A DNA stretch of 64,000 nt, from NCBI GenBank assembly GCA_018969015.1, contig JAGWZE010000003.1, positions 62,001 to 126,000 of the forward strand, given 5' to 3'. This document shows positions 1 through 64,000 of the stretch, piece by piece; within the stretch, counting starts at the first letter, position 1; every line of letters starts with the position of its first letter. The translations under genes were made by a program, and so were the position numbers. The DNA comes from Alphaproteobacteria bacterium. Lineage in GTDB: Bacteria > Pseudomonadota > Alphaproteobacteria > Caulobacterales > Aquidulcibacteraceae. The notes under the pieces were generated by a model. That model was not told where the DNA came from. It ran no database searches and worked only from the letters and a program-made list of their open reading frames with translations.

Positions 1-2
1 AT

Positions 3-122
3 CGCAAGCGCTGGGGCCTGCCCGCGGACTATCCGATGGTGGCGCCGGCCTACGCCGCCCAGCGATCGGCGTTCGCCAAACAGATCGGCCTTGGCCGCGG
101 CGTGCGCCGCAAGGAGACCTGA
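3..122 (+). CDS. MucR/Ros-family zinc-finger regulator, C-terminal fragment
   Basis: Only the last 39 codons lie in the window and the 5' part is cut off by the window edge. The readable end has the sequence [18 protein letters not shown], then an AKQIGLGRG segment and a TGA stop. The Trp-Gly-Leu, Asp-Tyr-Pro-Met-Val-Ala and Lys-x-Ile-Gly-Leu-Gly blocks are the usual C-terminus of MucR/Ros proteins, which in alphaproteobacteria act as DNA-binding regulators of cell-cycle, polysaccharide and virulence genes. The zinc finger itself is not visible, so the assignment rests on this tail alone. The gene converges on the 75-residue gene downstream of hemA. Confidence 0.8.
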
Positions 123-170
123 ACCGTCCAGACGTCACACGTCAGGGGGCATTTTCGCGGGTCAGGGGCG

Positions 171-398
171 TCAAGCCCAGGTCCCCGGCCCCCGTTTGGG
201 CGGCGGTGGCGGCGGGTCTTCGCTCTCGGGTTTCGCGCGCAGCCGCTCCAGTTTCGCAAGCGCCAGCCGCTCGAGATCAGCCCGCGCCGCCGAGGCCGGG
301 CCCATCACCACGGCCTCGATCCCCGTCTCCGGACAGATCGCCGCGACGCGCACGGCGTCGCCCACCGCCACGAATTCGAGATAGGCCGGCCGCTCCAC
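171..398 (-). CDS. small conserved alphaproteobacterial protein coupled to hemA
   Basis: This 75-residue protein of unknown function starts at a GTG that lies five bases after the hemA stop, so it is probably the last gene of a hemA transcript. An ATG at 440 would extend it into hemA, but the extra residues are Arg/Pro-rich and look non-native. Residues about 1-50 have a compact alternation of hydrophobic segments (YLEFVAVGD, VRVAAICPETGIEAVVMGP), which suggests a small beta-rich domain. A helix (LERLALAKLERLRAK) follows, and then a proline-rich tail. It resembles small DUF-type proteins (perhaps DUF6898) found in alphaproteobacteria, but I cannot confirm the family. No catalytic motif is visible. 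Confidence 0.6.
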   Translation of the reverse strand: MERPAYLEFVAVGDAVRVAAICPETGIEAVVMGPASAARADLERLALAKLERLRAKPESEDPPPPPPKRGPGTWA

Positions 399-403
399 GG
401 GCC

Positions 404-1630
404 TCAGGCCGCCGAGGCGACGAGGTCCTCGCGGGTCCACACCGCCTGCACCGCCGCGACCAGCGCCTCCATCAGCGCGTCGTCATGGAAGGGCGACGGC
501 GTGAACCGCAACCGCTCCGTGCCGCGCGGCACCGTGGGGAAGTTGATCGGCTGGACATAGACGCCGTGGTCGTAGAGCAGCGCATCCGAGATGCGCTTGC
601 AGCGCGCGGCGTCGCCCACGAGAAGCGGCACGATGTGCGTGGTGGAGCTCTCCATCACCGGCAGGCCCGCCGCCTTGAACATCGCCTTGAGCTTGGCGGC
701 GCGCTCGGCGAGGCGATCGCGCATGTGCGGGCAGCGGCGCACGAGACGCACGCTTTCCAGCGCCGCCGCGGCGATCGAGGGCGCGAGCGACGTGGTGAAA
801 ATGAAGCCGGGCGCGGTGGAGCGGATGGCGTCAATCGCGGCGCGCGGGCCGGTGACGTAGCCGCCCATGACCCCGAACGCCTTGGCCAGCGTGCCTTCGA
901 TGAAGTCGACGCGGTGCATGATGCCATCGCGCTCGGCGACGCCGCCGCCGCCCTGGCCGTAGAGGCCGACGCCGTGCACTTCGTCGAGATAGGTCATCGC
1001 GCCGTATTTCTCGGCGAGGTCGCAGATGTCGGCGATCGGCGCGGTGTCGCCGTCCATCGAGTAGACGCTCTCGAACGCGATCAGCTTGGGCGCGCCGGGG
1101 GGCGCTTCCGTCAGCAGGGACTCGAGGCTCTGGAGATCGTTGTGGCGAAACACCCGCTTCTCGCACTTGGCGCGGCGGATGCCCTCGATCATCGAGGCGT
1201 GGTTGAGCTCATCGGAGAAGATCCAGAGATCGGGAAAGAGCTTCGCAAGCGTCGACAGCGTCGCCTCGTTGGAGACGTAGCCGGAGGTGAACAGCAGCGC
1301 GGATTCCTTGCCGTGCAGCTGGGCGAGCTCGGCTTCGAGGTCGACGTGGTAGCTGGTCGTGCCGGAAATGTTGCGGGTGCCGCCGGATCCGGCCCCGACG
1401 TCCTCGACCGCAGCGTGGAGCGCCGCGATCACTTCCGGGTGCTGGCCCTGGCCGAGATAATCGTTCGAGCACCAGACCACGATCGGCTTTTCGGAGCCGT
1501 CGGGCAGGCGCAGGCGCGCGTGCGGGAAGCGGCCCTTCTCGCGCTTGATGTCGGCAAAGACCCGATACCGGCCCTCGTCCTTGATCGCCTCGACGGCGCC
1601 CTCGAAAACGGCCGCGTCTTCCTGTCTCAT
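404..1630 (-). CDS. hemA: 5-aminolevulinate synthase (ALAS)
   Basis: This PLP enzyme condenses glycine with succinyl-CoA to give 5-aminolevulinate, the first step of the C4 tetrapyrrole pathway, in the cytoplasm. The product is 408 residues, close to the usual 400-410. The Schiff-base lysine is K250 in [13 protein letters not shown]. The PLP-contacting blocks [12 protein letters not shown] and YLDEVHGVG are intact, as is the glycine-rich [13 protein letters not shown] segment. I chose the ATG at 1630 because [11 protein letters not shown] then falls where ALAS proteins have it; an ATG at 1726 would add 32 atypical residues. The gene is divergent from hemB, which performs the next step, so the 157-base gap probably carries both promoters. 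Confidence 0.96.
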
Positions 1631-1787
1631 GTGTCCCGACCGGTCTTGGCCCCAGAAAAGGAACCTGTTTCCGCCTGATACGCCGGAATCCGGCGCTTGG
1701 GTCGATATAGCGCGCATTGGGCCCAAAGGCTAAGCGCGACGAAGGTCTTGGCCGTTCACGTCTGCGACGGTCGCTGGAGAGCGTTTC
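1631..1787. promoter_or_regulatory. divergent hemA/hemB control region
   Basis: The region separates two consecutive haem-pathway genes transcribed in opposite directions. It contains a perfect hairpin-like palindrome (CGCCGG at 1681-1686, CCGGCG at 1690-1695) whose centre holds a GAATC, a GANTC-type CcrM methylation site. It also contains a 10-base self-complementary TTGGGCCCAA at 1717-1726. A GGAGAG near 1775 is the likely hemB ribosome-binding site. I could not place convincing -35/-10 pairs. The regulator is unknown. Confidence 0.5.
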
Positions 1788-2783
1788 ATGGTTGGTTTCG
1801 ACGGTCGTCACCCGCTGCACCGCCCCCGCCGGATGCGCCAGGCCCCCTGGATCCGCGACCTCGTCCGCGAAGCGGTCGTGACGCCGGCCGATCTGGTCTG
1901 GGCGATGGTCGTGCATGCGGGGCCGCAGCCGCGCATCCCGGTCGCGGCCATGCCGGGCGCCGACCGCCTCGCGGTCGAGGCCGCCGCCGAGGCCGCCGTC
2001 GCCGCCCGGGCCATGGGCATCCCGATGATCGCGGTCTTCCCCAACGTGGATGGGTCGCTGAAGGACCCGGAAGGCTCGGAAGCGCTGAACCCGGACGGTC
2101 TCGTCCCCCGGGTCGTGCGGGCCATGAAGAAGGCCGCGCCGGAGGTGGGCGTCATGGTGGACGTGGCGCTCGATCCGTTCACGGATCATGGCCATGACGG
2201 CGTGATGATCGGCGACCGCATCGCCAACGACGAGACCGTCGAGCGCCTGTGCCGTCAGGCCCTGCTGCTGGCCGAGGCCGGGGCTGACGTCATCGCCCCC
2301 TCCGACATGATGGACGGCCGCATCGGCGCGATCCGCGGCGCGCTCGAAGGCGCGGGCCACCGCGACGCCCTGATCCTCAGCTACGCCGCCAAATACGCCT
2401 CGGCGTTCTACGGCCCCTATCGCGAGGCCATCGGCGTCACCACCCTGCGCGGCGACAAGAAGACCTATCAGATGGACCCCGCCAACGGCGCCGAAGCCCT
2501 GCGCGAGGGCGCGCTCGACGTGGCCGAAGGCGCCGACATGCTGCTGGTGAAACCCGGCCTGCCCTATCTGGATATCGTCCGCAGACTGAAGGACGCGTTC
2601 GGACTGCCCACGCTGGCGTTCCAGGTGTCGGGCGAATACGCGATGATCAAGGCCGCCGTCGCCAATGGCTGGCTCGACGAGAACCGCGCCATTCTCGAAA
2701 CGCTGACCTCCTTCAAGCGCGCCGGCTGCGACGGCGTGGTGACGTACTTCGCGCCGAAAGCGGCGGAGTTGCTGCGGCCGTGA
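1788..2783 (+). CDS. hemB: delta-aminolevulinic acid dehydratase (porphobilinogen synthase)
   Basis: HemB condenses two 5-aminolevulinate molecules into porphobilinogen. The 331-residue length is normal. The two active-site lysines are visible: K202 in SYAAKYASAFYGP and K255 in LLVKPGLPYLD. The metal loop reads DVALDPFTDHGHDG and lacks the cysteine cluster of zinc-dependent enzymes, so by family knowledge this is the magnesium-type enzyme common in alphaproteobacteria and Pseudomonas. A GGAGAG sequence lies just upstream of the ATG. The gene is divergent from hemA and overlaps the next gene by four bases. Confidence 0.96.
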   Translation: MVGFDGRHPLHRPRRMRQAPWIRDLVREAVVTPADLVWAMVVHAGPQPRIPVAAMPGADRLAVEAAAEAAVAARAMGIPMIAVFPNVDGSLKDPEGSEALNPDGLVPRVVRAMKKAAPEVGVMVDVALDPFTDHGHDGVMIGDRIANDETVERLCRQALLLAEAGADVIAPSDMMDGRIGAIRGALEGAGHRDALILSYAAKYASAFYGPYREAIGVTTLRGDKKTYQMDPANGAEALREGALDVAEGADMLLVKPGLPYLDIVRRLKDAFGLPTLAFQVSGEYAMIKAAVANGWLDENRAILETLTSFKRAGCDGVVTYFAPKAAELLRP

Positions 2784-3124
2784 GCGTCGACGAACGCCTG
2801 GCGACCTATGGAACCCTGGCGCCCGGCCGTCCCAACCATCACCAACTCAGCGGCCTGCGCGGGCGCTGGATCCTCGGCACGGTGAAAGGCCGGCTCGTGC
2901 AGCGCGGCTGGGGCGCGGCGCTGGGCTATCCCGCCCTGATCCCCGCGGAGGACGGCGACGACGTCGAGGTCCACGTGTTCCTGTCCCCGGACCTGCCGGA
3001 ACATTGGCCGCGTCTCGACGCGTTCGAGGGGGCCGAGTACCGCCGCGCCACCATCCCCGTCCACACGCGCGAAGGCGTTCTGGAGGCCTGGATCTATCTG
3101 GATGCGCGCCCCACCACGGGGTAA
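2780..3124 (+). CDS. gamma-glutamylcyclotransferase-like (AIG2/GGCT fold) protein
   Basis: This 114-residue protein starts with GTG in a GTGA overlap with the hemB stop, so translation is coupled to hemB. The N-terminal YGTLAPGRPNHH matches the substrate-binding YGTLxxG loop of the GGCT/AIG2 family. The Glu in LDAFEGAEYRR sits where the family catalytic Glu is found. Typical members cyclise gamma-glutamyl compounds or act on related amides; the substrate here is unknown. The link to haem synthesis is positional only. Confidence 0.8.
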   Translation: MSVDERLATYGTLAPGRPNHHQLSGLRGRWILGTVKGRLVQRGWGAALGYPALIPAEDGDDVEVHVFLSPDLPEHWPRLDAFEGAEYRRATIPVHTREGVLEAWIYLDARPTTG

Positions 3125-3151
3125 CAGGCCCTGGGGACGCCGAACAATGTC

Positions 3152-3180
3152 GTGACGCCGCGGCGCACATCGTGTATCAT
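3152..3180 (+). promoter_or_regulatory. probable vapBC promoter
   Basis: GTGACG (3152-3157) and TATCAT (3175-3180) are separated by 17 bases and resemble a -35/-10 pair. The -10 overlaps the left arm of the palindrome described in the next entry. The predicted leader before the antitoxin ATG is about 20 bases. Confidence 0.45.
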
Positions 3181-3196
3181 TACGCCCTTAATGATA
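3175..3196. promoter_or_regulatory. palindromic operator of the vapBC pair
   Basis: TATCATTA (3175-3182) and TAATGATA (3189-3196) form a perfect 8-base inverted repeat around a CGCCCT spacer. It ends ten bases before the antitoxin ATG, just ahead of a GGGA ribosome-binding site. VapB-type antitoxins commonly bind such sites to repress their own operon, so this is inferred to be the autoregulatory operator. Confidence 0.65.
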
Positions 3197-3205
3197 GGGA
3201 CCGCC

Positions 3206-3460
3206 ATGCCGCAGGTCGTGACCATCAACCGCCCGGACGTCGTAGCGCTCATTGAAGCGGCCGCCGAGAAATTGACCCACGGCAACAAGACGGAAGCCGT
3301 CGCCCTGGCCATGAAAACGCTGCTGGAGGCGGATGCGCGGACCAGTCCCTTGTTCGGCGCACATCGCGGCTCAGTGCGGACCCTACCCGGCGTCGACCTC
3401 ACCCGGCCCACCCTCGAGACTGAGCCCGACGCGCAATCAGGACGCGAACTCGAACATTGA
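3206..3460 (+). CDS. vapB: type II antitoxin, VapB-like (Rv0623/PSK family)
   Basis: This 84-residue protein has an N-terminal segment (TINRPDVVALIEAAAEKL, then NKTEAVALAMKTLLE) that matches the ribbon-helix-helix-like domain of Rv0623/PSK-family antitoxins. The TEAV motif opens the second helix. The acidic, Gly/Pro-containing C-terminal half would be the toxin-binding tail. ATG 3206 has an AGGGA ribosome-binding site and follows the palindromic operator. The stop overlaps the toxin start by four bases (TTGA), the usual coupling that favours antitoxin excess. A small family protein of this kind is diverse, so the subfamily is less certain than the TA role. Confidence 0.82.
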   Translation: MPQVVTINRPDVVALIEAAAEKLTHGNKTEAVALAMKTLLEADARTSPLFGAHRGSVRTLPGVDLTRPTLETEPDAQSGRELEH

Positions 3461-3900
3461 GCCGATCGCGTCTTCTTCTCGACACCCACATCGTCCTTTG
3501 GCTCGATGCAGGCGACGCCGCGCTTCGACAGGACACGCGCGATCTCCTGGAAACCCATTGGCGCTCGGGCGGGAAGCTGTGTTTGAGCGCGATGACCGCT
3601 TGGGAAATTGCGCTCCTTGTCGATTCCGGGCGCGTCGAACTCGATGTGACGCCGGACGAGTGGCTCGCGCGCTTTTGCGCGCGCCCTGGCATCGAGATCG
3701 TCGAGCTTTCGCTGTCGGCTGCGCTTCGCGCCTACCCACTGACGGGGCTCCCGCAGCGCGACCCGGCTGATCGCCTTCTGATCGCGACGGCAATTGAACT
3801 CGGGTGTCCGCTCGTGACGTATGACGCGCGCATCCTCGCGTTCGCAAAGGACCACGGCGCCGCGATCGGCTTGGCAGCCATCGACAGGGACAACGTCTAG
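3457..3900 (+). CDS. vapC: PIN-domain ribonuclease toxin, VapC-like
   Basis: This 147-residue PIN protein begins with TTG inside the antitoxin stop (TTGA overlap). The four acidic residues expected in a PIN active site are visible: D9 in LLLDTH, E50 in AWEIALL, D105 (with D102) in RDPADRLLIATA, and D123 in TYDARIL. Members of the family cut specific RNAs, often tRNA or rRNA, when the antitoxin is degraded. The target cannot be told from sequence. The arrangement DTHIVLW near the N-terminus resembles the Sll0205-like PIN subgroup. The pair sits between housekeeping genes and could have been acquired horizontally. Confidence 0.88.
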   Translation: MSRSRLLLDTHIVLWLDAGDAALRQDTRDLLETHWRSGGKLCLSAMTAWEIALLVDSGRVELDVTPDEWLARFCARPGIEIVELSLSAALRAYPLTGLPQRDPADRLLIATAIELGCPLVTYDARILAFAKDHGAAIGLAAIDRDNV

Positions 3901-3922
3901 ACCCGCGCGCTCCAGACGCCGC

Positions 3923-4606
3923 CTAGTTCATCGCCGCCGCGCGACGGGGCGCGGCGCGCAGCTCTTTCATGGCCGCGTCGATCCGCGCTTCCAGCCCGGC
4001 CCGCTCGGCGGGCGCGGCGAACGCCAGAAGCATCAGGGCCGCGCCATACCGCTGCTCGGCGGCCATGCGCAGGGCGGTGATGACGTGCGCGGTCCAGTCG
4101 AGATACGCGCCGCGGAACAAGTGGGCGAGCGCGGCGCCGAGTTGTTCGGGATCGGCCGTCGCGCGCAGACGCTTCTCCGCGACCGCCGCCGCCACGCGGG
4201 ACTGCCAGTACGCTGCGCGCGGCTCGTCGATCGCGGCGCGCATTTCCAGGGTCGGCGACCCGGCCCGCGCCATGTTGCGATAGAAGACCGGCTCGCGCTG
4301 GTAGAGGGCGGCCGCCAGATCCATGGCCACGAAGATCCGATCGAGCGCGTTGGCGGCCGGCGCGGCCTCGACGTCGCGCTGATAGGCGGCGAGGTCCTCG
4401 TCATAGACCTCGCGCAGGATCGCGTCCTTGGTCTTGAACAGGTTGTAGAGCGTGGCGGGGCTGACATCGGCCCGCTCGGCGATCTCCACCATAGATACGG
4501 CGTCGACCGACGTGGCCCGCGCCAACGCGGCGGCCGCGTCCACGATGCGGCGACGCCGCTCGGCCTTGCCCAGCTCCCGACGCGACGACACTCCCTGATC
4601 CGACAT
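3923..4606 (-). CDS. TetR-family transcriptional regulator
   Basis: This 227-residue protein has an N-terminal TetR DNA-binding domain (about residues 12-60): RRRIVDAAAALA, then the helix-turn-helix ERADVSPATLYNLFKTKDAI. The all-helical C-terminal part is variable and would bind a ligand. ATG 4606 is preferred because the longer ATG at 4672 would place codons across the palindromic operators. The gene is divergent from a MerR-thiolase pair. Two matching inverted repeats lie immediately upstream, consistent with autorepression and control of the neighbours. A lipid-derived or acyl-CoA ligand is a guess from context only. Confidence 0.88.
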   Translation of the reverse strand: MSDQGVSSRRELGKAERRRRIVDAAAALARATSVDAVSMVEIAERADVSPATLYNLFKTKDAILREVYDEDLAAYQRDVEAAPAANALDRIFVAMDLAAALYQREPVFYRNMARAGSPTLEMRAAIDEPRAAYWQSRVAAAVAEKRLRATADPEQLGAALAHLFRGAYLDWTAHVITALRMAAEQRYGAALMLLAFAAPAERAGLEARIDAAMKELRAAPRRAAAMN

Positions 4607-4622
4607 TTTTTGCCCGCCAAAC

Positions 4623-4638
4623 TTGGAGTGCTCTCTAA
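4623..4638. promoter_or_regulatory. TetR-type operator, site A
   Basis: TTGGAG-TGCT-CTCTAA is a 16-base inverted repeat with one mismatch. It lies about 17 bases upstream of the TetR start codon and has the same 6-4-6 layout as site B. Confidence 0.6.
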
Positions 4639-4652
4639 AGTCACTTGACTTG

Positions 4653-4668
4653 TTAGAGCGCACTCTAA
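4653..4668. promoter_or_regulatory. TetR-type operator, site B
   Basis: TTAGAG-CGCA-CTCTAA is a perfect 6-base inverted repeat with a 4-base centre. Its centre is exactly 30 bp from the centre of site A, about three helical turns. A TTGACT at 4645-4650 could be a -35 for the rightward MerR-thiolase transcript, which would put this operator in the promoter spacer. Confidence 0.65.
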
Positions 4669-4759
4669 TCAATGTCCACCATCCCGTGACGAGACCTCAA
4701 GGCGCAAGCCGGGACGGCTAGGCCCTAGAGCCGGCCGGGACCAAGATGGAGGAACACGC

Positions 4760-5173
4760 ATGACCACTCGCCTCGAGGGCGCGCGCATCGCAGCCGCCTA
4801 TTCGATCGGCCAACTCTGCCGCGAGTTCGATCTCACCCCCCGGGCGCTCCGCTTCTACGAGGAGCAGGGCCTCCTGAAGCCCGATCGTCAGGGCCAGATG
4901 CGCGTCTATTCGCACCGCGACCGGACGCGCCTGGCGCTGATCGTGCGCGGCCGCCGCGTCGGGCTCTCCGTGGCCGACATCCGCGACATCCTCGACACCT
5001 ACGACAAGAACGGCGAAGCCGCGCAGAACGCCAAGGCGCTGCAGGTCTTCACCAAGCGCATCGAGGCGCTCGAGGCCCAGCGCAAGGAAGTCGAAGAGGC
5101 GCTGCAGACGCTGAAAGGCGCCGCCGCCCGCCTGACCCAGTCCCATTCCACCGCCGGCATCGCCGCGGAGTAA
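4760..5173 (+). CDS. MerR-family transcriptional regulator
   Basis: This 137-residue protein has a MerR DNA-binding domain. YSIGQLCREFDLTPRALRFYEEQGLL forms the winged helix-turn-helix at about residues 14-40, followed by RVYSHRDRTRL and the second helix pair. A dimerisation coiled coil runs from about residue 85 to 118. No cysteine metal site is visible, so it is not a classic metal sensor. Some MerR proteins of this size control fatty-acid or branched-chain amino-acid breakdown. The thiolase gene 36 bases downstream, probably in the same transcript, fits such a role. A GGAGGA ribosome-binding site precedes the ATG. Confidence 0.88.
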   Translation: MTTRLEGARIAAAYSIGQLCREFDLTPRALRFYEEQGLLKPDRQGQMRVYSHRDRTRLALIVRGRRVGLSVADIRDILDTYDKNGEAAQNAKALQVFTKRIEALEAQRKEVEEALQTLKGAAARLTQSHSTAGIAAE

Positions 5174-5209
5174 CAGGCGCCGCGCGCGCCCGAGCCTGGA
5201 GCGTTCCCC

Positions 5210-6382
5210 ATGAGTGCAGCTTACATCGTCGCCGCCGCGCGCACTGCCGGCGGCCGCAAGGGCGGTCGTCTCGCCGGATGGCACCCGGCCGATCTCGCCG
5301 GCAAGGTGCTCGACGCGCTCGTCGACCGCTCCGGCGCCGACCCGTCCGCGATCGAGGACGTCGTGCTCGGCTGCGTCGGCCAGGCCGGCGAACAAGCCTG
5401 CAACATCGCGCGCAACGCGGTGCTCGCCTCCAAGCTGCCCGAAAGCGTGCCGGGCACGTCGGTGGATCGCCAGTGCGGCTCCTCGCAGCAGGCGCTGCAC
5501 TTCGCGGCCGCCACCGTGATGAGCGGCGTGATGGACGTGGTCGTCGCCGCGGGCGTGGAAAGCATGAGCCGCGTGCCGATGGGCCTGCCGATCGCGCTGC
5601 CCTACAAGAACGGCATGGGCTTCTACGTGAGCCCGGCGATGGCGGCGCGTTATCCCGGCATCCAGTTCAGCCAGTTCGCCGGCGCCGAGATGATCGCCAA
5701 GAAGTACGGCTTCACGCGCGACCAGCTCGACCGCTTCGGTTACGAGAGCCACAAGAAGGGCGCGGCCGCCATCAAGGCCGGCGCGTTCGGCGAAGAGATC
5801 GTGCCGATCGAGATCACGCTCGCGGATGGCGCCAAGGACACCCACCTCGCCGACGAAGGCGTGCGCTATGACGCCACGCTCGAAGGCATGGCGAACGTGA
5901 AGCTCCTGGCGGAAGACGGCGTCATCACCGCCGCCACCTCGAGCCAGATCTGCGACGGCGCCTCGGGCGTGCTCATCTGCAACGAAGCGGGCCTCAAGCG
6001 TCTCGGCGTCGCGCCGATCGCGCAGATCCGCTCGATGACGGTCACCGGCGGCGACCCCGTGATCATGCTCGAAGAGCCGCTGTTTGCCACCGACAAGGCC
6101 CTGAAGCGCGCCGGCATGAAGATCGACGACATCGATCTCTACGAGGTCAACGAGGCGTTCGCCCCCGTTCCGATGGCGTGGCTGCGCCACACGGGCGCGG
6201 ATCCGGACAAGCTCAACGTTCATGGCGGCGCGATCGCGCTCGGTCACCCGCTCGGCGCCTCGGGCACCAAGCTGATGACGACGCTCGTGCACGCGCTCAA
6301 GCGCCACAACAAGCGTTATGGCTTGCAGACGATGTGCGAAGGCGGCGGCCTCGCCAACGTGACGATCGTCGAGCGGGTGTGA
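5210..6382 (+). CDS. thiolase (acetyl-CoA C-acyltransferase)
   Basis: This 390-residue thiolase has the complete active site: nucleophile C89 in SVDRQCGSSQQAL, H346 in NVHGGAIALGHPLGASG, and the acid/base C376 in QTMCEGGGLAN. Family members either cleave 3-ketoacyl-CoA in beta-oxidation or condense acetyl-CoA; sequence alone does not decide between them. The gene lies behind a MerR regulator and a divergent TetR regulator, which favours a degradative, substrate-induced role. No other beta-oxidation genes lie in the window. Confidence 0.93.
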   Translation: MSAAYIVAAARTAGGRKGGRLAGWHPADLAGKVLDALVDRSGADPSAIEDVVLGCVGQAGEQACNIARNAVLASKLPESVPGTSVDRQCGSSQQALHFAAATVMSGVMDVVVAAGVESMSRVPMGLPIALPYKNGMGFYVSPAMAARYPGIQFSQFAGAEMIAKKYGFTRDQLDRFGYESHKKGAAAIKAGAFGEEIVPIEITLADGAKDTHLADEGVRYDATLEGMANVKLLAEDGVITAATSSQICDGASGVLICNEAGLKRLGVAPIAQIRSMTVTGGDPVIMLEEPLFATDKALKRAGMKIDDIDLYEVNEAFAPVPMAWLRHTGADPDKLNVHGGAIALGHPLGASGTKLMTTLVHALKRHNKRYGLQTMCEGGGLANVTIVERV

Positions 6383-6395
6383 CGCGAAGCGGATG

Positions 6396-6535
6396 ACCCT
6401 CTCCCCTTGTGGGAGAGGGTGGATCGCGCGCGGCAGCGCGCGAGACGGGTGAGGGGTGTCAGCGCGATCGTTTGCCGACTGAGGTTCACCCCTCATCCGG
6501 CGCTTCGCGCCACCTTCTCCCACAAGGGGAGAAGG
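6396..6535. repeat. long palindromic intergenic repeat (family A)
   Basis: Two strong hairpins stand at the ends: ACCCTCTCCC/GGGAGAGGGT (6396-6405, 6411-6420) and CCTTCTCCC/GGGAGAAGG (6513-6521, 6527-6535). The two ends are also complementary to each other, and internal blocks GGTGAGGGGT and ACCCCTCA match. The element fills the gap between two convergent genes and could end transcription in both directions, but no T-tract follows. A block GGCGCGAAGCGCC is shared with the element at 57179. Confidence 0.75.
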
Positions 6536-6539
6536 ACTC

Positions 6540-6896
6540 TCACCCCTCGATCGGAATGCCCTGCTGTTTGAAAAAACTCAGCCGGTCGAAATAGCCGCGC
6601 TGAAAGACGATCGCGCCGTTGCGCACCTGGAAGAACCCGCAGCCGCGCAGGCCGAGCGGATCGCGCCACTCCAGGATCGCCCACTCGCCGTCTTCAAAGA
6701 GGTTCTCGGGGATGCAGGTCATCGTGGCGCGCGCGAACTCCATCTCGAACAGGCCGCGGATCGCCGCGCGCCCCTCGAGCGGTTCGTAGGCGACCTGATG
6801 ATTGACGGCGTCCTCGGCATAGAGCGCCGCGAGGGCGTCGAGATCGGCGCGGTTGAAGGCGTCGATCCAGGCGCGGACGACGTCCTTGGGGCTCAA
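6540..6896 (-). CDS. SnoaL-like/NTF2-fold small protein
   Basis: This 118-residue protein starts with TTG in a TTGA overlap with the stop of the upstream dehydrogenase gene. The sequence SPKDVVRAWIDAFNRADLDA followed by LYAEDAVNHQV is the typical opening of NTF2/SnoaL-like proteins, and EGRAAIRGLFEMEF and WRDPLGLRGCGFFQVRNGAIVFQRGYFD continue the cone-shaped fold. Such proteins are isomerases, cyclases or binding proteins; no activity can be assigned. It is the last gene of a three-gene run with a flavin reductase and a beta-hydroxyacid dehydrogenase. Confidence 0.78.
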   Translation of the reverse strand: MSPKDVVRAWIDAFNRADLDALAALYAEDAVNHQVAYEPLEGRAAIRGLFEMEFARATMTCIPENLFEDGEWAILEWRDPLGLRGCGFFQVRNGAIVFQRGYFDRLSFFKQQGIPIEG

Positions 6897-7756
6897 GATT
6901 TGCCCTCGAGCCGCGCGATCAGGCTGGACGTATCCCAGCGCCGGCCGCCCATCGCCTGCACTTCCGCGTAAAACTGGTCGACGAGCGCGGTGACGGGGGC
7001 GCTGGCGCCGTTGCGGCGGGCCTCGTCGAGCACCAGGCCGAGGTCCTTGCGCATCCAGTCGACGGCGAAGCCGAAGTCGAACTTGCCGTCCACCATCGTG
7101 CGCCAGCGGTTCTCCATCTGCCAGGACTGCGCCGCGCCTTTCGAGATCGCGCCGATCACCACCTCGGGATCGAGCTCGGCCCGCTTGGCGAAATGCAGCG
7201 CCTCTGCGAGGCCCTGAACGACGCCGGCGATGCAGATCTGGTTGACCATCTTGGCCAATTGTCCGGACCCGGACGGCCCGATGCGCGTCACGGCGGCCGA
7301 ATAGGCCGCGAGGAACGGCCGCACCTTCTCCACCGCGGCCTCCTCGCCGCCGGCCATGACGGTAAGCCGCCCCGCTTCGGCGCCCGCCTGCCCGCCCGAG
7401 ACCGGCGCGTCGACGAAGGAGAGCCCGCGCTCGGCAGCCGCAGCCGCGAGCGTGCGCGCGATCTCCGCCGACGTCGTCGTGTGATCGACGATCACCGCGC
7501 CCGGGGGCAATGCGCTGGCGCCGGCCGCAAACACGCCCGCCACGTCGCGATCGTCGCCGACGCACAGAAACGCCGCCTCCGCGCCCGCGAACGCCTCCGC
7601 CACCGAAGCGCAGGCCCGCCCGCCATGCTCGGCGACCCAGGCGAGCGTCTTTTGCGGCGAGCGGTTGAACACCGAAAGCTCGTGCCCGGCCCGGGCCAGA
7701 TGCCGCGCCATCGGCCCGCCCATCACGCCGAGCCCCACGAACGCAAGCTTCGCCAT
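6893..7756 (-). CDS. NAD(P)-dependent beta-hydroxyacid dehydrogenase (HIBADH family)
   Basis: This 287-residue enzyme has the Rossmann motif GLGVMGGPMA at the N-terminus, the substrate motif DAPVSGGQAGA, and the catalytic lysine in SGQLAKMVNQ. These define 3-hydroxyisobutyrate dehydrogenase relatives, which oxidise 3-hydroxy acids or reduce semialdehydes with NAD(P). The residue after the Rossmann strand is Asn-Arg (FNRSP), which favours NADPH. The substrate is unknown. It starts three bases after the flavin reductase stop and overlaps the next gene, so the three are probably one operon. Confidence 0.9.
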   Translation of the reverse strand: MAKLAFVGLGVMGGPMARHLARAGHELSVFNRSPQKTLAWVAEHGGRACASVAEAFAGAEAAFLCVGDDRDVAGVFAAGASALPPGAVIVDHTTTSAEIARTLAAAAAERGLSFVDAPVSGGQAGAEAGRLTVMAGGEEAAVEKVRPFLAAYSAAVTRIGPSGSGQLAKMVNQICIAGVVQGLAEALHFAKRAELDPEVVIGAISKGAAQSWQMENRWRTMVDGKFDFGFAVDWMRKDLGLVLDEARRNGASAPVTALVDQFYAEVQAMGGRRWDTSSLIARLEGKS

Positions 7757-7759
7757 CGC

Positions 7760-8236
7760 CTAGACCTCCGGTTGCGGCGCGCGCCCGTAGCGGCCGCGGA
7801 AATAGGTCAGCCCGTCGCCGGTGCGGACGTCGAAGCCCACGACCTCGCCGACGACGACGAGATGATCGCCCATGGTCGTGGTCTTCCAGGTGCGGCAGGC
7901 GAAATGCGCAAGCGCGCCCGGCAGCAGCGGCGCGCCCTCCGGGCCGTCCAGCGTCTCCCCCGGTTCGATCGCATGCCCGCCCTGCCGCGCGAGGCGGCTG
8001 GCGATTTCCTGCTGGTCGGGCGCGAGCACGCTCAGCCCCCAGACCTTGGCCTCGGAAAAGGCGGCGTAGCGGTCGGAGCGATCGTCCAGACACCAGAGCA
8101 CCAGGCGCGGCGCGAGCGACACCGAGGTGAACGAGTTGATCGTGATCCCGCTCACCGCCTCGCCCGTCCGCGTGGCGACCACGCAAACCCCGGTCGCGAA
8201 GCATCCGAGCGCCTGCCGATAGGCTTTGTCGTCCAT
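7760..8236 (-). CDS. flavin reductase family protein
   Basis: The 158-residue protein shows the flavin-reductase fold of the NtaB/HpaC/DIM6 type: FATGVCVVATRTG, then SGITINSFTSVSLAPRLVLWC, where the conserved Asn-Ser-Phe-Thr-Ser-Val-Ser segment binds the FMN phosphate. Such enzymes supply reduced flavin to a partner monooxygenase, or reduce flavin on their own. No monooxygenase gene is adjacent. ATG 8236 follows a GAGGATGGA ribosome-binding site and is preferred to the ATG 14 codons upstream. Confidence 0.88.
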   Translation of the reverse strand: MDDKAYRQALGCFATGVCVVATRTGEAVSGITINSFTSVSLAPRLVLWCLDDRSDRYAAFSEAKVWGLSVLAPDQQEIASRLARQGGHAIEPGETLDGPEGAPLLPGALAHFACRTWKTTTMGDHLVVVGEVVGFDVRTGDGLTYFRGRYGRAPQPEV

Positions 8237-8333
8237 TCCATCCTCGTCGCACGCGTCGCCCGGTCCGGGCTCGGACACGTGATGTTAACGGCGCTGCGCC
8301 ATTGTCCGCCTGTCCAGAACGGATCGAGCGAAT

Positions 8334-9245
8334 ATGGCTGCCGGCGCCAATACGGCCCCCATCGTCATCAAGAAGGTCAAGAAGGTATCCGGGGGCGGCC
8401 ACCATGGCGGCGCCTGGAAGGTGGCTTACGCCGACTTCGTGACCGCCATGATGGCGTTCTTCTTGTTGATGTGGCTCATCAATACAACCAGCCCAGAACA
8501 AAAACGCGGCATCGCCGACTTTTTCGCCCCGGCCAGCGTCTCGCAGACGACCAGCGGTTCGGGCGGCATTCTCGCCGGCACGGCGCTCGCTGAATCCGGC
8601 GTTCGCCATGGCGAGGGCGCGCCCGTCGTGATGCGGTCCACCGGCCCGAGCGAGGCCGAAGACCCCGCCGCAAAATCCAATCCCGAACAGGCCTCCGGCC
8701 AGCTCGAGCCGAGCACGGACGCCCTCTCCCGCGCGAAGGCGCTCCGGGAGGACACCCAGTTCGACAAGGCCGAGCAGTCGATCCGCCAGGCCATCCAGGA
8801 CCTTCCGGACATCGCCGAGCTCTCGAAAAACGTCCTCATGGAGAAGACGCCCGAGGGCCTGCGCATCCAGATCGTCGATCAGGAAGGCCGCTCGATGTTC
8901 TCGCCTGGCGAGGCGCGGTTGACCGAACGGGCCCAGCGCCTGATCGCCGCCGTCTCCGGCGTGATCCTGGACATGCCGAACCGCGTCTCGATCAGCGGCC
9001 ACACCGACATGAGCGCCCCGCCCCGCAAGGGCTACTCGAACTGGGAGCTGTCCTCGGACCGCGCCAATTCCGCGCGCAAGATCCTGTCGGCCAACGGCGT
9101 GCCGGAAGACCGGATCTACCAGGTCTCGGGCAAGGCCGATTCGGAGCCGCTGTTCCCCGATGACCCCACCGCGCCCGGGAATCGCCGCATCTCGATCACG
9201 CTTCTGCGCGAGGCGCCGGCCCTGCCGCCCGGCCACGGGCTCTGA
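8334..9245 (+). CDS. motB: flagellar motor stator protein MotB
   Basis: This 303-residue inner-membrane protein forms the proton-driven flagellar stator with MotA. A single N-terminal membrane helix carries the essential proton-binding Asp, D34, in KVAYADFVTAMMAFFLLMWL. A flexible linker leads to an OmpA-like peptidoglycan-binding domain at about residues 170-295, with SISGHTDMS and NWELSSDRANSARK. No motA lies in the window, although the two are often adjacent. The basic N-terminus (KKVKKVSGGGHHGG) is cytoplasmic. The presence of the gene implies a motile life stage. Confidence 0.95.
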   Translation: MAAGANTAPIVIKKVKKVSGGGHHGGAWKVAYADFVTAMMAFFLLMWLINTTSPEQKRGIADFFAPASVSQTTSGSGGILAGTALAESGVRHGEGAPVVMRSTGPSEAEDPAAKSNPEQASGQLEPSTDALSRAKALREDTQFDKAEQSIRQAIQDLPDIAELSKNVLMEKTPEGLRIQIVDQEGRSMFSPGEARLTERAQRLIAAVSGVILDMPNRVSISGHTDMSAPPRKGYSNWELSSDRANSARKILSANGVPEDRIYQVSGKADSEPLFPDDPTAPGNRRISITLLREAPALPPGHGL

Positions 9246-9366
9246 GGAACCGCCGTTTGGCCGCTTTGGCCCGCCCGCTGTGCGCGATCTGCGCTCCTGA
9301 GGGGAACGACGCTTGACGCGGCGGGCACGCGCCTGGGAGCATGGGCTTCCCGGCGTGAGGCGAACC

Positions 9367-10122
9367 TTGACCCGCCAGTTCTCGAGCAAGCAGCTGCGGT
9401 TCTACCTGACGGCCCCGTCGGCCTGCCCGTATCTGCCTGACCGGAAGGAACGCAAGGTGTTCACGAGCCTCGATGGCCCGGACGCCCTGGCGCTCAACGA
9501 CGCGCTCACCCATGCCGGCTTCCGTCGCTCGCAGAACATCGCCTACCGCCCGGCGTGCGAGGGCTGCGACGCCTGCGTCTCCGCCCGCATCCCGGTGAAG
9601 GCGTTCGACCTGACGAAGCGCTGGCGCCGCGTGCTGACGAAGAACGGCGACCTCACCCGCGCCATGCGCCCGCCCGAGGCGACGGAGGAGCAGTTCTGGC
9701 TCCTGCGCCGCTACCTCACCACCCGCCACGCCGGCGGCGGCATGGCCGACATGACCCTGCTCGACTACGCGGCGATGGTGGAGGAGACGTCCGTGCGCTC
9801 GCACGTGATCGAGTATCGCCGCGCCGGCGCCGACCCAAACGGCGTCGAGGGCGAGGACGACCTGATCGCCGCCGCCCTGGTCGACGTGATCGCCGATGGA
9901 CTCTCCCTCGTCTATTCGTTCTTCGACGTCCGCGAGAACGCCCGCAGCCTCGGCTCGTTCATGATCCTGGACCACATCGCCCAGGCCGCCGCCGCGGGCC
10001 TGCCCTATGTCTATCTCGGCTACTGGGTCCAGGGCTCGGACAAGATGGGCTACAAAGGCGACTTCCGCCCGCTGGAGCTGCTGCGCGGCGGGGAGTGGCG
10101 GCGGGTGGAGGACGCGGGCTGA
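9367..10122 (+). CDS. bpt: aspartate/glutamate leucyl(arginyl)transferase
   Basis: This 251-residue enzyme transfers leucine (or arginine) from tRNA to the N-terminal Asp or Glu of proteins and so marks them for ClpAP via the N-end rule. The cysteine cluster CEGCDAC (Cys-x-x-Cys-x-x-Cys) and the block YLGYWVQGSDKMGYKGDFRPLE are diagnostic of the bacterial Bpt/Ate fold. I chose TTG 9367 because homologues start with a Thr-Arg-Gln-Phe segment, and a GAGG lies six bases upstream. A GTG at 9355 and a TTG at 9313 are alternatives. The gene stands alone, downstream of motB. Confidence 0.92.
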   Translation: MTRQFSSKQLRFYLTAPSACPYLPDRKERKVFTSLDGPDALALNDALTHAGFRRSQNIAYRPACEGCDACVSARIPVKAFDLTKRWRRVLTKNGDLTRAMRPPEATEEQFWLLRRYLTTRHAGGGMADMTLLDYAAMVEETSVRSHVIEYRRAGADPNGVEGEDDLIAAALVDVIADGLSLVYSFFDVRENARSLGSFMILDHIAQAAAAGLPYVYLGYWVQGSDKMGYKGDFRPLELLRGGEWRRVEDAG

Positions 10123-10257
10123 GGTCACAAGTCCAGCGTCGGCGTTCGTCTCTCAGGCTCCCGATCTCACAGCGGCGTCCTCGATGCCGCCGAGCCCGCG
10201 CCTGATGACGTGACGCCACGTCGCGAGTAAAATGCCGTCCTCACAAGGAAGCGCCCC

Positions 10258-10533
10258 ATGAGCGACGCCGTCGGTCCCGACGATCTCGTCCTGTGCGTCA
10301 ACGCCGCCCCGAACCACGTCACCGGCGAGCCGGTGCCGCTCGTGGCGGGCGAGACCTACCGCGTGCTCGACGTCCTGCCCTTCGCCTGCCCCTGCGGCCG
10401 GGGCGACGCCCTGCTCGACGTCGGCATCGCCTTCGCCTGGTGCCAGACGCGGTTCCGCCTTCTGCCGAAACCGAAGTTCAAGGCGAAAGAGCGCGAGCTT
10501 TCGACGCCGAAGGAGATCGTGAAGGTGCGCTGA
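10258..10533 (+). CDS. small protein of unknown function with a CPCG motif
   Basis: This 91-residue protein has a clear ribosome-binding site (AAGGAAG) and a plausible ATG. It starts with a beta-rich segment, DLVLCVNAAP, followed by LVAGETYRVLDVLPFACPCGRGDALLDVG and CQTRFRLLPKPKF. The pattern LVxGxxYxVxDV...RFRxLP resembles short phage and plasmid proteins that form a small SH3-like barrel. CPCG plus another Cys before and after could hold a metal. The basic tail (KFKAKERELS) may be disordered. I do not recognise a family with confidence. Confidence 0.6.
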   Translation: MSDAVGPDDLVLCVNAAPNHVTGEPVPLVAGETYRVLDVLPFACPCGRGDALLDVGIAFAWCQTRFRLLPKPKFKAKERELSTPKEIVKVR

Positions 10534-10556
10534 GTTGCGACCTTCCCGAAAGAGGA

Positions 10557-11621
10557 TCAGCCCCAGGGGCCCGATCGCGGCGGCGCGGATACGGCGGCGG
10601 GCGCCGGCGCGGTCGCGCCCGAATCCCTCCCGCCCGCATAGGTGACGAGCGCGGCGATGCGCTTCTCGATCGGCGGGTGCGTGGCGAACAGGTCCGCGAC
10701 GCCCGCCGAGGCGTTCTCGATGAACATCTCGCGCACTTCGGACGGGGCATTCTCCATCCGCGCATTGCCGGAGATCTTGCGCAGCGCGCGGATCAGCGCG
10801 TCGGGGTCTTTCGTCAGCTCCACCGCGCCGGCGTCGGCCAGAAACTCGCGGTTGCGCGACAGCGTGAAGCGGATCACGACCGCCAGCGCATAGGCAAGCG
10901 CGATGCAGGCGAGCGCCACGACGATCGCGATGATCGCCGCCCCGCCCCCGCCGCCGCCGCTGCTCGAATTGCGGTCCGAGCGGCGCGACCCGCCGCCCGA
11001 CCATCCGAACCCGGAGCGAAACACGCCCCGGAAGATCAGCTCGAACACGAACGAGAAGATGCCCACGAAGATCACCGCGATGACGAGCATGCGCGCGTCC
11101 TTGTTGCGGATGTGGGTGAGTTCATGCGCGAGCACCGCCTCCAGCTCGGCGTCGTCGAGGGTCTCCATCAGGCCGCGCGTGACGGTGACGGTGTAGCGCC
11201 CCTCGTGCAGGCCGCTGGCATAGGCGTTCAACGCCCCGGTCTCGATGATGCGCAGCGTCGGCGTGCGCAGGCCACGCGAGATGCAGAGGTTTTCGAGGAG
11301 GGTGTAGAGCCGCGGCTCGTCCGTGCGCTCGACGGCGTGCGCGCCAAGCGAGGCGTCGAGCATCGTCTGGTAGAACAGGAAAGCGATCCCGAACCACACG
11401 GCCGCGCCGACGATCGCCCAGGGCCAGGCCGTCGTGAGCGCCTGGGCCGCCCACACGAACGGCGCCGAGATCGGCGCGCCGTCGTCCATCGCCAGCGCCG
11501 CGAAGCCCAGGGACAGGCCGTAGGTAAGCAGAGCAAGGAGAACCGGAAACCCCGCCAGCAGGAAAAGCGAGCGGAGATTGTTGTTCCAGATATGAGTGCG
11601 GAGGCCGTAGGCGCGGAACAT
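10557..11621 (-). CDS. M48-family membrane zinc metalloprotease (HtpX-like)
   Basis: This 354-residue integral membrane protease has the zinc motif HELTH in VLAHELTHIRNKD and the third ligand Glu in NREFLADAGAVELT. Two N-terminal helices (about residues 18-45 and 60-90) and two central helices surround a glycine/serine-rich loop (GGSRRSD...SSSGGGGGGAA). HtpX-like enzymes degrade damaged membrane proteins at the cytoplasmic face. It lies 38 bases after lemA, and the LemA-M48 pairing is widespread. A proline/alanine tail follows the catalytic domain. AAGGGG lies upstream of the ATG. Confidence 0.92.
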   Translation of the reverse strand: MFRAYGLRTHIWNNNLRSLFLLAGFPVLLALLTYGLSLGFAALAMDDGAPISAPFVWAAQALTTAWPWAIVGAAVWFGIAFLFYQTMLDASLGAHAVERTDEPRLYTLLENLCISRGLRTPTLRIIETGALNAYASGLHEGRYTVTVTRGLMETLDDAELEAVLAHELTHIRNKDARMLVIAVIFVGIFSFVFELIFRGVFRSGFGWSGGGSRRSDRNSSSGGGGGGAAIIAIVVALACIALAYALAVVIRFTLSRNREFLADAGAVELTKDPDALIRALRKISGNARMENAPSEVREMFIENASAGVADLFATHPPIEKRIAALVTYAGGRDSGATAPAPAAVSAPPRSGPWG

Positions 11622-11659
11622 CGCGGCGCCCCTTCAAGCCGCGCCGGAGCGCGGCGCGC

Positions 11660-12229
11660 TTAGCCGAACTTCACCTGCGGCGCCTGGTCGAGCGTCGCGC
11701 GGCCTTCTTCGCCGACGTCGAAGAACTCCTTCTGGCCGAAGCCCATCGGGCCCGCGATCAGAACCGCCGGAAACTGCTGGATGCCGGTGTTGTACTCGCT
11801 GACGGCGTTGTTGAAGAAGCGACGCGCCGCCGCGAGCTTGTTCTCGACGTCCTGCAACGAGGCCATCAGCTGCTGGAAGTTCGTGTTGGCCTTGAGGTCC
11901 GGATAGGCCTCCGCCACCACCATGAGCCGGCTCAGCGCACCCGTGAGCACGCCCTCGGCCTCGGCCTGCGCATGCACGCCGCCGCGCGCCGAGACCGCCT
12001 GGTTGCGGGCCTGGATCACCGCGTCGAGCGTCTCGCGCTCGTGCGTGGCGTACGCCTTCACCGTCTCGACGAGGTTGGGGATCAGGTCGTGGCGCTGCTT
12101 CAGCTGGACGTCGACGTCGGCGAAGGCCTGGTTACAGGTCTGCCGCAGGGCGACCAGCCGGTTGTAGATGCCGACGATGATCAGCAAGCCGACGACGAGA
12201 ACGATCAGGACGATGACGCCCAGGGTCAT
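11660..12229 (-). CDS. lemA: LemA family membrane protein
   Basis: This 189-residue protein has one N-terminal membrane helix (residues 3-22) and then a long four-helix bundle. The blocks IYNRLVALRQ, NQAFADVDVQLKQRHDLIPNLVETVKAYA and RFFNNAVSEYNTGIQQFP are characteristic of LemA. The function is not known in detail. It is usually found with an M48 protease, as here, and is thought to be a partner or substrate. The ATG has a GGAGAG ribosome-binding site. The two genes form an operon read toward lower coordinates. Confidence 0.93.
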   Translation of the reverse strand: MTLGVIVLIVLVVGLLIIVGIYNRLVALRQTCNQAFADVDVQLKQRHDLIPNLVETVKAYATHERETLDAVIQARNQAVSARGGVHAQAEAEGVLTGALSRLMVVAEAYPDLKANTNFQQLMASLQDVENKLAAARRFFNNAVSEYNTGIQQFPAVLIAGPMGFGQKEFFDVGEEGRATLDQAPQVKFG

Positions 12230-12336
12230 GGAAGCTCTCCGGTTTCCCGCCTTCTAGCCTGCTTTGGCCCAGCGGTCATCCTGAGGCGTGGGTGCGGCGC
12301 AATAGAGGCGGGCGGCGGGATGGCGAAGCATCATAG

Positions 12337-12464
12337 CCCTCCCCCAGCGGGGGAGGGTTGGGAGGGGGAGACGGACGCGTCTTCGGCATGACGGAAGGCG
12401 ACGCGAACCGGAAGTCGCCGTGCGTGCTCTCCCCACCCCTTCACCCCTGCCCGCTGGGGAGGGG
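12337..12464. repeat. palindromic intergenic repeat (family B)
   Basis: A 9-base stem CCCTCCCCC/GGGGGAGGG (12337-12345, 12349-12357) with an AGC loop is followed by TTGGGAGGGGGAGACGG. A distal arm at 12429-12464 (CTCCCCACCCC, CCCGCTGGGGAGGGG) is complementary to it. The same hairpin and flank occur at 53710. The element sits between lemA and the parC stop. Confidence 0.75.
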
Positions 12465-12474
12465 AACTTTGGCG

Positions 12475-14727
12475 CTATTCGCCTCGGAAACGACCCGACC
12501 GGGCAAAGCCGCGCGGCGCGACGAGGCCCGCTCCGGCCCGCTTGCCGAGATAGTCCCGCCACTCCGGGATCGTCCGCGTGCGGCCCGATCCGTCGAGCCA
12601 GGTCAGGCCGTCGGTAGCGGCGAACGTCACGGCGTCGGCGAGGCCGCCATCCTTGAAGCTCTGCAGCTTGACGCCCTTGCCCCGCGGCATCTCCGGCAGC
12701 TCGTCGCGCGGGAAGACGAGGATCTTGCGGTTCTCGCCGATCGTGGCGACGTGGTCGCCCGCGACCTGCACGCACACGAGCGCCTCGCTGTCGGCGACGT
12801 TGAGCACCTGCTTGCCGGCGCGCTTGGTGGCGACGAGTTCGTCCTCGGAGACGATGAACCCATAGCCGTCGCGGCTCGCGAGCAGGCGCTTCGCGCCGGG
12901 TTTCAAGGCGAAGAGTTCGATGATCGCGGCGCCCTCGTCGAGTTCGATCATCAGCCGGATCGGCTCGCCCATGCCGCGCCCGCCGGGCAGCTTGTCGGCG
13001 CCGAGCGTGAAGGCGCGGCCGTCAGCGGCGAAGGCGATGATCTTGTCCGTGGTCTCCGCCTTCACGACGAACGCGGCGGCGTCGCCTTCCTTGAACTTCA
13101 GGCTCGAGATGTCTTCCGTGTGGCCCTTGAGCGCGCGGATCCAGCCCTTCTCCGAAAGCACCACGGTGATCGGCTCGCGCACGATGAAGGCTTCGATGTC
13201 GATCTCGGGCGCGGCCGGCGCATCGGTGAGCGTGGAGCGGCGCGCGCCCCATTTGCTGGCGGGGCCGAACGCCTCGCGCGCGGCGCGCAGCTGATCGGCG
13301 ATCTTGGCCCACTGCTCCGCGGCGCTCGCGAGCAGCTTCTTGAGCGCGCTCTGTTCCTTCTTGAGCGCGGTTTCCTCGCGCCGCAGCTCCATCTCCTCAA
13401 GCTTGCGCAACTGGCGCAGGCGCGTGTTGAGGATCGATTCCGCCTGCGTCTCGGAAAGTTCGAACCGCTCGATCAGCTTGGGCTTCGGCTCGTCTTCCGT
13501 GCGGATGATGCGGATCACCTCGTCCAGATTGAGGTAGACGATCATCAGGCCCGAAAGCACTTCGAGGCGCGCCGCGATCTTCTCCAGGCGGAAGCGCGAG
13601 CGCCGTTGCAGCACAACGCGCTGGTGATCCAGCCACGACTGCAGCGCCTCTTTCAGGCTCATGACGCGCGGAATCTGGTGCGCGTCGAGCACGTTCATGT
13701 TGAGCGGGATGCGCGTCTCGAGTTCCGAGAGCTTGAACAGGCTCTCCATCAGCACGGCGGGCTCGACGGTGCGGCTCTTGGGTTCGAGCACGATGCGCAC
13801 GGTCTCGGCGCTCTCGTCGCGCACGTCGCCCAAGAGCGGCGCCTTCTTCTGCTCGATGAGATCGGCGAGTCCCTGGATGAGCTTGGCCTTCTGCACCTGA
13901 TAGGGAATTTCCGTGACGATCACCCGCCACTGGCCGCGGCCGAGGTCTTCGGTCTCCCAGCGCGCGCGCACGCGGAAGCCGCCGCGGCCCGTCGCGTAGG
14001 CCTCGCGGATGGAGGCTTTCGGCTCGATCAGAAGGCCGCCCGTGGGAAAGTCCGGACCCGGAACATGCTCGAGCAGATCGTCGACGGTGGCGTCCGGCTT
14101 CTCGATCAGCAGCAGCGAAGCGTCGATCAGCTCGGCGGCGTTGTGCGGGGGGATGGACGTCGCCATGCCGACCGCGATGCCCGCGGCGCCGTTGGCGAGC
14201 AGGTTCGGGAACGCCGCCGGCAGGACGACGGGCTCCTTGTCGAGGCCGTCATAGGTGGGGCGGAAATCGACGGCGTCCTCGTCGATGCCGTCGAGCAGCG
14301 CCTCGGCGGCGCGCGTCAGCCGGCTTTCGGTGTAGCGCATCGCCGCCGGGTTATCGCCGTCGATGTTGCCGAAATTGCCCTGGCCGTCGATCAGCGGGTA
14401 GCGGACGGTGAAGTCCTGCGCGAGGCGCACGAGCGCGTCGTAGATCGCCGAATCGCCGTGCGGGTGGAAACGGCCCATGACGTCGCCGACGACGCGGGCG
14501 CACTTCTTGAACGCCGAATCCGGATCGAGATTGAGCTCGCGCATCGCGTAGAGCACGCGCCGATGCACGGGCTTGAGGCCGTCGCGCACGTCCGGCAGCG
14601 CCCGGCTCGTGATCGTGGAGAGCGCATAGGCGAGGTACCGCTTCGACAGCGCCTCGTCCAAGGTCTCGTCGATGATGCGGCCCGGCTCCTCGCCGCCTGG
14701 CGGGTCGAGCGTCAGATCGTCGGCCAT
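12475..14727 (-). CDS. parC: DNA topoisomerase IV subunit A
   Basis: The 750-residue protein is the DNA-breaking subunit of topoisomerase IV, which decatenates daughter chromosomes with ParE. The winged-helix region [23 protein letters not shown] and the catalytic tyrosine in [11 protein letters not shown] are intact. The C-terminal beta-propeller lacks the GyrA box (QRRGGKG) seen in gyrA at 42.8 kb, and the length matches ParC (about 750) rather than GyrA (about 900). AAGGAGAG precedes the ATG. The parE gene is not in the window. Confidence 0.95.
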
Positions 14728-14889
14728 TCTGGCTCTCCTTCAACCGCGGGGACATAGGCAGAGTCGGGCGGCTGGCGCTAGGGCCGCGGCGCAGCGGCCG
14801 CGACGGAGCCCACGAGTCGGCTGCGCCCGGACGCCCGTTGAGCCCCGTGCCGCCTCGGCGCATGGTCCACGCAGCGGCGGAGGCGCGCG

Positions 14890-15696
14890 ATGCATCAGGG
14901 GCTGGGCCCGAAAATCGGCGACGGCGCGACGGCTGACGTCCATGCCTGGGCATCCGGCCAGATCGTCAAGCTGTACAAGCCCGGCGTGCCGCGCGCCGTC
15001 AGCATCCACGAGGCGCGAATGACGCGGGCGGTTCGCGCCGCCGGCGTTCAGGCGCCGGACGTGATCGACGACGTGACGATCGATGGGCGCATCGCCCTGG
15101 TGATGACGCGCTTCGACGGGCCGACGCTGATGCAGCTCACCAAGGACAAGTCTGTCTCGTACGCCGAGGCCGGCGACGTCCTCGCCGCGTGCCTGCGCGC
15201 GGTGCACGCGGCGGCGCCGCCGCCCGATGTGCCGCGCCTGCGGGACTACCTGGCGCACACCCTGCGCCACGCCCGTGCGCCGCTGCCGCCGCGCATCGAC
15301 TCCGGTCTCCTTGCCCTGATCGATGATCTGCCGCCGGACGCCGGCCTCTGCCATGGCGATCCCAATCCCGGCAACGTCATCATGACGCCGGACGGGCCGC
15401 GGCTCATCGACTGGGTCGCTACGGTGCGCGCCGAGCCGGCCTATGACCTTGCCAGCGCGCAGGTGCTGTTGACGGAACTCGCCCCGCTCGTCGCTGACGA
15501 TCCGGAGCGCCCCCGCGCGGTGAACGCGGCGCTGCAGTCCGCTTATGCGCGGCGATCGGGCATGACGCCTGAGGCGCTGGCGGCGGCGATGACGCCATTC
15601 CTCCCCGTCGTGCGTGCGCTCGCCCTGCTGGGCGGCGCGGTCCCGGCGCTGGCGGCGACGCTGACGGCGCGGTTGGAGCGGGATTTCCCCGAGTAG
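14890..15696 (+). CDS. phosphotransferase of the aminoglycoside/choline kinase fold
   Basis: This 268-residue protein has the Brenner motif of the APH/choline-kinase superfamily, CHGDPNPGNVIM, followed by the metal-binding LIDWVATVRAEPAYDLA. The N-terminal lobe is short, with KLYKPGVP supplying a likely ATP-site lysine. Proteins of this group phosphorylate small alcohols, sugars or antibiotics, and the substrate is unknown. The WVATV segment differs from the usual Trp-Glu and may affect metal binding. A GGAGG lies six bases before the ATG. It is divergent from parC. Confidence 0.85.
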   Translation: MHQGLGPKIGDGATADVHAWASGQIVKLYKPGVPRAVSIHEARMTRAVRAAGVQAPDVIDDVTIDGRIALVMTRFDGPTLMQLTKDKSVSYAEAGDVLAACLRAVHAAAPPPDVPRLRDYLAHTLRHARAPLPPRIDSGLLALIDDLPPDAGLCHGDPNPGNVIMTPDGPRLIDWVATVRAEPAYDLASAQVLLTELAPLVADDPERPRAVNAALQSAYARRSGMTPEALAAAMTPFLPVVRALALLGGAVPALAATLTARLERDFPE

Positions 15697-15784
15697 CGCC
15701 GCCAAGGCCAAACCGCGCTCCGACACCCCGCGATGCGGCGGCTTCCGCTCCCTTCTCACGCGGCGCGCCCGGTCCCCGCAGGGC

Positions 15785-15813
15785 TTGACGTAATTATTGT
15801 GGGACAATAATTT
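15785..15813 (+). promoter_or_regulatory. promoter of the DUF2975-XRE operon
   Basis: TTGACG (15785-15790) and TAATTT (15808-15813) are separated by exactly 17 bases, a good sigma70-type arrangement. The whole spacer and the -10 are AT-rich in an otherwise GC-rich region. A perfect palindrome occupies them (next entry). Confidence 0.7.
15792..15812. promoter_or_regulatory. palindromic operator inside the promoter spacer
   Basis: AATTATTGT and ACAATAATT (15792-15800 and 15804-15812) form a perfect 9-base inverted repeat around GGG. The site covers the promoter spacer and most of the -10, so a bound repressor would block RNA polymerase. The XRE protein encoded two genes downstream is the natural candidate. 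The T-run after it (15811-15818) could suggest a terminator, but the stem is AT-rich and it lies immediately ahead of a gene. Confidence 0.65.
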
Positions 15814-15842
15814 TTTTTCGAGTTGCTTGAGGGGACCCGTCC

Positions 15843-16376
15843 ATGACCGATGCCATCGCCGTCCCACTCGCACGCGCCCAGACCCTGGCGGCCGGCGCCG
15901 CGACCGTTGCGGTGGTGGGTGCGGGCCTCGTGGCGCTCGGTGCGTTGGCCGGAGGGAGCGCGCCCCTCGTCACGGCGCTGCGCACCCAGGAGGTCACGCT
16001 CGACCTGAAGGGCATGGCGGCGTTCGCAAGCGCGATCGGCGTGTTCACGCTGCTGGCTCTGCCTGGGCTTCTGCTGGCGGGCGCACTCCTGGATCTCAGC
16101 AAGGTGCTCGACGACTTCGGCAAGGGGCAGGTCTTCACGCTGACGGCGAGCGCACATTTGCGGAAGGCGGGCGAAGGCGCGCTCTGGGCGCTGGCGTTCA
16201 AGGTCGTCGCCACACCGACGATCGTCAGCTGGATCACCCACGAAGGGCGCGGCGTCATCTGGAAGATCGAGGCGTTCGACATCGGCCTCATCGCGTTCGC
16301 CGCCGCGATCGTGGTGCTGGGACGCGTGCTCGAGGCTGCTGCGCAGATCAAGTCCGACAACGATCAGATCGTCTGA
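15843..16376 (+). CDS. DUF2975-type membrane protein
   Basis: This 177-residue protein has four predicted membrane helices, at about residues 17-38, 58-82, 115-133 and 145-165. The layout (VFTLLALPGLLLAGALLDLSKVLDDFGKGQVFTLTASAHLRKAG between helices two and three) is typical of DUF2975 proteins, which have a conserved FxxGxxFtxxxaxxLrxxG block. Function is unknown. In Bacillus and other genera these genes commonly sit directly before a YozG-like Cro/XRE regulator, as here. GAGGGG precedes the ATG. The stop overlaps the next ATG (TGATG), so the two are coupled. Confidence 0.8.
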   Translation: MTDAIAVPLARAQTLAAGAATVAVVGAGLVALGALAGGSAPLVTALRTQEVTLDLKGMAAFASAIGVFTLLALPGLLLAGALLDLSKVLDDFGKGQVFTLTASAHLRKAGEGALWALAFKVVATPTIVSWITHEGRGVIWKIEAFDIGLIAFAAAIVVLGRVLEAAAQIKSDNDQIV

Positions 16377-16615
16377 TGCGCATCGTCGTCACCCTGGACG
16401 TCATGCTCGCGCGGCGCAAAATGAAGGCGAAGGACCTCGCCGAGCGCGTCGGCATCACGGAAGCGAATCTCTCGCTCCTGCGCACCGGTAAGGTGAAGGG
16501 CGTGCGGTTCGAGACGCTGGCGCGGGTGTGCGAAGCGCTGAACTGCAAGCCTGGCGATCTGCTCGATCTCGCCGAAGGCAGCGCCGAACCCCACTCGACG
16601 ATCGTCGATCTCTAG
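16376..16615 (+). CDS. Cro/XRE-family regulator (YozG-like)
   Basis: This 79-residue protein is little more than one helix-turn-helix domain: VMLARRKMKAKDLAERVGI, then TEANLSLLRTGKVKGVRF, ETLARVCEALNCKPGDLLD. YozG-type regulators look exactly like this and are encoded directly downstream of a DUF2975 membrane protein. It probably represses the shared promoter through the palindrome at 15792-15812. How the membrane protein would affect the regulator is not known. The ATG overlaps the previous stop in TGATG. Confidence 0.88.
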   Translation: MRIVVTLDVMLARRKMKAKDLAERVGITEANLSLLRTGKVKGVRFETLARVCEALNCKPGDLLDLAEGSAEPHSTIVDL

Positions 16616-16649
16616 CCCGGCGCTGCTGAAGGCAATCGCTGCGCGGTTC

Positions 16650-17387
16650 TCACAACCGCCCCTCGCGCCCCCACGTTTCGATCAGCCGTCGCCGCGCGTC
16701 GGGCATGCCGACGCCTTGACGGTCGAACACGCGCCGCTCCAGGAACCAGCCCGCGAGCGCGAAGGCGTCTGCGACGTCGCCGCTTTCGATCGGCGCATCG
16801 GAATCGGTGAGGAACGGCGGAAGCCGGAGCAGTTTGTCGGCATAGGGTTCGCCCGCCGCCGCGCTCGCCGCGCGCCCGGTCTTCGGGCTGACGAAGGCGA
16901 GCCCCTCGGCCGCGCCCGTGACGGCGCAGCGCGTGAGATCGAGGCCGTAACCGACCGCCGCGAGCAGGCCGATCTCGAACCGCGTGTAGAGCGCCGGCGC
17001 GATCTCGCGCTCGGTCAATGCGGGGACGAGCAGCATGAGCGCGTCGTAGAGCGCCGGATAGGCCTGGCGATCGGCGGTGCCGGCGCGCACGAGCGCGACG
17101 GCGGAGGCGAGCGCGGCGAGCGCGCCAGCGTCGCTCATCAGCACGGCCGCGTGCGGCTCCACGAGTTCGACGGGCGCGTAATGGCCGAGCTGATCCCCGG
17201 TGCGCGCCTTCCATGTCGCGCGAACGAGGTTGCCCTGCTGCAGCACCGGCTGCATCCGCCGCGACGCGCCGCCATGGACGTAGCCAGCCACACGCCCGTG
17301 CGCGCGCGCGAACAGCTCCGCCACGGCGCCGCTTTCGCCATGCGGCCGGGCGCCGAGCACCAGCGCGTCGTCGATCCATTCGAGCAT
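16650..17387 (-). CDS. recO: DNA repair protein RecO
   Basis: This 245-residue protein has the N-terminal OB-fold opening MLEWIDDALVLGARPHGESGAV, then ELFARAHGRVAGYVHGGASRR, which is diagnostic for RecO. RecO loads RecA onto SSB-coated DNA with RecR in gap repair and annealing. The C-terminal helical domain has the block RCAVTGAAEGLAFVSPKTGRA but lacks the four-cysteine zinc site of some homologues. It sits next to the era operon, as in other alphaproteobacteria, but with a 224-base gap that carries a repeat. Confidence 0.93.
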   Translation of the reverse strand: MLEWIDDALVLGARPHGESGAVAELFARAHGRVAGYVHGGASRRMQPVLQQGNLVRATWKARTGDQLGHYAPVELVEPHAAVLMSDAGALAALASAVALVRAGTADRQAYPALYDALMLLVPALTEREIAPALYTRFEIGLLAAVGYGLDLTRCAVTGAAEGLAFVSPKTGRAASAAAGEPYADKLLRLPPFLTDSDAPIESGDVADAFALAGWFLERRVFDRQGVGMPDARRRLIETWGREGRL

Positions 17388-17454
17388 CGTGGGATGGGCT
17401 TACCCAAATATTCGACGCCGGGACAGGGCGGCGCCCTGCCAAACGTCCGCCCGT

Positions 17455-17565
17455 CATTCCGGGGCGGCCGAAGGCCGAACCCGGAACCCAGGTGTCTTAG
17501 TGAAGCGACGGACATTGCGCCCGGTCTCCCGGGCTCCGGGTTCGCGCTTTGCGCGCCCCGGAATG
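17455..17565. repeat. nested palindromic intergenic repeat (family C)
   Basis: CATTCCGGGGC (17455-17465) pairs with GCCCCGGAATG (17555-17565), and inside it GAACCCGGA (17477-17485) pairs with TCCGGGTTC (17535-17543). The 111-base element can fold into one long cruciform or hairpin. Elements with this GTCATTCCGGGGC...GGAACCC pattern are common between genes in alphaproteobacteria. It lies between recO and the next gene on the same strand. Confidence 0.75.
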
Positions 17566-17611
17566 ATGGACCGACGGGCGGGTGTTCGTTGTGTGGCGCC
17601 GCGCGCGATCG

Positions 17612-18010
17612 CTAGGCCCGCGCGGTCTCGAGCAGCATGCGCCCGACGACGCGCCATGCGCCCTTTTCTTTCGCGAAGGTGAGCACGTCCTGGCCCGAGG
17701 CGGCGTGGAAGCCGTCGTCGTCCGTCCAGGTCATGTCCCAGGCGTAGCTCGCGACCGCGGTGTCGGTCCATACGCCGATCCAGGCCGGATCTTCCGAATA
17801 CGTTTCAATGACCGTACGTTCGGTGAAGTCGCGATACGTGTCGATGCAGGCCTCGCGTCCCTCGATGAGCGTCATCGTCTGGCCCGGCGCGCCGATCACC
17901 ATGTTCTCGTGGAAGATCGGCTCGAGCGCCGCATAGTCGCCTGTGCGCCATGCCATGGTCAGCTTTCGCAGCAGATCGGAAATGACGGCGCGTTCTGACG
18001 CTATCGACAT
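17612..18010 (-). CDS. SnoaL/NTF2-like protein
   Basis: This 132-residue protein has the NTF2-like opening ISDLLRKLTMAWRTGDYAALEPIF, and the later strands AVASYAWDMTWTDDDGFHAASGQDVLTF and WRVVGRMLLE close the fold. It looks like a DUF4440/SnoaL-type protein with a pocket open to a small ligand. No catalytic residues can be assigned. ATG 18010 has a GAGGGG upstream; the ATG five codons earlier lacks one. It lies downstream of era on the same strand but is separated by a 139-base gap, so it may have its own promoter. Confidence 0.75.
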   Translation of the reverse strand: MSIASERAVISDLLRKLTMAWRTGDYAALEPIFHENMVIGAPGQTMTLIEGREACIDTYRDFTERTVIETYSEDPAWIGVWTDTAVASYAWDMTWTDDDGFHAASGQDVLTFAKEKGAWRVVGRMLLETARA

Positions 18011-18149
18011 CGCAAGACCCCTCATCTGTGTGCCCGACGAGGGAAGAATGACGCGGCCCGCGCGCGAAAGCGACGGAAATGCGGCGCGCTGCGCGTTACG
18101 ATGCGGTCATGCCGCTCACTTCGGGGGCCGTAGCGATCTCGCTGTGCGC

Positions 18150-19088
18150 TCACGCGTCGTAGTCGAGGCCACGCGCAGCATAGAGCGAACGCTCATCGGC
18201 CCAGCCTTCCCGCACCTTCACGTGCAGGAAGAGATGCACCGGTCGATCGAACGCGGCGGCCATCTCTGCCCGCGCGGCTTCGCCGATGGCTTTCACCGTT
18301 TGGCCCTTTTCGCCGATCGCGATGCGGCGCTGGCTGTCACGCGCGACGAAGATCGTCTGTTCGATGCGCACCGAGCCGTCCTTGCGCTCCGTCCAGCTCT
18401 CGGTCTCGACGGTGGTCTCGTAGGGCACTTCGTCATGCAGGCGCAGCATCAGCTTTTCGCGCGTGATCTCCGCCGCCAGCACGCGCGCGGGCGCATCGGC
18501 GGCCTGGTCTTCGGGATAAAGCCACGGGCCCAGCTTCGCCGCGGCGCACAACGCCGTCGCGAGCGCCTCGACGCCATCGCCCGTCTGCGCGGAGATCATG
18601 AAGACGTCGCCATAGGCGCCCGTCTCGTGCAGCGATTTCGCCACCGCCAGTAGCGCCGGCCGCGGCATCGCGTCCACTTTGTTGAGCGCGAGAGTTACGG
18701 TCCTGCCCGTCGCCTTGAAACCTTCGGTGATGCGCGCGACGTCCTGCGCTGTCTTGACGTCAGAGGGCGTCGGGCGGCCTTCGAGGCTGCGCGCATGCGC
18801 GGGCGCATCGACCAGATGCACGACAGCGTCCGCATCCTCCGCCGCGCCCCAGGCCGCACGCACCATCGCGCGATCGAGACGCCGCTTCGGCGCGAACACG
18901 CCGGGCGTGTCGATCAGCACGAGCTGTGTTTTCCCGCGCAGCGCCACGCCGCGCAGCGGGAAGCGCGTCGTTTGGACCTTGTGCGTGACGATCGCCACCT
19001 TCGTGCCGACGAGAAGATTCACGAGCGTCGACTTGCCCGCGTTGGGCGCACCCACGACAGCGACGACGGCGACGGCTTCATCCGACAT
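18150..19088 (-). CDS. era: GTPase Era
   Basis: This 312-residue GTPase binds 16S rRNA and assists small-subunit assembly. The G1 motif GAPNAGKST, G3 DTPGV, G4 NKVD and the G5 region FMISAQ are all present. The C-terminal KH domain contains RRIAIGEKGQTVKAIGEAAR and HLFLHVKVREGW, which are typical of Era. The ATG is inside the end of rnc (11-base overlap), so the two are coupled. It is the last gene of the pyrE-era block. Confidence 0.96.
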   Translation of the reverse strand: MSDEAVAVVAVVGAPNAGKSTLVNLLVGTKVAIVTHKVQTTRFPLRGVALRGKTQLVLIDTPGVFAPKRRLDRAMVRAAWGAAEDADAVVHLVDAPAHARSLEGRPTPSDVKTAQDVARITEGFKATGRTVTLALNKVDAMPRPALLAVAKSLHETGAYGDVFMISAQTGDGVEALATALCAAAKLGPWLYPEDQAADAPARVLAAEITREKLMLRLHDEVPYETTVETESWTERKDGSVRIEQTIFVARDSQRRIAIGEKGQTVKAIGEAARAEMAAAFDRPVHLFLHVKVREGWADERSLYAARGLDYDA

Positions 19089-19770
19089 CGGGAGCTACCT
19101 TTTCCAGAAGCGCCGCAGCGGCCGCGCGTTCGGCGTCGCGTTTGGAGCCGCCCTCACCACGCGCGGCGCCTACGGCGCCCACGCGCACCTCGACGACGAA
19201 GCGCGGCGCATGATCCGGGCCGACGCGGCCCTCGACGACATAGACCGGCGTATCGAGCCGGCGCGCCGCCGCCCATTCCTGCAGCGCGGTCTTGGGGTCT
19301 CGCACGGCCTTGGCGCCGGCCGCAAGCGCTTCGCCCCAGGCGCGGATGACGAACGCACGCGCCGCATCGAGCCCGCCATCGAGATAGAGCGCGGCGATCA
19401 CCGCTTCGCAAGCGTCGGCGAGGATCGTGTCCTTGTCGCGCCCGCCGCTCGCCTCCTCCGCTTTCGACAACGTCAGCGCAGCGCCGAGATCGACGGCGCG
19501 GGCCGCGCGGGCGCACGCCGTGCGATTGACGAGCGCGTTGAGACGCAGCGCCAGATCGGCCTCCCGGCACGAGGGATCAGCCGCCCAAAGGTGCTGCGCC
19601 ACCACGAGCCCGAGCACGCGATCGCCGAGGAATTCGAGGCGTTCGTTCGTCGCGACATCGCGCCGGCCTTCGGCCGCGCTCGCATGGATCAACGCTTCTT
19701 CGAGCAGACCGCGCTGCGTGAAGGTCCATCCGATCCGCGCTTCCAGCCGGGACAGATCCGCCGCCGTCAA
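19078..19770 (-). CDS. rnc: ribonuclease III
   Basis: This 230-residue enzyme cleaves double-stranded RNA in rRNA and mRNA processing. The signature NERLEFLGDRVLGLV is at about residues 42-56 and carries the acidic catalytic residues, with the second cluster in DACEAVIAALYLDGG. A C-terminal double-stranded-RNA-binding domain begins near residue 160 (DPKTALQEWAAARRLDTPVY). The start overlaps the lepB stop (ATGA) and the end overlaps era. Confidence 0.96.
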   Translation of the reverse strand: MTAADLSRLEARIGWTFTQRGLLEEALIHASAAEGRRDVATNERLEFLGDRVLGLVVAQHLWAADPSCREADLALRLNALVNRTACARAARAVDLGAALTLSKAEEASGGRDKDTILADACEAVIAALYLDGGLDAARAFVIRAWGEALAAGAKAVRDPKTALQEWAAARRLDTPVYVVEGRVGPDHAPRFVVEVRVGAVGAARGEGGSKRDAERAAAAALLEKVAPDVG

Positions 19771-20492
19771 TTCAGGCCCTTGCCTAGCCGGTCCGCGCGC
19801 GGGGCAAGACCATCGAACGAGATCACGACGAACTGCGCCTTGCCAACCAGATGGTCGTACGGGACGTAGCCGACGCTGCCGCGGCTGTCGTCGGAGTTGT
19901 CGCGGTCGTCGCCCATGAAGAAATAGCGCCCCTCGGGCACGACGAAGACGGGCGTGGTGTCGAACACGCCGGCGCGCTCGCGATCGAACGTGGTGTAGCT
20001 GACGCCGTTCGGCAGCGTCTCGCGGAACGCCTGGATGTCGACGACGGCGCCGGTGGCTTCCTTGAACGGACGCAGGCCGAGCGACTCGCGCTGCACCGGC
20101 TCGTCATTGATGAACAGCTCGCCGTTGCGAACCTGGATGCGATCGCCCGGCAAGCCGATGAGCCGCTTGATCAGGTCGCGGTCCTCCTGGCGCTCGGGCC
20201 GGAACACGATGATGTCGCCGCGCTTGGGCTCGCCCGCGAGGAGCCGGCCCTCGATCGGCAGCACGTCCTGCAGCGGGGTGAACGAGAAGCGGCTGTAGCC
20301 GTACGACCACTTGGTCACGACGATGTAGTCGCCGACCATCAAGGTCGGTTGCATCGAGCCAGACGGGATCCGGAACGGCTGGGCGATGACGAACCGGATC
20401 ACCATGGCGAGCGCCAGGGCGTACAGGATCGTCTTGATGTTCTCCCACAGGCCGGACCCGGCCGAACGCGGCGTCGCGGGCGTGCTGGTCAT
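19767..20492 (-). CDS. lepB: signal peptidase I
   Basis: LepB removes signal peptides from exported proteins at the outer face of the inner membrane. The 241-residue form has one membrane helix (about residues 18-38), the catalytic serine S46 in RIPSGSMQPTL, and the catalytic lysine K109 in IKRLIGLPGDRIQV. GDDRDNSDDSRGSVGYVP is the conserved box E. I chose ATG 20492 because the upstream alternative lies within acpS. An AGGAAAAGG sits upstream. The gene is coupled to rnc. Confidence 0.95.
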   Translation of the reverse strand: MTSTPATPRSAGSGLWENIKTILYALALAMVIRFVIAQPFRIPSGSMQPTLMVGDYIVVTKWSYGYSRFSFTPLQDVLPIEGRLLAGEPKRGDIIVFRPERQEDRDLIKRLIGLPGDRIQVRNGELFINDEPVQRESLGLRPFKEATGAVVDIQAFRETLPNGVSYTTFDRERAGVFDTTPVFVVPEGRYFFMGDDRDNSDDSRGSVGYVPYDHLVGKAQFVVISFDGLAPRADRLGKGLN

Positions 20493-20508
20493 GGGCGAAA
20501 GCCTTTTC

Positions 20509-20922
20509 CTACCGGCCGGGCGCATCGGGGCGCGCGGAGATCACGACGATCGCCTGGGCCAACGGATGGTCGTCGGTCAGGCTCAAATGGATGTCGGCGA
20601 CCCACCCCTCGGGCGTCAACTCTTTTAGCCGCGCAAGGGCGCCGCCGGTGAGCGCCATGGTCGGCCGGCCTGAGGAAAGGTTGGTCACGCCCATGTCGCG
20701 CCAATAGACCCCCCGGCTGATGCCGGTGCCGAGCGCCTTGGAGCAGGCCTCCTTGGCGGCGAAGCGCTTGGCGAGGGTGTCGGCGGCCTTGTCGGGCCGG
20801 CGCCGGGCGCGAGCCTGCTCGGTGGGGGTGTAGAGCCGGTTGAGGAAGCGTTCCCCGTGCCGGTCGAGGACGCGCGCGACGCGGCGGATGTCGATCAGGT
20901 CGGAGCCGATGCCGAGGATCAT
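20509..20922 (-). CDS. acpS: holo-[acyl-carrier-protein] synthase
   Basis: AcpS transfers the 4'-phosphopantetheine arm from CoA to acyl-carrier protein. The magnesium-binding residues are visible as D8 in GIGSDLIDI and E58 in [14 protein letters not shown]. The length of 137 residues is normal. It lies three bases after pdxJ and 16 before lepB within one operon. The [20 protein letters not shown] segment is the conserved substrate loop. Confidence 0.95.
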
Positions 20923-20925
20923 CGC

Positions 20926-21681
20926 CTAGCTCCGTGCGGCGTCCATCAGCGCCCGCATCCGGCGGATCGCCGCCTCGAGCCCCACGAAGATCGCCTCGCC
21001 GATCAGGAAATGGCCGATATTGAGCTCGCGCACCTGCGGGATCGCGGCGACCGGCTGGACGCTGTCGAACGTCAGCCCGTGCCCGGCGTGGATCTCGAGG
21101 CCCCGCGCGGCCCCGACGTCTGCCGCGCGCACGAGCCGGTCGAGATGCGCACGCACCGCCGCGGTGTCGCCTTCGGCCGCGGCCTCGCAATAGGCGCCCG
21201 TGTGCAACTCCACCACCGGCGCACCGAGCGCCTCGGCGACGGCGATCTGCACCGGGTCCGGCTCGATGAAGAGCGAAACGCGCACGCCCGCGTCGCGCAG
21301 TTTGGTGACGATCGGCGCCACGCTGTTGTGGAACCGCGCCACGTCGAGCCCGCCTTCGGTCGTGCGCTCTTCCCGGCGCTCGGGAACGAGACACGCCGCG
21401 TGCGGCTTGAAGGCGAGCGCGATGGCGAGCATTTCGTCCGTGCACGCCATTTCCAGATTGATCGGCAGGCTCACCGCCTGCCCGATGCGCGCGAGATCCT
21501 CGTCGCGGATGTGGCGGCGGTCCTCGCGCAGGTGAAGCGTGATGCCGTCGGCGCCGGCGGCCTGCGCCAGCTGCGCCGCGCGCACGGGATCGGGATGGGC
21601 GCCGCCCCGCGCATTGCGGATGGTGGCGACGTGATCGATGTTCACGCCCAGACGCAGCGGCGAAGACACGGCGCCGGCCAT
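20926..21681 (-). CDS. pdxJ: pyridoxine 5'-phosphate synthase
   Basis: PdxJ joins 1-deoxyxylulose 5-phosphate and 3-amino-2-oxopropyl phosphate to make pyridoxine 5'-phosphate, the last ring-forming step of vitamin B6 synthesis. The TIM-barrel sequence starts with LGVNIDHVATIRNARGG, and GITLHLREDRRHI, ELHTGAYCEA and AGHGLTFDSV are further conserved blocks. 251 residues is normal. It starts one base from the pyrE stop. Confidence 0.96.
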   Translation of the reverse strand: MAGAVSSPLRLGVNIDHVATIRNARGGAHPDPVRAAQLAQAAGADGITLHLREDRRHIRDEDLARIGQAVSLPINLEMACTDEMLAIALAFKPHAACLVPERREERTTEGGLDVARFHNSVAPIVTKLRDAGVRVSLFIEPDPVQIAVAEALGAPVVELHTGAYCEAAAEGDTAAVRAHLDRLVRAADVGAARGLEIHAGHGLTFDSVQPVAAIPQVRELNIGHFLIGEAIFVGLEAAIRRMRALMDAARS

Positions 21682-21682
21682 C

Positions 21683-22291
21683 TCAGAGGCTCCGACTGCC
21701 GGGCTTGGTCGCCGGGATCGCGGCGAGTTCGGGCGGCAAGGCGTCCGCCGGATAGGCCGGTGCGGTCACGCGTGCGAGCGCCACGAGCGGGGCGCCGATG
21801 TCGGCCGTCCCGCCGGAGCGGTCGATCAGGCAGGCCGCGCCGATGAGCGTGCCCGGCAGGTCACGGATCGCGGCCAGGCACTCGCGCGACGACAGGCCCG
21901 TTGTCACGACGTCCTCCACCATCAGCACCCGGGCGCCCGGCTCGATCGTGAAGCCGCGACGCAGGCGGAACTGCCCCTCCTCGCGCTCGACGAAGACCGC
22001 CTTGGCCCCCAGCGCCCGGGCGGTCTCGTACCCCGGAATGATGGCCCCCACGGCCGGCGAGACGACGACGTCGATTGCGCCGTAGGCGGCCTGCGCCTTC
22101 GCGGCGAGCGCGCGGCAGAGCTTCTCGGTGCGCGCCGGGTCCTGGAAGACGAAGGCCTTCTGGAAGAAGATCGGGCTGTGCAGCCCGGACGACAGCACGA
22201 AATGGCCTTCGAGCAGCGCGCCGGCGGCGCGGAACTCCTCAAGGACCTGGGCTTCGGTCAGGGCGGCGGCGGCGAGAGAGGCGCTGGTCAT
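21683..22291 (-). CDS. pyrE: orotate phosphoribosyltransferase
   Basis: PyrE makes orotidine 5'-phosphate from orotate and PRPP in pyrimidine synthesis. The PRPP loop [16 protein letters not shown] is at about residue 120-135, and [15 protein letters not shown] near the N-terminus is conserved. 202 residues from ATG 22291 fits the family; a longer start at 22357 adds nonconserved residues. It appears to head the pyrE-pdxJ-acpS-lepB-rnc-era operon and is divergent from the histidine kinase gene. Confidence 0.95.
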
Positions 22292-22425
22292 GGCGGCTAC
22301 ATAGCGCCATCCCCGGCCCCCGCGGAAGTCCGGCTGCGTGGGCGTTTTGCGGTTCACGGTGCGGGCAGGTATGCTCCCCGCAGCCTCGATGCGCCCTCGG
22401 CGTCCCGTGGCGGGTTGAGAACGCC

Positions 22426-24012
22426 ATGCAGCAATTCAGGCGAACGCTCGCGGCGCTTGCCGTTGCGGCGACGTTGCCGACCATCGTCCTTTCCGCGGTT
22501 CAGGTCACGCTCGCGCTCAATGACGAGCGGCGCACGACCGAGCGCGAGATGATCGACCGCGCGCGGCGTATCTCGCTGATGGTGGACGCCGAGGTCCAAT
22601 CCGACGTGACCGGCCTGCGCGCTCTCGCCACGGCCCAATCGCTCGCCGAGGGTCGTTTCTCGGACTTCAGCGAGCGGGCCCGCGGCGCGCTTTCGCTCGA
22701 GCCGTCATGGCGCGTCATCCATGTGGTCGATGCGCGCTCCGGGCGCACGCTCTCGTCCATCGCGGCCGATGCGCAATCGGCCGTCGGCGCGCTGGAGTCC
22801 CCGCCGCCGAGCGTGGATCCGCGCCGCGCGCACCCGGTTCTCTCCGAGGACGGACGATTGCTGTTCGTCAGCGTCGCGCCGCAACCCCACGCCGGCCCGC
22901 CGCGCTACATCGTGACGCTCGGCAAGGACACGCTCGTGTTCCAGCGCACGCTGCAGGCCAACGCCTCGCCCGGCGAGCTTGCCGCGCTGGTGATGGCCGA
23001 TGGCCGCTTCCTCGGCCGCACCATCAATTACGAGCAGCGACGCGGACGCTTCGCCACCTCCCATCTGCGCGAGGCCATCGCGAGGGGCGAGAGCGGCGTC
23101 TATCGCGGCGTCACGCTGGAAGGCATGAGCAACTACACGGCGTTCTGGAAATCGCCGGCCACCCGGATCTCGGCCCACATCGCCACGCCGAGTTGGAGCA
23201 TCGACCAAGCGCGCATCGGCTCCGCCCTCATCGCGATCGGCGCCTCGTTTGCGGCCCTGGCGATCGCGGTGGCCCTGTCCTGGCTCGTCCTGCGCGAGCT
23301 CGCGGAACGGCGCGCGGTCGATACGGCGCTGGCGCAGGCGCAGAAGATGGAGGCCGTTGGCCGGATGTCGGGCGGCCTCGCGCATGACTTCGCCAACATC
23401 GTCGCCGCGTTCGGCGCGGGCCTACGGCTGCTGTCGCGTGAACCCGGCTTGTCCGAACGCGGCAAGACCGTGCTGGGCGAACTCGAAGGCGCGGTGGATC
23501 GGGCGCTCGCCCTTTCCCGCCGCCTGCTCGATTTCGCGCGCGTGCAGGACGTCGCGCTCGAGACGGTCGACGTGCCTTCGGCGCTGAAGACGATCGAGGA
23601 CCTCGTGCGCCACACCGTCGGCCCCGGCATCGAGGTTCGCTACGACATCGCCGCCGAGGCCGGGGCGGCGCTCACCAATGCCCACGAATTCGAGATGGCG
23701 GTGCTCAATCTCGCCGCGAACGCGCGTGACGCGATGCCGGGCGGCGGTCTCCTCACGATCAGCGCCGCGCCGTCCCAGACCAAGCGCCCGATGATCGACA
23801 TCAGCGTCACGGACACCGGCGAAGGCATGAGCGACGAGGTGCGCCAGCGCGCGCTGGAGCCGTTCTTCACCACCAAGCCGGCCGGCCAGGGCACGGGGCT
23901 CGGCCTTGCGCAGGTCGTGTCGCTGGCGCGCCGCTCGAAGGGCGACGTGGAGATCGAAAGCGCGCCCGGCGCCGGAACGCGCGTTGTCCTGCGCCTGCCG
24001 CGGGCGTCCTAG
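22426..24012 (+). CDS. membrane sensor histidine kinase
   Basis: This 528-residue kinase has two membrane helices (about residues 7-29 and 265-287) bounding a periplasmic sensor domain of about 230 residues that resembles a Cache domain. The dimerisation H-box is [14 protein letters not shown] with phospho-acceptor H320. The ATPase part has the N-box [15 protein letters not shown]1 SVTDTGEGM and G2 [11 protein letters not shown]. It ends after the kinase core with no receiver or PAS domain. No complete response regulator lies beside it; the convergent neighbour looks like a degenerate receiver. The signal is unknown. Confidence 0.93.
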
Positions 24013-24015
24013 AAG

Positions 24016-24777
24016 TCAGACGAGCTGGGCGCGCGCGTTGAGCCGCGCGACGACGTCCTGAAGCGCCTGATCGAAGGCCGTCTTGTCGAAGCGAGCTGGC
24101 GGAATGAGGCGGCGCGCCTCGGTCCGCAGGCGTTGCGCGGGCGCATAGAGCGCGGCGTCGCCGGAGGCGCGCGCCGCCGCTTCGAGATCGGTGACGATTT
24201 CGAGGAAGTCGCGCCGCTGCTCCACGGGCGCGGTTTCGATCGCGACGACCGCGCACATCATGCGCCGGTGGAGCCGCGGCAGCATCGCGGGCGAAACGTC
24301 GCCGAGCTGGTCCACGCGGCTGCGGCGCGCCACCTGCTTCTGATCGGTCGCGCGGCGCGCGTGCAACAGGAACATCGGACGCCGCCGGCGCCGGCACGGC
24401 CCGATATAGACGGTGCTGACGACCCAGGGCGGGCTCTCGTGCAGCGCCTCTTCGATGACCTCGATCTGCTTGGCGTGCGAGTGTTCGCCGCGGATCGGCA
24501 GAGCGCCGGCTGCGAGCCAATCATCCACGTCGCTGCGGGCCGCGCCCACCACGATCGCGGGGGCGAACCGGATCGCGCCGTTGTTGGTGCGCCGCAGGGT
24601 CATGAGTTCGTGCGGGCCGAAGGCCTCGTCGTTCGCGCCGGACAGGATCAGCGGCACCGGCTTCGGCAGCTGAAGCAGCAGCAAAGGCGAGATGCGGCGC
24701 ACGAGCGCGGACGGCGCGTGCTCGCGAATGGCGGTCAAGAGCCCGCCCTTCAGCTTCGCATCCACGACCCAACGCAT
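24016..24777 (-). CDS. protein with a probable degenerate receiver domain
   Basis: This 253-residue protein has no match that I can name. Its middle part, from LMTLRRTNNGAIRFAPAIVV to VVSTVYIGPCRRRRR (about residues 55-135), follows the order of the last half of many alphaproteobacterial receiver domains: helix 3, strand 4, then a tail ending in a (F/Y)xGPxRRRR box. The expected phospho-Asp strand and the strand-5 Lys-Pro are absent; the matching positions read VPLILSGANDEAF and LPIRGEH. The C-terminal 110 residues are helical. It ends three bases from the histidine kinase stop, on the opposite strand. Confidence 0.6.
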   Translation of the reverse strand: MRWVVDAKLKGGLLTAIREHAPSALVRRISPLLLLQLPKPVPLILSGANDEAFGPHELMTLRRTNNGAIRFAPAIVVGAARSDVDDWLAAGALPIRGEHSHAKQIEVIEEALHESPPWVVSTVYIGPCRRRRRPMFLLHARRATDQKQVARRSRVDQLGDVSPAMLPRLHRRMMCAVVAIETAPVEQRRDFLEIVTDLEAAARASGDAALYAPAQRLRTEARRLIPPARFDKTAFDQALQDVVARLNARAQLV

Positions 24778-24920
24778 CGAGAGACCGCCACTCCTCGCCA
24801 AACCAGTCCGCACACACGGCGCGGAATTCTAGCGGCTGCTTTTACGCGAGAGGCGTTAATGGCGCGTACACGATGAAGGTTAATCAACATCATTTGGGGA
24901 GTTGAGCCGCTCTTGCGTGA

Positions 24921-25014
24921 CGTCATCCGCGGCGCGCCAGAGGCGCGTCGGGATCCAGGACCGCGCCGTGGTGGTCTGGATCTCCGACCTCGCTTTGCTC
25001 TGTCGAGGATGACG
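24921..25014. repeat. palindromic intergenic repeat (family D)
   Basis: CGTCATCC (24921-24928) pairs with GGATGACG (25007-25014), with a degenerate inner pair around GGGATCCAG and TCTGGATCT. The layout matches the copy at 29546. It lies downstream of the rsh stop and upstream of the pseudo-receiver gene. Confidence 0.7.
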
Positions 25015-25048
25015 GCGGCGCCTCGCCGGCCGGCAGGGCCGGAGGGGC

Positions 25049-27280
25049 CTAGCCTCGGATCCGGTTCGCCTCGCGGACCACGCGGCAAGTCCGCATGGCG
25101 GCCAGAACGTGCGCCAGGTGGCGCGTGTCAGCGACCTCGATATCGAACGCGATGTCGTAGAAGTCCTGATGACGGCGCAATGTCTGCACGCCGAGGATAT
25201 TGGCCTCGTTCTCGGCGATCACCTTGCAGATCTGCGCCAGCGCGCCACGCGCGTCGTGAACGGTGGCCTGGATGCGGCTGATGGCGAGCGCATGCTCCTT
25301 GGCCTCGTCCGTCCAGGCGAGGTCTACCCAGCTGTCGGTCTCGGCCTCGGCAAGACGGTCGCAGTCGATCGCATGCACGACGATGCCCTTGCCGGGTTCG
25401 TGCACGCCGACGATGCGATCGCCGGGGATCGGCGAACAGCATGGCGCGAAGTGCAAGGACACGCCCGGCGTGAGATCGCCGCCCTGCACGTAGAGCCGCG
25501 CCTTGCGCGCCTCCATCGGGCTGCGCTCCTCGTCGATGCGGATACGCTCGGCAAGGCCGGGGAATGCGGCCGCCGCGACCGCCGTGCCCTTCAGCCGGCC
25601 CTCCCCCACCTCGAAGAAGAGATCATCGACGGACTCCATCGAGAGCCGCGTCGCCGCCTCGTCGAGATCCACGTCGGCGAGCGCCTGGCCATAGCGATGA
25701 AGCGCGGCGTCGACGAACTCGCGCCCGATGCGGATGAATTCCTCGCGTTTGGCGATGCGCTCGAGCCGGCGTTGCGCGGATTTCGCGCGCCCGGTCTTCG
25801 TCAGCGCCGCCCAGCCCGGCACCGGCGCCGCGCGCGGGCCACATACGACCTCGACGACGTCGCCATTGGTGAGCGTGGTGCGCAACGGGCGCTCCTCGCC
25901 GTTGACCACCGCGCCGATGCAGGTATCGCCGATGTCGGAGTGCACGGCGTACGCGAAATCCAGCGGCGTCGCCCCATGCGGCAGCGCGATCAGCCGCCCC
26001 TTCGGCGTGAAGGCGAACACGTGGTCCTGGTACATTTCGAGCTTGGCATGCTCGAGGAACTCCTCGGCGTCCCCGCCATGCTCAATGATGTCCATCAGCG
26101 AGCGCACGGCCTCGCGCGGATCGAGCCCCTGGCGCGCGGCGCCTTCGGCGTCGAACCCGTAGCTCTCGTTCTTGTAGCGCCAGTGCGCCGCGACGCCGAC
26201 TTCCGCCGCGTAGTCCATCGATTCCGAGCGGATCTGCACCTCGACGCGCACGTTGCCGGGGCCGATCACCGTGGTGTGGATCGAGCGGTAGCCGTTGGGT
26301 TTCGGGTTCGAGACGTAGTCTTCGAACGCTTCGGGCACGCAGCGCCACGTGCGATGGATGAGACCGAGCGCCTGGTAGCACTGGTCCTCGTTCTGCACGA
26401 TCGCGCGGAAGGCGTAGATGTCGGCGAGATCGGAGAACTGCACCGATTTGCGCTGCAGCTTGCGCCAGATCGAAAAGGGCTGCTTCTCGCGGCCATAGAT
26501 GCGCGCCGGCGGATCGAGCGCCTGCAGCTTTTGGTCGAGCTTCTCCGAGATGATGCGGACGTTTTCGCCCTTCTCCGAGCGCAGCGATTCCAGGCGCGCG
26601 ATGATCGCGGCGCGCGCCTCGGGATAGGCCTCGGCGAAGGCGTATTCCTCGAGCTCGCGCGCCATGCGGTCCATGCCGATCCGCCGCGCCAGCGGCGCGT
26701 AGATGTCGAGCGTCTCCAGCGCGATGCGCCGACGGCTCTCCGCCTTCGGATGGTAGGACAGCGTGCGCATGTTATGCAGCCGATCCGCCAGCTTCACCAG
26801 CAGCACGCGTACGTCGCGCGACATCGCCAGGATGAACTTCTGGAGGTTGGCGGCCTGCTTGTTCTCGCCGGGCGCCAGCTCGAGTTTGGAGAGCTTCGTT
26901 ACGCCCTCGACGATCTCGGCGATCGTGGCGCCGAAGCGCTCCCGGATTTGTTCGGGCGTGGCGTCGGTGTCTTCGATCGTGTCGTGCAGGAGGCCCGCGA
27001 CGATCGTGGCGACGTCGAGCCTGTACTCGGTGAGGATGCCGGCGACTTCGATCGGATGGGCGAAGTACGGGTCGCCCGAGTGGCGCTTCTGGCTGCCGTG
27101 CATCGCCGTGGCGTACACGTAGGCGCGGTTGATCAGGCCTTCGTCCGCATTCGGATCATAGGCGCGGACGCGCTCGACCAGCTCGTACTGGCGCAGGAAC
27201 CGCGCGCGCTGGGGTTTGCCGGTTCCCGTCTCGGGGGCCGGGGGGGCCACGTCGACGGCGCCGGTCGCCCCGCCGTCCAT
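25049..27280 (-). CDS. rsh: bifunctional (p)ppGpp synthetase/hydrolase
   Basis: This 743-residue Rsh makes and degrades (p)ppGpp, the stringent-response signal. The N-terminal hydrolase domain has the HD site in GLLHDTIEDTDA and the DRLHNMRTL block. The synthetase domain (about residues 230-350) contains FSDLADIYAFRAIV and KPNGYRSIHTTVIG. TGS (VFAFTPKGRLIALPHGATPLDFAYAVH) and C-terminal ACT domains follow. It is the only Rsh-family gene seen here, as expected for an alphaproteobacterium. It starts three bases after the rpoZ stop. Confidence 0.96.
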   Translation of the reverse strand: MDGGATGAVDVAPPAPETGTGKPQRARFLRQYELVERVRAYDPNADEGLINRAYVYATAMHGSQKRHSGDPYFAHPIEVAGILTEYRLDVATIVAGLLHDTIEDTDATPEQIRERFGATIAEIVEGVTKLSKLELAPGENKQAANLQKFILAMSRDVRVLLVKLADRLHNMRTLSYHPKAESRRRIALETLDIYAPLARRIGMDRMARELEEYAFAEAYPEARAAIIARLESLRSEKGENVRIISEKLDQKLQALDPPARIYGREKQPFSIWRKLQRKSVQFSDLADIYAFRAIVQNEDQCYQALGLIHRTWRCVPEAFEDYVSNPKPNGYRSIHTTVIGPGNVRVEVQIRSESMDYAAEVGVAAHWRYKNESYGFDAEGAARQGLDPREAVRSLMDIIEHGGDAEEFLEHAKLEMYQDHVFAFTPKGRLIALPHGATPLDFAYAVHSDIGDTCIGAVVNGEERPLRTTLTNGDVVEVVCGPRAAPVPGWAALTKTGRAKSAQRRLERIAKREEFIRIGREFVDAALHRYGQALADVDLDEAATRLSMESVDDLFFEVGEGRLKGTAVAAAAFPGLAERIRIDEERSPMEARKARLYVQGGDLTPGVSLHFAPCCSPIPGDRIVGVHEPGKGIVVHAIDCDRLAEAETDSWVDLAWTDEAKEHALAISRIQATVHDARGALAQICKVIAENEANILGVQTLRRHQDFYDIAFDIEVADTRHLAHVLAAMRTCRVVREANRIRG

Positions 27281-27283
27281 CGG

Positions 27284-27637
27284 TCAGTAACGGTCTTCCC
27301 GCTGCGACGCCTCCTGCTCGGCCTGCAGCGCGCGAAGGACGTCGTCCTCGCTGTTGGAGACCGGCGCGGAGAGGGCGAGTAGGTCCTGCTCGTCCTCGGC
27401 GCGGGCCGAGGGCTGCACGTCCTGGAACTGCGAGATCAGGCTTTCGCGGATGTCCGTCGGGCGGATGGCCTCTTCCGCGATCTCGCGCAGGGCGACGACC
27501 GGGTCCTTGTCGCGGTTGCGCTCGACCAGCGGCGCGGCGCCGGCCGAAATGGCGCGGGCGCGGTGGGCGGCCAGAAGCACGAGATTGAACCGGTTCGGCA
27601 CTTTGATGACGCAATCTTCGACGGTGACGCGAGCCAA
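27284..27637 (-). CDS. rpoZ: RNA polymerase omega subunit
   Basis: Omega helps assemble RNA polymerase and forms part of a ppGpp-binding site. The 117-residue protein begins (M)[27 protein letters not shown], the standard omega N-terminus, from a TTG start at 27637. The tail ([25 protein letters not shown]) is acidic and typical of alphaproteobacteria. Homologues start exactly at this Ala-Arg-Val, which supports the TTG. A promoter-like TTGCGG-N17-TACATT lies just upstream, so it may be transcribed separately from folK. rsh follows three bases downstream. Confidence 0.93.
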
Positions 27638-27668
27638 AGGAGGACCCTTCGTATGTGAGCAAGCGCAC

Positions 27669-27697
27669 AATGTAGCGCGTCGGGACCTGCGCCGCAA
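27669..27697 (-). promoter_or_regulatory. probable rpoZ-rsh promoter
   Basis: On the minus strand TTGCGG (27697-27692) and TACATT (27674-27669) are separated by 17 bases. Overlapping and just downstream is TGTGA-N6-GCACA (27654-27669), one base from the CRP/FNR-family consensus. Neither has been confirmed. Their position would place rpoZ and rsh under control independent of folK. Confidence 0.4.
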
Positions 27698-27739
27698 CGC
27701 GGGAGGACGCCGCCGACCGGCCGGGCGGCGCGCAGCGCC

Positions 27740-28246
27740 CTAGCCCAAGGCCGCCAACAACTCCGCCGCCGTCCGTCCCAGAACGGGGTGGACCCAGCCG
27801 GGCGCAACCTCGGCCAGGGGCGCCAGGACGAACCGCCGGTCGGCCATTCTTGGATGGGGCAGAACCGGATCGGGCCCTTGGCGGACAAGACCGTCCAGAT
27901 CCAGCAGATCGAGATCGAGCGTCCGCGGCGCGTTCGCCGCCCCGCGCACCCGGCCGAACCGCGCCTCGACGGCGAGAAGCGTCGCCAGCACCGCCTCCGG
28001 CGTCCGCCCGCCCGCGTCGACGACCGCCACCGCGTTCCAGAACGCAGGATCCCGAGGATCCGGCCAAGCCTCGGTCATGATCACGCCGGAGGTCCGCAGA
28101 CACGGCAATCCCGCCTTCGCCAGCGCCGCCAGCGCGGCCCCGCGGAGCGCTTCGCCCAAAAGGCCACGCCAGGGCAGGTTCCCGCCAAGCGCGATCAGCG
28201 CTATGCCCGGCCCCTCGCCCGTTTCCTGTCCCGAAGGATCAGACAT
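27740..28246 (-). CDS. folK: 2-amino-4-hydroxy-6-hydroxymethyldihydropteridine diphosphokinase
   Basis: FolK transfers diphosphate from ATP to 6-hydroxymethyl-dihydropterin in folate synthesis. The 168-residue protein has the entry motif ALIALGGNLP and the signature block NAPRTLDLDLLDLDG with its magnesium-binding Asp pair. The family Arg and LPHPRMADRRFVLAPLAEVAP block is also present. The ATG at 28246 shares its A and T with the opposite-strand ATG of the NYN gene. A GGAG lies on the upstream side. It is transcribed toward rpoZ. Confidence 0.92.
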   Translation of the reverse strand: MSDPSGQETGEGPGIALIALGGNLPWRGLLGEALRGAALAALAKAGLPCLRTSGVIMTEAWPDPRDPAFWNAVAVVDAGGRTPEAVLATLLAVEARFGRVRGAANAPRTLDLDLLDLDGLVRQGPDPVLPHPRMADRRFVLAPLAEVAPGWVHPVLGRTAAELLAALG

Positions 28247-28856
28247 GGCTCCGCCGGCTCCTTCCTCTTCCGCCGCCCCGACGTCCGCCGCGCCGCCGGC
28301 CGCCCTCGCCCGCGCCATCCGCCCCGACGAACGCATCGCGCTGTTCATCGACGGCGCGAACGTCCACGGGGCCGCCCGGGCGCTCGGCTTCGACATGGAC
28401 TATCGCCGCCTGCTCGAGGCGTTCCGCGCCTGCGGCCGGTTCGTCCGCGCGTCCTATTACACGGCGCTGATCGAAGACCAGGAATTCTCGCCGATCCGTC
28501 CGCTCGTCGACTGGCTCGACTATAACGGGTTCAAGGTCGTCACCAAGCCGGCGCGCGACTACACCGACGCGACCGGCCGGCGCCGCTGGAAAGGCGACAT
28601 GGACGTCGACATCGCCGTCGACGTCATGGAGGCCGTGCCGGGGGTCGATCACGTCGTGCTGTTCTCCGGAGACGGCGATTTCGTCCCACTCGTCGAAGCC
28701 GCGCAGCGCCGAGGCGCCCGCGTCACGGTAGTCTCGACCGTGCGCACCAGCCCGCCGATGGCGTCCGACGAGCTGCGCCGCGCCGCCGACACCTTCCTCG
28801 ACCTCGCCGATCTTTCCGACGTGTTCGGACGTCCCCCGCGCGGGGACGCGCCGTGA
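28245..28856 (+). CDS. NYN/LabA-like PIN-fold nuclease-family protein
   Basis: This 203-residue protein has a low-complexity Pro/Ala N-terminus and then an NYN domain. The PIN-type acidic residues are visible in ALFIDGANVHG, in the DMDVDIAVDVM block, and in FSGDGDFVPLVEAA. NYN proteins are predicted RNases or nucleotide-processing proteins; the substrate is unknown. A GAAGGA lies seven bases before the ATG, which supports this start even though it overlaps folK's own ATG on the other strand. Its stop overlaps the UDG start (GTGA), so the two are coupled. Confidence 0.85.
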   Translation: MAPPAPSSSAAPTSAAPPAALARAIRPDERIALFIDGANVHGAARALGFDMDYRRLLEAFRACGRFVRASYYTALIEDQEFSPIRPLVDWLDYNGFKVVTKPARDYTDATGRRRWKGDMDVDIAVDVMEAVPGVDHVVLFSGDGDFVPLVEAAQRRGARVTVVSTVRTSPPMASDELRRAADTFLDLADLSDVFGRPPRGDAP

Positions 28857-29533
28857 GCGCCAGATCCGCAGCCGCACCTTCGGCAAAGGCTGGCGGCGTC
28901 GCCGAGCCCGCGCGCGATTGCCCGCTCTGCCCGCGCCTCGTCGCCTACCGCGCCGAGAACCGCGCGAGCGCGCCGGACTGGTGGAACGGCCCCGCGCCCT
29001 CGTTCGGCGACGCGCAGGCGCGGTTGCTGATCGTCGGCCTCGCGCCCGGCCGCACCGGCGCCAACCGCACGGGCCGCCCCTTCACCGGCGACTATGCCGG
29101 TGATCTGCTCTACGGCACGCTGTCGAAGTTCGGCCTGGCGCAAGGAATTTATCGCGCCGATCCGAACGATGGTTTCACGCTCGATGGCGTGATGATCTCC
29201 AACGCGGTGCGCTGCGCGCCGCCCGAAAACAAGCCGACGCCGGCCGAGATCGCCACCTGCCGCCCGTTCCTCGCTGCGCGCATCGCGCAGCTCCCGCGCC
29301 TGCGGGTGCTGCTCGCGCTCGGCGCCATCGCGCACGACAGCGTGCTGCGCGCGGAAGGCGTTCGTCCGTCTTCGGCCAAATTCGCCCATGGCGCGGAAGT
29401 GACGCTGCCGTCCGGCCGCACGCTCGTCTCGAGCTACCATTGCTCGCGCTACAACACGCAGACGAACCGCCTCACCGCGGCGATGTTCGAGGCCGTCGTC
29501 GCGCGCGCGAAGGCGCTGGCGGAGGCCGCTTAG
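28853..29533 (+). CDS. uracil-DNA glycosylase, family 5 (UdgB-like)
   Basis: This 226-residue enzyme starts with GTG in a GTGA overlap with the NYN stop. The N-terminal CPLCPRL gives two iron-sulfur cysteines, with further Cys in NAVRCAPP and IATCRPF. The active-site block VGLAPGRTGANRTGRPFTGD, which has Ala rather than Asn/Asp at the usual catalytic position, marks family 5. The C-terminal loop SSYHCSRYNTQT is the counterpart of HPSP. These enzymes remove uracil and other deaminated bases from DNA. The coupling to an NYN protein suggests a shared nucleic-acid quality-control role. Confidence 0.9.
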   Translation: MSARSAAAPSAKAGGVAEPARDCPLCPRLVAYRAENRASAPDWWNGPAPSFGDAQARLLIVGLAPGRTGANRTGRPFTGDYAGDLLYGTLSKFGLAQGIYRADPNDGFTLDGVMISNAVRCAPPENKPTPAEIATCRPFLAARIAQLPRLRVLLALGAIAHDSVLRAEGVRPSSAKFAHGAEVTLPSGRTLVSSYHCSRYNTQTNRLTAAMFEAVVARAKALAEAA

Positions 29534-29545
29534 CCAAAGGCGCGC

Positions 29546-29635
29546 CGTCATCCTCGACCGAGCGCAGCGAGGTCGGGGATCCAGAGGTTCGCGCCGGCCT
29601 TCTGGATCCCGTCGCCAGCGGCGACGAGGATGACG
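29546..29635. repeat. palindromic intergenic repeat (family D)
   Basis: CGTCATCCTCG (29546-29556) pairs with CGAGGATGACG (29625-29635), and GGGATCCAGA (29576-29585) pairs with TCTGGATCCC (29601-29610). Both stems are perfect, giving a long hairpin between the convergent UDG and GNAT genes. The copy at 24921 has the same inner and outer boxes but is partly degenerate. Confidence 0.8.
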
Positions 29636-29656
29636 CCAGATCTTACCCGTCCTCTC

Positions 29657-30409
29657 TCACCCCCGCCAATACGCGTACGTATAGGCCTGCGCGAAGCCGA
29701 GCTGGCGGTAGAGCGCACGCGCCGGCGCGTTGCCGGCCTCGACCTGCAGATAGAGCCGCCCGGCGCCCTGCGCCTGCGCCGCGCGGGCCGCCGCGATCAC
29801 GATCGCGCGCGCGCAGCCACGGCGACGCGCCGCGGGCGTCGTGCGCATGCCGTGCATCCCGGCCCAGCCGCTTTCGTCGACCGCACCGACCCCGACGGCC
29901 ACGATCTCGCCATCCAGAATGACGCTGTAGAACGCCGAATGCGTCGCGCGGCGCAGCGTCAGGAGACGCAGGCGTTGCAGCGGTTCGGGCTCGTGGCTGG
30001 CGGAGAGGAACACCGCGAGCCAGTCCGCGCCCGGCGTGGTGTCGCACCGCACGTCATGCGCAGGCCCGCCCGCCGCAAGCACGTCCTCGACGTCGGCGGT
30101 TTCCACGGCGGTCTCCTCGTCGGCGACGAAGCCGCGCGCGGCAAGCCGGGCCGCGAGATCCTCCGGCCGCGCGAACGGCGAGACGCGAAACGTCGGCGTC
30201 AGCCCGCGGGCGCGGTAGAAGGCGATCGCGCGATCGATCTTGGCGTCGAGCGGATCGACGCCCGCGTGCAGCGGCGTCACGCTGTTGGCCCGCCCCATCG
30301 CGCCGGAGTTCGCCGCGAGCAGCCAGCCGTCGTCGTCGAGGAGTTCGCGCGGCGGGACGGCGGCGAGCGTGGCGCGCTCGATGGCGCGGGCGTCCGCCGC
30401 GGAGATCAT
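29657..30409 (-). CDS. GNAT-family N-acetyltransferase
   Basis: This 250-residue protein has a typical acetyl-CoA site in its C-terminal half: [20 protein letters not shown] carries the R/QxxGxG/A-like loop, and [21 protein letters not shown] is the GNAT motif B. The N-terminal 120 residues may be a second, divergent GNAT-like domain. The substrate is not known. Its start overlaps the smpB stop in ATGA, so it is coupled to smpB. Confidence 0.87.
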
Positions 30410-30864
30410 CCGCGGTCCCTGAGGAGCCGCGCCTGCTGGCGTTTCCAGTCGCGGTCCTTCGAGGTCGCGCGCTTATCGGCGACCTTCTTGCCCTTGGCGA
30501 GCGCAAGTTCGAGCTTCGCGCGGCCTTTTTCGTTGAAGTAGAGCTTCAGCGGCACGATCGTGCGGCCTTCGCGATCGACGGCGATCATCAGCTTGCTCAA
30601 CTCGCGCTTCTTCACGAGCAGCTTGCGGGGCCGGCGCGGCGGGTGATTGAACTGCGACGCCGGGCCGTATTCGGGGATGTAGCTGTTGATCAGGAACAGC
30701 TCGCCGCGCTCCGGGCTCGCATAGCTTTCGGCGATGTTGGCGCGGCCGGCGCGCAGCGCCTTCACCTCCGTGCCAGTGAGCACGAGGCCGGCCTCGAGCA
30801 CGTCCTCGATCATGTAGTCGAAGCGCGCGCGGCGGTTCTCGGCGACGAGCTTGCCGACGCTCAT
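30406..30864 (-). CDS. smpB: SsrA-binding protein SmpB
   Basis: SmpB partners tmRNA in rescuing stalled ribosomes. The 152-residue protein contains the OB-fold blocks [36 protein letters not shown], and [24 protein letters not shown]. The basic C-terminal tail ([18 protein letters not shown]), which enters the mRNA channel, is complete. The start overlaps the dapA stop (ATGA). Confidence 0.96.
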
Positions 30865-31733
30865 GTCAGCCCCGCATGCGCAAGCGCCGCCTCAACGGCC
30901 GTCCGCGTCGCCGCGCCGACCTCGACCATCGGCAGCCGCACCTCGGCGCGGCAGAGGCCGAGCACGGAGAGGGCGTACTTCGCCGGCGCCGGGTTCGGCT
31001 CCGCGAACAGCGCGCGCGCGAGCGGGGCGAGCTTCAGATTGATGGCGCGCGCGGTGTCCCAGTCATTGGCGCGCAGCGCGGCCTGCATCTGCGCGCACGC
31101 CTTCGGCGCGACGTTGCTCACCACCGAAATGCAGCCGACCGCCCCATAGGCCGCGAACGCCAGCGCGAGATTGTCGTCGCCGGCGATGTTGAGGAAATCA
31201 GGCCCGATCAGTTCGCGATGCCAGGCGGCGCGGGAGGGATCGCCCGTGGAGTCCTTTACGCCGATCACGTTCGGCAAGGCCGCGATCCGCGCCATCGTCT
31301 CGGGGCGGATATCGACCACCGATCGGCCGGGAATGTTGTAGACGACGATCGGGATCTGGACGGCGTCGTTCAGCGCCTTGAAGTGCTGGAAGAGGCCTTC
31401 CTGGTTCGGCTTGTTGTAATAGGGCGCGACGGAAAGGACGGCGTCGGCGCCGATTTCCTTTGCATGGCGCATCAGATCGATGGCCTCGGTCGTGGAGTTC
31501 GAGCCGGCGCCCGCGATCACGGGAACGCGACCAGCTGCGATCTCGACGCAAAGGGCCACGACTCTGCGATGCTCGTCATGGGACAACGTGGCCGATTCGC
31601 CCGTCGTGCCGCAGGGAACGAGGACGTTCGCGCCCTCTGCGATCTGCCGCTCGACCAAGGCGGAGAAGGCCTTTTCGTCGACGAGGCCGTCCCGAAAAGG
31701 CGTGATGAGGGCCGTCATGGAGCCGTGGAGCAT
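30861..31733 (-). CDS. dapA: 4-hydroxy-tetrahydrodipicolinate synthase
   Basis: DapA condenses pyruvate with aspartate semialdehyde in lysine and diaminopimelate synthesis, which feeds peptidoglycan. The 290-residue protein has the entry motif [10 protein letters not shown], Tyr132 in YNIPGRSV and the Schiff-base K160 in [12 protein letters not shown] 31733 was chosen because the alternative upstream start adds a 54-residue Arg/Pro-rich extension not seen in the family. It is coupled to smpB (ATGA overlap) and divergent from the lytic transglycosylase. Confidence 0.95.
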
Positions 31734-31865
31734 GGGCCTGCTATATGTTCGCCGCGACGGCCCTTGGGCCCGGGGCAACCTGGACCGAAAGGGACGCGCC
31801 GCGTGTGGCTTCGACTGGACCGGAGTTACGCGCCGCTGCGGTGCATTGGCAAGCGGAGGCTGAGG

Positions 31866-33947
31866 ATGGACGATTGGCGATCGGCGTTCATGCACGTCCT
31901 CAAGCCGCGCCTTGCGGCGGCGGCGGCCGTTCTGCTTGTCATGCTCGGCGCCGTGGCGCCTGGCGCGGCCGCGGCGCAGACGCCGCTCGACTCCGCGTCA
32001 GCGAGCGCCGCGCAGGCTGGCGCGTCCCTGCCCGCCTGGGAAATGGACCGCATGCGCAACGCGCTGGCGGCGGCGCGTTTGGGCGCCTGGGACGACGTGC
32101 GCGCCTATCGCGCCGCAGCCGTAGATCCGCTGGCCCGGCGCATTCTCCTGTGGCGCCTCGCCTCCGACCGCGACGCGCCCGCGACGTTCATGGAGATCGA
32201 CCAGGCGTTGAAAGAACTCTCCGGATGGCCGGGCCGCGACACGATGCGCCGGCGCGGAGAGCAGGCGATTCTCGACTCGGGGCTTTCGGCCGCCGATCGC
32301 ATCCAGTGGCTCACCGCCGACCAGGGCCCCGTGAGCGGAGACGGCCAGGCCGCGCTCGCCAGCGCCTACGGCGCGGCTGGGCGCCGCGCGGAGGCGGTGG
32401 AGCTCGCCCGCTCGACCTGGCGTGAACGGACTTTGACGCCGCGCGCAGAAGCGCTCCTGTTGTCCGACTTCGGCGGCGTGCTGACGGCCGATGATCACGC
32501 CGACCGCGTCGAAGGCCTTCTGTGGCGCGACGACCGCGCCGCCGCACAGCGCATCCTGCCACGGCTGCGGCCCGCTGATCGCGCCGTCGCGCAGGCGCGG
32601 ATCGCGCTGCAGCAGCGGCGCGCCAAGGGCCTCTCCAAGGTGCTCGCCGCCGTGCCCGCCTCGCGCCGCGACGACACCGGCCTCGTCTATGACCGCATCC
32701 GATACATCCGCCGCGACGGGAGGCCGGAAGACGCCGTCTCACTCGTCCTGCAGCTCCGCGCCGCGGATGCCCCCTCGTTCGCGCGCGAAGCGATTGTGCA
32801 GGAACAGCGCCTCTTCATCCCGCGCCTGTTGCGCTCGGGCCAGCGCAGCGCCGCCTACCGCATCTCGTCCGAACACGGCCTGAGAAGCGGCGAAACCTTC
32901 GCCGACAGCGAATGGATGGCGGGCTGGCTGCAGCTGCGCTTCCTCGGTGATCCGGCCAAGGCCGAGGCGCATTTCGCGCGGCTTGACGCGAACGTGCGCA
33001 CGCCCGTCAGCCGCGCGCGCGCGCTCTATTGGCGCGCGCAGGCGCTGAAGGCGCTCGGGCGAACCGAAGACGCCACGGCCCGGCTGAGCGAAGCCGCCGA
33101 TCTGCCCTTCACGTTCTACGGCCAGCTCGCCGCAACCGAACGCGATCCCGCCGCCATGATGTCGCTCGGCGATCCGCCGGTGATCGACGATGCGGTGCGC
33201 GCCGCCTTCGAGGAGCGCGAGCTCGTGCGCGTGCTGCGCGTGATGGCGGTCGCGGGGACCCGGGCGGACTTCGAGAACGTGTCGTTCGCGATCGATGATC
33301 AGCTTTCGTCCGCCGCGGATCACGAGATGCTCTCGGCGATCGCACGCTCCTATGGCTACTACCGCACCGCCGTGCGCAGCGCGAAGGCGGGCATGCGGCG
33401 CGGCATCGTGGCGAAGGAAGCGGCCTACCCGCTGCTGACCCTTCCCGAGGATGCGCGCCTGCCCGGCCGTCCGGAGCCGGCGCTGGTGCATGCGATCACG
33501 CGCCAGGAGAGCGAATTCGACACCCAGGCGATCAGCCCCGTCGGCGCGCGAGGCCTCATGCAGCTGATGCCCGCGACGGCGCAGGCGACCGCGCGCATGA
33601 TCGGCATGCCATATGACCGCGCGCGCCTCACGGACGACGGCGTCTACAACCTCACCCTCGGCGCCGCGCACCTCGAAGAGCTGATCGAGGAGTTCAACGG
33701 CTCGTACGTGATGGCGATCGCGGCCTACAACGCCGGCTCCTCGCGACCGCGCCAATGGAACGCAGATTGGGGCGATCCGCGCAGCGGCGCCCTCGATATC
33801 GTCGACTGGATCGAGCTGATCCCGTTCTCCGAGACGCGCAACTACACGATGCGCGTCATGGAGAACCTGCAAGTCTATCGCTACCGCATCGCCGGAACGC
33901 CCACGCCGATCGGCCTGCGCCAGGACCTGCGTCGCGGCTTCTACTGA
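31866..33947 (+). CDS. soluble lytic murein transglycosylase (Slt70-like)
   Basis: This 693-residue periplasmic enzyme cuts peptidoglycan to form 1,6-anhydro-muropeptides. A signal peptide occupies about residues 1-45 (LAAAAAVLLVMLGAVAPGAAAAQ). The long helical U-domain carries TPR-like repeats, followed by a C-terminal lysozyme-like domain with catalytic Glu in ITRQESEFDTQAISPVGA and then RGLMQLMPATAQ and IAAYNAG. A GGAGG lies six bases before ATG 31866. Divergent dapA supplies a peptidoglycan precursor pathway, though the link is only positional. Confidence 0.93.
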   Translation: MDDWRSAFMHVLKPRLAAAAAVLLVMLGAVAPGAAAAQTPLDSASASAAQAGASLPAWEMDRMRNALAAARLGAWDDVRAYRAAAVDPLARRILLWRLASDRDAPATFMEIDQALKELSGWPGRDTMRRRGEQAILDSGLSAADRIQWLTADQGPVSGDGQAALASAYGAAGRRAEAVELARSTWRERTLTPRAEALLLSDFGGVLTADDHADRVEGLLWRDDRAAAQRILPRLRPADRAVAQARIALQQRRAKGLSKVLAAVPASRRDDTGLVYDRIRYIRRDGRPEDAVSLVLQLRAADAPSFAREAIVQEQRLFIPRLLRSGQRSAAYRISSEHGLRSGETFADSEWMAGWLQLRFLGDPAKAEAHFARLDANVRTPVSRARALYWRAQALKALGRTEDATARLSEAADLPFTFYGQLAATERDPAAMMSLGDPPVIDDAVRAAFEERELVRVLRVMAVAGTRADFENVSFAIDDQLSSAADHEMLSAIARSYGYYRTAVRSAKAGMRRGIVAKEAAYPLLTLPEDARLPGRPEPALVHAITRQESEFDTQAISPVGARGLMQLMPATAQATARMIGMPYDRARLTDDGVYNLTLGAAHLEELIEEFNGSYVMAIAAYNAGSSRPRQWNADWGDPRSGALDIVDWIELIPFSETRNYTMRVMENLQVYRYRIAGTPTPIGLRQDLRRGFY

Positions 33948-33960
33948 GCCGCGGGCGGCG

Positions 33961-34938
33961 TCAGCCGAGCCTGGCCAGCGCGCGGGAGAAGGTGGCGGTG
34001 TCGACGCCGCCGCCGCTCGCGACCACGACGACCGTCTTGCCTTTGACGTCGACCTTGCCGCTGAGCACGGCGGCAAGTGCGGCCGCGCCGCCCGGCTCGA
34101 TCACGAGCCGGAAGCGCTGGAAGCCGAGCGCCATCGCGTCGAGGATCTCGTCGTCGCTCACGCTCAGCGCGCCCGCCCACAACCGCCGCCCGATCTCGAA
34201 CGGGATCTCGCCCGGCGTCGCGACGAGAAGCGCATCGGCGATCGAGCGCACGCCCGGCGCGTTCGCCACACGCGCGCCGGCGGCAAGGCTGCGCGCCAGA
34301 TCGTCATGCCCGACAGGCTCGACGGGATAGACCTTCGCGTCCGGCGCCTGCGCCTTCACCGCAACGGCCACGCCCGCGGCGAGCCCGCCTCCCGAAGCGC
34401 AGGCGAGCACGATGTCCGGCGTGACGCCCAGGGCCGCAAGGTCCTCGACGATCTCCAGCCCCACCGTGCCCTGCCCGGCGATCACGCGCGCGTCGTCGAA
34501 CGGTTTGACCATCGCGAGCCCGCGCTCCGCTGCGAGCGCCGCGCCGATCGCCTCCCGGTCCTCGGTCGCTCGGTCATAGGTCACGACCTCCGCCCCGAGC
34601 GCGCGCGTCTGGGCGAGCTTGGCCGCGGGCGCATCGGCGGGCATGACGATCACCGCAGGCACGCCGAACATGCGCGCCGCCGCCGCCGTCGCCGCCGCGT
34701 GATTGCCGGACGAAAAGGCCACGACGCCCCGTTTGCGCGCGTCCGGCTCGAGCTGAGCAACAGTGTTGTAGGCGCCGCGCAGCTTGAACGACCCGAACCG
34801 CTGCAGACACTCGGCCTTGAGATAGAGCCGCGCGCCGAGCTGTTCGTTCACGAAGTCGTCGGTCAGGAGCGGCGTGCGGCGCACCACGGGCGCAAGGCGC
34901 GCGGCGGCGGCGCGGATGTCGTCGATGGTCACGCTCAT
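33961..34938 (-). CDS. PLP-dependent threonine/serine dehydratase
   Basis: This 325-residue fold-type II enzyme has the PLP lysine in FGSFKLRGAYN, the ring-binding SSGNHAAATA, and the phosphate loop ASGGGLAAG. Without a C-terminal ACT domain it is the short form, similar to catabolic threonine dehydratase, serine racemase or 3-hydroxyaspartate dehydratase. The substrate is thus not fixed. It follows hrpB on the same strand with a 24-base gap. Confidence 0.88.
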   Translation of the reverse strand: MSVTIDDIRAAAARLAPVVRRTPLLTDDFVNEQLGARLYLKAECLQRFGSFKLRGAYNTVAQLEPDARKRGVVAFSSGNHAAATAAAARMFGVPAVIVMPADAPAAKLAQTRALGAEVVTYDRATEDREAIGAALAAERGLAMVKPFDDARVIAGQGTVGLEIVEDLAALGVTPDIVLACASGGGLAAGVAVAVKAQAPDAKVYPVEPVGHDDLARSLAAGARVANAPGVRSIADALLVATPGEIPFEIGRRLWAGALSVSDDEILDAMALGFQRFRLVIEPGGAAALAAVLSGKVDVKGKTVVVVASGGGVDTATFSRALARLG

Positions 34939-34962
34939 GGTGGTCTCCTCTTTGCCGGCGCC

Positions 34963-37425
34963 TCAGGGGCGCGGCTTGGCGCGGCGCGTCGGCTCCGCGA
35001 TGGTGGGATCATCCGGCCACGGATGTTTCGGATAGCGGCCGCGCATGTCCGCGCGGACCGCGGCGTAGGAGCCGCGCCAGAAGCCCGGCAGGTCGCGCGT
35101 CGTCTGGATCGGGCGTTGCGCCGGCGACAGCAGCACGACGGTGAGCGGCGCGCGCCCCTGCACGACGGCCGGGTGCACGGTAAGCCCGAACAGCTCCTGC
35201 AGCCGCACGGACCAGGACGGCCCGCCATCTGCGGCGTAGTCGATCGCAATGTCGGAGCCGGCCTGCGTCCGCATGCGGGCGGGCGCAAGCTCGTCGAGGC
35301 GGCGGCGCTGCGCGTAGTCCAGCGTCGCCTCCAGCGCGGCCGCGACGTCGACCTCCGCCAGCGTCGCAGCGCCAAGCAGCGCAGGCGCCAGCCACGCCTC
35401 GAGATCGCCGAAGAGGGCGTCATCGCTCCAGTCCGGCCAGCCGCCTGCGGCGTCATGCGTGCGCAGAAGCGCGATGCGCGCGCGCAGCTGATCGGCGCCA
35501 GCCATGTCGAGGTGCGCGAGCCCGCCTTCGCGCACGGCCTCCAGGAGCGCGGCGGCGCGAACGGCGGGCGTGAGCTTTTCCCCCGGCCCCTCGCTCAGCA
35601 CGATGCGGCCAAGGCGGCGCACGCGGCGCGGCCGTACGGCGCCGGTCGCGGAATCGAACACCGCATCCTCGATCCGCTCGATGCGATCGGCGAACAGCGC
35701 CTCGACGTCGCGCGCCGAGATCGGCGCAGCGAGCACGATGCGCGCGCGTTCTGCCCGCCCCTGCGCCTCGGCGACGACGAGAAACGGCGCGCGCGCGAGT
35801 GCGTCCGTGGGCTCGAGCGCGGCGGCGCGGCCGTTGGCCATCACGAACTCGCCCGGTTTGCCCTCGCGCGCCTTGGCGACGCGATCGGGAAAGGCGAGCG
35901 CCAGCGCAAGGCCCGCCGCGTCGGGATCGACGGGCTCGTCGCGCGGCGCGCCCGCACGATCCGCGAGGCTCTCGGCCATGCGCAGCGCGGCGCGCACGCG
36001 CGGGCCGCCGTCACGGGATAGCGCGGCGAGGCGCGTGCGGATGTCGGTGTCGCGCCCGCCGAGACCCTGTTCCGTCAGCGCCATCGCGAGCCGCGCCGCA
36101 AGACGCCCTCGCCCCTGCGCGGACGCAGCCAGGATCATGTGGGCGACGCGGGGCTCCTGTCCGAACGCGGACAACCGCTTGCCGTGCGGCGTGATGCGGC
36201 CGTCGCCGTCCAGTGCGCCCAGCTCGCGCAGGCCCGCGCGCGCCTCCGCGAGGGCGGCCGCCGGTGGCGGATCGAGAAAAGCGAGCCCTGCCGGATCGGC
36301 GACGCCCCACTCCCCGAGATCGAGTGCGAACGACGCCAGATCCGCCTGCAGGATGTCTGGCGGATCGAACGGCGCGAAGGCGCGCGTTTCGCCTTCGTCC
36401 CAGAGGCGCACGCACACGCCCGGCGCAGTCCGGCCCGCACGGCCGGCGCGCTGGGCCGCACTCGCCTGGCTGACGCGGCCGGTCACGAGGCGCGTCAGTC
36501 CCGTCGCCGGCTCGAACAGCGGACGCCGCGCAAGCCCGGAGTCCACCACGATCCGCACGCCGTCGATGGTGAGGCTCGTCTCCGCGATCGACGTGGCGAG
36601 CACGATCTTGCGCCGCCCTGGCGGCGGCGGCGCGATCGCGGCGTCCTGGGCGCGGGCGTCGAGCGCGCCATAGAGCGTGTGCAAATCGACGTCGCGCGGG
36701 AGCGTGTCGCGCAGCGCTTCCGCGGTGCGTTCGATCTCGCGCGCGCCGGGCAGGAAGGCCAGCACCGAGCCCTCGTCCGCCGCCATCGCGCGGGCGATCG
36801 ACTTCGCCATCTGCGGCTCGATCGGCGCGTGCGGCGTGCGCCCGACATGGCGCAGCGCGACGGGATGCATGCGCCCCGGCGCCTCGATCACCGGCGCGCC
36901 GCCGAGCAGCGCCGCCACGCGCGCAGCGTCGAGCGTCGCCGACATCACGAGCAGGCGCAGGTCCTCGCGCAGGCCCAGCTGGGCGTCACGCGCGAGCGCA
37001 AGCCCAAGATCGCCTTCGAGGCTGCGCTCGTGGAATTCGTCGAAGATCACGCACGCCACGCCCTCGAGCGCGGGATCGGCCAGGATCATGCGCGTGAACA
37101 CCCCCTCGGTGACGACCTCGATGCGCGTGCGCGGGCCGATGCGGCTCTCCAGCCGGACGCGAAAGCCCACGGTTTCGCCCACGTTTTCGCCGCACTCTGC
37201 GGCCATCCGGGCGGCGGCGGCGCGGGCGGCGACGCGGCGGGGCGACAGGAGGATGATTTTCCGCCCCCGCGCCCAGTCCGCCCGGGCGAGCGCGGGCGGC
37301 ACGCGGGTCGTCTTGCCGGCGCCCGGCGCCGCCACGAGCACCGCGGCCGCGCCCGCCGCGAGAACGCGGTCGAGGTCCGGCAGGACGGCGTCGACGGGAT
37401 AGGTCGTCTCAGATTGGGGCATCAC
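34963..37425 (-). CDS. hrpB: ATP-dependent helicase HrpB
   Basis: This 820-residue DEAH-box helicase has the Walker A motif APGAGKTTRVP, the DEFH box (IFDEFHERSLEGD), SAT, the QxxGRxGR motif in SAAQRAGRAGRTAPG, and the C-terminal HrpB-specific domain (PFLVVAEAQGR, LFGLTVHPAV). HrpB proteins probably unwind RNA; their cellular role is not settled. The length is typical. It overlaps no neighbour and is divergent from the lipoprotein gene. Confidence 0.94.
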   Translation of the reverse strand: MMPQSETTYPVDAVLPDLDRVLAAGAAAVLVAAPGAGKTTRVPPALARADWARGRKIILLSPRRVAARAAAARMAAECGENVGETVGFRVRLESRIGPRTRIEVVTEGVFTRMILADPALEGVACVIFDEFHERSLEGDLGLALARDAQLGLREDLRLLVMSATLDAARVAALLGGAPVIEAPGRMHPVALRHVGRTPHAPIEPQMAKSIARAMAADEGSVLAFLPGAREIERTAEALRDTLPRDVDLHTLYGALDARAQDAAIAPPPPGRRKIVLATSIAETSLTIDGVRIVVDSGLARRPLFEPATGLTRLVTGRVSQASAAQRAGRAGRTAPGVCVRLWDEGETRAFAPFDPPDILQADLASFALDLGEWGVADPAGLAFLDPPPAAALAEARAGLRELGALDGDGRITPHGKRLSAFGQEPRVAHMILAASAQGRGRLAARLAMALTEQGLGGRDTDIRTRLAALSRDGGPRVRAALRMAESLADRAGAPRDEPVDPDAAGLALALAFPDRVAKAREGKPGEFVMANGRAAALEPTDALARAPFLVVAEAQGRAERARIVLAAPISARDVEALFADRIERIEDAVFDSATGAVRPRRVRRLGRIVLSEGPGEKLTPAVRAAALLEAVREGGLAHLDMAGADQLRARIALLRTHDAAGGWPDWSDDALFGDLEAWLAPALLGAATLAEVDVAAALEATLDYAQRRRLDELAPARMRTQAGSDIAIDYAADGGPSWSVRLQELFGLTVHPAVVQGRAPLTVVLLSPAQRPIQTTRDLPGFWRGSYAAVRADMRGRYPKHPWPDDPTIAEPTRRAKPRP

Positions 37426-37509
37426 GATCGGGACATCACGGGCACGTGCGGTTTATGGCGCGGGCGGCGGCGAATTGGTAGAACGCCGCCCCGGAAGAGA
37501 GGGACGAGT

Positions 37510-38121
37510 ATGCGCACCACCGGTGTTGTGATCGCGGCGGCAAGCCTCCTGTTGAGCGCCTGCGCGCATGGCGGCGACAAGGCGGCCGCCCCGCCGCCCG
37601 AGGACAAGACCTCGATGGGCGAGCGGGTGGATTCCGCGCGCAAGGGCATCGGCGAAGCCGCGATCACGCCGTTCAAGGACGTGGGCCTCGTCAAACCCGA
37701 GGTTCCGCAAACGCTCGGGGCCATCAAATACCCCTACGCCGTGACGACGCTCGGCGGATCGTGCGCGGAAGTCACCTACCAGTTGGGCGCCCTCGACGCC
37801 GTGCTAGGCGTCGAGGACTACCGGCCCAAGCGCAAGAAGGACCTCGGCGAGAAAGGCGCGGACGCCGCCGAGAACGCGACGGTCGACGCAGCCCAGGGCG
37901 CGGCCGAGAGCGTCATCCCGTTCCGCGGCTGGATCCGGCGCGCGAGCGGCGCGGACGCCGCGGCCCGGCGCGTGGCCGCCGCCGTCGAGATGGGCCAGAC
38001 GCGGCGCGCCTTCCTGCGCGGCTATGGCGCTGCGCTCGGCTGCCCGGGCGTGCTGCCGCCGCCGCCCGAACCGCAGGCCGCAACCGGCACGCAACTCGTG
38101 CGCCCGCCGCTGCCGAAATGA
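37510..38121 (+). CDS. lipoprotein of unknown function
   Basis: This 203-residue protein starts with a lipoprotein signal (MRTTGVVIAAASLLLSAC), with the lipobox Leu-Ser-Ala-Cys. After a Pro-rich linker the mature part has several predicted helices (RVDSARKGIGEAAITPFKDVG) and a block with Cys (GGSCAEVTYQLGALDAVLG). The C-terminus is rich in Pro. I recognise no family. A GAGAGAGGGACGAG run precedes the ATG. A short hairpin, GGGCGGCG/CGCCGCCC (37462-37469, 37484-37491), sits in the leader. The gene is convergent with tgt. Confidence 0.75.
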   Translation: MRTTGVVIAAASLLLSACAHGGDKAAAPPPEDKTSMGERVDSARKGIGEAAITPFKDVGLVKPEVPQTLGAIKYPYAVTTLGGSCAEVTYQLGALDAVLGVEDYRPKRKKDLGEKGADAAENATVDAAQGAAESVIPFRGWIRRASGADAAARRVAAAVEMGQTRRAFLRGYGAALGCPGVLPPPPEPQAATGTQLVRPPLPK

Positions 38122-38125
38122 GCGC

Positions 38126-39241
38126 CTAGCTCTCGCGCAGCCCCGCACGGAAGATGCGCGCGAACTCGCCGAACGTTCCCGCGGCGATCGCTCCGCGCAT
38201 GCGCGCCATGAGGTCCTGGTAGTAGGCCACGTTGTGCCACGACAGGAGCACCTGCCCGAGCAGCTCCTCCGCACGCACGAGATGATGCAGGTAGGCCTTC
38301 GCGTATTGGCTGCTCGCCGGGCACGCCAGCGACGGATCGAGCGGCGTGTCGTCTTCCTGAAAGCGGGCATTCTTCAGGTTGATGGGCCCTTTGTCGCTCC
38401 AGGCCTGCCCGTGGCGGCCAGAGCGTGTGGGCAGCACGCAATCGAACATGTCGACGCCGCGCGCGACCGCCTCGACGAGATCGATCGGCTTGCCGACGCC
38501 CATGAGGTAGCGCGGCCGATTGCGCGGCAGCAGAGGCTCGGTCGCCTCGATCGTTTCGAGCATCGCGGCGCGGCCTTCGCCCACCGCAAGGCCGCCGATG
38601 GCGTAGCCGTCGAAGCCGGTCTCCAGCAGGCGTTCGGCGCTTTCGCGGCGCAGGTCGGGATAGGTGGAGCCTTGCACGATGCCGAACAGCGCCTGCGTCT
38701 CGCGGTCGCCGAAAGCCGCTTTCGAGCGCACGCCCCACCGGGCGGAGAGGCGCAGCGACGTCGCCGCCTGGTCGTGCGTGGCGGGATGCGGCGTGCATTC
38801 GTCGAGCTGCATGACGATGTCCGAGCCAAGAAGGTCGGCCTGGATCTCGATCGAACGCTCCGGGGACAGATGATGTTTGGAGCCGTCGAGATGCGAGCGG
38901 AACGTGACGCCCTCCTCCTTCATGGTGCGCAGGCCGGCGAGCGAGAACACCTGGAAGCCGCCGCTGTCGGTGAGGATCGGGCCGTCCCAGCGCATGAAGC
39001 GATGCAGGCCGCCCAACCGCTTCACGCGCTCGGCCGTGGGGCGCAGCATGAGGTGATAGGTGTTGCCGAGGATGATGTCGGCGCCCGTCTCCCGCACCTG
39101 ATCGACGAGCAGGCCCTTCACGGTCGCGGCGGTGCCGACGGGCATAAACGCGGGAGTCCGGATGACACCCCGCGGCGTCACGAGCCGCCCGGTGCGCGCC
39201 GCGCCGTCCACGCCGTCGAGATGGAAAGGAAACTCAGCCAT
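38126..39241 (-). CDS. tgt: tRNA-guanine transglycosylase
   Basis: Tgt inserts the queuosine precursor preQ1 into the wobble position of GUN-anticodon tRNAs. The 371-residue protein has the active-site segments [10 protein letters not shown] and [15 protein letters not shown], with catalytic aspartates. Zinc-binding cysteine occurs at [15 protein letters not shown]. It overlaps the queA end by eight bases, so the two queuosine genes are coupled. Confidence 0.96.
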
Positions 39242-40304
39242 GTCCGCGCCAGAGCAGCGAGGCGTCGCCGTACGAATAGAAGCGATACCCCTGCGCGATC
39301 GCGTGCGCGTAGGCGGCCTTCATCCGCGCCTCGCCGGCGAAGGCGCACACCAGCATGAACAGCGTCGAACGCGGCAGATGGAAATTGGTCCACAGGCCGT
39401 CGCACACGTGGAAGCGGAAGCCCGGCAAGATGAAGAGATCGGTGTCGCCCGCGACCGCGCGGATCCTGCCGGCTTCGTCCACGGCGCTTTCGAGCGTGCG
39501 CAGCGCCGTGGTGCCGACGGCGATGATGCGGCGGCCTTCCGCGCGCGCGCGGCGCAGCGCCTCGGCGACATCTTCGGAAACCTCGCGCCACTCCTCGTGG
39601 ATCGCGTGGTCCTTCGCGTCGTCGGTCTTTACGGGCAGGAACGTGCCCGCGCCCACGTGCAGCGTGACGAAGCGGCGCTCCACGCCCAGCGCATCGAGCG
39701 CGTCGAGCAGCGCGGGCGTGAAATGCAGGCCCGCGGTCGGGGCCGCAACCGAGCCATCCTTTGCGGCGAACACGGTCTGGTAGTCGTCGTCGTCGGCTTC
39801 GTCAGGGGCGCGGCGATCGGCGATGTAGGGCGGCAGCGGCGCGACGCCGGCTTCCGCGATCGCGGCGTCGAGCGCGGCGCCGCTCGCCTCGAAGCGCACG
39901 AGGACGTCCCCGCCCTCGCCTTTCTCCACGAGCGTGGCCGCAAGGCCGGCGCGGAAGACGAGCGTGTCGCCGGGTTTGAGCCGCTTGCCGGGTTTGGCGA
40001 AGGCGCGCCAGGCGTCGGGGCCGGCGCGCTTGTGCAGATTGAGATGGACCGCAACGTCCTGCCCGCCCGCGTCACGCGCGGGGCGCAAGCCATCGAGCGC
40101 GGCGTGGATGACACGCGTGTCGTTGAACACCATCACGTCGCCCGGCCGCAGGAGCGTCGGCAGATCGCGCACGATGCGGTCCTCGAACGGCCCCTCGGGG
40201 CGCACGTGCAGCAGGCGCGCCGCATCGCGCGGGCGCGCGGGCCGCAGGGCGATCTGCTCGTCCGGCAGGGTGAAATCGAAGGCGTCGACGCGCATCCGCG
40301 CCAT
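39234..40304 (-). CDS. queA: S-adenosylmethionine:tRNA ribosyltransferase-isomerase
   Basis: QueA adds the epoxycyclopentane ring, drawn from SAM, to preQ1-tRNA. The 356-residue protein begins [20 protein letters not shown] after a three-residue extension (M-A-R). The blocks [35 protein letters not shown] and [15 protein letters not shown] are diagnostic. It is coupled to tgt. Confidence 0.96.
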
Positions 40305-40339
40305 CTAGGGGGCGCAGGCGCCCGCGCCAAGCCTTTTCG

Positions 40340-40975
40340 CTAGGCCGTCGGGATCCGGCCGGCCTCGAGCTCGGCGATCTCCCAGGCGAGATTGGCCCGC
40401 GCCGAACGGGCGAACTCCGCTTCGTAAACCATGGTGCGGAACATGCGGGGCTGCGCCAGGACCGTGCGGAGAAAGGCGGCGCGCCCGGCGCAATAGGCGC
40501 CGGCCTCCGCGGCGGCGTACTCGCGCCGGATGGCGGCGGCATAGCCGCGATAGATCGGCGCCGGCGCGCCGAGGATGGCGAAATCCATGTCGAGAAACAG
40601 CGCCTCGTCAGGCGTCGCCTCGCCCGCGTGATGATCGGCGGTCTTGAGGATCAGATCGCCGACACGCTCGGCAAGCGCGCCGAGCGGCGCGAGCGCCTGG
40701 CGGGCCCAGGCCGCGCTTCGGGCCTCGTTGTCCTTGGCGAACGGCACGTAGACCGCATCGTGCATCCAGGCCGCGAAGATCAGCAGAGGCGGCTCGGCGA
40801 TCAAAGCCCGGCGCCGCGTGATCTCCACCAGCAGGAAGCGGACGTGCGCGAGACCGTGATAGGCGCGGTGCGGTTCGGCGTGCGCGTCGAGCAGCGCCTC
40901 GCGCAGAAAGGCCGCGCCGGGTAATCCCGACGCGGCCGCAACTGCATCGAACTCGGCGGCGAGCGCCGCGCGCAT
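40340..40975 (-). CDS. HD-domain predicted metal-dependent phosphohydrolase
   Basis: This 211-residue protein has RAYHGLAHVRFLLVEI and FAAWMHDAVYVP, which provide His and the His-Asp pair of an HD-type metal site, and ILKTADHH further on. It belongs with small predicted HD phosphohydrolases (COG4339-like) of unknown substrate. ATG 40975 lies five bases after the ppiB stop, so it is probably the last gene of the gyrA-coaD-ppi operon. Confidence 0.85.
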   Translation of the reverse strand: MRAALAAEFDAVAAASGLPGAAFLREALLDAHAEPHRAYHGLAHVRFLLVEITRRRALIAEPPLLIFAAWMHDAVYVPFAKDNEARSAAWARQALAPLGALAERVGDLILKTADHHAGEATPDEALFLDMDFAILGAPAPIYRGYAAAIRREYAAAEAGAYCAGRAAFLRTVLAQPRMFRTMVYEAEFARSARANLAWEIAELEAGRIPTA

Positions 40976-40980
40976 GGCGC

Positions 40981-41436
40981 TTACGCCACCCGCATCGAGA
41001 CGATCTTGCCCGGCGTGCGCGGCGGCTCGCCTTTGGGAAGCGCATCGACCGCATCCATGCCGGACGTCACTTCGCCCCACACGGTGTATTGGCCGTCGAG
41101 GAAGGTGGCGTCGTCCAGGCAGATGAAGAACTGGCTGTTGGCGCTGTTCGGATCCGGCGTGCGCGCCATCGAGCAAACGCCGCGGACGTGCGGCTGCTTC
41201 GAGAACTCGGCCTTCAGGTTCGGCAGCTTCGAGCCGCCGCGGCCGGTGCCGGACGGATCGCCGCCCTGCGCCATGAAGCCGTCGATGACGCGGTGGAACA
41301 CCACGCCGTCATAGAAGCCTTCGTTCGACAGCGTCGTGATCCGCTCGACATGGCCTGGCGCGAGGTCCGGGCGCAGCTTGATGATCACGTCGCCCGTCTC
41401 GAGCTTCATCGTCAAAGTAGGGGAATCGCTCGCCAC
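40981..41436 (-). CDS. ppiB: cytoplasmic peptidyl-prolyl isomerase (cyclophilin)
   Basis: The 151-residue protein has no signal peptide and shows the cyclophilin core: FHRVIDGFMAQGGDP with catalytic Arg, then SMARTPDPNSANSQFFICLDD. It catalyses cis-trans isomerisation of proline bonds. I chose GTG 41436 since AAGGAG lies eight bases upstream and homologues have the same N-terminal length; this start overlaps the upstream cyclophilin by 25 bases. A TTG at 41415 and ATG at 41409 are alternatives. Confidence 0.93.
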   Translation of the reverse strand: MASDSPTLTMKLETGDVIIKLRPDLAPGHVERITTLSNEGFYDGVVFHRVIDGFMAQGGDPSGTGRGGSKLPNLKAEFSKQPHVRGVCSMARTPDPNSANSQFFICLDDATFLDGQYTVWGEVTSGMDAVDALPKGEPPRTPGKIVSMRVA

Positions 41437-42308
41437 CAGGGACGCTCCTTCTTGTTGTCGTCGGCAGTGCGCGTCACGCGCACCGGAACCTGAACGTCGC
41501 AGACCGAGAAATCGGCGCCGCGCGCCTTGCGGGTGTCGTCGATCACTTTGCGGAACGCCGGGCTTTCCGCGCGCATCACATAGATGGGCGCGCGTTCGGC
41601 GGCGGGCAGATCGGCGGCGACGCGCACCTGCGTCATCACATCGGGCTTCGCCGGCGGTTCGCCGACGGCGAGCTTCATCACCGCATCCTGGCCCCAGATC
41701 ACGCGGCCCCAGATGGAGTAGCGCTTGTCGAGCGAGGGATAGGCGGCGCGCATCAGGAAGAATTGCGAATTGGCGCTGTTGGGATCCTCGCCGCGCGCCA
41801 TCGAGGCGATGCCCGGGCAGTGCAGGCCCCAGGCGCTCGCTTTGCCGTCCTTGGTGATGGCCATCATCTGGTCCGGCTGGCTGACGATCGGCAGCGCCTT
41901 GTAGAAGCCGAGCCGCGCGCCGCCCTGGAAGGCGGCCTCGATGAACGGCATGTCCATGCCGCGCCGGAAGATGAACTCGCCGGGGACGTCGGGCAGATCG
42001 GAGGCGCCCGTGCCGTCGCCGCGCGGATCGCCGCCCTGCGCCATGAAGCCGTCGATGACGCGGTGGAACTTCAGCCCATCGTAGAACTTGCGCGCGGCGA
42101 GCGTCTTGATCTGCTCGACATGGCGCGGCGCGATCTCCGGATAGAGCTCGACGACGACGCGGCCATAGGCGGTGTCGATGTAAAGAGTGTTCTCGGGATC
42201 CAGCGCGCGCCAGACCGTGGGATCCGGCGTCTGGGCGAGCGCCTGGGGCGCCGGCGCCGCGGCCAGCGCCGCCACGGCGAAAGCGAAGACGGCGAAAAGC
42301 TTTTTCAT
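41412..42308 (-). CDS. exported peptidyl-prolyl isomerase (cyclophilin with C-terminal extension)
   Basis: This 298-residue protein has a signal peptide ([21 protein letters not shown], cleavage near QALAQ) and so acts in the periplasm. The core has FHRVIDGFMAQGGDPRGD and SMARGEDPNSANSQFFLM. An insert (IFRRGMDMPFIEAAFQGGARLGFY) and a 90-residue C-terminal extension make it much longer than ppiB. The extension includes a Cys (FSVCDVQVP). ATG 42308 overlaps the coaD stop (TGATG). Confidence 0.92.
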   Translation of the reverse strand: MKKLFAVFAFAVAALAAAPAPQALAQTPDPTVWRALDPENTLYIDTAYGRVVVELYPEIAPRHVEQIKTLAARKFYDGLKFHRVIDGFMAQGGDPRGDGTGASDLPDVPGEFIFRRGMDMPFIEAAFQGGARLGFYKALPIVSQPDQMMAITKDGKASAWGLHCPGIASMARGEDPNSANSQFFLMRAAYPSLDKRYSIWGRVIWGQDAVMKLAVGEPPAKPDVMTQVRVAADLPAAERAPIYVMRAESPAFRKVIDDTRKARGADFSVCDVQVPVRVTRTADDNKKERPWWRAIPLL

Positions 42309-42801
42309 CACAGCAACCCGTATTTGGTCTTGAGCCGGCGCTCGACCTCGGCCGGCACGAATTGCGAGACGTCGCCTTTCAGGCGGGCGATTTCTTTCAC
42401 CAGCCGCGACGCGATGGCCTGACAGGTCGGGTCGGCCATCAGGAACACGGTCTCGATGTTCGGATTGAGCTTCTGGTTCATGCCGACCATCTGGAACTCG
42501 TACTCGAAGTCCGAAACCGCACGCAGGCCGCGCACGATGACGCTCGCGCCCGCTTCTTCTGCGAACTTCATCAGCAATGTGTCAAAAGGACGGACTTCGA
42601 TGATGATCTTGTCCGCGAACCGCGCGCATTCGGTCTCGACCATCTCCACCCGCTCGGCCAGCGAGAACAGCGGCCCCTTGTCCCGGTTGATGGCGACGCC
42701 GATCACCAGCTTGTCCACGAGCTTCGCGGCGCGGCCGATGATGTCGAGGTGGCCGTTGGTGACCGGATCGAAGGTGCCCGGATAGAGCCCGATGCGCATG
42801 G

Positions 42802-42805
<4 letters not shown>
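42308..42805 (-). CDS. coaD: pantetheine-phosphate adenylyltransferase
   Basis: CoaD adenylates 4'-phosphopantetheine, the penultimate step of CoA synthesis. The 165-residue protein has the nucleotide-binding [16 protein letters not shown], the [15 protein letters not shown] block and [11 protein letters not shown]. It starts in an ATGA overlap with the gyrA stop; a second ATG two codons later is possible. It forms part of a run with gyrA and the two cyclophilins. Confidence 0.96.
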
Positions 42806-45546
<2,741 letters not shown>

Positions 45547-45651
45547 GGCGCTTCGATTCGAGGTTGAACGTCCGGAGGAGCTAACATGTGGCGCCCGCGA
45601 ACGCCACGGGCGGGCGCGCCCGGCCGCCCCCGCGCCGGACTGGGCGGCCGG

Positions 45652-46530
45652 TCAGCGGGCGAACCGCCGTTCGGCCAAGGCGGCCAGGGCGACGCCCGCG
45701 ATGGTCAACCCCGCCCCCAGGACGATCTGGGGCGTGATCGGGTCGTGCAGGATCACCACCCCGAGCCCGATCGCCACCACCGGCGAAAGGAACAGGAACG
45801 GCGTCGTGCGCGAAACCTCGTACTTCTGGACCATGCGGAACAGCAGCGCGTTGGCGACCACGCTCGAGAACAGCGCGCCGAAGGCGATCGCCGCCCACAC
45901 CGTCCACGGCGCAGCCGCAGCGCGGGCGAACCCGTCCGGCTCGAGCGCCAGGGAGGCGGGAAACAGCGTCGGCCACGTGGCGGCGGCGATCCAGGCCTGG
46001 AACGTCAAGGGGTGGATGGTCCCCGCCCGGCGGACGAGGACGGCGGCCGCCCCGTAAAGGGCGGCGGCGAGGCCGACCATGGCGAGCGGCCCGATCTGAC
46101 GCAGCACGCTGTCGTCGAACGCCAGGGCGGCCACCCCGGCGAACGCGAAGGCGATCCCCGCCCCCCGCCGCCAGCCGATGCGCTCCTTCAACCACAGGGC
46201 GGCGAACAGGGCCGAACACGGAATCCAGAGCTGCATGGCGATGACCATCGGCGTCAGGTCGTGCGCCAGCGCGAGGCCGGCAAACTGGATGCCGAAATGC
46301 AGCGGCCCGGACAGGATCGCGATCACCGCCAGCGCCCGCCAGTTCGCCACCGGCTTCAGGAAAACGACGAGCGCCGCACTGACCACGGCGAACCGGATCG
46401 CCGCCACGAGCAGCGGCGGCACGTGCTCGACGGCGTATTTCGCCGCCAGATTGTTGATGCCCCAGATGACGGCGATCAGGACCAGCGCCGCGACGTCGCG
46501 CGGCGCGAAAGGCTTCACGGGATTTTGCAC
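45652..46530 (-). CDS. EamA/DMT-superfamily transporter
   Basis: This 292-residue membrane protein has ten predicted helices in two repeated EamA halves (LVLIAVIWGINNLAAKYAV and VGLAAALYGAAAVLVRRA). Members of the group export or import metabolites, and no substrate can be assigned. The C-terminal GLGVVILHDPITPQIVLGAGLTIAG is the family signature. It is divergent from the low-GC membrane protein. Confidence 0.9.
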   Translation of the reverse strand: MQNPVKPFAPRDVAALVLIAVIWGINNLAAKYAVEHVPPLLVAAIRFAVVSAALVVFLKPVANWRALAVIAILSGPLHFGIQFAGLALAHDLTPMVIAMQLWIPCSALFAALWLKERIGWRRGAGIAFAFAGVAALAFDDSVLRQIGPLAMVGLAAALYGAAAVLVRRAGTIHPLTFQAWIAAATWPTLFPASLALEPDGFARAAAAPWTVWAAIAFGALFSSVVANALLFRMVQKYEVSRTTPFLFLSPVVAIGLGVVILHDPITPQIVLGAGLTIAGVALAALAERRFAR

Positions 46531-46650
46531 CTGGGGCGTCTAGGCGCGTCCGGGGCGGCGTGCAACGTGCCGCAAGGGCGCGGAGACGGTTGGCATTTGC
46601 CGACCACAGCGGCGCGGCCTAGGGATGGGCCGAACAGAGGAGACGTGGTC

Positions 46651-47493
46651 GTGAGCGTTCCGCCGGGAAAAGTGCCGATCTTTGAAAGTGTACTGGCTAG
46701 CTTGCGCGCCACTGGCCGGCATGCCTCTGCGCTTGTTCCGGCCGCTCTTGCGTCCGCTTTGGTACTGCTGGCGTCTTCGGTTCAACTCGGACAAGCAGTG
46801 AAGTCGGCCGATGTTGGCGGCCAATTTCTCGCCCATATCCTGAACGGCCTAGCTCTCGCGCTGTTCTTCGGCCCCGCTTTGTACGCCAACCTTGAAGGTG
46901 CGGCACACGTGAACGCCAACGTGCTCCGCCGGACGATAAAGCTCGTTGGCGCTATGAGCGTGATCTCCTTCTTTCTGGGTATTGTGTTCTTCGTCTTGGC
47001 CATCCCAGCTTCGGTCATGATGGTGCAAGCGCTCGGCCCCTATGCCGACCAAATAGAGAGCGGTCGCGGCGACGTTGCCGAGGTTCAAAAGGTGGTCCAA
47101 GACGCGCTGGCGAAGAACCCGACGCCCTTCATACTGCTTCTCGGCGGATTCGGCCTCGTGTGGCTGTTTCTGACTTCACGCCTGTACCTATGTGCGCCCG
47201 CAAGCATCGCCGAAGACCGCGTGGCTACGTTCGAGACTTGGCGGTGGACGCAAGGCAATCTGCTTCGGATTAGCGCGACACGACTCCTCCTGCTTGGGCC
47301 GATTTTCATCGCCGTCAACGTTGGAGCATTCGCCGCCGCCGGCTTAATCGAACCTATTGAGGATACTGGCGCGAAAGGTGCTGCGGCCCTCGCCCTAGCG
47401 TATTTCAGCGCGCTGATTAACCTGATTGCCTATTCGTCCTGCGAAGCCGCGCTTTCGGCGTATCTCTATCGCGGGCTGAAGCCGCCGGCCTGA
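46651..47493 (+). CDS. polytopic membrane protein of unknown function
   Basis: This 280-residue protein has about six predicted membrane helices (for example SALVPAALASALVLLASSV, GAMSVISFFLGIVFFVLAI, and PFILLLGGFGLVWLFLTS). The layout loosely resembles membrane domains found beside glycerophosphodiester phosphodiesterases, but I would not name a family. A GTG start with an AGAGGAGA ribosome-binding site seven bases upstream is the best choice. Its codons use more A and T than the neighbouring genes (for example TTA, AGT, GTA, ATA), which suggests recent transfer. It is convergent with the AsmA-like gene. Confidence 0.7.
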   Translation: MSVPPGKVPIFESVLASLRATGRHASALVPAALASALVLLASSVQLGQAVKSADVGGQFLAHILNGLALALFFGPALYANLEGAAHVNANVLRRTIKLVGAMSVISFFLGIVFFVLAIPASVMMVQALGPYADQIESGRGDVAEVQKVVQDALAKNPTPFILLLGGFGLVWLFLTSRLYLCAPASIAEDRVATFETWRWTQGNLLRISATRLLLLGPIFIAVNVGAFAAAGLIEPIEDTGAKGAAALALAYFSALINLIAYSSCEAALSAYLYRGLKPPA

Positions 47494-47511
47494 CGCGGCG
47501 CGGCTTCGGCG

Positions 47512-50500
47512 TCAGCCTTCTTTGGCGGGCGGCGGCGTCGCGGGCGTCGCCGGCGGCGCGGCGCGCGGAACCGGCTCGAAGATGCGGCGCAGAATGCCCG
47601 GCGTCAGCGCCGAGAGCGGGTTGACGCCAACGCGTGCGGATTCCGCCGGCCCCTTCACCGAATAGGTGATGCCGACGACGCCCTCGCCGCGGCGCGACGT
47701 CAAAAGGCTGCCGAGCACCGGCACGCCGGACAGCATCGAGTTGAGGCCATAGGACGGCACAACGACGCCGTCGATCGCCAGCGCGCCGGTTTCCAGATCG
47801 ATGCGGCCTTTCGCGGTCAGCCCGAGCGAGGGGCCCGCCATGCGGCACTCGCCCAGCGTCACGCGGCCATTCTCGAAGGTCAGCGGCGCCTCCAGGGAGC
47901 TGAACGCGATCCCCTCGCCGTTCATCGTCGCCGCAAGGCCCTGCAGCGACCCGACCGACGACAGCAAGCGCGCCATCACCGGCATGTCGACGAGCTGGAA
48001 GTCCGTCATCAGCAGCGTGAGCTTGGCCGTGCCCGGCGCGCCCGGCGTCCAGAGGCCATCGGCCTGGGCCGAGCCGCCCCGCACGTTCGCCTGCCCGGTC
48101 ACGGCCTTCCAGGCGAAGCCCGCATCCTCGGCGCGGAAGGTGATCTTGCCCGTAGCCGCGCCCGGGCGCGGCGTGATCGAGAGCGTCACCGGCTTGCCGC
48201 CCGGATCAGCGCCGTCGATCGCGAGACGCGTGAGCGCCGTGCCGTCTGTCGTCATCGACAAACGCCCGCCGGTGACGGCCGCGTCAGCGTTGAACGCGAG
48301 CTTCTGCACGCGCATCGACACGTCCATCGGGAACGGCTTTTCGCGCCGCGGCGCGGGCGCAGGCAGCGCCGCGACCTTGGGATCATCGGCCGGCGGCGGG
48401 GTGATGAAGGGGCTGATGTTGAAAAGCGCGCCTTCCGCCGAAATCGCGGCGACACCATCGGGGCGCAGACGCAGCGTCGCGGTTCCCGCCGCACGCCCGT
48501 CGATCATCGCGCGTTCGACGCGCGCTTCAGTGACCGCCCCGTCCGCGCGGCGCAGCTTCGCCGAGCCCGCAAGATCGAGCCCGTCGGCGCGCGCCTGCAC
48601 GCCGTTGAGCGCGATGAAATCGTCCGAAAGACGCGCCACGTCGAACTTCACGTTCGCCGCCTTGCCTGGCGCCTTGCGCCAGAAGTTCGAGGGCAGATAG
48701 GCGAGCGCGTTCGTCAGATCAGCCGAGATCGTGGCCGTCTGCACGTCGGCGCCGGCGCCGACGCCCCGCACCGAAACCGCAACCGGCCCGCGCGCAAAGA
48801 GCTCGACAGGATAACCGAGACGCTCGAGATCAGCGGTCTGGAACTGGCCGGCGATCGCATATCGCGACGACGTCGGTCCGCCCGTAAGCGCCTGCGTCCA
48901 CGTCACGTCCGCGCGCGAGGCGCCGACGGCGAGCGGGCCTGCGAAGGTGAGCGCGCGCTCGTCGCCGCTGACGCGCATCTTCCAGTCCGACAGCGCGACG
49001 CCGGCCTGCTTGAGCACGCCGCCCACGCCGTCAAAGCGCGCATCGACGGTGAAGCGATAGTCCTTCGCCGGAACGTTGGAGAGCATCGGCCGACGGATCG
49101 CGAAATCCGCCCCGCCGACGCCGACGATCGTCGCGGGATCGACGGGCAGCACCTCGTCCAACCCGATCGGCGCCTGCCGCAGCAGATCGACGACGGCTTT
49201 CGTCTCGCCGTCGACGCGGCCCGCGAATGTGGCCAGCGCGCCTTTCGGATTGAGGCGCGGCATCTCGATACGGCCGCGGCTGACCGCGAGCGCGCCGATG
49301 CGGCCGGAGTCGAGCTGCAACGTGAACGCATTGCCCTGAAGGCGCGCCGTTCCCCTGCCGAGCGTGATCGGCGTCATGCCGTCGACATATTCGACGTCGG
49401 CCTCGGTAAAGCGGAAATTCAGATCGAGCGCCGTGTTCGGCACCTCGCCCTTATCGACCATCTCCGGGGTGACGTCGGCCTTGATGGTGACGCCGGTCAG
49501 CGCGCCGCCGCGCAGCGCATCATCGAGATACGAGCGCGCGCCGTCGGCCAGCTGCACGGGCCAGAGCTTCAGCACGGAGCGCGGGCCGATCACGCCATCG
49601 ATTCCGCCTTCGGCGCGCACGCCCGGACGCCAGCGCCCGTCTTTCCCGGCGCGCCAATAGAGTTTGCCGGCGCCGTGCACGGTCGCGCCGTCGACTGCGA
49701 AGCGCGCATCGGCGATCGAGATTTCGGCCTGACTGCGCGAAGCGACGCCGCGGGCCCGCACGTCGGTGAGCGCGATCGGCGCGGCGAGCACGCCCGGCAT
49801 GTCGAGATCGACGCTCTTGAAGTCGAGTTCGAAGGTCGCGTCGGCCTCGGCGCCGGCCCGCATCAGCGTCGAGGCGCGCTCGATCCGCCCCACGCCCTTC
49901 ACGCGCGTGCGCGATCCGGCAAGCGCCGCCTCCTCGATCACGAGCGCGTCGTCGGCGACGTCGTAGCGGCCGCGGAACCGGCCGCCGTCGATCGGCGCCT
50001 TCCCGCCCGGAAAATCCACGGCGCCGCGGCCGATCGCGACGTCGCCGTCGAAACGGTCGACGCCGCGCGTGCGATCGAGGCTCGCGGAGATGGCGGCGGT
50101 GACGGGCGCATTGACCGCCGCGAGCGCGGGAAGGCTCGGCGCCAGCGCGGGCATGGGGGCGCCCTTGATCTTCAGTTCGACGGCGGCCGTCTGGAAGGCG
50201 GCGTCGGCGGTGATGGCGAGCTCCAGCGGCGTGGGGCCGCGCGCGCCCTCGAGCGGCACGTCGGCGCGGGCGCGCAGCACGTTCTTTTCGCGCGTCAACT
50301 CGAACGCGGCGTTGCGTGCGATCCACTGCGCGCCGGTCTTCTCGTCGATCACCGCGACGTGCATGCGCTCGACCCGAAGGCCGCGCAGCGCGCCCCCGGC
50401 CCCGAGCGGACGGAACGTCGCCGCCATGCCGTCGAGCATGCGGTTCACGCGCGCAGTCATGGTTTCGTTGTCCGGCGGCGCCGGCAGGACGATGTCGGGC

Positions 50501-50928
50501 GTGGACCCCGGCGGGCCGAAGGCGATGGCGGCGGAGCCGTCCTTGGCGATCACGAGGCTCGCCTCGCCGCCGCGGAACGTGGCGCGCTCGAGCGCGACCC
50601 GCCCCAGAAGCAGGCGCGGAATGCTGACGCCGAGCGCGACCTCGTCGCTGCGCGAGAGGACCCGACCGGCCTTGTCGAGCGCCTGGACGTTGCGCGCGCG
50701 CACCTCCAGCCCCCGGCGCTGTGGCGACCAGGCGAGCTCGACATCCTCCAGATGGACAGGGCGACCATCGCGCGCCTCGGCGAGCGCGCCCTCCACGTAT
50801 TTTTCGAGGCTGGGCAGCGGGATCGGCCCGGACGCCAGACGCCAACTCAGCGCGCCGACCGCAATCATGGCCGCGGCGGCGAGGGCGAGGACGATTTCCA
50901 GGACCAGAAGACTGGAGCGGCGAATCAT
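47512..50928 (-). CDS. AsmA/YhdP-like giant envelope protein
   Basis: This 1138-residue protein has one N-terminal membrane helix (about residues 5-30) and then a very long beta-rich periplasmic part. Repeated blocks such as LGVSIPRLLLGRVALERATFRGGEASL and LTFENGRVTLGECRMAGPSLGLTAKGRIDL match the DUF3971 and AsmA-like C-terminal domains of the YhdP family. Such proteins are long bridges thought to carry phospholipids between inner and outer membranes. The tail is Pro/Ala-rich. No partner gene is adjacent. Confidence 0.87.
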   Translation of the reverse strand: MIRRSSLLVLEIVLALAAAAMIAVGALSWRLASGPIPLPSLEKYVEGALAEARDGRPVHLEDVELAWSPQRRGLEVRARNVQALDKAGRVLSRSDEVALGVSIPRLLLGRVALERATFRGGEASLVIAKDGSAAIAFGPPGSTPDIVLPAPPDNETMTARVNRMLDGMAATFRPLGAGGALRGLRVERMHVAVIDEKTGAQWIARNAAFELTREKNVLRARADVPLEGARGPTPLELAITADAAFQTAAVELKIKGAPMPALAPSLPALAAVNAPVTAAISASLDRTRGVDRFDGDVAIGRGAVDFPGGKAPIDGGRFRGRYDVADDALVIEEAALAGSRTRVKGVGRIERASTLMRAGAEADATFELDFKSVDLDMPGVLAAPIALTDVRARGVASRSQAEISIADARFAVDGATVHGAGKLYWRAGKDGRWRPGVRAEGGIDGVIGPRSVLKLWPVQLADGARSYLDDALRGGALTGVTIKADVTPEMVDKGEVPNTALDLNFRFTEADVEYVDGMTPITLGRGTARLQGNAFTLQLDSGRIGALAVSRGRIEMPRLNPKGALATFAGRVDGETKAVVDLLRQAPIGLDEVLPVDPATIVGVGGADFAIRRPMLSNVPAKDYRFTVDARFDGVGGVLKQAGVALSDWKMRVSGDERALTFAGPLAVGASRADVTWTQALTGGPTSSRYAIAGQFQTADLERLGYPVELFARGPVAVSVRGVGAGADVQTATISADLTNALAYLPSNFWRKAPGKAANVKFDVARLSDDFIALNGVQARADGLDLAGSAKLRRADGAVTEARVERAMIDGRAAGTATLRLRPDGVAAISAEGALFNISPFITPPPADDPKVAALPAPAPRREKPFPMDVSMRVQKLAFNADAAVTGGRLSMTTDGTALTRLAIDGADPGGKPVTLSITPRPGAATGKITFRAEDAGFAWKAVTGQANVRGGSAQADGLWTPGAPGTAKLTLLMTDFQLVDMPVMARLLSSVGSLQGLAATMNGEGIAFSSLEAPLTFENGRVTLGECRMAGPSLGLTAKGRIDLETGALAIDGVVVPSYGLNSMLSGVPVLGSLLTSRRGEGVVGITYSVKGPAESARVGVNPLSALTPGILRRIFEPVPRAAPPATPATPPPAKEG

Positions 50929-51057
50929 GCGCGCACGACCCTCGACGCCGTCCGATTAAGCCCCACCATCGGCGCGGATACTCGGCGCATCCGACGCGCC
51001 GCGCAATCGGCTCCGGGCGCTCGCGCCGGCCCGACGGCGCTGCAAATGAGGACTTCG

Positions 51058-51528
51058 ATGACCACGACGCTCGAACCCGGCTCCCTTGCCCCCACCTTCT
51101 CCGCTCCGCTCACGGGGGGTGGGACCATCGATCTGGCCCAACAACGCGGCAAGACCGTGGTGCTCTACTTCTACCCGAAAGACGATACCGCCGGGTGTAC
51201 GCAGGAAGCGATCGACTTCAGTTCACGAGTTAAAGATTTCGAAGAACTGGGCGCGATCGTCGTCGGCGTCTCCCGCGACGGGATGAAAAGCCATGACCGC
51301 TTCGTTGCGAAGCACGGCCTGACTATCCCTTTGGCGCCGGACGAAAGCGGCGCCATCGCCGAAGCTTATGGCGTCTGGGTGGAGAAAAGCATGTACGGCC
51401 GCAAATACATGGGCGTCGAAAGATCAACCTTCGTGATCGGCCCGGATGGCAGGATCAAAGCCGTCTGGAGAAAGGTTAAAATCCCCGGCCACGTCGACGC
51501 CGTCGTTAACTTTTTGAGGAAGTCTTGA
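51058..51528 (+). CDS. bcp: thioredoxin-dependent peroxiredoxin (BCP)
   Basis: This 156-residue peroxiredoxin reduces peroxides using thioredoxin. The peroxidatic cysteine is in YFYPKDDTAGCTQEAIDFS, and no second cysteine is present, so it is the 1-Cys type of BCP, without the resolving Cys five residues downstream. The conserved PKDDTxGCTxE motif and VERSTFVIGPDGRI support the call. ATG 51058 has GAGG six bases upstream; an in-frame ATG at 51046 is an alternative. Confidence 0.94.
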   Translation: MTTTLEPGSLAPTFSAPLTGGGTIDLAQQRGKTVVLYFYPKDDTAGCTQEAIDFSSRVKDFEELGAIVVGVSRDGMKSHDRFVAKHGLTIPLAPDESGAIAEAYGVWVEKSMYGRKYMGVERSTFVIGPDGRIKAVWRKVKIPGHVDAVVNFLRKS

Positions 51529-51588
51529 CGGCCGCCTGAATCCATTGCGCCCCTTGGCCTTCAATGTTTACGGAGATTACCGCGAACA

Positions 51589-51626
51589 GGCGCCCAAGAT
51601 GACAAAAATTAAGGGCTTTGGGCGCC
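51589..51626. repeat. inverted repeat upstream of the M23-bactofilin operon
   Basis: GGCGCCCAA (51589-51597) and TTGGGCGCC (51618-51626) are perfect inverse complements separated by 20 AT-rich bases. It could be an operator or a weak hairpin. It lies about 60 bases after bcp and 110 before the M23 gene. Confidence 0.5.
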
Positions 51627-51732
51627 ATTGGGCATTGCAATGAATGTCGGTTCAGGTAGGAATGACCCCTGGGAGCGGGGCGGGCCAGACAGGCCCGTGA
51701 GGTTGGCGTTAACGAAGGCGGGCGTTGGGACC

Positions 51733-52977
51733 ATGAGCCAGTTCGGAACGCGCGCTCGGACTCTCTTCGAGAGAGCCTTTCCTGAGCGTCAAATTTACCA
51801 TCGCAGCGGCGGTACGGTCCGCTATGTGTCGCTGTCTCCGTCCAAGCAGGTCCTTCTTGCGTTGGGCGCCGTCGGTATCGCCGGCTGGTGCGCCTACGCC
51901 TCCGTCAACGTCTTGATGCGGGGCCAGATTCTTTCGGCGCAAAACGAAGAGATCGATCGCCTCGAGCAGAAGTATCAGCGCTGGCTGCGAGAAAGCCGCG
52001 CCCGCGAGGCGGCGGCGGAAGCCCAGCTCCAGGAGCGCACGCAGGCCTTCGAGCGCGCCACCTCGGAGTTCGAGCGGCGCCACGAAACCCTGAAGATGCT
52101 GCTGAACTACGCCGGCGGCTCCACGTTCACGGCCTCCACCCGCCCCGTCGAGCGGGACGGCGCGAAGCTCCTGATGCAGGCCTCGATCGAAGAGGCCGAT
52201 CCCCGTCAGAGCCGCGACCAGCTGGCCATGGAGACGTCTGAGTATCAGGTCCAGAACGTCAGCTTCAAAACCCGTATCGATCGCCTGAAGGCCGAGCAGA
52301 ACGCCTTCCTGGCCGAGGCGGAAGAGTCAGCCGTCGGCCGCGCGGAGGAAATCCGCGGCGTCCTGCGCATGACGGGCGTCGGGTTCACCCGCCTCCTCAG
52401 CGAAGACGACCAGAACGGCCAGGGCGGCCCGGCGGTCGACATCGACGTCAACGCCCTTCTGGGCGACGAAGCCGCCGCGGATCCGGGTTTCGCCAAGCGT
52501 GTTCAGCAGGTTGCGGCGCGCGTCGCCGAGACGCGCCGCCTCGAGCAGGTCGCGGGCTCGACGCCGCTGGCCATCCCGGTTGCGGTGGAAAATCGCGAGA
52601 CGTCGGGCTTCGGCCCCCGCGTCGACCCGTTCGACGGGCGGCCGCGTTTCCACCAGGGCCTCGACCTCGCCGCGTTCGAGCGCGCCCCCGTGGTGGCGAC
52701 GTCCCCCGGGACGGTGTCGTTCGCGGGCGTGAAAAGCGGTTATGGCTACACGGTCGAGATCGATCATGGCCATGGATTCAAGACTCGTTATGGCCACCTG
52801 CGCGATATTCAGGTGAGCCGGGGCGAGCGGGTGGCGATTGGGCAACGGGTGGGCTCGATGGGTTCGACCGGGCGGTCCACGGGCACGCACCTCCATTACG
52901 AGGTGTGGTTCCGTGGGAAGGTCTACGATCCCGTCAATTTCCTGAGGGCAGGACGATATGTTCACGAACAAGGGTAA
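51733..52977 (+). CDS. M23-family peptidoglycan endopeptidase with coiled coil
   Basis: This 414-residue membrane-anchored protein has one helix (about residues 37-60), a long coiled coil to residue about 125, and a C-terminal M23/LytM domain (about 290-400). The metal residues are in FHQGLDLAAFE and THLHYEVWF, so it appears active. LytM-type enzymes cut peptide cross-links. It overlaps the bactofilin gene by 20 bases, and in several bacteria such pairs shape the cell or stalk (lmdC-bacA in Hyphomonas, csd genes with ccmA in Helicobacter). ATG 51733 is preferred over in-frame ATGs upstream. Confidence 0.9.
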   Translation: MSQFGTRARTLFERAFPERQIYHRSGGTVRYVSLSPSKQVLLALGAVGIAGWCAYASVNVLMRGQILSAQNEEIDRLEQKYQRWLRESRAREAAAEAQLQERTQAFERATSEFERRHETLKMLLNYAGGSTFTASTRPVERDGAKLLMQASIEEADPRQSRDQLAMETSEYQVQNVSFKTRIDRLKAEQNAFLAEAEESAVGRAEEIRGVLRMTGVGFTRLLSEDDQNGQGGPAVDIDVNALLGDEAAADPGFAKRVQQVAARVAETRRLEQVAGSTPLAIPVAVENRETSGFGPRVDPFDGRPRFHQGLDLAAFERAPVVATSPGTVSFAGVKSGYGYTVEIDHGHGFKTRYGHLRDIQVSRGERVAIGQRVGSMGSTGRSTGTHLHYEVWFRGKVYDPVNFLRAGRYVHEQG

Positions 52978-53461
52978 GGCGCCCGACATGCCGGCGATGC
53001 CGGACCCGACGCCAAAGCGCGTCACCCCATCGCGCATCATGACGTCGATCATCGCGAATGGCGTGAAGATCCAAGGCGCGATCATCGCCGAGGGCGCGGA
53101 AATCCAGGTCGATGGCGAGATCGACGGCAATGTCCGTGGCGGCGCGCTGACGATCGGCGACACCGGGTTCGTGAAGGGCGATCTCGTTTCGGAGAGCGTC
53201 ACCGTCAATGGACGCGTCGAAGGCTCGATCCGCGCGCGGAAAGTCACGCTCGCGCGCACCGCACATGTGATGGGCGACATCACTCATCAACAATTGTCTG
53301 TTGAGATGGGCGCCGTGTTCGAAGGCCAATGCCGCTACGTGCAGGACCCGCTCAAGACCGAGCAGTCCGGCATCGCCGCGGCCGGCCAACTGGCCCCGCC
53401 TCCGCTCGAGGCGGCCGAGGATCGCCTGATGGGCGGCGTGGTGCTCACCAGCGCGCCCTGA
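52958..53461 (+). CDS. bacA: bactofilin
   Basis: This 167-residue protein has the bactofilin beta-helix of about residues 28-125: IIANGVKIQGAIIAEGAEIQ, VDGEIDGNVRGGALTIGDTG, FVKGDLVSESVTVNGRVEGS. Bactofilins polymerise without nucleotides into membrane-associated filaments that position wall enzymes. The N- and C-termini are Pro-rich and disordered. It is translated from within the M23 gene and ended by a strong terminator. Confidence 0.94.
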   Translation: MFTNKGKAPDMPAMPDPTPKRVTPSRIMTSIIANGVKIQGAIIAEGAEIQVDGEIDGNVRGGALTIGDTGFVKGDLVSESVTVNGRVEGSIRARKVTLARTAHVMGDITHQQLSVEMGAVFEGQCRYVQDPLKTEQSGIAAAGQLAPPPLEAAEDRLMGGVVLTSAP

Positions 53462-53535
53462 GGCAAAGTTTGGACGGCCCGTCGCCGTCAAGGTTTCGGA
53501 CTTCGGTCCAAGTTTGGTTTCGCAAGCGTAACGAC

Positions 53536-53567
53536 TGGCCGGCCCCTCTCGGGCCGGCCATTTTTTT
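53536..53567 (+). terminator. rho-independent terminator of the M23-bactofilin operon
   Basis: TGGCCGGCCC (53536-53545) pairs perfectly with GGGCCGGCCA (53551-53560) through a CTCTC loop, followed by seven T residues. It lies 75 bases after the bactofilin stop. It is the clearest intrinsic terminator in the window. Confidence 0.93.
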
Positions 53568-53709
53568 GGCGGTGGCTCCCCCCTCATCCGTCTCGCCCGC
53601 GATCGATCCTCCCGATCGCTTGCTCATGCTCGACACCAAGAGGGAAGAAGGTGGTCGCAGTCGCCCATCTCCCCTCGTGAGCCCCCGCGAAATCCGGTTC
53701 CGGTGGAAT

Positions 53710-53826
53710 CCCTCCCCCAGCGGGGGAGGGTTGGGAGGGGGAGACGGGAGCTGCGTCGAGGTAGTCTCTCGCCGTTTCAGCGCCGGCGCACACGCTCCCC
53801 ACCCCGACCTCCCCGCTGGGGAGGGG
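53710..53826. repeat. palindromic intergenic repeat (family B)
   Basis: The stem CCCTCCCCC/GGGGGAGGG (53710-53718, 53722-53730) and the following TTGGGAGGGGGAGACGG repeat the element at 12337. A distal complementary arm (CTCCCCACCCC ... CCGCTGGGGAGGGG) ends at 53826. The 490-base gap between bactofilin and the methyltransferase holds this element and the terminator; I see no gene in it. Confidence 0.75.
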
Positions 53827-53953
53827 ACTCGCGCCCCACGCGGCCTGTCGCAGGGACCTCCCTTTTGGGAGAAGGCGACCGCATGGGCCGGATGATGGGC
53901 TCCGCCCCACGCCCCCTACGCGACACTTGCCCCTCTGGCCCTATATCCACGGC

Positions 53954-54652
53954 ATGCCGTGCTTTCGCTTGCCCGCCGTGCTCCTCTTCGCCGCCCTCGC
54001 CGCCTGCGCGCCGGCCGCGCCGGGCGCCGCGTCCGAGTTCCCCGCGCCGGACCGGCCCGTCGCCGCGATCGTCGCGAGCCACTCCAATCCGGAGCCCGAG
54101 CGCGACGCCGTGCGGGAGGCTGAGCGGATCGCCCAGCTCATCGGGGCCGGGCCGGGCAAAACCATCGCCGACATCGGCGCGGGCGACGGCTATCTCACCG
54201 TCCGATTGGCGCCGAGGCTTGCGCCCGGCGGGCGCGTGATCGCGGTCGACGTGGTGCCGTCCTATCTCGACGGATTGAAGCGCCGTGTGGCGGCGGCCGG
54301 GCTCGACAACGTGCAGTTCGTGCTCGGCGCGCCGGACGATGCGCGCCTGCCGGCCGCATCGGTCGACGTCGCCGTGATGGTCCGCATGTACCACGAGATC
54401 GAACAGCCCTACGCCCTGCTCTGGCGGTTGCGCGATGCGCTAAAGCCTGGCGGGATCGTCGCCGTCGCCGAGCGCGACCGGCCGACGCGGTTTCACGGCG
54501 CGCCGCCGGCGCTGTTGCGCTGCGAGTTCGCGGCCGTCGGCTACCGCCAGATCGCCTTCCACGACCTCGGCCCCGAGACCGGCTATCTCGCGCTGTTCGC
54601 GCCGACCGCGCCGCGCCCGGAGCCGGGCGCGATCAAACCCTGCAAAGGCTGA
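53954..54652 (+). CDS. exported (lipoprotein-signal) class I methyltransferase
   Basis: This 232-residue protein has a class I SAM-dependent fold. IADIGAGDGYLTVRLA at about residue 70-86 is motif I, followed by GRVIAVDVVPSYLDGL and ASVDVAVMVRMYHEI. The N-terminus MPCFRLPAVLLFAALAAC is a lipoprotein signal with a Cys after LAA, so the enzyme would lie outside the cytoplasm, where SAM is not normally available. ATG 53954 places this signal at the very start. The substrate is unknown. It is convergent with the FG-GAP gene. Confidence 0.83.
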   Translation: MPCFRLPAVLLFAALAACAPAAPGAASEFPAPDRPVAAIVASHSNPEPERDAVREAERIAQLIGAGPGKTIADIGAGDGYLTVRLAPRLAPGGRVIAVDVVPSYLDGLKRRVAAAGLDNVQFVLGAPDDARLPAASVDVAVMVRMYHEIEQPYALLWRLRDALKPGGIVAVAERDRPTRFHGAPPALLRCEFAAVGYRQIAFHDLGPETGYLALFAPTAPRPEPGAIKPCKG

Positions 54653-54664
54653 GCGCCGCGCCGA

Positions 54665-55858
54665 TCAGCGCGGCGTTCCGCGCAGCAGCCGATCCGGGCC
54701 GCCCCGGCTTGCGACGAAGAGATCGAGGACGCCGTCGCCGTCGAAATCCGCCGGCACGATGTCGAAGCCGGCGGCGACGAGGTCCTTGGGCAGCCACTGC
54801 GCCGTGACGTCCTCGAACGCAGCGCCGGTGTTGCGCAAAGCGCGAACGGGACCGGGTCCGATGCGGCCCGGCTCGACCGCGAGGGTTCCAAGCAGCAGAT
54901 CGCGCCGGCCATCGCCGTCGAGATCGACGGGCGTCGCGCTCACGACGCTCTCCTCGCGCGCGGGCAGCCATTGCGCCGTGGCGTCCGCGAACACGCCCTT
55001 GCCGTCGTTGAGAAGCAGCCGGCTCTGCGCCACCGCATTGGGATTCCAGAGACGGACATTGGCGAAGAACAGATCGAGGTCGCCGTCGGCGTCGACGTCG
55101 AACAACTCCGCGTCGCGGCTTTCCTCCGGACGCGCGGCGCGCGGCAGCGCCGCGGCCGGCGCCAGCGCGAAGCGCCCGTTACCGTCGTTGAGATAGATCT
55201 GGTTTGCGTCCTCGTTGGCCAGCACGAGATCGAGATCGCCGTCGCCGTCGAGATCGCCGGCCGCCACGTCCTGGTTCGCGCCGTAGCGCTCGGGCAGCCG
55301 CGCGAAGCTTTCATCGGCGAAGCGGCCGCGCCCGCGGCCCATCAGCAGCGCGGAGACCTTGTCGCCGCCGAAAAAGAGATCGAGCCGCCCGTCGCCGTCG
55401 AGATCCCGAACGAGGAGCGCATTGGCCTTCACACGCACGCGCAGGCGCTCGCTGGCGTCGCGGAACTGCCCGCGCCCGTCATTGAGATAAAGCTCCGGCT
55501 TCAGGTCGTCCTCGTTGGCCACCGCAATGTCGAGATCGCCGTCGCCGTCGAGATCGACGACGTCGAGGTCTTCGCTGTCGCGCGCCGCGCGCGGGAGGCG
55601 ATCGCTGGCGTCGGTGAATCGTCCGGATCCGTCGTTCAGCAGAAGCCGGTTCGCGCCGAACTCCATGGCGACGACGAGATCGAGATCGCCGTCGCGGTCG
55701 ATGTCGACGGCGACGGCGGCCATCGAATGGCCCCGCCCCTCTTTCGGCGGCGCCCGTTCGGACACGTCGACGAACCGGGGGGCCTCGGCGCGCGCGGCCG
55801 CAGCGACGGCGAACGCAGCGAAAGCGAGAACGGGGGCGAGTGCAACGAGGAGGCGCAT
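54665..55858 (-). CDS. exported FG-GAP/VCBS repeat protein (predicted seven-bladed propeller)
   Basis: This 397-residue protein has a signal peptide (LLVALAPVLAFAAFAVAAAARA) and then seven calcium-binding DxDxDG-type loops, for example IDRDGDLDL, LDGDGDLDI, VDADGDLDL and FDGDGVLDL. The even spacing, with a G-x-F-x-D-x(A/S) strand between, fits a seven-bladed FG-GAP beta-propeller like that of integrin alpha. No catalytic or anchor domain is present. It may bind a ligand or calcium in the periplasm or at the surface. The near-repeated DNA follows from the protein repeats. Confidence 0.88.
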   Translation of the reverse strand: MRLLVALAPVLAFAAFAVAAAARAEAPRFVDVSERAPPKEGRGHSMAAVAVDIDRDGDLDLVVAMEFGANRLLLNDGSGRFTDASDRLPRAARDSEDLDVVDLDGDGDLDIAVANEDDLKPELYLNDGRGQFRDASERLRVRVKANALLVRDLDGDGRLDLFFGGDKVSALLMGRGRGRFADESFARLPERYGANQDVAAGDLDGDGDLDLVLANEDANQIYLNDGNGRFALAPAAALPRAARPEESRDAELFDVDADGDLDLFFANVRLWNPNAVAQSRLLLNDGKGVFADATAQWLPAREESVVSATPVDLDGDGRRDLLLGTLAVEPGRIGPGPVRALRNTGAAFEDVTAQWLPKDLVAAGFDIVPADFDGDGVLDLFVASRGGPDRLLRGTPR

Positions 55859-55942
55859 GCCGCCGCTGTGCGCGCCGGCGCGTGCGGCGGCAACTCACGG
55901 CGACGTGAAGCCGTGCACGTCGGGCCCGCCGTCACACCAAGC

Positions 55943-57071
55943 TCAGTCGATGTCCTCGACGGCCGCATCCGTGCCGTTGACGCGCGCAGCGAGCGAGGCG
56001 GCCATGAAGGCGTCGAGATCGCCGTCGAGCACACCGCCGGTGTCGCTGGTTTCGACGCCCGTGCGCAGGTCTTTGACCATCTGATACGGCTGCAGCACGT
56101 AGGAGCGGATCTGCCGGCCCCAGCCGATTTCCGTCTTCGTGCTTTCGAGCGCCTTGGCCGCGGCTTCGCGCTTTTGCAGCTCGAGCTCGTAGAGGCGCGC
56201 GCGCAGCATGTTCCAGGCGGTTGCGCGGTTCTTGTGCTGCGAGCGTTCCGCCTGGCAGGCGACGACGATGCCCGTCGGGATGTGCGTGATGCGGATCGCG
56301 CTGTCCGTCTTGTTGACGTGCTGACCGCCGGCGCCGGAGGCGCGAAACGTGTCGACGCGGCAGTCCTTTTCGTTGATCTCGATCTCGATCGTATCGTCGA
56401 TCACCGGATAGACCCAGACGCTCGCGAAGCTCGTGTGGCGGCGCGCGTTGGAATCGAACGGGCTGATGCGCACGAGGCGATGCACGCCCGCTTCCGTCTT
56501 GAGCCAGCCATAGGCGTTCTCGCCCTTGATCAGCAGCGTCGCGGACTTGATCCCCGCGGTGTCGCCGTCCTGGTGCTCCAGCTCCTCCACGCGCATGTCG
56601 TGCGCATTGGCCCAGCGCGCATACATGCGCAGCAGCATCGAGGCCCAGTCCTGGCTCTCCGTGCCGCCGGCGCCGGAATTGATTTCCACGTAGCAGTCGT
56701 TGCCGTCGGCCTCGCCGGAGAGCAGCGCCGCGAGCTCGGCTTTGGCGGCGCGGTCGCGCGCGGATTCGAGCGCCTTGCGCGCTTCGCCGAGCAGGCTTTC
56801 GTCGCCGTCCATTTCCGCGAGTTCGGCGAGCTCGAGCGTGTCTTTCAGATCGGTCTCGAGCGCCTGGATGGCGTCGACCGACGCAGCGAGCTTGTTGCGC
56901 TCGCGCATCATTTTCTGCGCCGCCTCGGGGTCATTCCAAAGCGAAGGGTCTTCGGCGCGGGCGTTCAGCTCGTCCAGACGAACGATGGCGCGATCCCAGT
57001 CAAAGACGCCTCCGCAACAGGGAGACCGACGTCTCGATGCTGTCGGCGAGCGCGGCAATGTCGGGGCGCAT
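55943..57071 (-). CDS. prfB: peptide chain release factor 2, made by programmed +1 frameshift
   Basis: RF2 ends translation at UGA and UAA. The 23-codon first frame ([23 protein letters not shown]) starts at ATG 57071 and ends at a TGA (57002-57000). The main frame continues with [12 protein letters not shown] after a +1 shift at CTT-TGA-C, giving about 375 residues in all. The stop-codon tripeptide SPF in [11 protein letters not shown] and the GGQ in [15 protein letters not shown] are present. A GGAGG sits three bases before the CTT, as in the E. coli recoding site. Low RF2 thus favours frameshifting and more RF2. Confidence 0.93.
56999..57013 (-). promoter_or_regulatory. prfB: prfB +1 frameshift site
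   Basis: On the minus strand the site reads GGAGG-CGT-CTT-TGA-C. The Shine-Dalgarno-like GGAGG is spaced three bases from the CTT slip codon, and the in-frame TGA is the stop read by RF2 itself. Confidence 0.9.
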
Positions 57072-57178
57072 GGGGAACTCCGGGATGCGAGTGCTGGGAT
57101 TGGCGTTCGAGATGGCGCATCGCGGCCCCCGGCGCAAGGGCGCGGGGGGCGCGCAACGTCGGTGAGCGAGACGCCGGT

Positions 57179-57288
57179 GCTCCCTCGCTTGCGGGGGAGC
57201 TGGCGCGAAGCGCCTGAGGGGGGCGTGGCGGCTCATCACGACGCCCCCCATCGGCCCTGCGGGCCACTTCCCCCGCAGGCGGGGGAAG
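57179..57288. repeat. palindromic intergenic repeat (family A)
   Basis: GCTCCCTCGC/GCGGGGGAGC (57179-57188, 57191-57200, one wobble) and CTTCCCCCGC/GCGGGGGAAG (57267-57276, 57279-57288) bracket a central inverted repeat. The block GGCGCGAAGCGCCTGA is shared with the reverse complement of the element at 6396. It lies between prfB and the short-chain dehydrogenase. Confidence 0.7.
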
Positions 57289-57316
57289 ATTTGAAACGGC
57301 CGGCGATCGCACCGCC

Positions 57317-58117
57317 TCACGCCGGCTCCATCATCCCCCGCACGATCTTCAGCACCTGGCCGCGCGGCAGCATCCGCGCCGCCGCGATCGTGGCCTTGTT
57401 GGTCGCGCCCGTGACGACGACGCGCGTGTTGTTGCGGAACGCCGTGTAGGCCATGCGCGCGACGGGCGCGGACGCCATCACCTTGCTGCTCTTCCCGAGC
57501 CGCGTGCGCCCGGTGCCCGCGCGCTCGCGGAACTTCGACGCCGTCGGGCCGGGGCACAGGCAGCTCACCTTCACGCCCGTGCCGCGCGCCTCTTCCCAGA
57601 GCGCTTCCGAGAACGACAGCACGAACGCCTTCGACGCGTAGTACACCGCCATCATCGGGCCGGGCTGGAACGCCGCGGTGGAGGCCACGTTGAGCACGCC
57701 GCCGCGGCCGCGTGCGAGCATGTCCTTCCAGTAGATGTGCGTGAGCTCCGTCAGCGCACGGACGTTGAGATCGATCATGCCGAGCTGCGGTTCGGCCGGT
57801 TCCGCGGCGAAGGCGCCCGCATGTCCGAACCCGGCATTGTTGACGAGCACGTCGATCGTGATCCCGCGCGCGGCGATCTCGGCGGCGAGCTTCGCGCCGC
57901 CGCCGATGGCGCCGAGATCGACGGCGATCGCCGTCGCCTTCACGCCATAGGTCGACGCGAGGCGTTGGGCAACCTCCTCGAGCGCCGGCGCCGTGCGCGC
58001 GGCAAGCACCAAGTCGTAGCCGTCCTTCGCGAAACATTCGGCAAGGTCGATGCCGATTCCTGCCGACGCGCCGGTGACGAGCGCCGTCTGTCCGGCGCCG
58101 CGCTTTTTCTTGGCCAT
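57317..58117 (-). CDS. short-chain dehydrogenase/reductase
   Basis: This 266-residue SDR has the classical glycine motif VTGASAGIGIDLA, the NNAG motif, and the catalytic Ser...Tyr-x-x-x-Lys in NVASTAAF and VYYASKAFVLS. It belongs with the broad KR/DltE-like group; the substrate is unknown. It interrupts the usual prfB-mrcA order and has an SD-like GGGGAGGACACC upstream. A hairpin at 58158-58192 lies between it and mrcA. Confidence 0.9.
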   Translation of the reverse strand: MAKKKRGAGQTALVTGASAGIGIDLAECFAKDGYDLVLAARTAPALEEVAQRLASTYGVKATAIAVDLGAIGGGAKLAAEIAARGITIDVLVNNAGFGHAGAFAAEPAEPQLGMIDLNVRALTELTHIYWKDMLARGRGGVLNVASTAAFQPGPMMAVYYASKAFVLSFSEALWEEARGTGVKVSCLCPGPTASKFRERAGTGRTRLGKSSKVMASAPVARMAYTAFRNNTRVVVTGATNKATIAAARMLPRGQVLKIVRGMMEPA

Positions 58118-58157
58118 GGTGTCCTCCCCGTCGGGGGATCAGGCGACACAGGCGGCG

Positions 58158-58192
58158 GCGGTGGTTCACCCGGATGAGGACTGAACCACCGC
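58158..58192. repeat. 11-base inverted repeat between mrcA and SDR
   Basis: GCGGTGGTTCA (58158-58168) pairs perfectly with TGAACCACCGC (58182-58192) around a 13-base loop. There is no T-tract in the direction of transcription, so it may be an operator, a weak terminator, or an attenuator of the SDR gene. Confidence 0.55.
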
Positions 58193-58273
58193 GCGCAGTG
58201 CCTGGCGCGCTCCCCGAAGGCGACAACCCTAGGCCGGCGCGCCCCGCCCGCCAATCGGCGGACGCGAGTTTGC

Positions 58274-60925
58274 TCAGTAGATGCCGTCGGCGCCCTGCTG
58301 GACGGGCGGCCGCGCCGGGCCGGTCGCCGGCGTCGTCCCCGGCTGGCCCGGCACGGGCGGCGCCATGCCGCTGTCGTCGGACGTGATGAGCCCTGCGAGA
58401 TCGCCGAGCCCGTTCGGGTTCATCGACGAGCCTTGGCCGAACACGAACGGCGCGGCGCCATCGCGCACCGGTTCGGTGTCGGGGCGGAACGCCTCTTCGA
58501 TGATCGACGTCGTTTCCGGGCCGGGCAGCAGGCCCGTGTTGGCGTCGACGCGCACGATGCGCACGCCGGACGGACGGCGGAACGGCGTGGGCGCGATCCC
58601 ATCGAGCGCTTCGGCCATGAAGTCGCGGAAGATCGGCGCGGCGAGACGACCGCCGGACTCGCCCTCGCCCATCGATTTCGGCTTGTCGAAGCCCACCCAC
58701 ACGCCGACCACGAGATCGGGCAGCGGATCGCGGTTCTTCACCGTGCCGTCGGGTTGCGAGGCCGAGGAGAAGCCCACGAACCACGCGTCCTTGTAGTCGT
58801 TCGTGGTGCCCGTCTTGCCGGCGAGCGGCTTGCCGACCGTCTTGATGACGGTGCCGGTGCCGCGATCGACGACGCCTTCGAGCATCGAGGTGATCTGATA
58901 GGCCGTGATCGGATCGAGGATCTGTGCGCGGTTGTCGGGCAGCTCCGGCGGCGCGCCGCCGGCCCAGGGGCCATTGCACGTCGGGCAGGCGCGCTGATCG
59001 TGCTTGTAGACGGTCTTGCCGGTGCGATCCTGGATCCGGTCGATGAAGGTCGGCTCGACGCGCTTGCCGCCGTTCACGAACGTCGCGTAGCCCTTGACCA
59101 TGCGCATCAGCGTCGTTTCACCGGCGCCGAGCGCATAGGACAGGAAGCCCGAGCAGGCTTCCGCCGTGTCGCACTTGGGCAGGCTGTCCGGCGCGTAGAC
59201 GTCGAGATCGCGGCCATACTTGAACACGCGGTCCATCCCCATCTCGTAGGCGAGACGGATCGTCATCAGGTTGCGCGATTTCTCGAGGCCCTGGCGCAGC
59301 GTCGTCGCGCCGAAGAACTCCTTCGTATAGTTCTCCGGCGTCCACATCGTGCCGTCGGCCTGCTTGAGCGCGAACGGCGCGTCCTCGACGAGCGTCGCCG
59401 GCGTGAGGCCATAGTCGAGCGCGGCGGCGTAGACGAACGACTTGAAGGCCGAGCCCGGCTGACGGCGCGCCTGCGTGGCGCGGTTGTACTGGCTCTGATC
59501 GAACGAATAGCCGCCGACCATGGCGAGCACCCGACCGGTTTGCGCATCCATGGCGAGGATCGCGCCTTCGACGTCGGGCACCTGGCGCAGCGCCAGTTTG
59601 CCGGTCTTCATTTCCTGCACGTAGATGATCGTGCCGACGGCGAGCGCGCGCTTCTTGTCGCGCTTGGCGCCCTGCGCCACCCAGTCGAGATCTTCGGGCG
59701 CGAGGTCGGCCCGCTTGAGCGCGCCGCGCGCGATCGAAGTGGCGTCGATCTGATAGACGACCGAGACCTTCTTCGGCGCCACCGCGATGACGACGCCTTT
59801 TTCCCAGCCGCTCGCGCCCGGCGGCTCGGCGATCTTCTCCATCCGCTTCCCGAACTCCTTGTCGAGCGCAGAGAAGCTTGCGGGGGCGTCGGCGCCCGCT
59901 TTGGGACCGATCTGGGTCAAGGCGGCGAGCACGTCGCCGTCGAGGTCGAAGCGGTCGATCGGGCCGCGCCAGCCGTGGCGGCGGTCGTACTGGTCGAGGC
60001 CGATGCGCAACGCGCGCGCCGCCGCCACCTGCAGGCGCGGGTCGAGCGTCGAGCGGATCGAGAGGCCATCGTCATAGAGCTTCTTTTCGCCGTACTGCGC
60101 GGCGATCGAGCGGCGCAGTTCCTCGACGAAGTGCGCCGACACGACGAACTGCGCGCCTTGCAGACGGTCGGTGACGACGAGGTCTTCCTTCTTCGCCGCT
60201 TCGGCCTCTTCCGGCGTGATGAAGCCGTTCTCGGCCATGCGGTCGATGACCCAGTTTCGGCGCGTGATCGCCCGCTCCTTGTTGCGGACCGGGTTGTAGT
60301 TGGCGGGGCCTTTCGGCAACGCGCCGAGATAGGCGGCCTGCGCGATCGTCAGTTCGTCGAGCGGCTTGTTGAAATAGTTGAGCGCCGCGGCGGCGACGCC
60401 ATAGGCGCGCTGCCCGAGATAGATCTCGTTCAGATAGAGCTCGAGAATGCGGTCCTTCGTGAACGCCTTCTCGATGCGCTGCGCGAGGAACGCCTCTTTC
60501 ACCTTGCGGGTGATGGTGCGGTCGCTCGTCAGCAGCATGTTCTTGGCGACCTGCTGCGTGATCGTCGAGGCGCCCTGCATGCGGTCGCCGGTGAAGATCG
60601 AGAGGATGTTCACGGCGGTGGCGCGGGCGAGGCCCTGCAGGTCGATGCCGCCATGCTCGTAGAAGCCCTTGTCCTCGGCGCTGAGGAAGGCGTTCTTCAC
60701 GCGGTCCGGGATCGCCTCGATGGGCACGAAGACGCGCTGCTCGCGGGCGAACTCCGCGATCAGCGAGCCGTCGCCGGCATAGACCCGCGTCGTCACGGGC
60801 GGCTCGTACTTGGCGAGCTCTTCGTAGTTGGGCAGGCCCTGGACGGCGAAGCCGATGAACCCGACCAGCGCCAGGGCCAGCACCGCGGCGGCCGCGGCCA
60901 CCCCGATCAGAACTTTCCTCAGCAT
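58274..60925 (-). CDS. mrcA: penicillin-binding protein 1A
   Basis: This 883-residue bifunctional enzyme polymerises and cross-links peptidoglycan. It has one N-terminal membrane helix (residues 5-30), the glycosyltransferase Glu in LSAEDKGFYEHGGID, and the transpeptidase motifs GSAFKSFVYAAALD (S-x-x-K), KSRNLMT (S-x-N), and KTGTTNDYKDAW. A CPTCNGPW segment adds two cysteines. The Pro-rich C-terminus is typical. It is the same direction as amiC and prfB, a common alphaproteobacterial arrangement. Confidence 0.95.
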   Translation of the reverse strand: MLRKVLIGVAAAAAVLALALVGFIGFAVQGLPNYEELAKYEPPVTTRVYAGDGSLIAEFAREQRVFVPIEAIPDRVKNAFLSAEDKGFYEHGGIDLQGLARATAVNILSIFTGDRMQGASTITQQVAKNMLLTSDRTITRKVKEAFLAQRIEKAFTKDRILELYLNEIYLGQRAYGVAAAALNYFNKPLDELTIAQAAYLGALPKGPANYNPVRNKERAITRRNWVIDRMAENGFITPEEAEAAKKEDLVVTDRLQGAQFVVSAHFVEELRRSIAAQYGEKKLYDDGLSIRSTLDPRLQVAAARALRIGLDQYDRRHGWRGPIDRFDLDGDVLAALTQIGPKAGADAPASFSALDKEFGKRMEKIAEPPGASGWEKGVVIAVAPKKVSVVYQIDATSIARGALKRADLAPEDLDWVAQGAKRDKKRALAVGTIIYVQEMKTGKLALRQVPDVEGAILAMDAQTGRVLAMVGGYSFDQSQYNRATQARRQPGSAFKSFVYAAALDYGLTPATLVEDAPFALKQADGTMWTPENYTKEFFGATTLRQGLEKSRNLMTIRLAYEMGMDRVFKYGRDLDVYAPDSLPKCDTAEACSGFLSYALGAGETTLMRMVKGYATFVNGGKRVEPTFIDRIQDRTGKTVYKHDQRACPTCNGPWAGGAPPELPDNRAQILDPITAYQITSMLEGVVDRGTGTVIKTVGKPLAGKTGTTNDYKDAWFVGFSSASQPDGTVKNRDPLPDLVVGVWVGFDKPKSMGEGESGGRLAAPIFRDFMAEALDGIAPTPFRRPSGVRIVRVDANTGLLPGPETTSIIEEAFRPDTEPVRDGAAPFVFGQGSSMNPNGLGDLAGLITSDDSGMAPPVPGQPGTTPATGPARPPVQQGADGIY

Positions 60926-61050
60926 CGAACGTCGTCTCCGGCGTCGCGGGTCTCATGTCCCTGCGGCGCGAATATGGCGATACGCCCTCGCGGGGCGCCG
61001 TTTGGCAAGCCCGCGCGGCGCCTCAAACCGAGACCGCGCAAACCGTCCGC

Positions 61051-62325
61051 TCATCGGGCGTCGGCGAGCGTCGTCGGCGCGGCCAGGAACTCCGCCGCCG
61101 CATCGGCCAACGCCTCCATCATCACCCGGCGCTGGCGCGCATTGGTCAGGCGCTTCTCGTCCTTCGGATTGGTCATGAAGCCCATTTCCAGAAGGATCGC
61201 GGGGATGTCGGGGGCGAGCAGCACGAAGAAGCCGGCGTTGCGACGGGCGTTGCGCAGCAGCGGCGAGACCGGCTCGAGATGGCGCACAGCCACCTGGGCG
61301 AACTCCGCCGACTGGTTCTTGGTTTCGCGCTGGGCGAGGTCGAGCAGGATGTCCTGGACCTGGGCGGACTTGGGCGGATCGGGAATGTCGAGGTCCCAGT
61401 CCTGCGCCCGCGACACGGATTTGGCGCGCGTGCCCGCCCGCTCCGAGAGCGTGTAGATCGAGGCGCCCTCCGCGGCGGCGTTGGGATTGGAATCGGCGTG
61501 CAGCGAGATGAACAGGTCTGCGTTCGCCTCCCGGGCGCGGCGGACGCGTTCGGGCAGCTGCAGGAACTCGTCGCCGTCGCGGGTCAGGACGACCCGCAGG
61601 CCACGGGCCTCCAGCGCATCGCGCAGGGCGACCGCGGCGGCTAGGGTGACGTCCTTCTCATAGACGCCGCTGACCCCGACGGCGCCAGAGTCATGGCCGC
61701 CATGGCCCGCGTCGATGACGACGGTCTTGCGCAGGCGGCGGGGCGGCTTGGCCTTGGCCGGGCGTTCGGACGCCGCAAGAACGACTGGACGGTCGGTTTC
61801 TGCGGGCCGCAGGATCGGGGCCGGCGGGGGGGCGCCGAGCGGCGCGGAGGTCAGATCGGCCGTTTCAGTGACTGTCTGGTCGGTCAAAGTCGGAGCCGCC
61901 GCCGGCGCCTGGGTCGTGAAGCTGAGGCGCATCAGGCCGCCGCCCTGGGTGACGAGCTTGGGCGTCACGTCGGGCGCGGCCAGATCGAACACCAGGCGGG
62001 CGCCGCCGTTGCGGGGGGCAAAGCGGTAGCCGAGTACCGGGCCGGCGCCAGGGCCTTGGCCGGACGTCTTGCCGCCGATCGTCAGCGGCGCCTCGAAGTC
62101 CACCACGAAACGCGGCTTACCCTCTGTAAGAACGAAGGTTTTCACTGCCGGCACGCGGCTGATCGCGATCTCGGCGCGGGCGCTGTTGGCGGCGACGTCG
62201 GCGAGGACGCGCACGCGCGCGGCCGATGCGCCCGGCGCATGGGTCGATGCGGCGCCGGCCTCCGCAGGCAGGCAGGCCATGGCGGCGGTGAGCGCGGCCC
62301 CGAGAGAGATAAGGACGGTTTTCAT
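61051..62325 (-). CDS. amiC: N-acetylmuramoyl-L-alanine amidase with AMIN domain
   Basis: This 424-residue periplasmic enzyme separates daughter cells by cutting the peptide from the glycan. It has a signal peptide (MKTVLISLGAALTAAMACL), an AMIN domain (about residues 40-130), and an Amidase_3 domain with VIDAGHGGHDSGAVG, GVYEKDVTL, FISLHADSNP and LLEMGFMTN, which supply the zinc ligands and catalytic Glu. ATG 62325 was chosen because it begins the signal peptide; ATGs further upstream would add a nonconserved region. Confidence 0.94.
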   Translation of the reverse strand: MKTVLISLGAALTAAMACLPAEAGAASTHAPGASAARVRVLADVAANSARAEIAISRVPAVKTFVLTEGKPRFVVDFEAPLTIGGKTSGQGPGAGPVLGYRFAPRNGGARLVFDLAAPDVTPKLVTQGGGLMRLSFTTQAPAAAPTLTDQTVTETADLTSAPLGAPPPAPILRPAETDRPVVLAASERPAKAKPPRRLRKTVVIDAGHGGHDSGAVGVSGVYEKDVTLAAAVALRDALEARGLRVVLTRDGDEFLQLPERVRRAREANADLFISLHADSNPNAAAEGASIYTLSERAGTRAKSVSRAQDWDLDIPDPPKSAQVQDILLDLAQRETKNQSAEFAQVAVRHLEPVSPLLRNARRNAGFFVLLAPDIPAILLEMGFMTNPKDEKRLTNARQRRVMMEALADAAAEFLAAPTTLADAR

Positions 62326-62824
62326 CGTCGGATCAGAGCGTGTGTCATCGCACAGGTGCGCTTGCGGAAGTCTTGACGCCCTGCGCTTTTCTTCGCCGCG
62401 GAATTGGGGCATGGTCCCTGCAGCGTCCTTCGGGTCGCCCGACTCGCGCCGCCGGCGGAGCGCTTTCATGGCGCACCCCGAAGGCCGGCGCGGATCGCCT
62501 CCCTCCCCGATCGCGCACGCCAACCGCGCGCATCGTTACGTCGGGTCGCGCTCGTCCGCGATCTGGCCGGAGGGCCTCGCCGACCGCCTAGCGGTCCCAG
62601 CCGATGCGACGCTCACCCGTCGCCGCCGGAGTAAGGCATGACCGTTTCCCCGCTCCCGTCCGCCCCGTCGTGCGCGCTGCGCCCGGCCACGGCGTTCGGC
62701 GGCGCGATGACGGCTCGCCGACCGGCTCCAAGCCCCAAGGCGTCACCGCCCAGAACCACGCGACCCGCAGCCGCGCGCTCCCGCAGCGCCGACGGCCGTG
62801 CCGGCGTCGCGCACGGAGCATCCC
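62326..62824 (+). other. 499-base leader region between divergent amiC and rne
   Basis: This gap separates the divergently transcribed amiC and rne genes. RNase E mRNAs usually have a long 5' leader that RNase E itself cuts to limit its own synthesis, and this region is long enough for one. I see no convincing coding frame; short frames on both strands lack support. A CGGAG at 62814-62818 is the ribosome-binding site of rne. No promoter could be placed with confidence. Confidence 0.5.
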
Positions 62825-64000
62825 ATGGTCAAGAAAATGCTTATCGACGCGGCCCACCCCGAGGAGACCCGGGTCGTCGTCATGGATGGCAATCGGGTCG
62901 ATGATTTCGACTTCGAAACCCAAACGAAACGCCAGCTTCGCGGCAACATCTATCTCGCCAAAGTCACCCGCGTAGAGCCGTCCCTGCAGGCGGCGTTCGT
63001 CGAGTATGGCGGCAATCGCCACGGCTTCCTGGCCTTCGGCGAAATCCATCCCGACTATTACCAGATCCCCTCGGCCGATCGCGAACGGCTGAAAGCCGAA
63101 GTCGATCAGGTCGACGACGACGAACCCGCGGCCGCCACCGGCGCGGAAGGCGAAGGCGCCCCCGCCGAGGACGACGAGGACGAACAGGCCGCGCTCGAGG
63201 AGCGCCGCCGTCGCATCCTCACGCGCCGCTACAAGATCCAGGAAGTGATCCGCCGCCGGCAGATCATGCTGGTGCAGGTGGTGAAGGAAGAGCGCGGCTC
63301 GAAGGGCGCGGCGCTCACCACGTACCTGTCGCTCGCCGGCCGCTATTGCGTGCTGATGCCCAACACCGGGCGCGGCGGTGGCATCTCGCGCAAGATCACC
63401 AACAGCGCCGACCGCAAGCGTCTGAAGAAGATCGCCACCGAGCTCGAAGTGCCCGCTGGCATGGGTCTCATCGTGCGCACCGCCGGCGCCAAGCGCACCA
63501 AGACCGAGATCAAGCGCGACTACGAGTATCTGATCCGCGCCTGGGAGAACATCCGCGACACCACGCTGCGCTCCGTCGCGCCAGCGCTGATCTACGAGGA
63601 AAGCTCGCTCGTGAAGCGCGCGATCCGCGACCTCTACGACAAGGACGTCGAGGACATCCATGTCGACGGCGAAGCGGCGTACCGCGAAGCAAAAGACTTC
63701 GTGCGCATGCTCATGCCGAGCCACGCCAAGAAGGTCGCGCACTGGAAAGATCCGACGCCGATCTTCACGAAGACGGGCGTCGAGCGCCAGCTCGAGAGCA
63801 TCTATTCGCCGGTCGTGAACCTGCGCTCCGGCGGCTATCTCGTCATCAACCAGACCGAAGCGCTGGTCTCGATCGACGTGAACTCCGGCCGTTCCACGCG
63901 CGAACGCAACATCGAGCAGACCGCGCTCAAGACGAACCTCGAAGCGGCCGAAGAAGCCGCGCGCCAGATGCGCCTGCGCGATCTCGCCGGCCTCGTCGTC
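62825..64000 (+). CDS. rne: ribonuclease E, N-terminal part (cut by window end)
   Basis: The visible 392 codons are the catalytic half of RNase E, which initiates mRNA decay and processes rRNA and tRNA. It starts with MVKKMLIDAAHPEETRVVVM. The S1 domain (RQLRGNIYLAKVTRVEPSLQ, then AFVEYGG) is interrupted by a strongly acidic insert (about residues 95-125), typical for alphaproteobacteria. The DNase I-like domain holds the first catalytic Asp in LVSIDVNSGRSTRERNIEQT. The window ends at LRDLAGLVV, just before the second catalytic Asp and the C-terminal scaffold, which are outside it. Confidence 0.95.
   Translation, partial: MVKKMLIDAAHPEETRVVVMDGNRVDDFDFETQTKRQLRGNIYLAKVTRVEPSLQAAFVEYGGNRHGFLAFGEIHPDYYQIPSADRERLKAEVDQVDDDEPAAATGAEGEGAPAEDDEDEQAALEERRRRILTRRYKIQEVIRRRQIMLVQVVKEERGSKGAALTTYLSLAGRYCVLMPNTGRGGGISRKITNSADRKRLKKIATELEVPAGMGLIVRTAGAKRTKTEIKRDYEYLIRAWENIRDTTLRSVAPALIYEESSLVKRAIRDLYDKDVEDIHVDGEAAYREAKDFVRMLMPSHAKKVAHWKDPTPIFTKTGVERQLESIYSPVVNLRSGGYLVINQTEALVSIDVNSGRSTRERNIEQTALKTNLEAAEEAARQMRLRDLAGLVV

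Follow-up and report, generated by a model that had tools for sequence, protein, structure and literature searches.

Genes and palindromes in the tetR-merR gap

The window analysed here is the whole stretch of 64 kb, and the region of interest within it is the 153-bp gap between the start codons of tetR (ATG at 4606-4604, minus strand) and merR (ATG at 4760). The genes and the features of the gap are given below, where TTASAGYGCRCTSTAA is a consensus refined from orthologues.

3923..4606, minus strand: tetR, encoding a TetR_N protein with KstR as its nearest solved relative
4623..4638, no strand: operator-like site 1, TTGGAGTGCTCTCTAA, two mismatches to TTASAGYGCRCTSTAA
4638..4651: inverted repeat AAGTCA-CT-TGACTT between sites 1 and 2, containing TTGAC (14-base core read by eye)
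4644..4649, plus strand: CTTGAC, likely -35 box toward merR-thiolase, with 3 bases between it and site 2 (TTGAC at 4645-4649)
4653..4668, no strand: operator-like site 2, TTAGAGCGCACTCTAA, exact match to TTASAGYGCRCTSTAA
4760..5173, plus strand: merR, regulator of the MerR family; the divergent pair starts with this gene
5210..6382, plus strand: acetyl-CoA C-acetyltransferase (thiolase), NF005077/PRK06504 subfamily, above cut-off

The tetR product matched TetR_N (PF00440) with 47.5 bits against a cut-off of 24, and its best-scoring solved relatives were KstR chains (E about 1e-7). Its score against the NCBIfam KstR model, 49.5 bits, lies below the cut-off of 280, and a single-sequence AlphaFold model (pLDDT 53.6, pTM 0.40) was too poor for a fold search. 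The merR product matched MerR_1 and MerR-DNA-bind. Considering the length of the gap, merR lies within the 200 bp by which a rule derived from streptomycete regulators (PMC3511530) recognises a divergent neighbour of a tetR gene.

An earlier, sequence-only reading had described two TetR-type palindromes of 6-4-6 form, 30 bp apart, between tetR and merR-thiolase, and both 16-mers are present in the gap, TTGGAG-TGCT-CTCTAA as site 1 and TTAGAG-CGCA-CTCTAA as site 2, with a start-to-start distance of 30 bp. The description of this distance as about three helical turns is fair without being exact, as 30 bp corresponds to 2.86 turns at 10.5 bp per turn. The arms of site 2 form a perfect six-base repeat and those of site 1 contain one mismatch (TTGGAG/CTCTAA). 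Between the two sites the arms differ at a single base, so that 11 of the 12 arm positions of site 2 are kept in site 1. Site 1 sits in the leader of tetR as an additional copy, 16 bases ahead of the start codon.

We compared the pair with shuffled sequences, defining a comparable pair as two palindromes with at most one mismatch in the arms, at most two differences between the sites and a distance of at most 60 bp. Such a pair appeared in 1 of 20,000 dinucleotide shuffles of the 153-bp gap, and at least one perfect 6-4-6 palindrome in 744 of 20,000. In the GC-rich window as a whole, the same definition returned 8 pairs, sites 1 and 2 included, against about 5.1 expected (1021 over 200 shuffled 64-kb windows); sites 1 and 2 were the only one of these pairs whose arms begin and end in T/A. 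Since palindrome pairs are not rare in the window when GC-rich arms are counted, the form alone is weak evidence outside the AT-richer gap, and the frequency of loosely defined pairs is what could be said for palindromes that arose by chance and have no function. The gap shuffles speak against this explanation, as does the retention of the motif ahead of tetR in genomes that belong to a different genus and a different family, and we consider it extremely improbable.

Conservation of the motif with tetR

The sequence-only reading would have been contradicted by absence of the motif upstream of orthologous tetR genes; the two nearest orthologues that we found carry one copy each. The site is TTGGAGCGCACTCTAA at locus L153, where tetR is 55% identical, and TTACAGCGCACTGTAA at L093, where it is 49% identical. 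In TTACAGCGCACTGTAA the fourth arm base is altered on both sides together, as symmetry demands, and this site is the only exact TTASAGYGCRCTSTAA match in its own genome (85% complete). Both single sites are counterparts of site 2, and no second site corresponding to site 1 was found upstream of tetR at either locus. These tetR genes keep the motif though they face genes other than merR-thiolase.

The tetR gene itself is sparsely distributed. With the window's own genome counted, the family yielded 2 carriers among 60 genomes (at 1e-15), a class sample 2 among 385 (at 1e-25) and an order sample 34 among 398 (at 1e-20); a second family belonging to the order yielded 28 among 390 (at 1e-20). For the class sample, the order sample and the second family, up to 7 candidates were scored per genome. 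Plasmid and phage collections contained no TetR match at 1e-8.

Both palindromes also lie upstream of merR, and site 2 stands beside a TTGAC box in the manner of MerR sites; accordingly, the palindromes could be sites at which the MerR protein regulates its own promoter. We examined 52 other merR relatives (48-70% identical), made up of 23 of 80 loci (L013-L035) and 29 loci fetched from a search that gave a match in 58 genomes, the whole-genome loci spanning about 1.5 kb on either side. None of the 52 has the motif within three mismatches in the 300 bp upstream, the best having four (L215), and their retrieved DNA contains no hit to the window tetR, as was also the case in an earlier set of 31 merR loci. 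Among 53 merR loci the motif thus occurs only at that of the window, and it is kept before tetR orthologues that face other genes, which indicates that it follows tetR. In addition, 10.5 bp separate the 3' end of TTGACT from the centre of site 2 (counted by hand); for the metal-resistance MerR subfamilies, the distance between the site centre and the 3' boundary of the -35 box is given as 7-8 bp (PMC5045206). Sites of the MerR protein are in our view very unlikely, and the palindromes are better regarded as TetR-type sites, as originally proposed.

Promoter layout and the proposed divergent switch

On the side toward the divergent gene, TTGAC precedes the operator by 3 bases in the window (spacer TTG) and by 4 bases at L153 (ATTC) and L093 (AAAT). 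The more distant relatives show AAAA before the weaker site at L155, a gap of 7 at L156 and TGAC-AAAT at L157. A scan with the sigma-70 consensus reported no promoter. The Caulobacter RpoD consensus is given as TTGaCgS and GCtANAWC (PMC8144410), and the far operator arm with its neighbours, GCTCCAAG at L153, GCTGTAAT at L093 and ACTCTAAT in the window, partly resembles its -10 element at 10-11 bases; these candidate -10 boxes are weak and were read by eye. Placing the -10 box under site 2 is conditional on this resemblance, in which case a bound dimer would cover both the spacer and the -10. Site 2 likely lies within a promoter toward merR-thiolase. The earlier assignment of one site to the -35/-10 spacer in this direction agrees with the position of site 2 just downstream of TTGAC and with the same layout at L153 and L093.

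Three features can be read from the DNA itself: the presence of the sites, the way they accompany tetR in the closest orthologues, and their arrangement next to TTGAC. These features suggest that sites 1 and 2 are putative operators of the adjacent KstR-like TetR in an autoregulated divergent switch, with a probability of roughly 85%. In the proposed mechanism, TetR bound as a dimer to site 2 would cover the merR-thiolase promoter over the -35/-10 spacer and probably over the -10 too; toward tetR, the same site would fall in the upstream portion of the promoter region. Site 1 would take up another dimer, which would cover the tetR leader. When no inducer is present, both directions would be off or low. 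TetR would be released by a ligand, for which a CoA thioester that the controlled genes metabolise is the most likely candidate. Control of both directions, as the sequence-only reading had it, is likely given operator behaviour of this kind and the position of site 2 beside a TTGAC layout that is kept in orthologues.

KstR senses CoA thioesters. The neighbours of the nearest orthologues are consistent with an acyl-CoA as the ligand of the window TetR too, as tetR at L153 and L093 faces or precedes CoA-type genes. At both loci it faces a TPP enzyme that resembles 2-hydroxyacyl-CoA lyase and acetolactate synthase, with scores under all of the cut-offs shown. In the wider L093 locus (L096) a PhyH gene follows the TPP enzyme and a CoA-transferase III gene follows tetR, and in the wider L153 locus (L182) an acyl-CoA dehydrogenase gene follows tetR. 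On the other hand, the neighbours in more distant clade members are not all CoA-type, the divergent genes there encoding a TonB receptor (L183), a nitroreductase (L185) and an MFS transporter (L186), with PhyH genes nearby in L183 and L185. The genome of the window has no close orthologue of the L153/L093 TPP enzyme, its relatives being only 30-32% identical.

The two sites need not be equally important. As L153 and L093 each have a single site, arranged like site 2, and as site 1 is asymmetric with two mismatches to the orthologue consensus, site 2 could be the only working operator and site 1 a weak or decaying duplicate. The distant relative L155 is the best parallel for the pair, with two sites 32 bp apart and TTGACA between them, although these sites have 3 and 5 mismatches to TTASAGYGCRCTSTAA and the second was chosen by eye and added by hand. 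This layout, by which operator doubling may recur, and the close agreement of the site 1 arms with those of site 2 argue against a single working operator, which we regard as rather unlikely. Two putative TetR operators are preferred here, and cooperation between them, which had been suggested from their spacing, is unsupported: the spacing is not constant among orthologues, considering the single sites of L153 and L093 and the weak pair of L155.

The operators tetO1 and tetO2 of Tn10 are likewise spaced by 30 bp. They resemble sites 1 and 2 in lying as two operators between divergent genes, in that case tetR and tetA, where one operator shuts both directions and the other mainly one; a paper on them states that there was no indication of cooperativity (PMC3037858). 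Their sequence and target are unlike those in the window. The operator of KstR (Rv3574), TAGAAC-N2-GTTCTA, is described as overlapping the -10 in the promoter of the regulator itself, between its gene and the neighbour fadE34 (PMC1995591). Site 2 shares with it the outer TAGA/TCTA and the position in the regulator's own promoter region, in the gap to a neighbour gene, whereas the core is AG-N4-CT in the window and AAC-N2-GTT in KstR, and one local target was found for the window TetR against the large KstR regulon. EdcR of Caenibius tardaugens is also an alphaproteobacterial TetR-like repressor; its palindromes are reported to overlap the -10 box in catabolic promoters, and the one at the regulator gene is less conserved (PMC8700777). 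Its operator TnnCnnTACnAnTnGTAnnGnnA is unrelated to the window sites, and its inducers are given as estrogens. Searches by motif fragments returned no report of a TetR operator among the titles and abstract beginnings covered, and the corresponding portions of the literature on Caulobacter TetR/acyl-CoA and on TetR/2-hydroxyacyl-CoA lyase/phytanoyl-CoA described no such operator. The operator sequence appears new, and the kind of switch, an autoregulated divergent TetR, would be familiar.

Genomic reach and operator types among homologues

The genome search that the sequence-only reading had proposed for defining a regulon found none. Within one mismatch, TTRGAGN4CTCTAA occurs in the 3.4-Mb genome (69 contigs) at sites 1 and 2 only, so that the switch at the tetR/merR-thiolase gap looks local. 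Allowing up to two mismatches gave 11 matches in the forward and 12 in the reverse direction, where a control motif read backward gave 42 and 46; fewer matches than in the control mean that there is no regulon-like excess. The sole further TTASAGYGCRCTSTAA match within two mismatches (C23:109097) was rejected as a target, as it sits inside the end of a long open frame (L127), and the single such weak match in genome G024 (L139) is found at the 3' terminus of a predicted ORF, with no shared target evident.

We compared the upstream regions of 68 tetR homologues, own gene included, these being the homologues with loci returned or fetched among all matches. The recognition helix contains T-[LVI]-Y in eleven of them. 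With one mismatch allowed, TTRSAGN4CTSYAA was found in 5 of these 11 (0.03 expected from shuffles) and in 0 of the 57 others (0.25 expected); within two mismatches the counts were 6 of 11 (0.54 expected) and 1 of 57 (3.17 expected). Fisher's test for the latter gave p = 2.8e-5, and the kinship of the sequences inflates such counts. The five T-[LVI]-Y homologues in which the motif was absent within two mismatches include L158, for which only 63 bp upstream were available. The exact KstR-type sequence TNNAACNNGTTNNA showed the opposite distribution, 9 of 57 others (0.06 expected) against 0 of 11, which is not significant alone (Fisher p = 0.34), and it was absent from the 300-400 bp upstream of the window tetR.

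In a tree of 46 of the 68 sequences, from which 22 with T-P-Y or T-S-Y had been dropped for thinning, the T-[LVI]-Y sequences together with L154 split from the rest with support of 100/99, and the three carriers of exact TTRSAGN4CTSYAA form one clade with the same support. The new motif as a label requires 4 changes, as few as in 68 of 500 shuffles, and hence is not more clustered than shuffled labels. The KstR-type label (nine carriers) requires 1 change, which no shuffle of 500 reached, with 26 sequences in no group left uncounted.

As a tentative joint reading, rather less probable than the switch itself, the KstR-like TetR group may be split into AG-N4-CT and AAC-N2-GTT operators, tracked by one residue (T-L/V/I-Y-N-L-F or T-P-Y-N-L-F), and in this genome the regulator may have acquired merR-thiolase as its partner in place of 2-hydroxyacyl-CoA-lyase-like genes, together with a second operator. 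We hypothesise that the recognition-helix residue itself causes the operator difference. The analysis supplies a candidate operator for an uncharacterised group of KstR-like repressors, along with a natural clade pair for studying the change of DNA specificity in TetR proteins, and the operator may aid the assignment of a function to the lone thiolase. Beyond the operator sequence and the clade pair, the locus would be a routine local switch.

Several further observations were made. Twin sites occur outside the clade of the window too, at other spacings: the tetR homologues of L160, L165 and L223 each have two exact TNNAACNNGTTNNA upstream, 74, 74 and 104 bp apart. The window merR shares 59-70% identity with the listed Phenylobacterium copies and 43-57% with those from other genomes of its own family, so that the former are nearer, and a second merR in the same genome (C2:29797) is 53% identical to it. 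Upstream of the merR relatives at L191, L192, L201 and L216 we saw a palindrome-like TTGACG-N4-CGTTAA or CGTAAA, 69-86 bases before the match, which resembles LiuR-type sites; inspection of the window gap by eye showed none. Adjoining tetR, a small ORF followed by a PIN-domain protein (3152-3900) resembles a VapBC-type toxin-antitoxin pair, and the scanned portion of the small ORF (3206-3457) gave no Pfam match. Just 3' of the thiolase gene (6404-6528) lies an inverted pair of elements that contain CCCTTGTGGGAGA and are presumably REP-like, and a third such element, a copy with one mismatch, is found at 53860.
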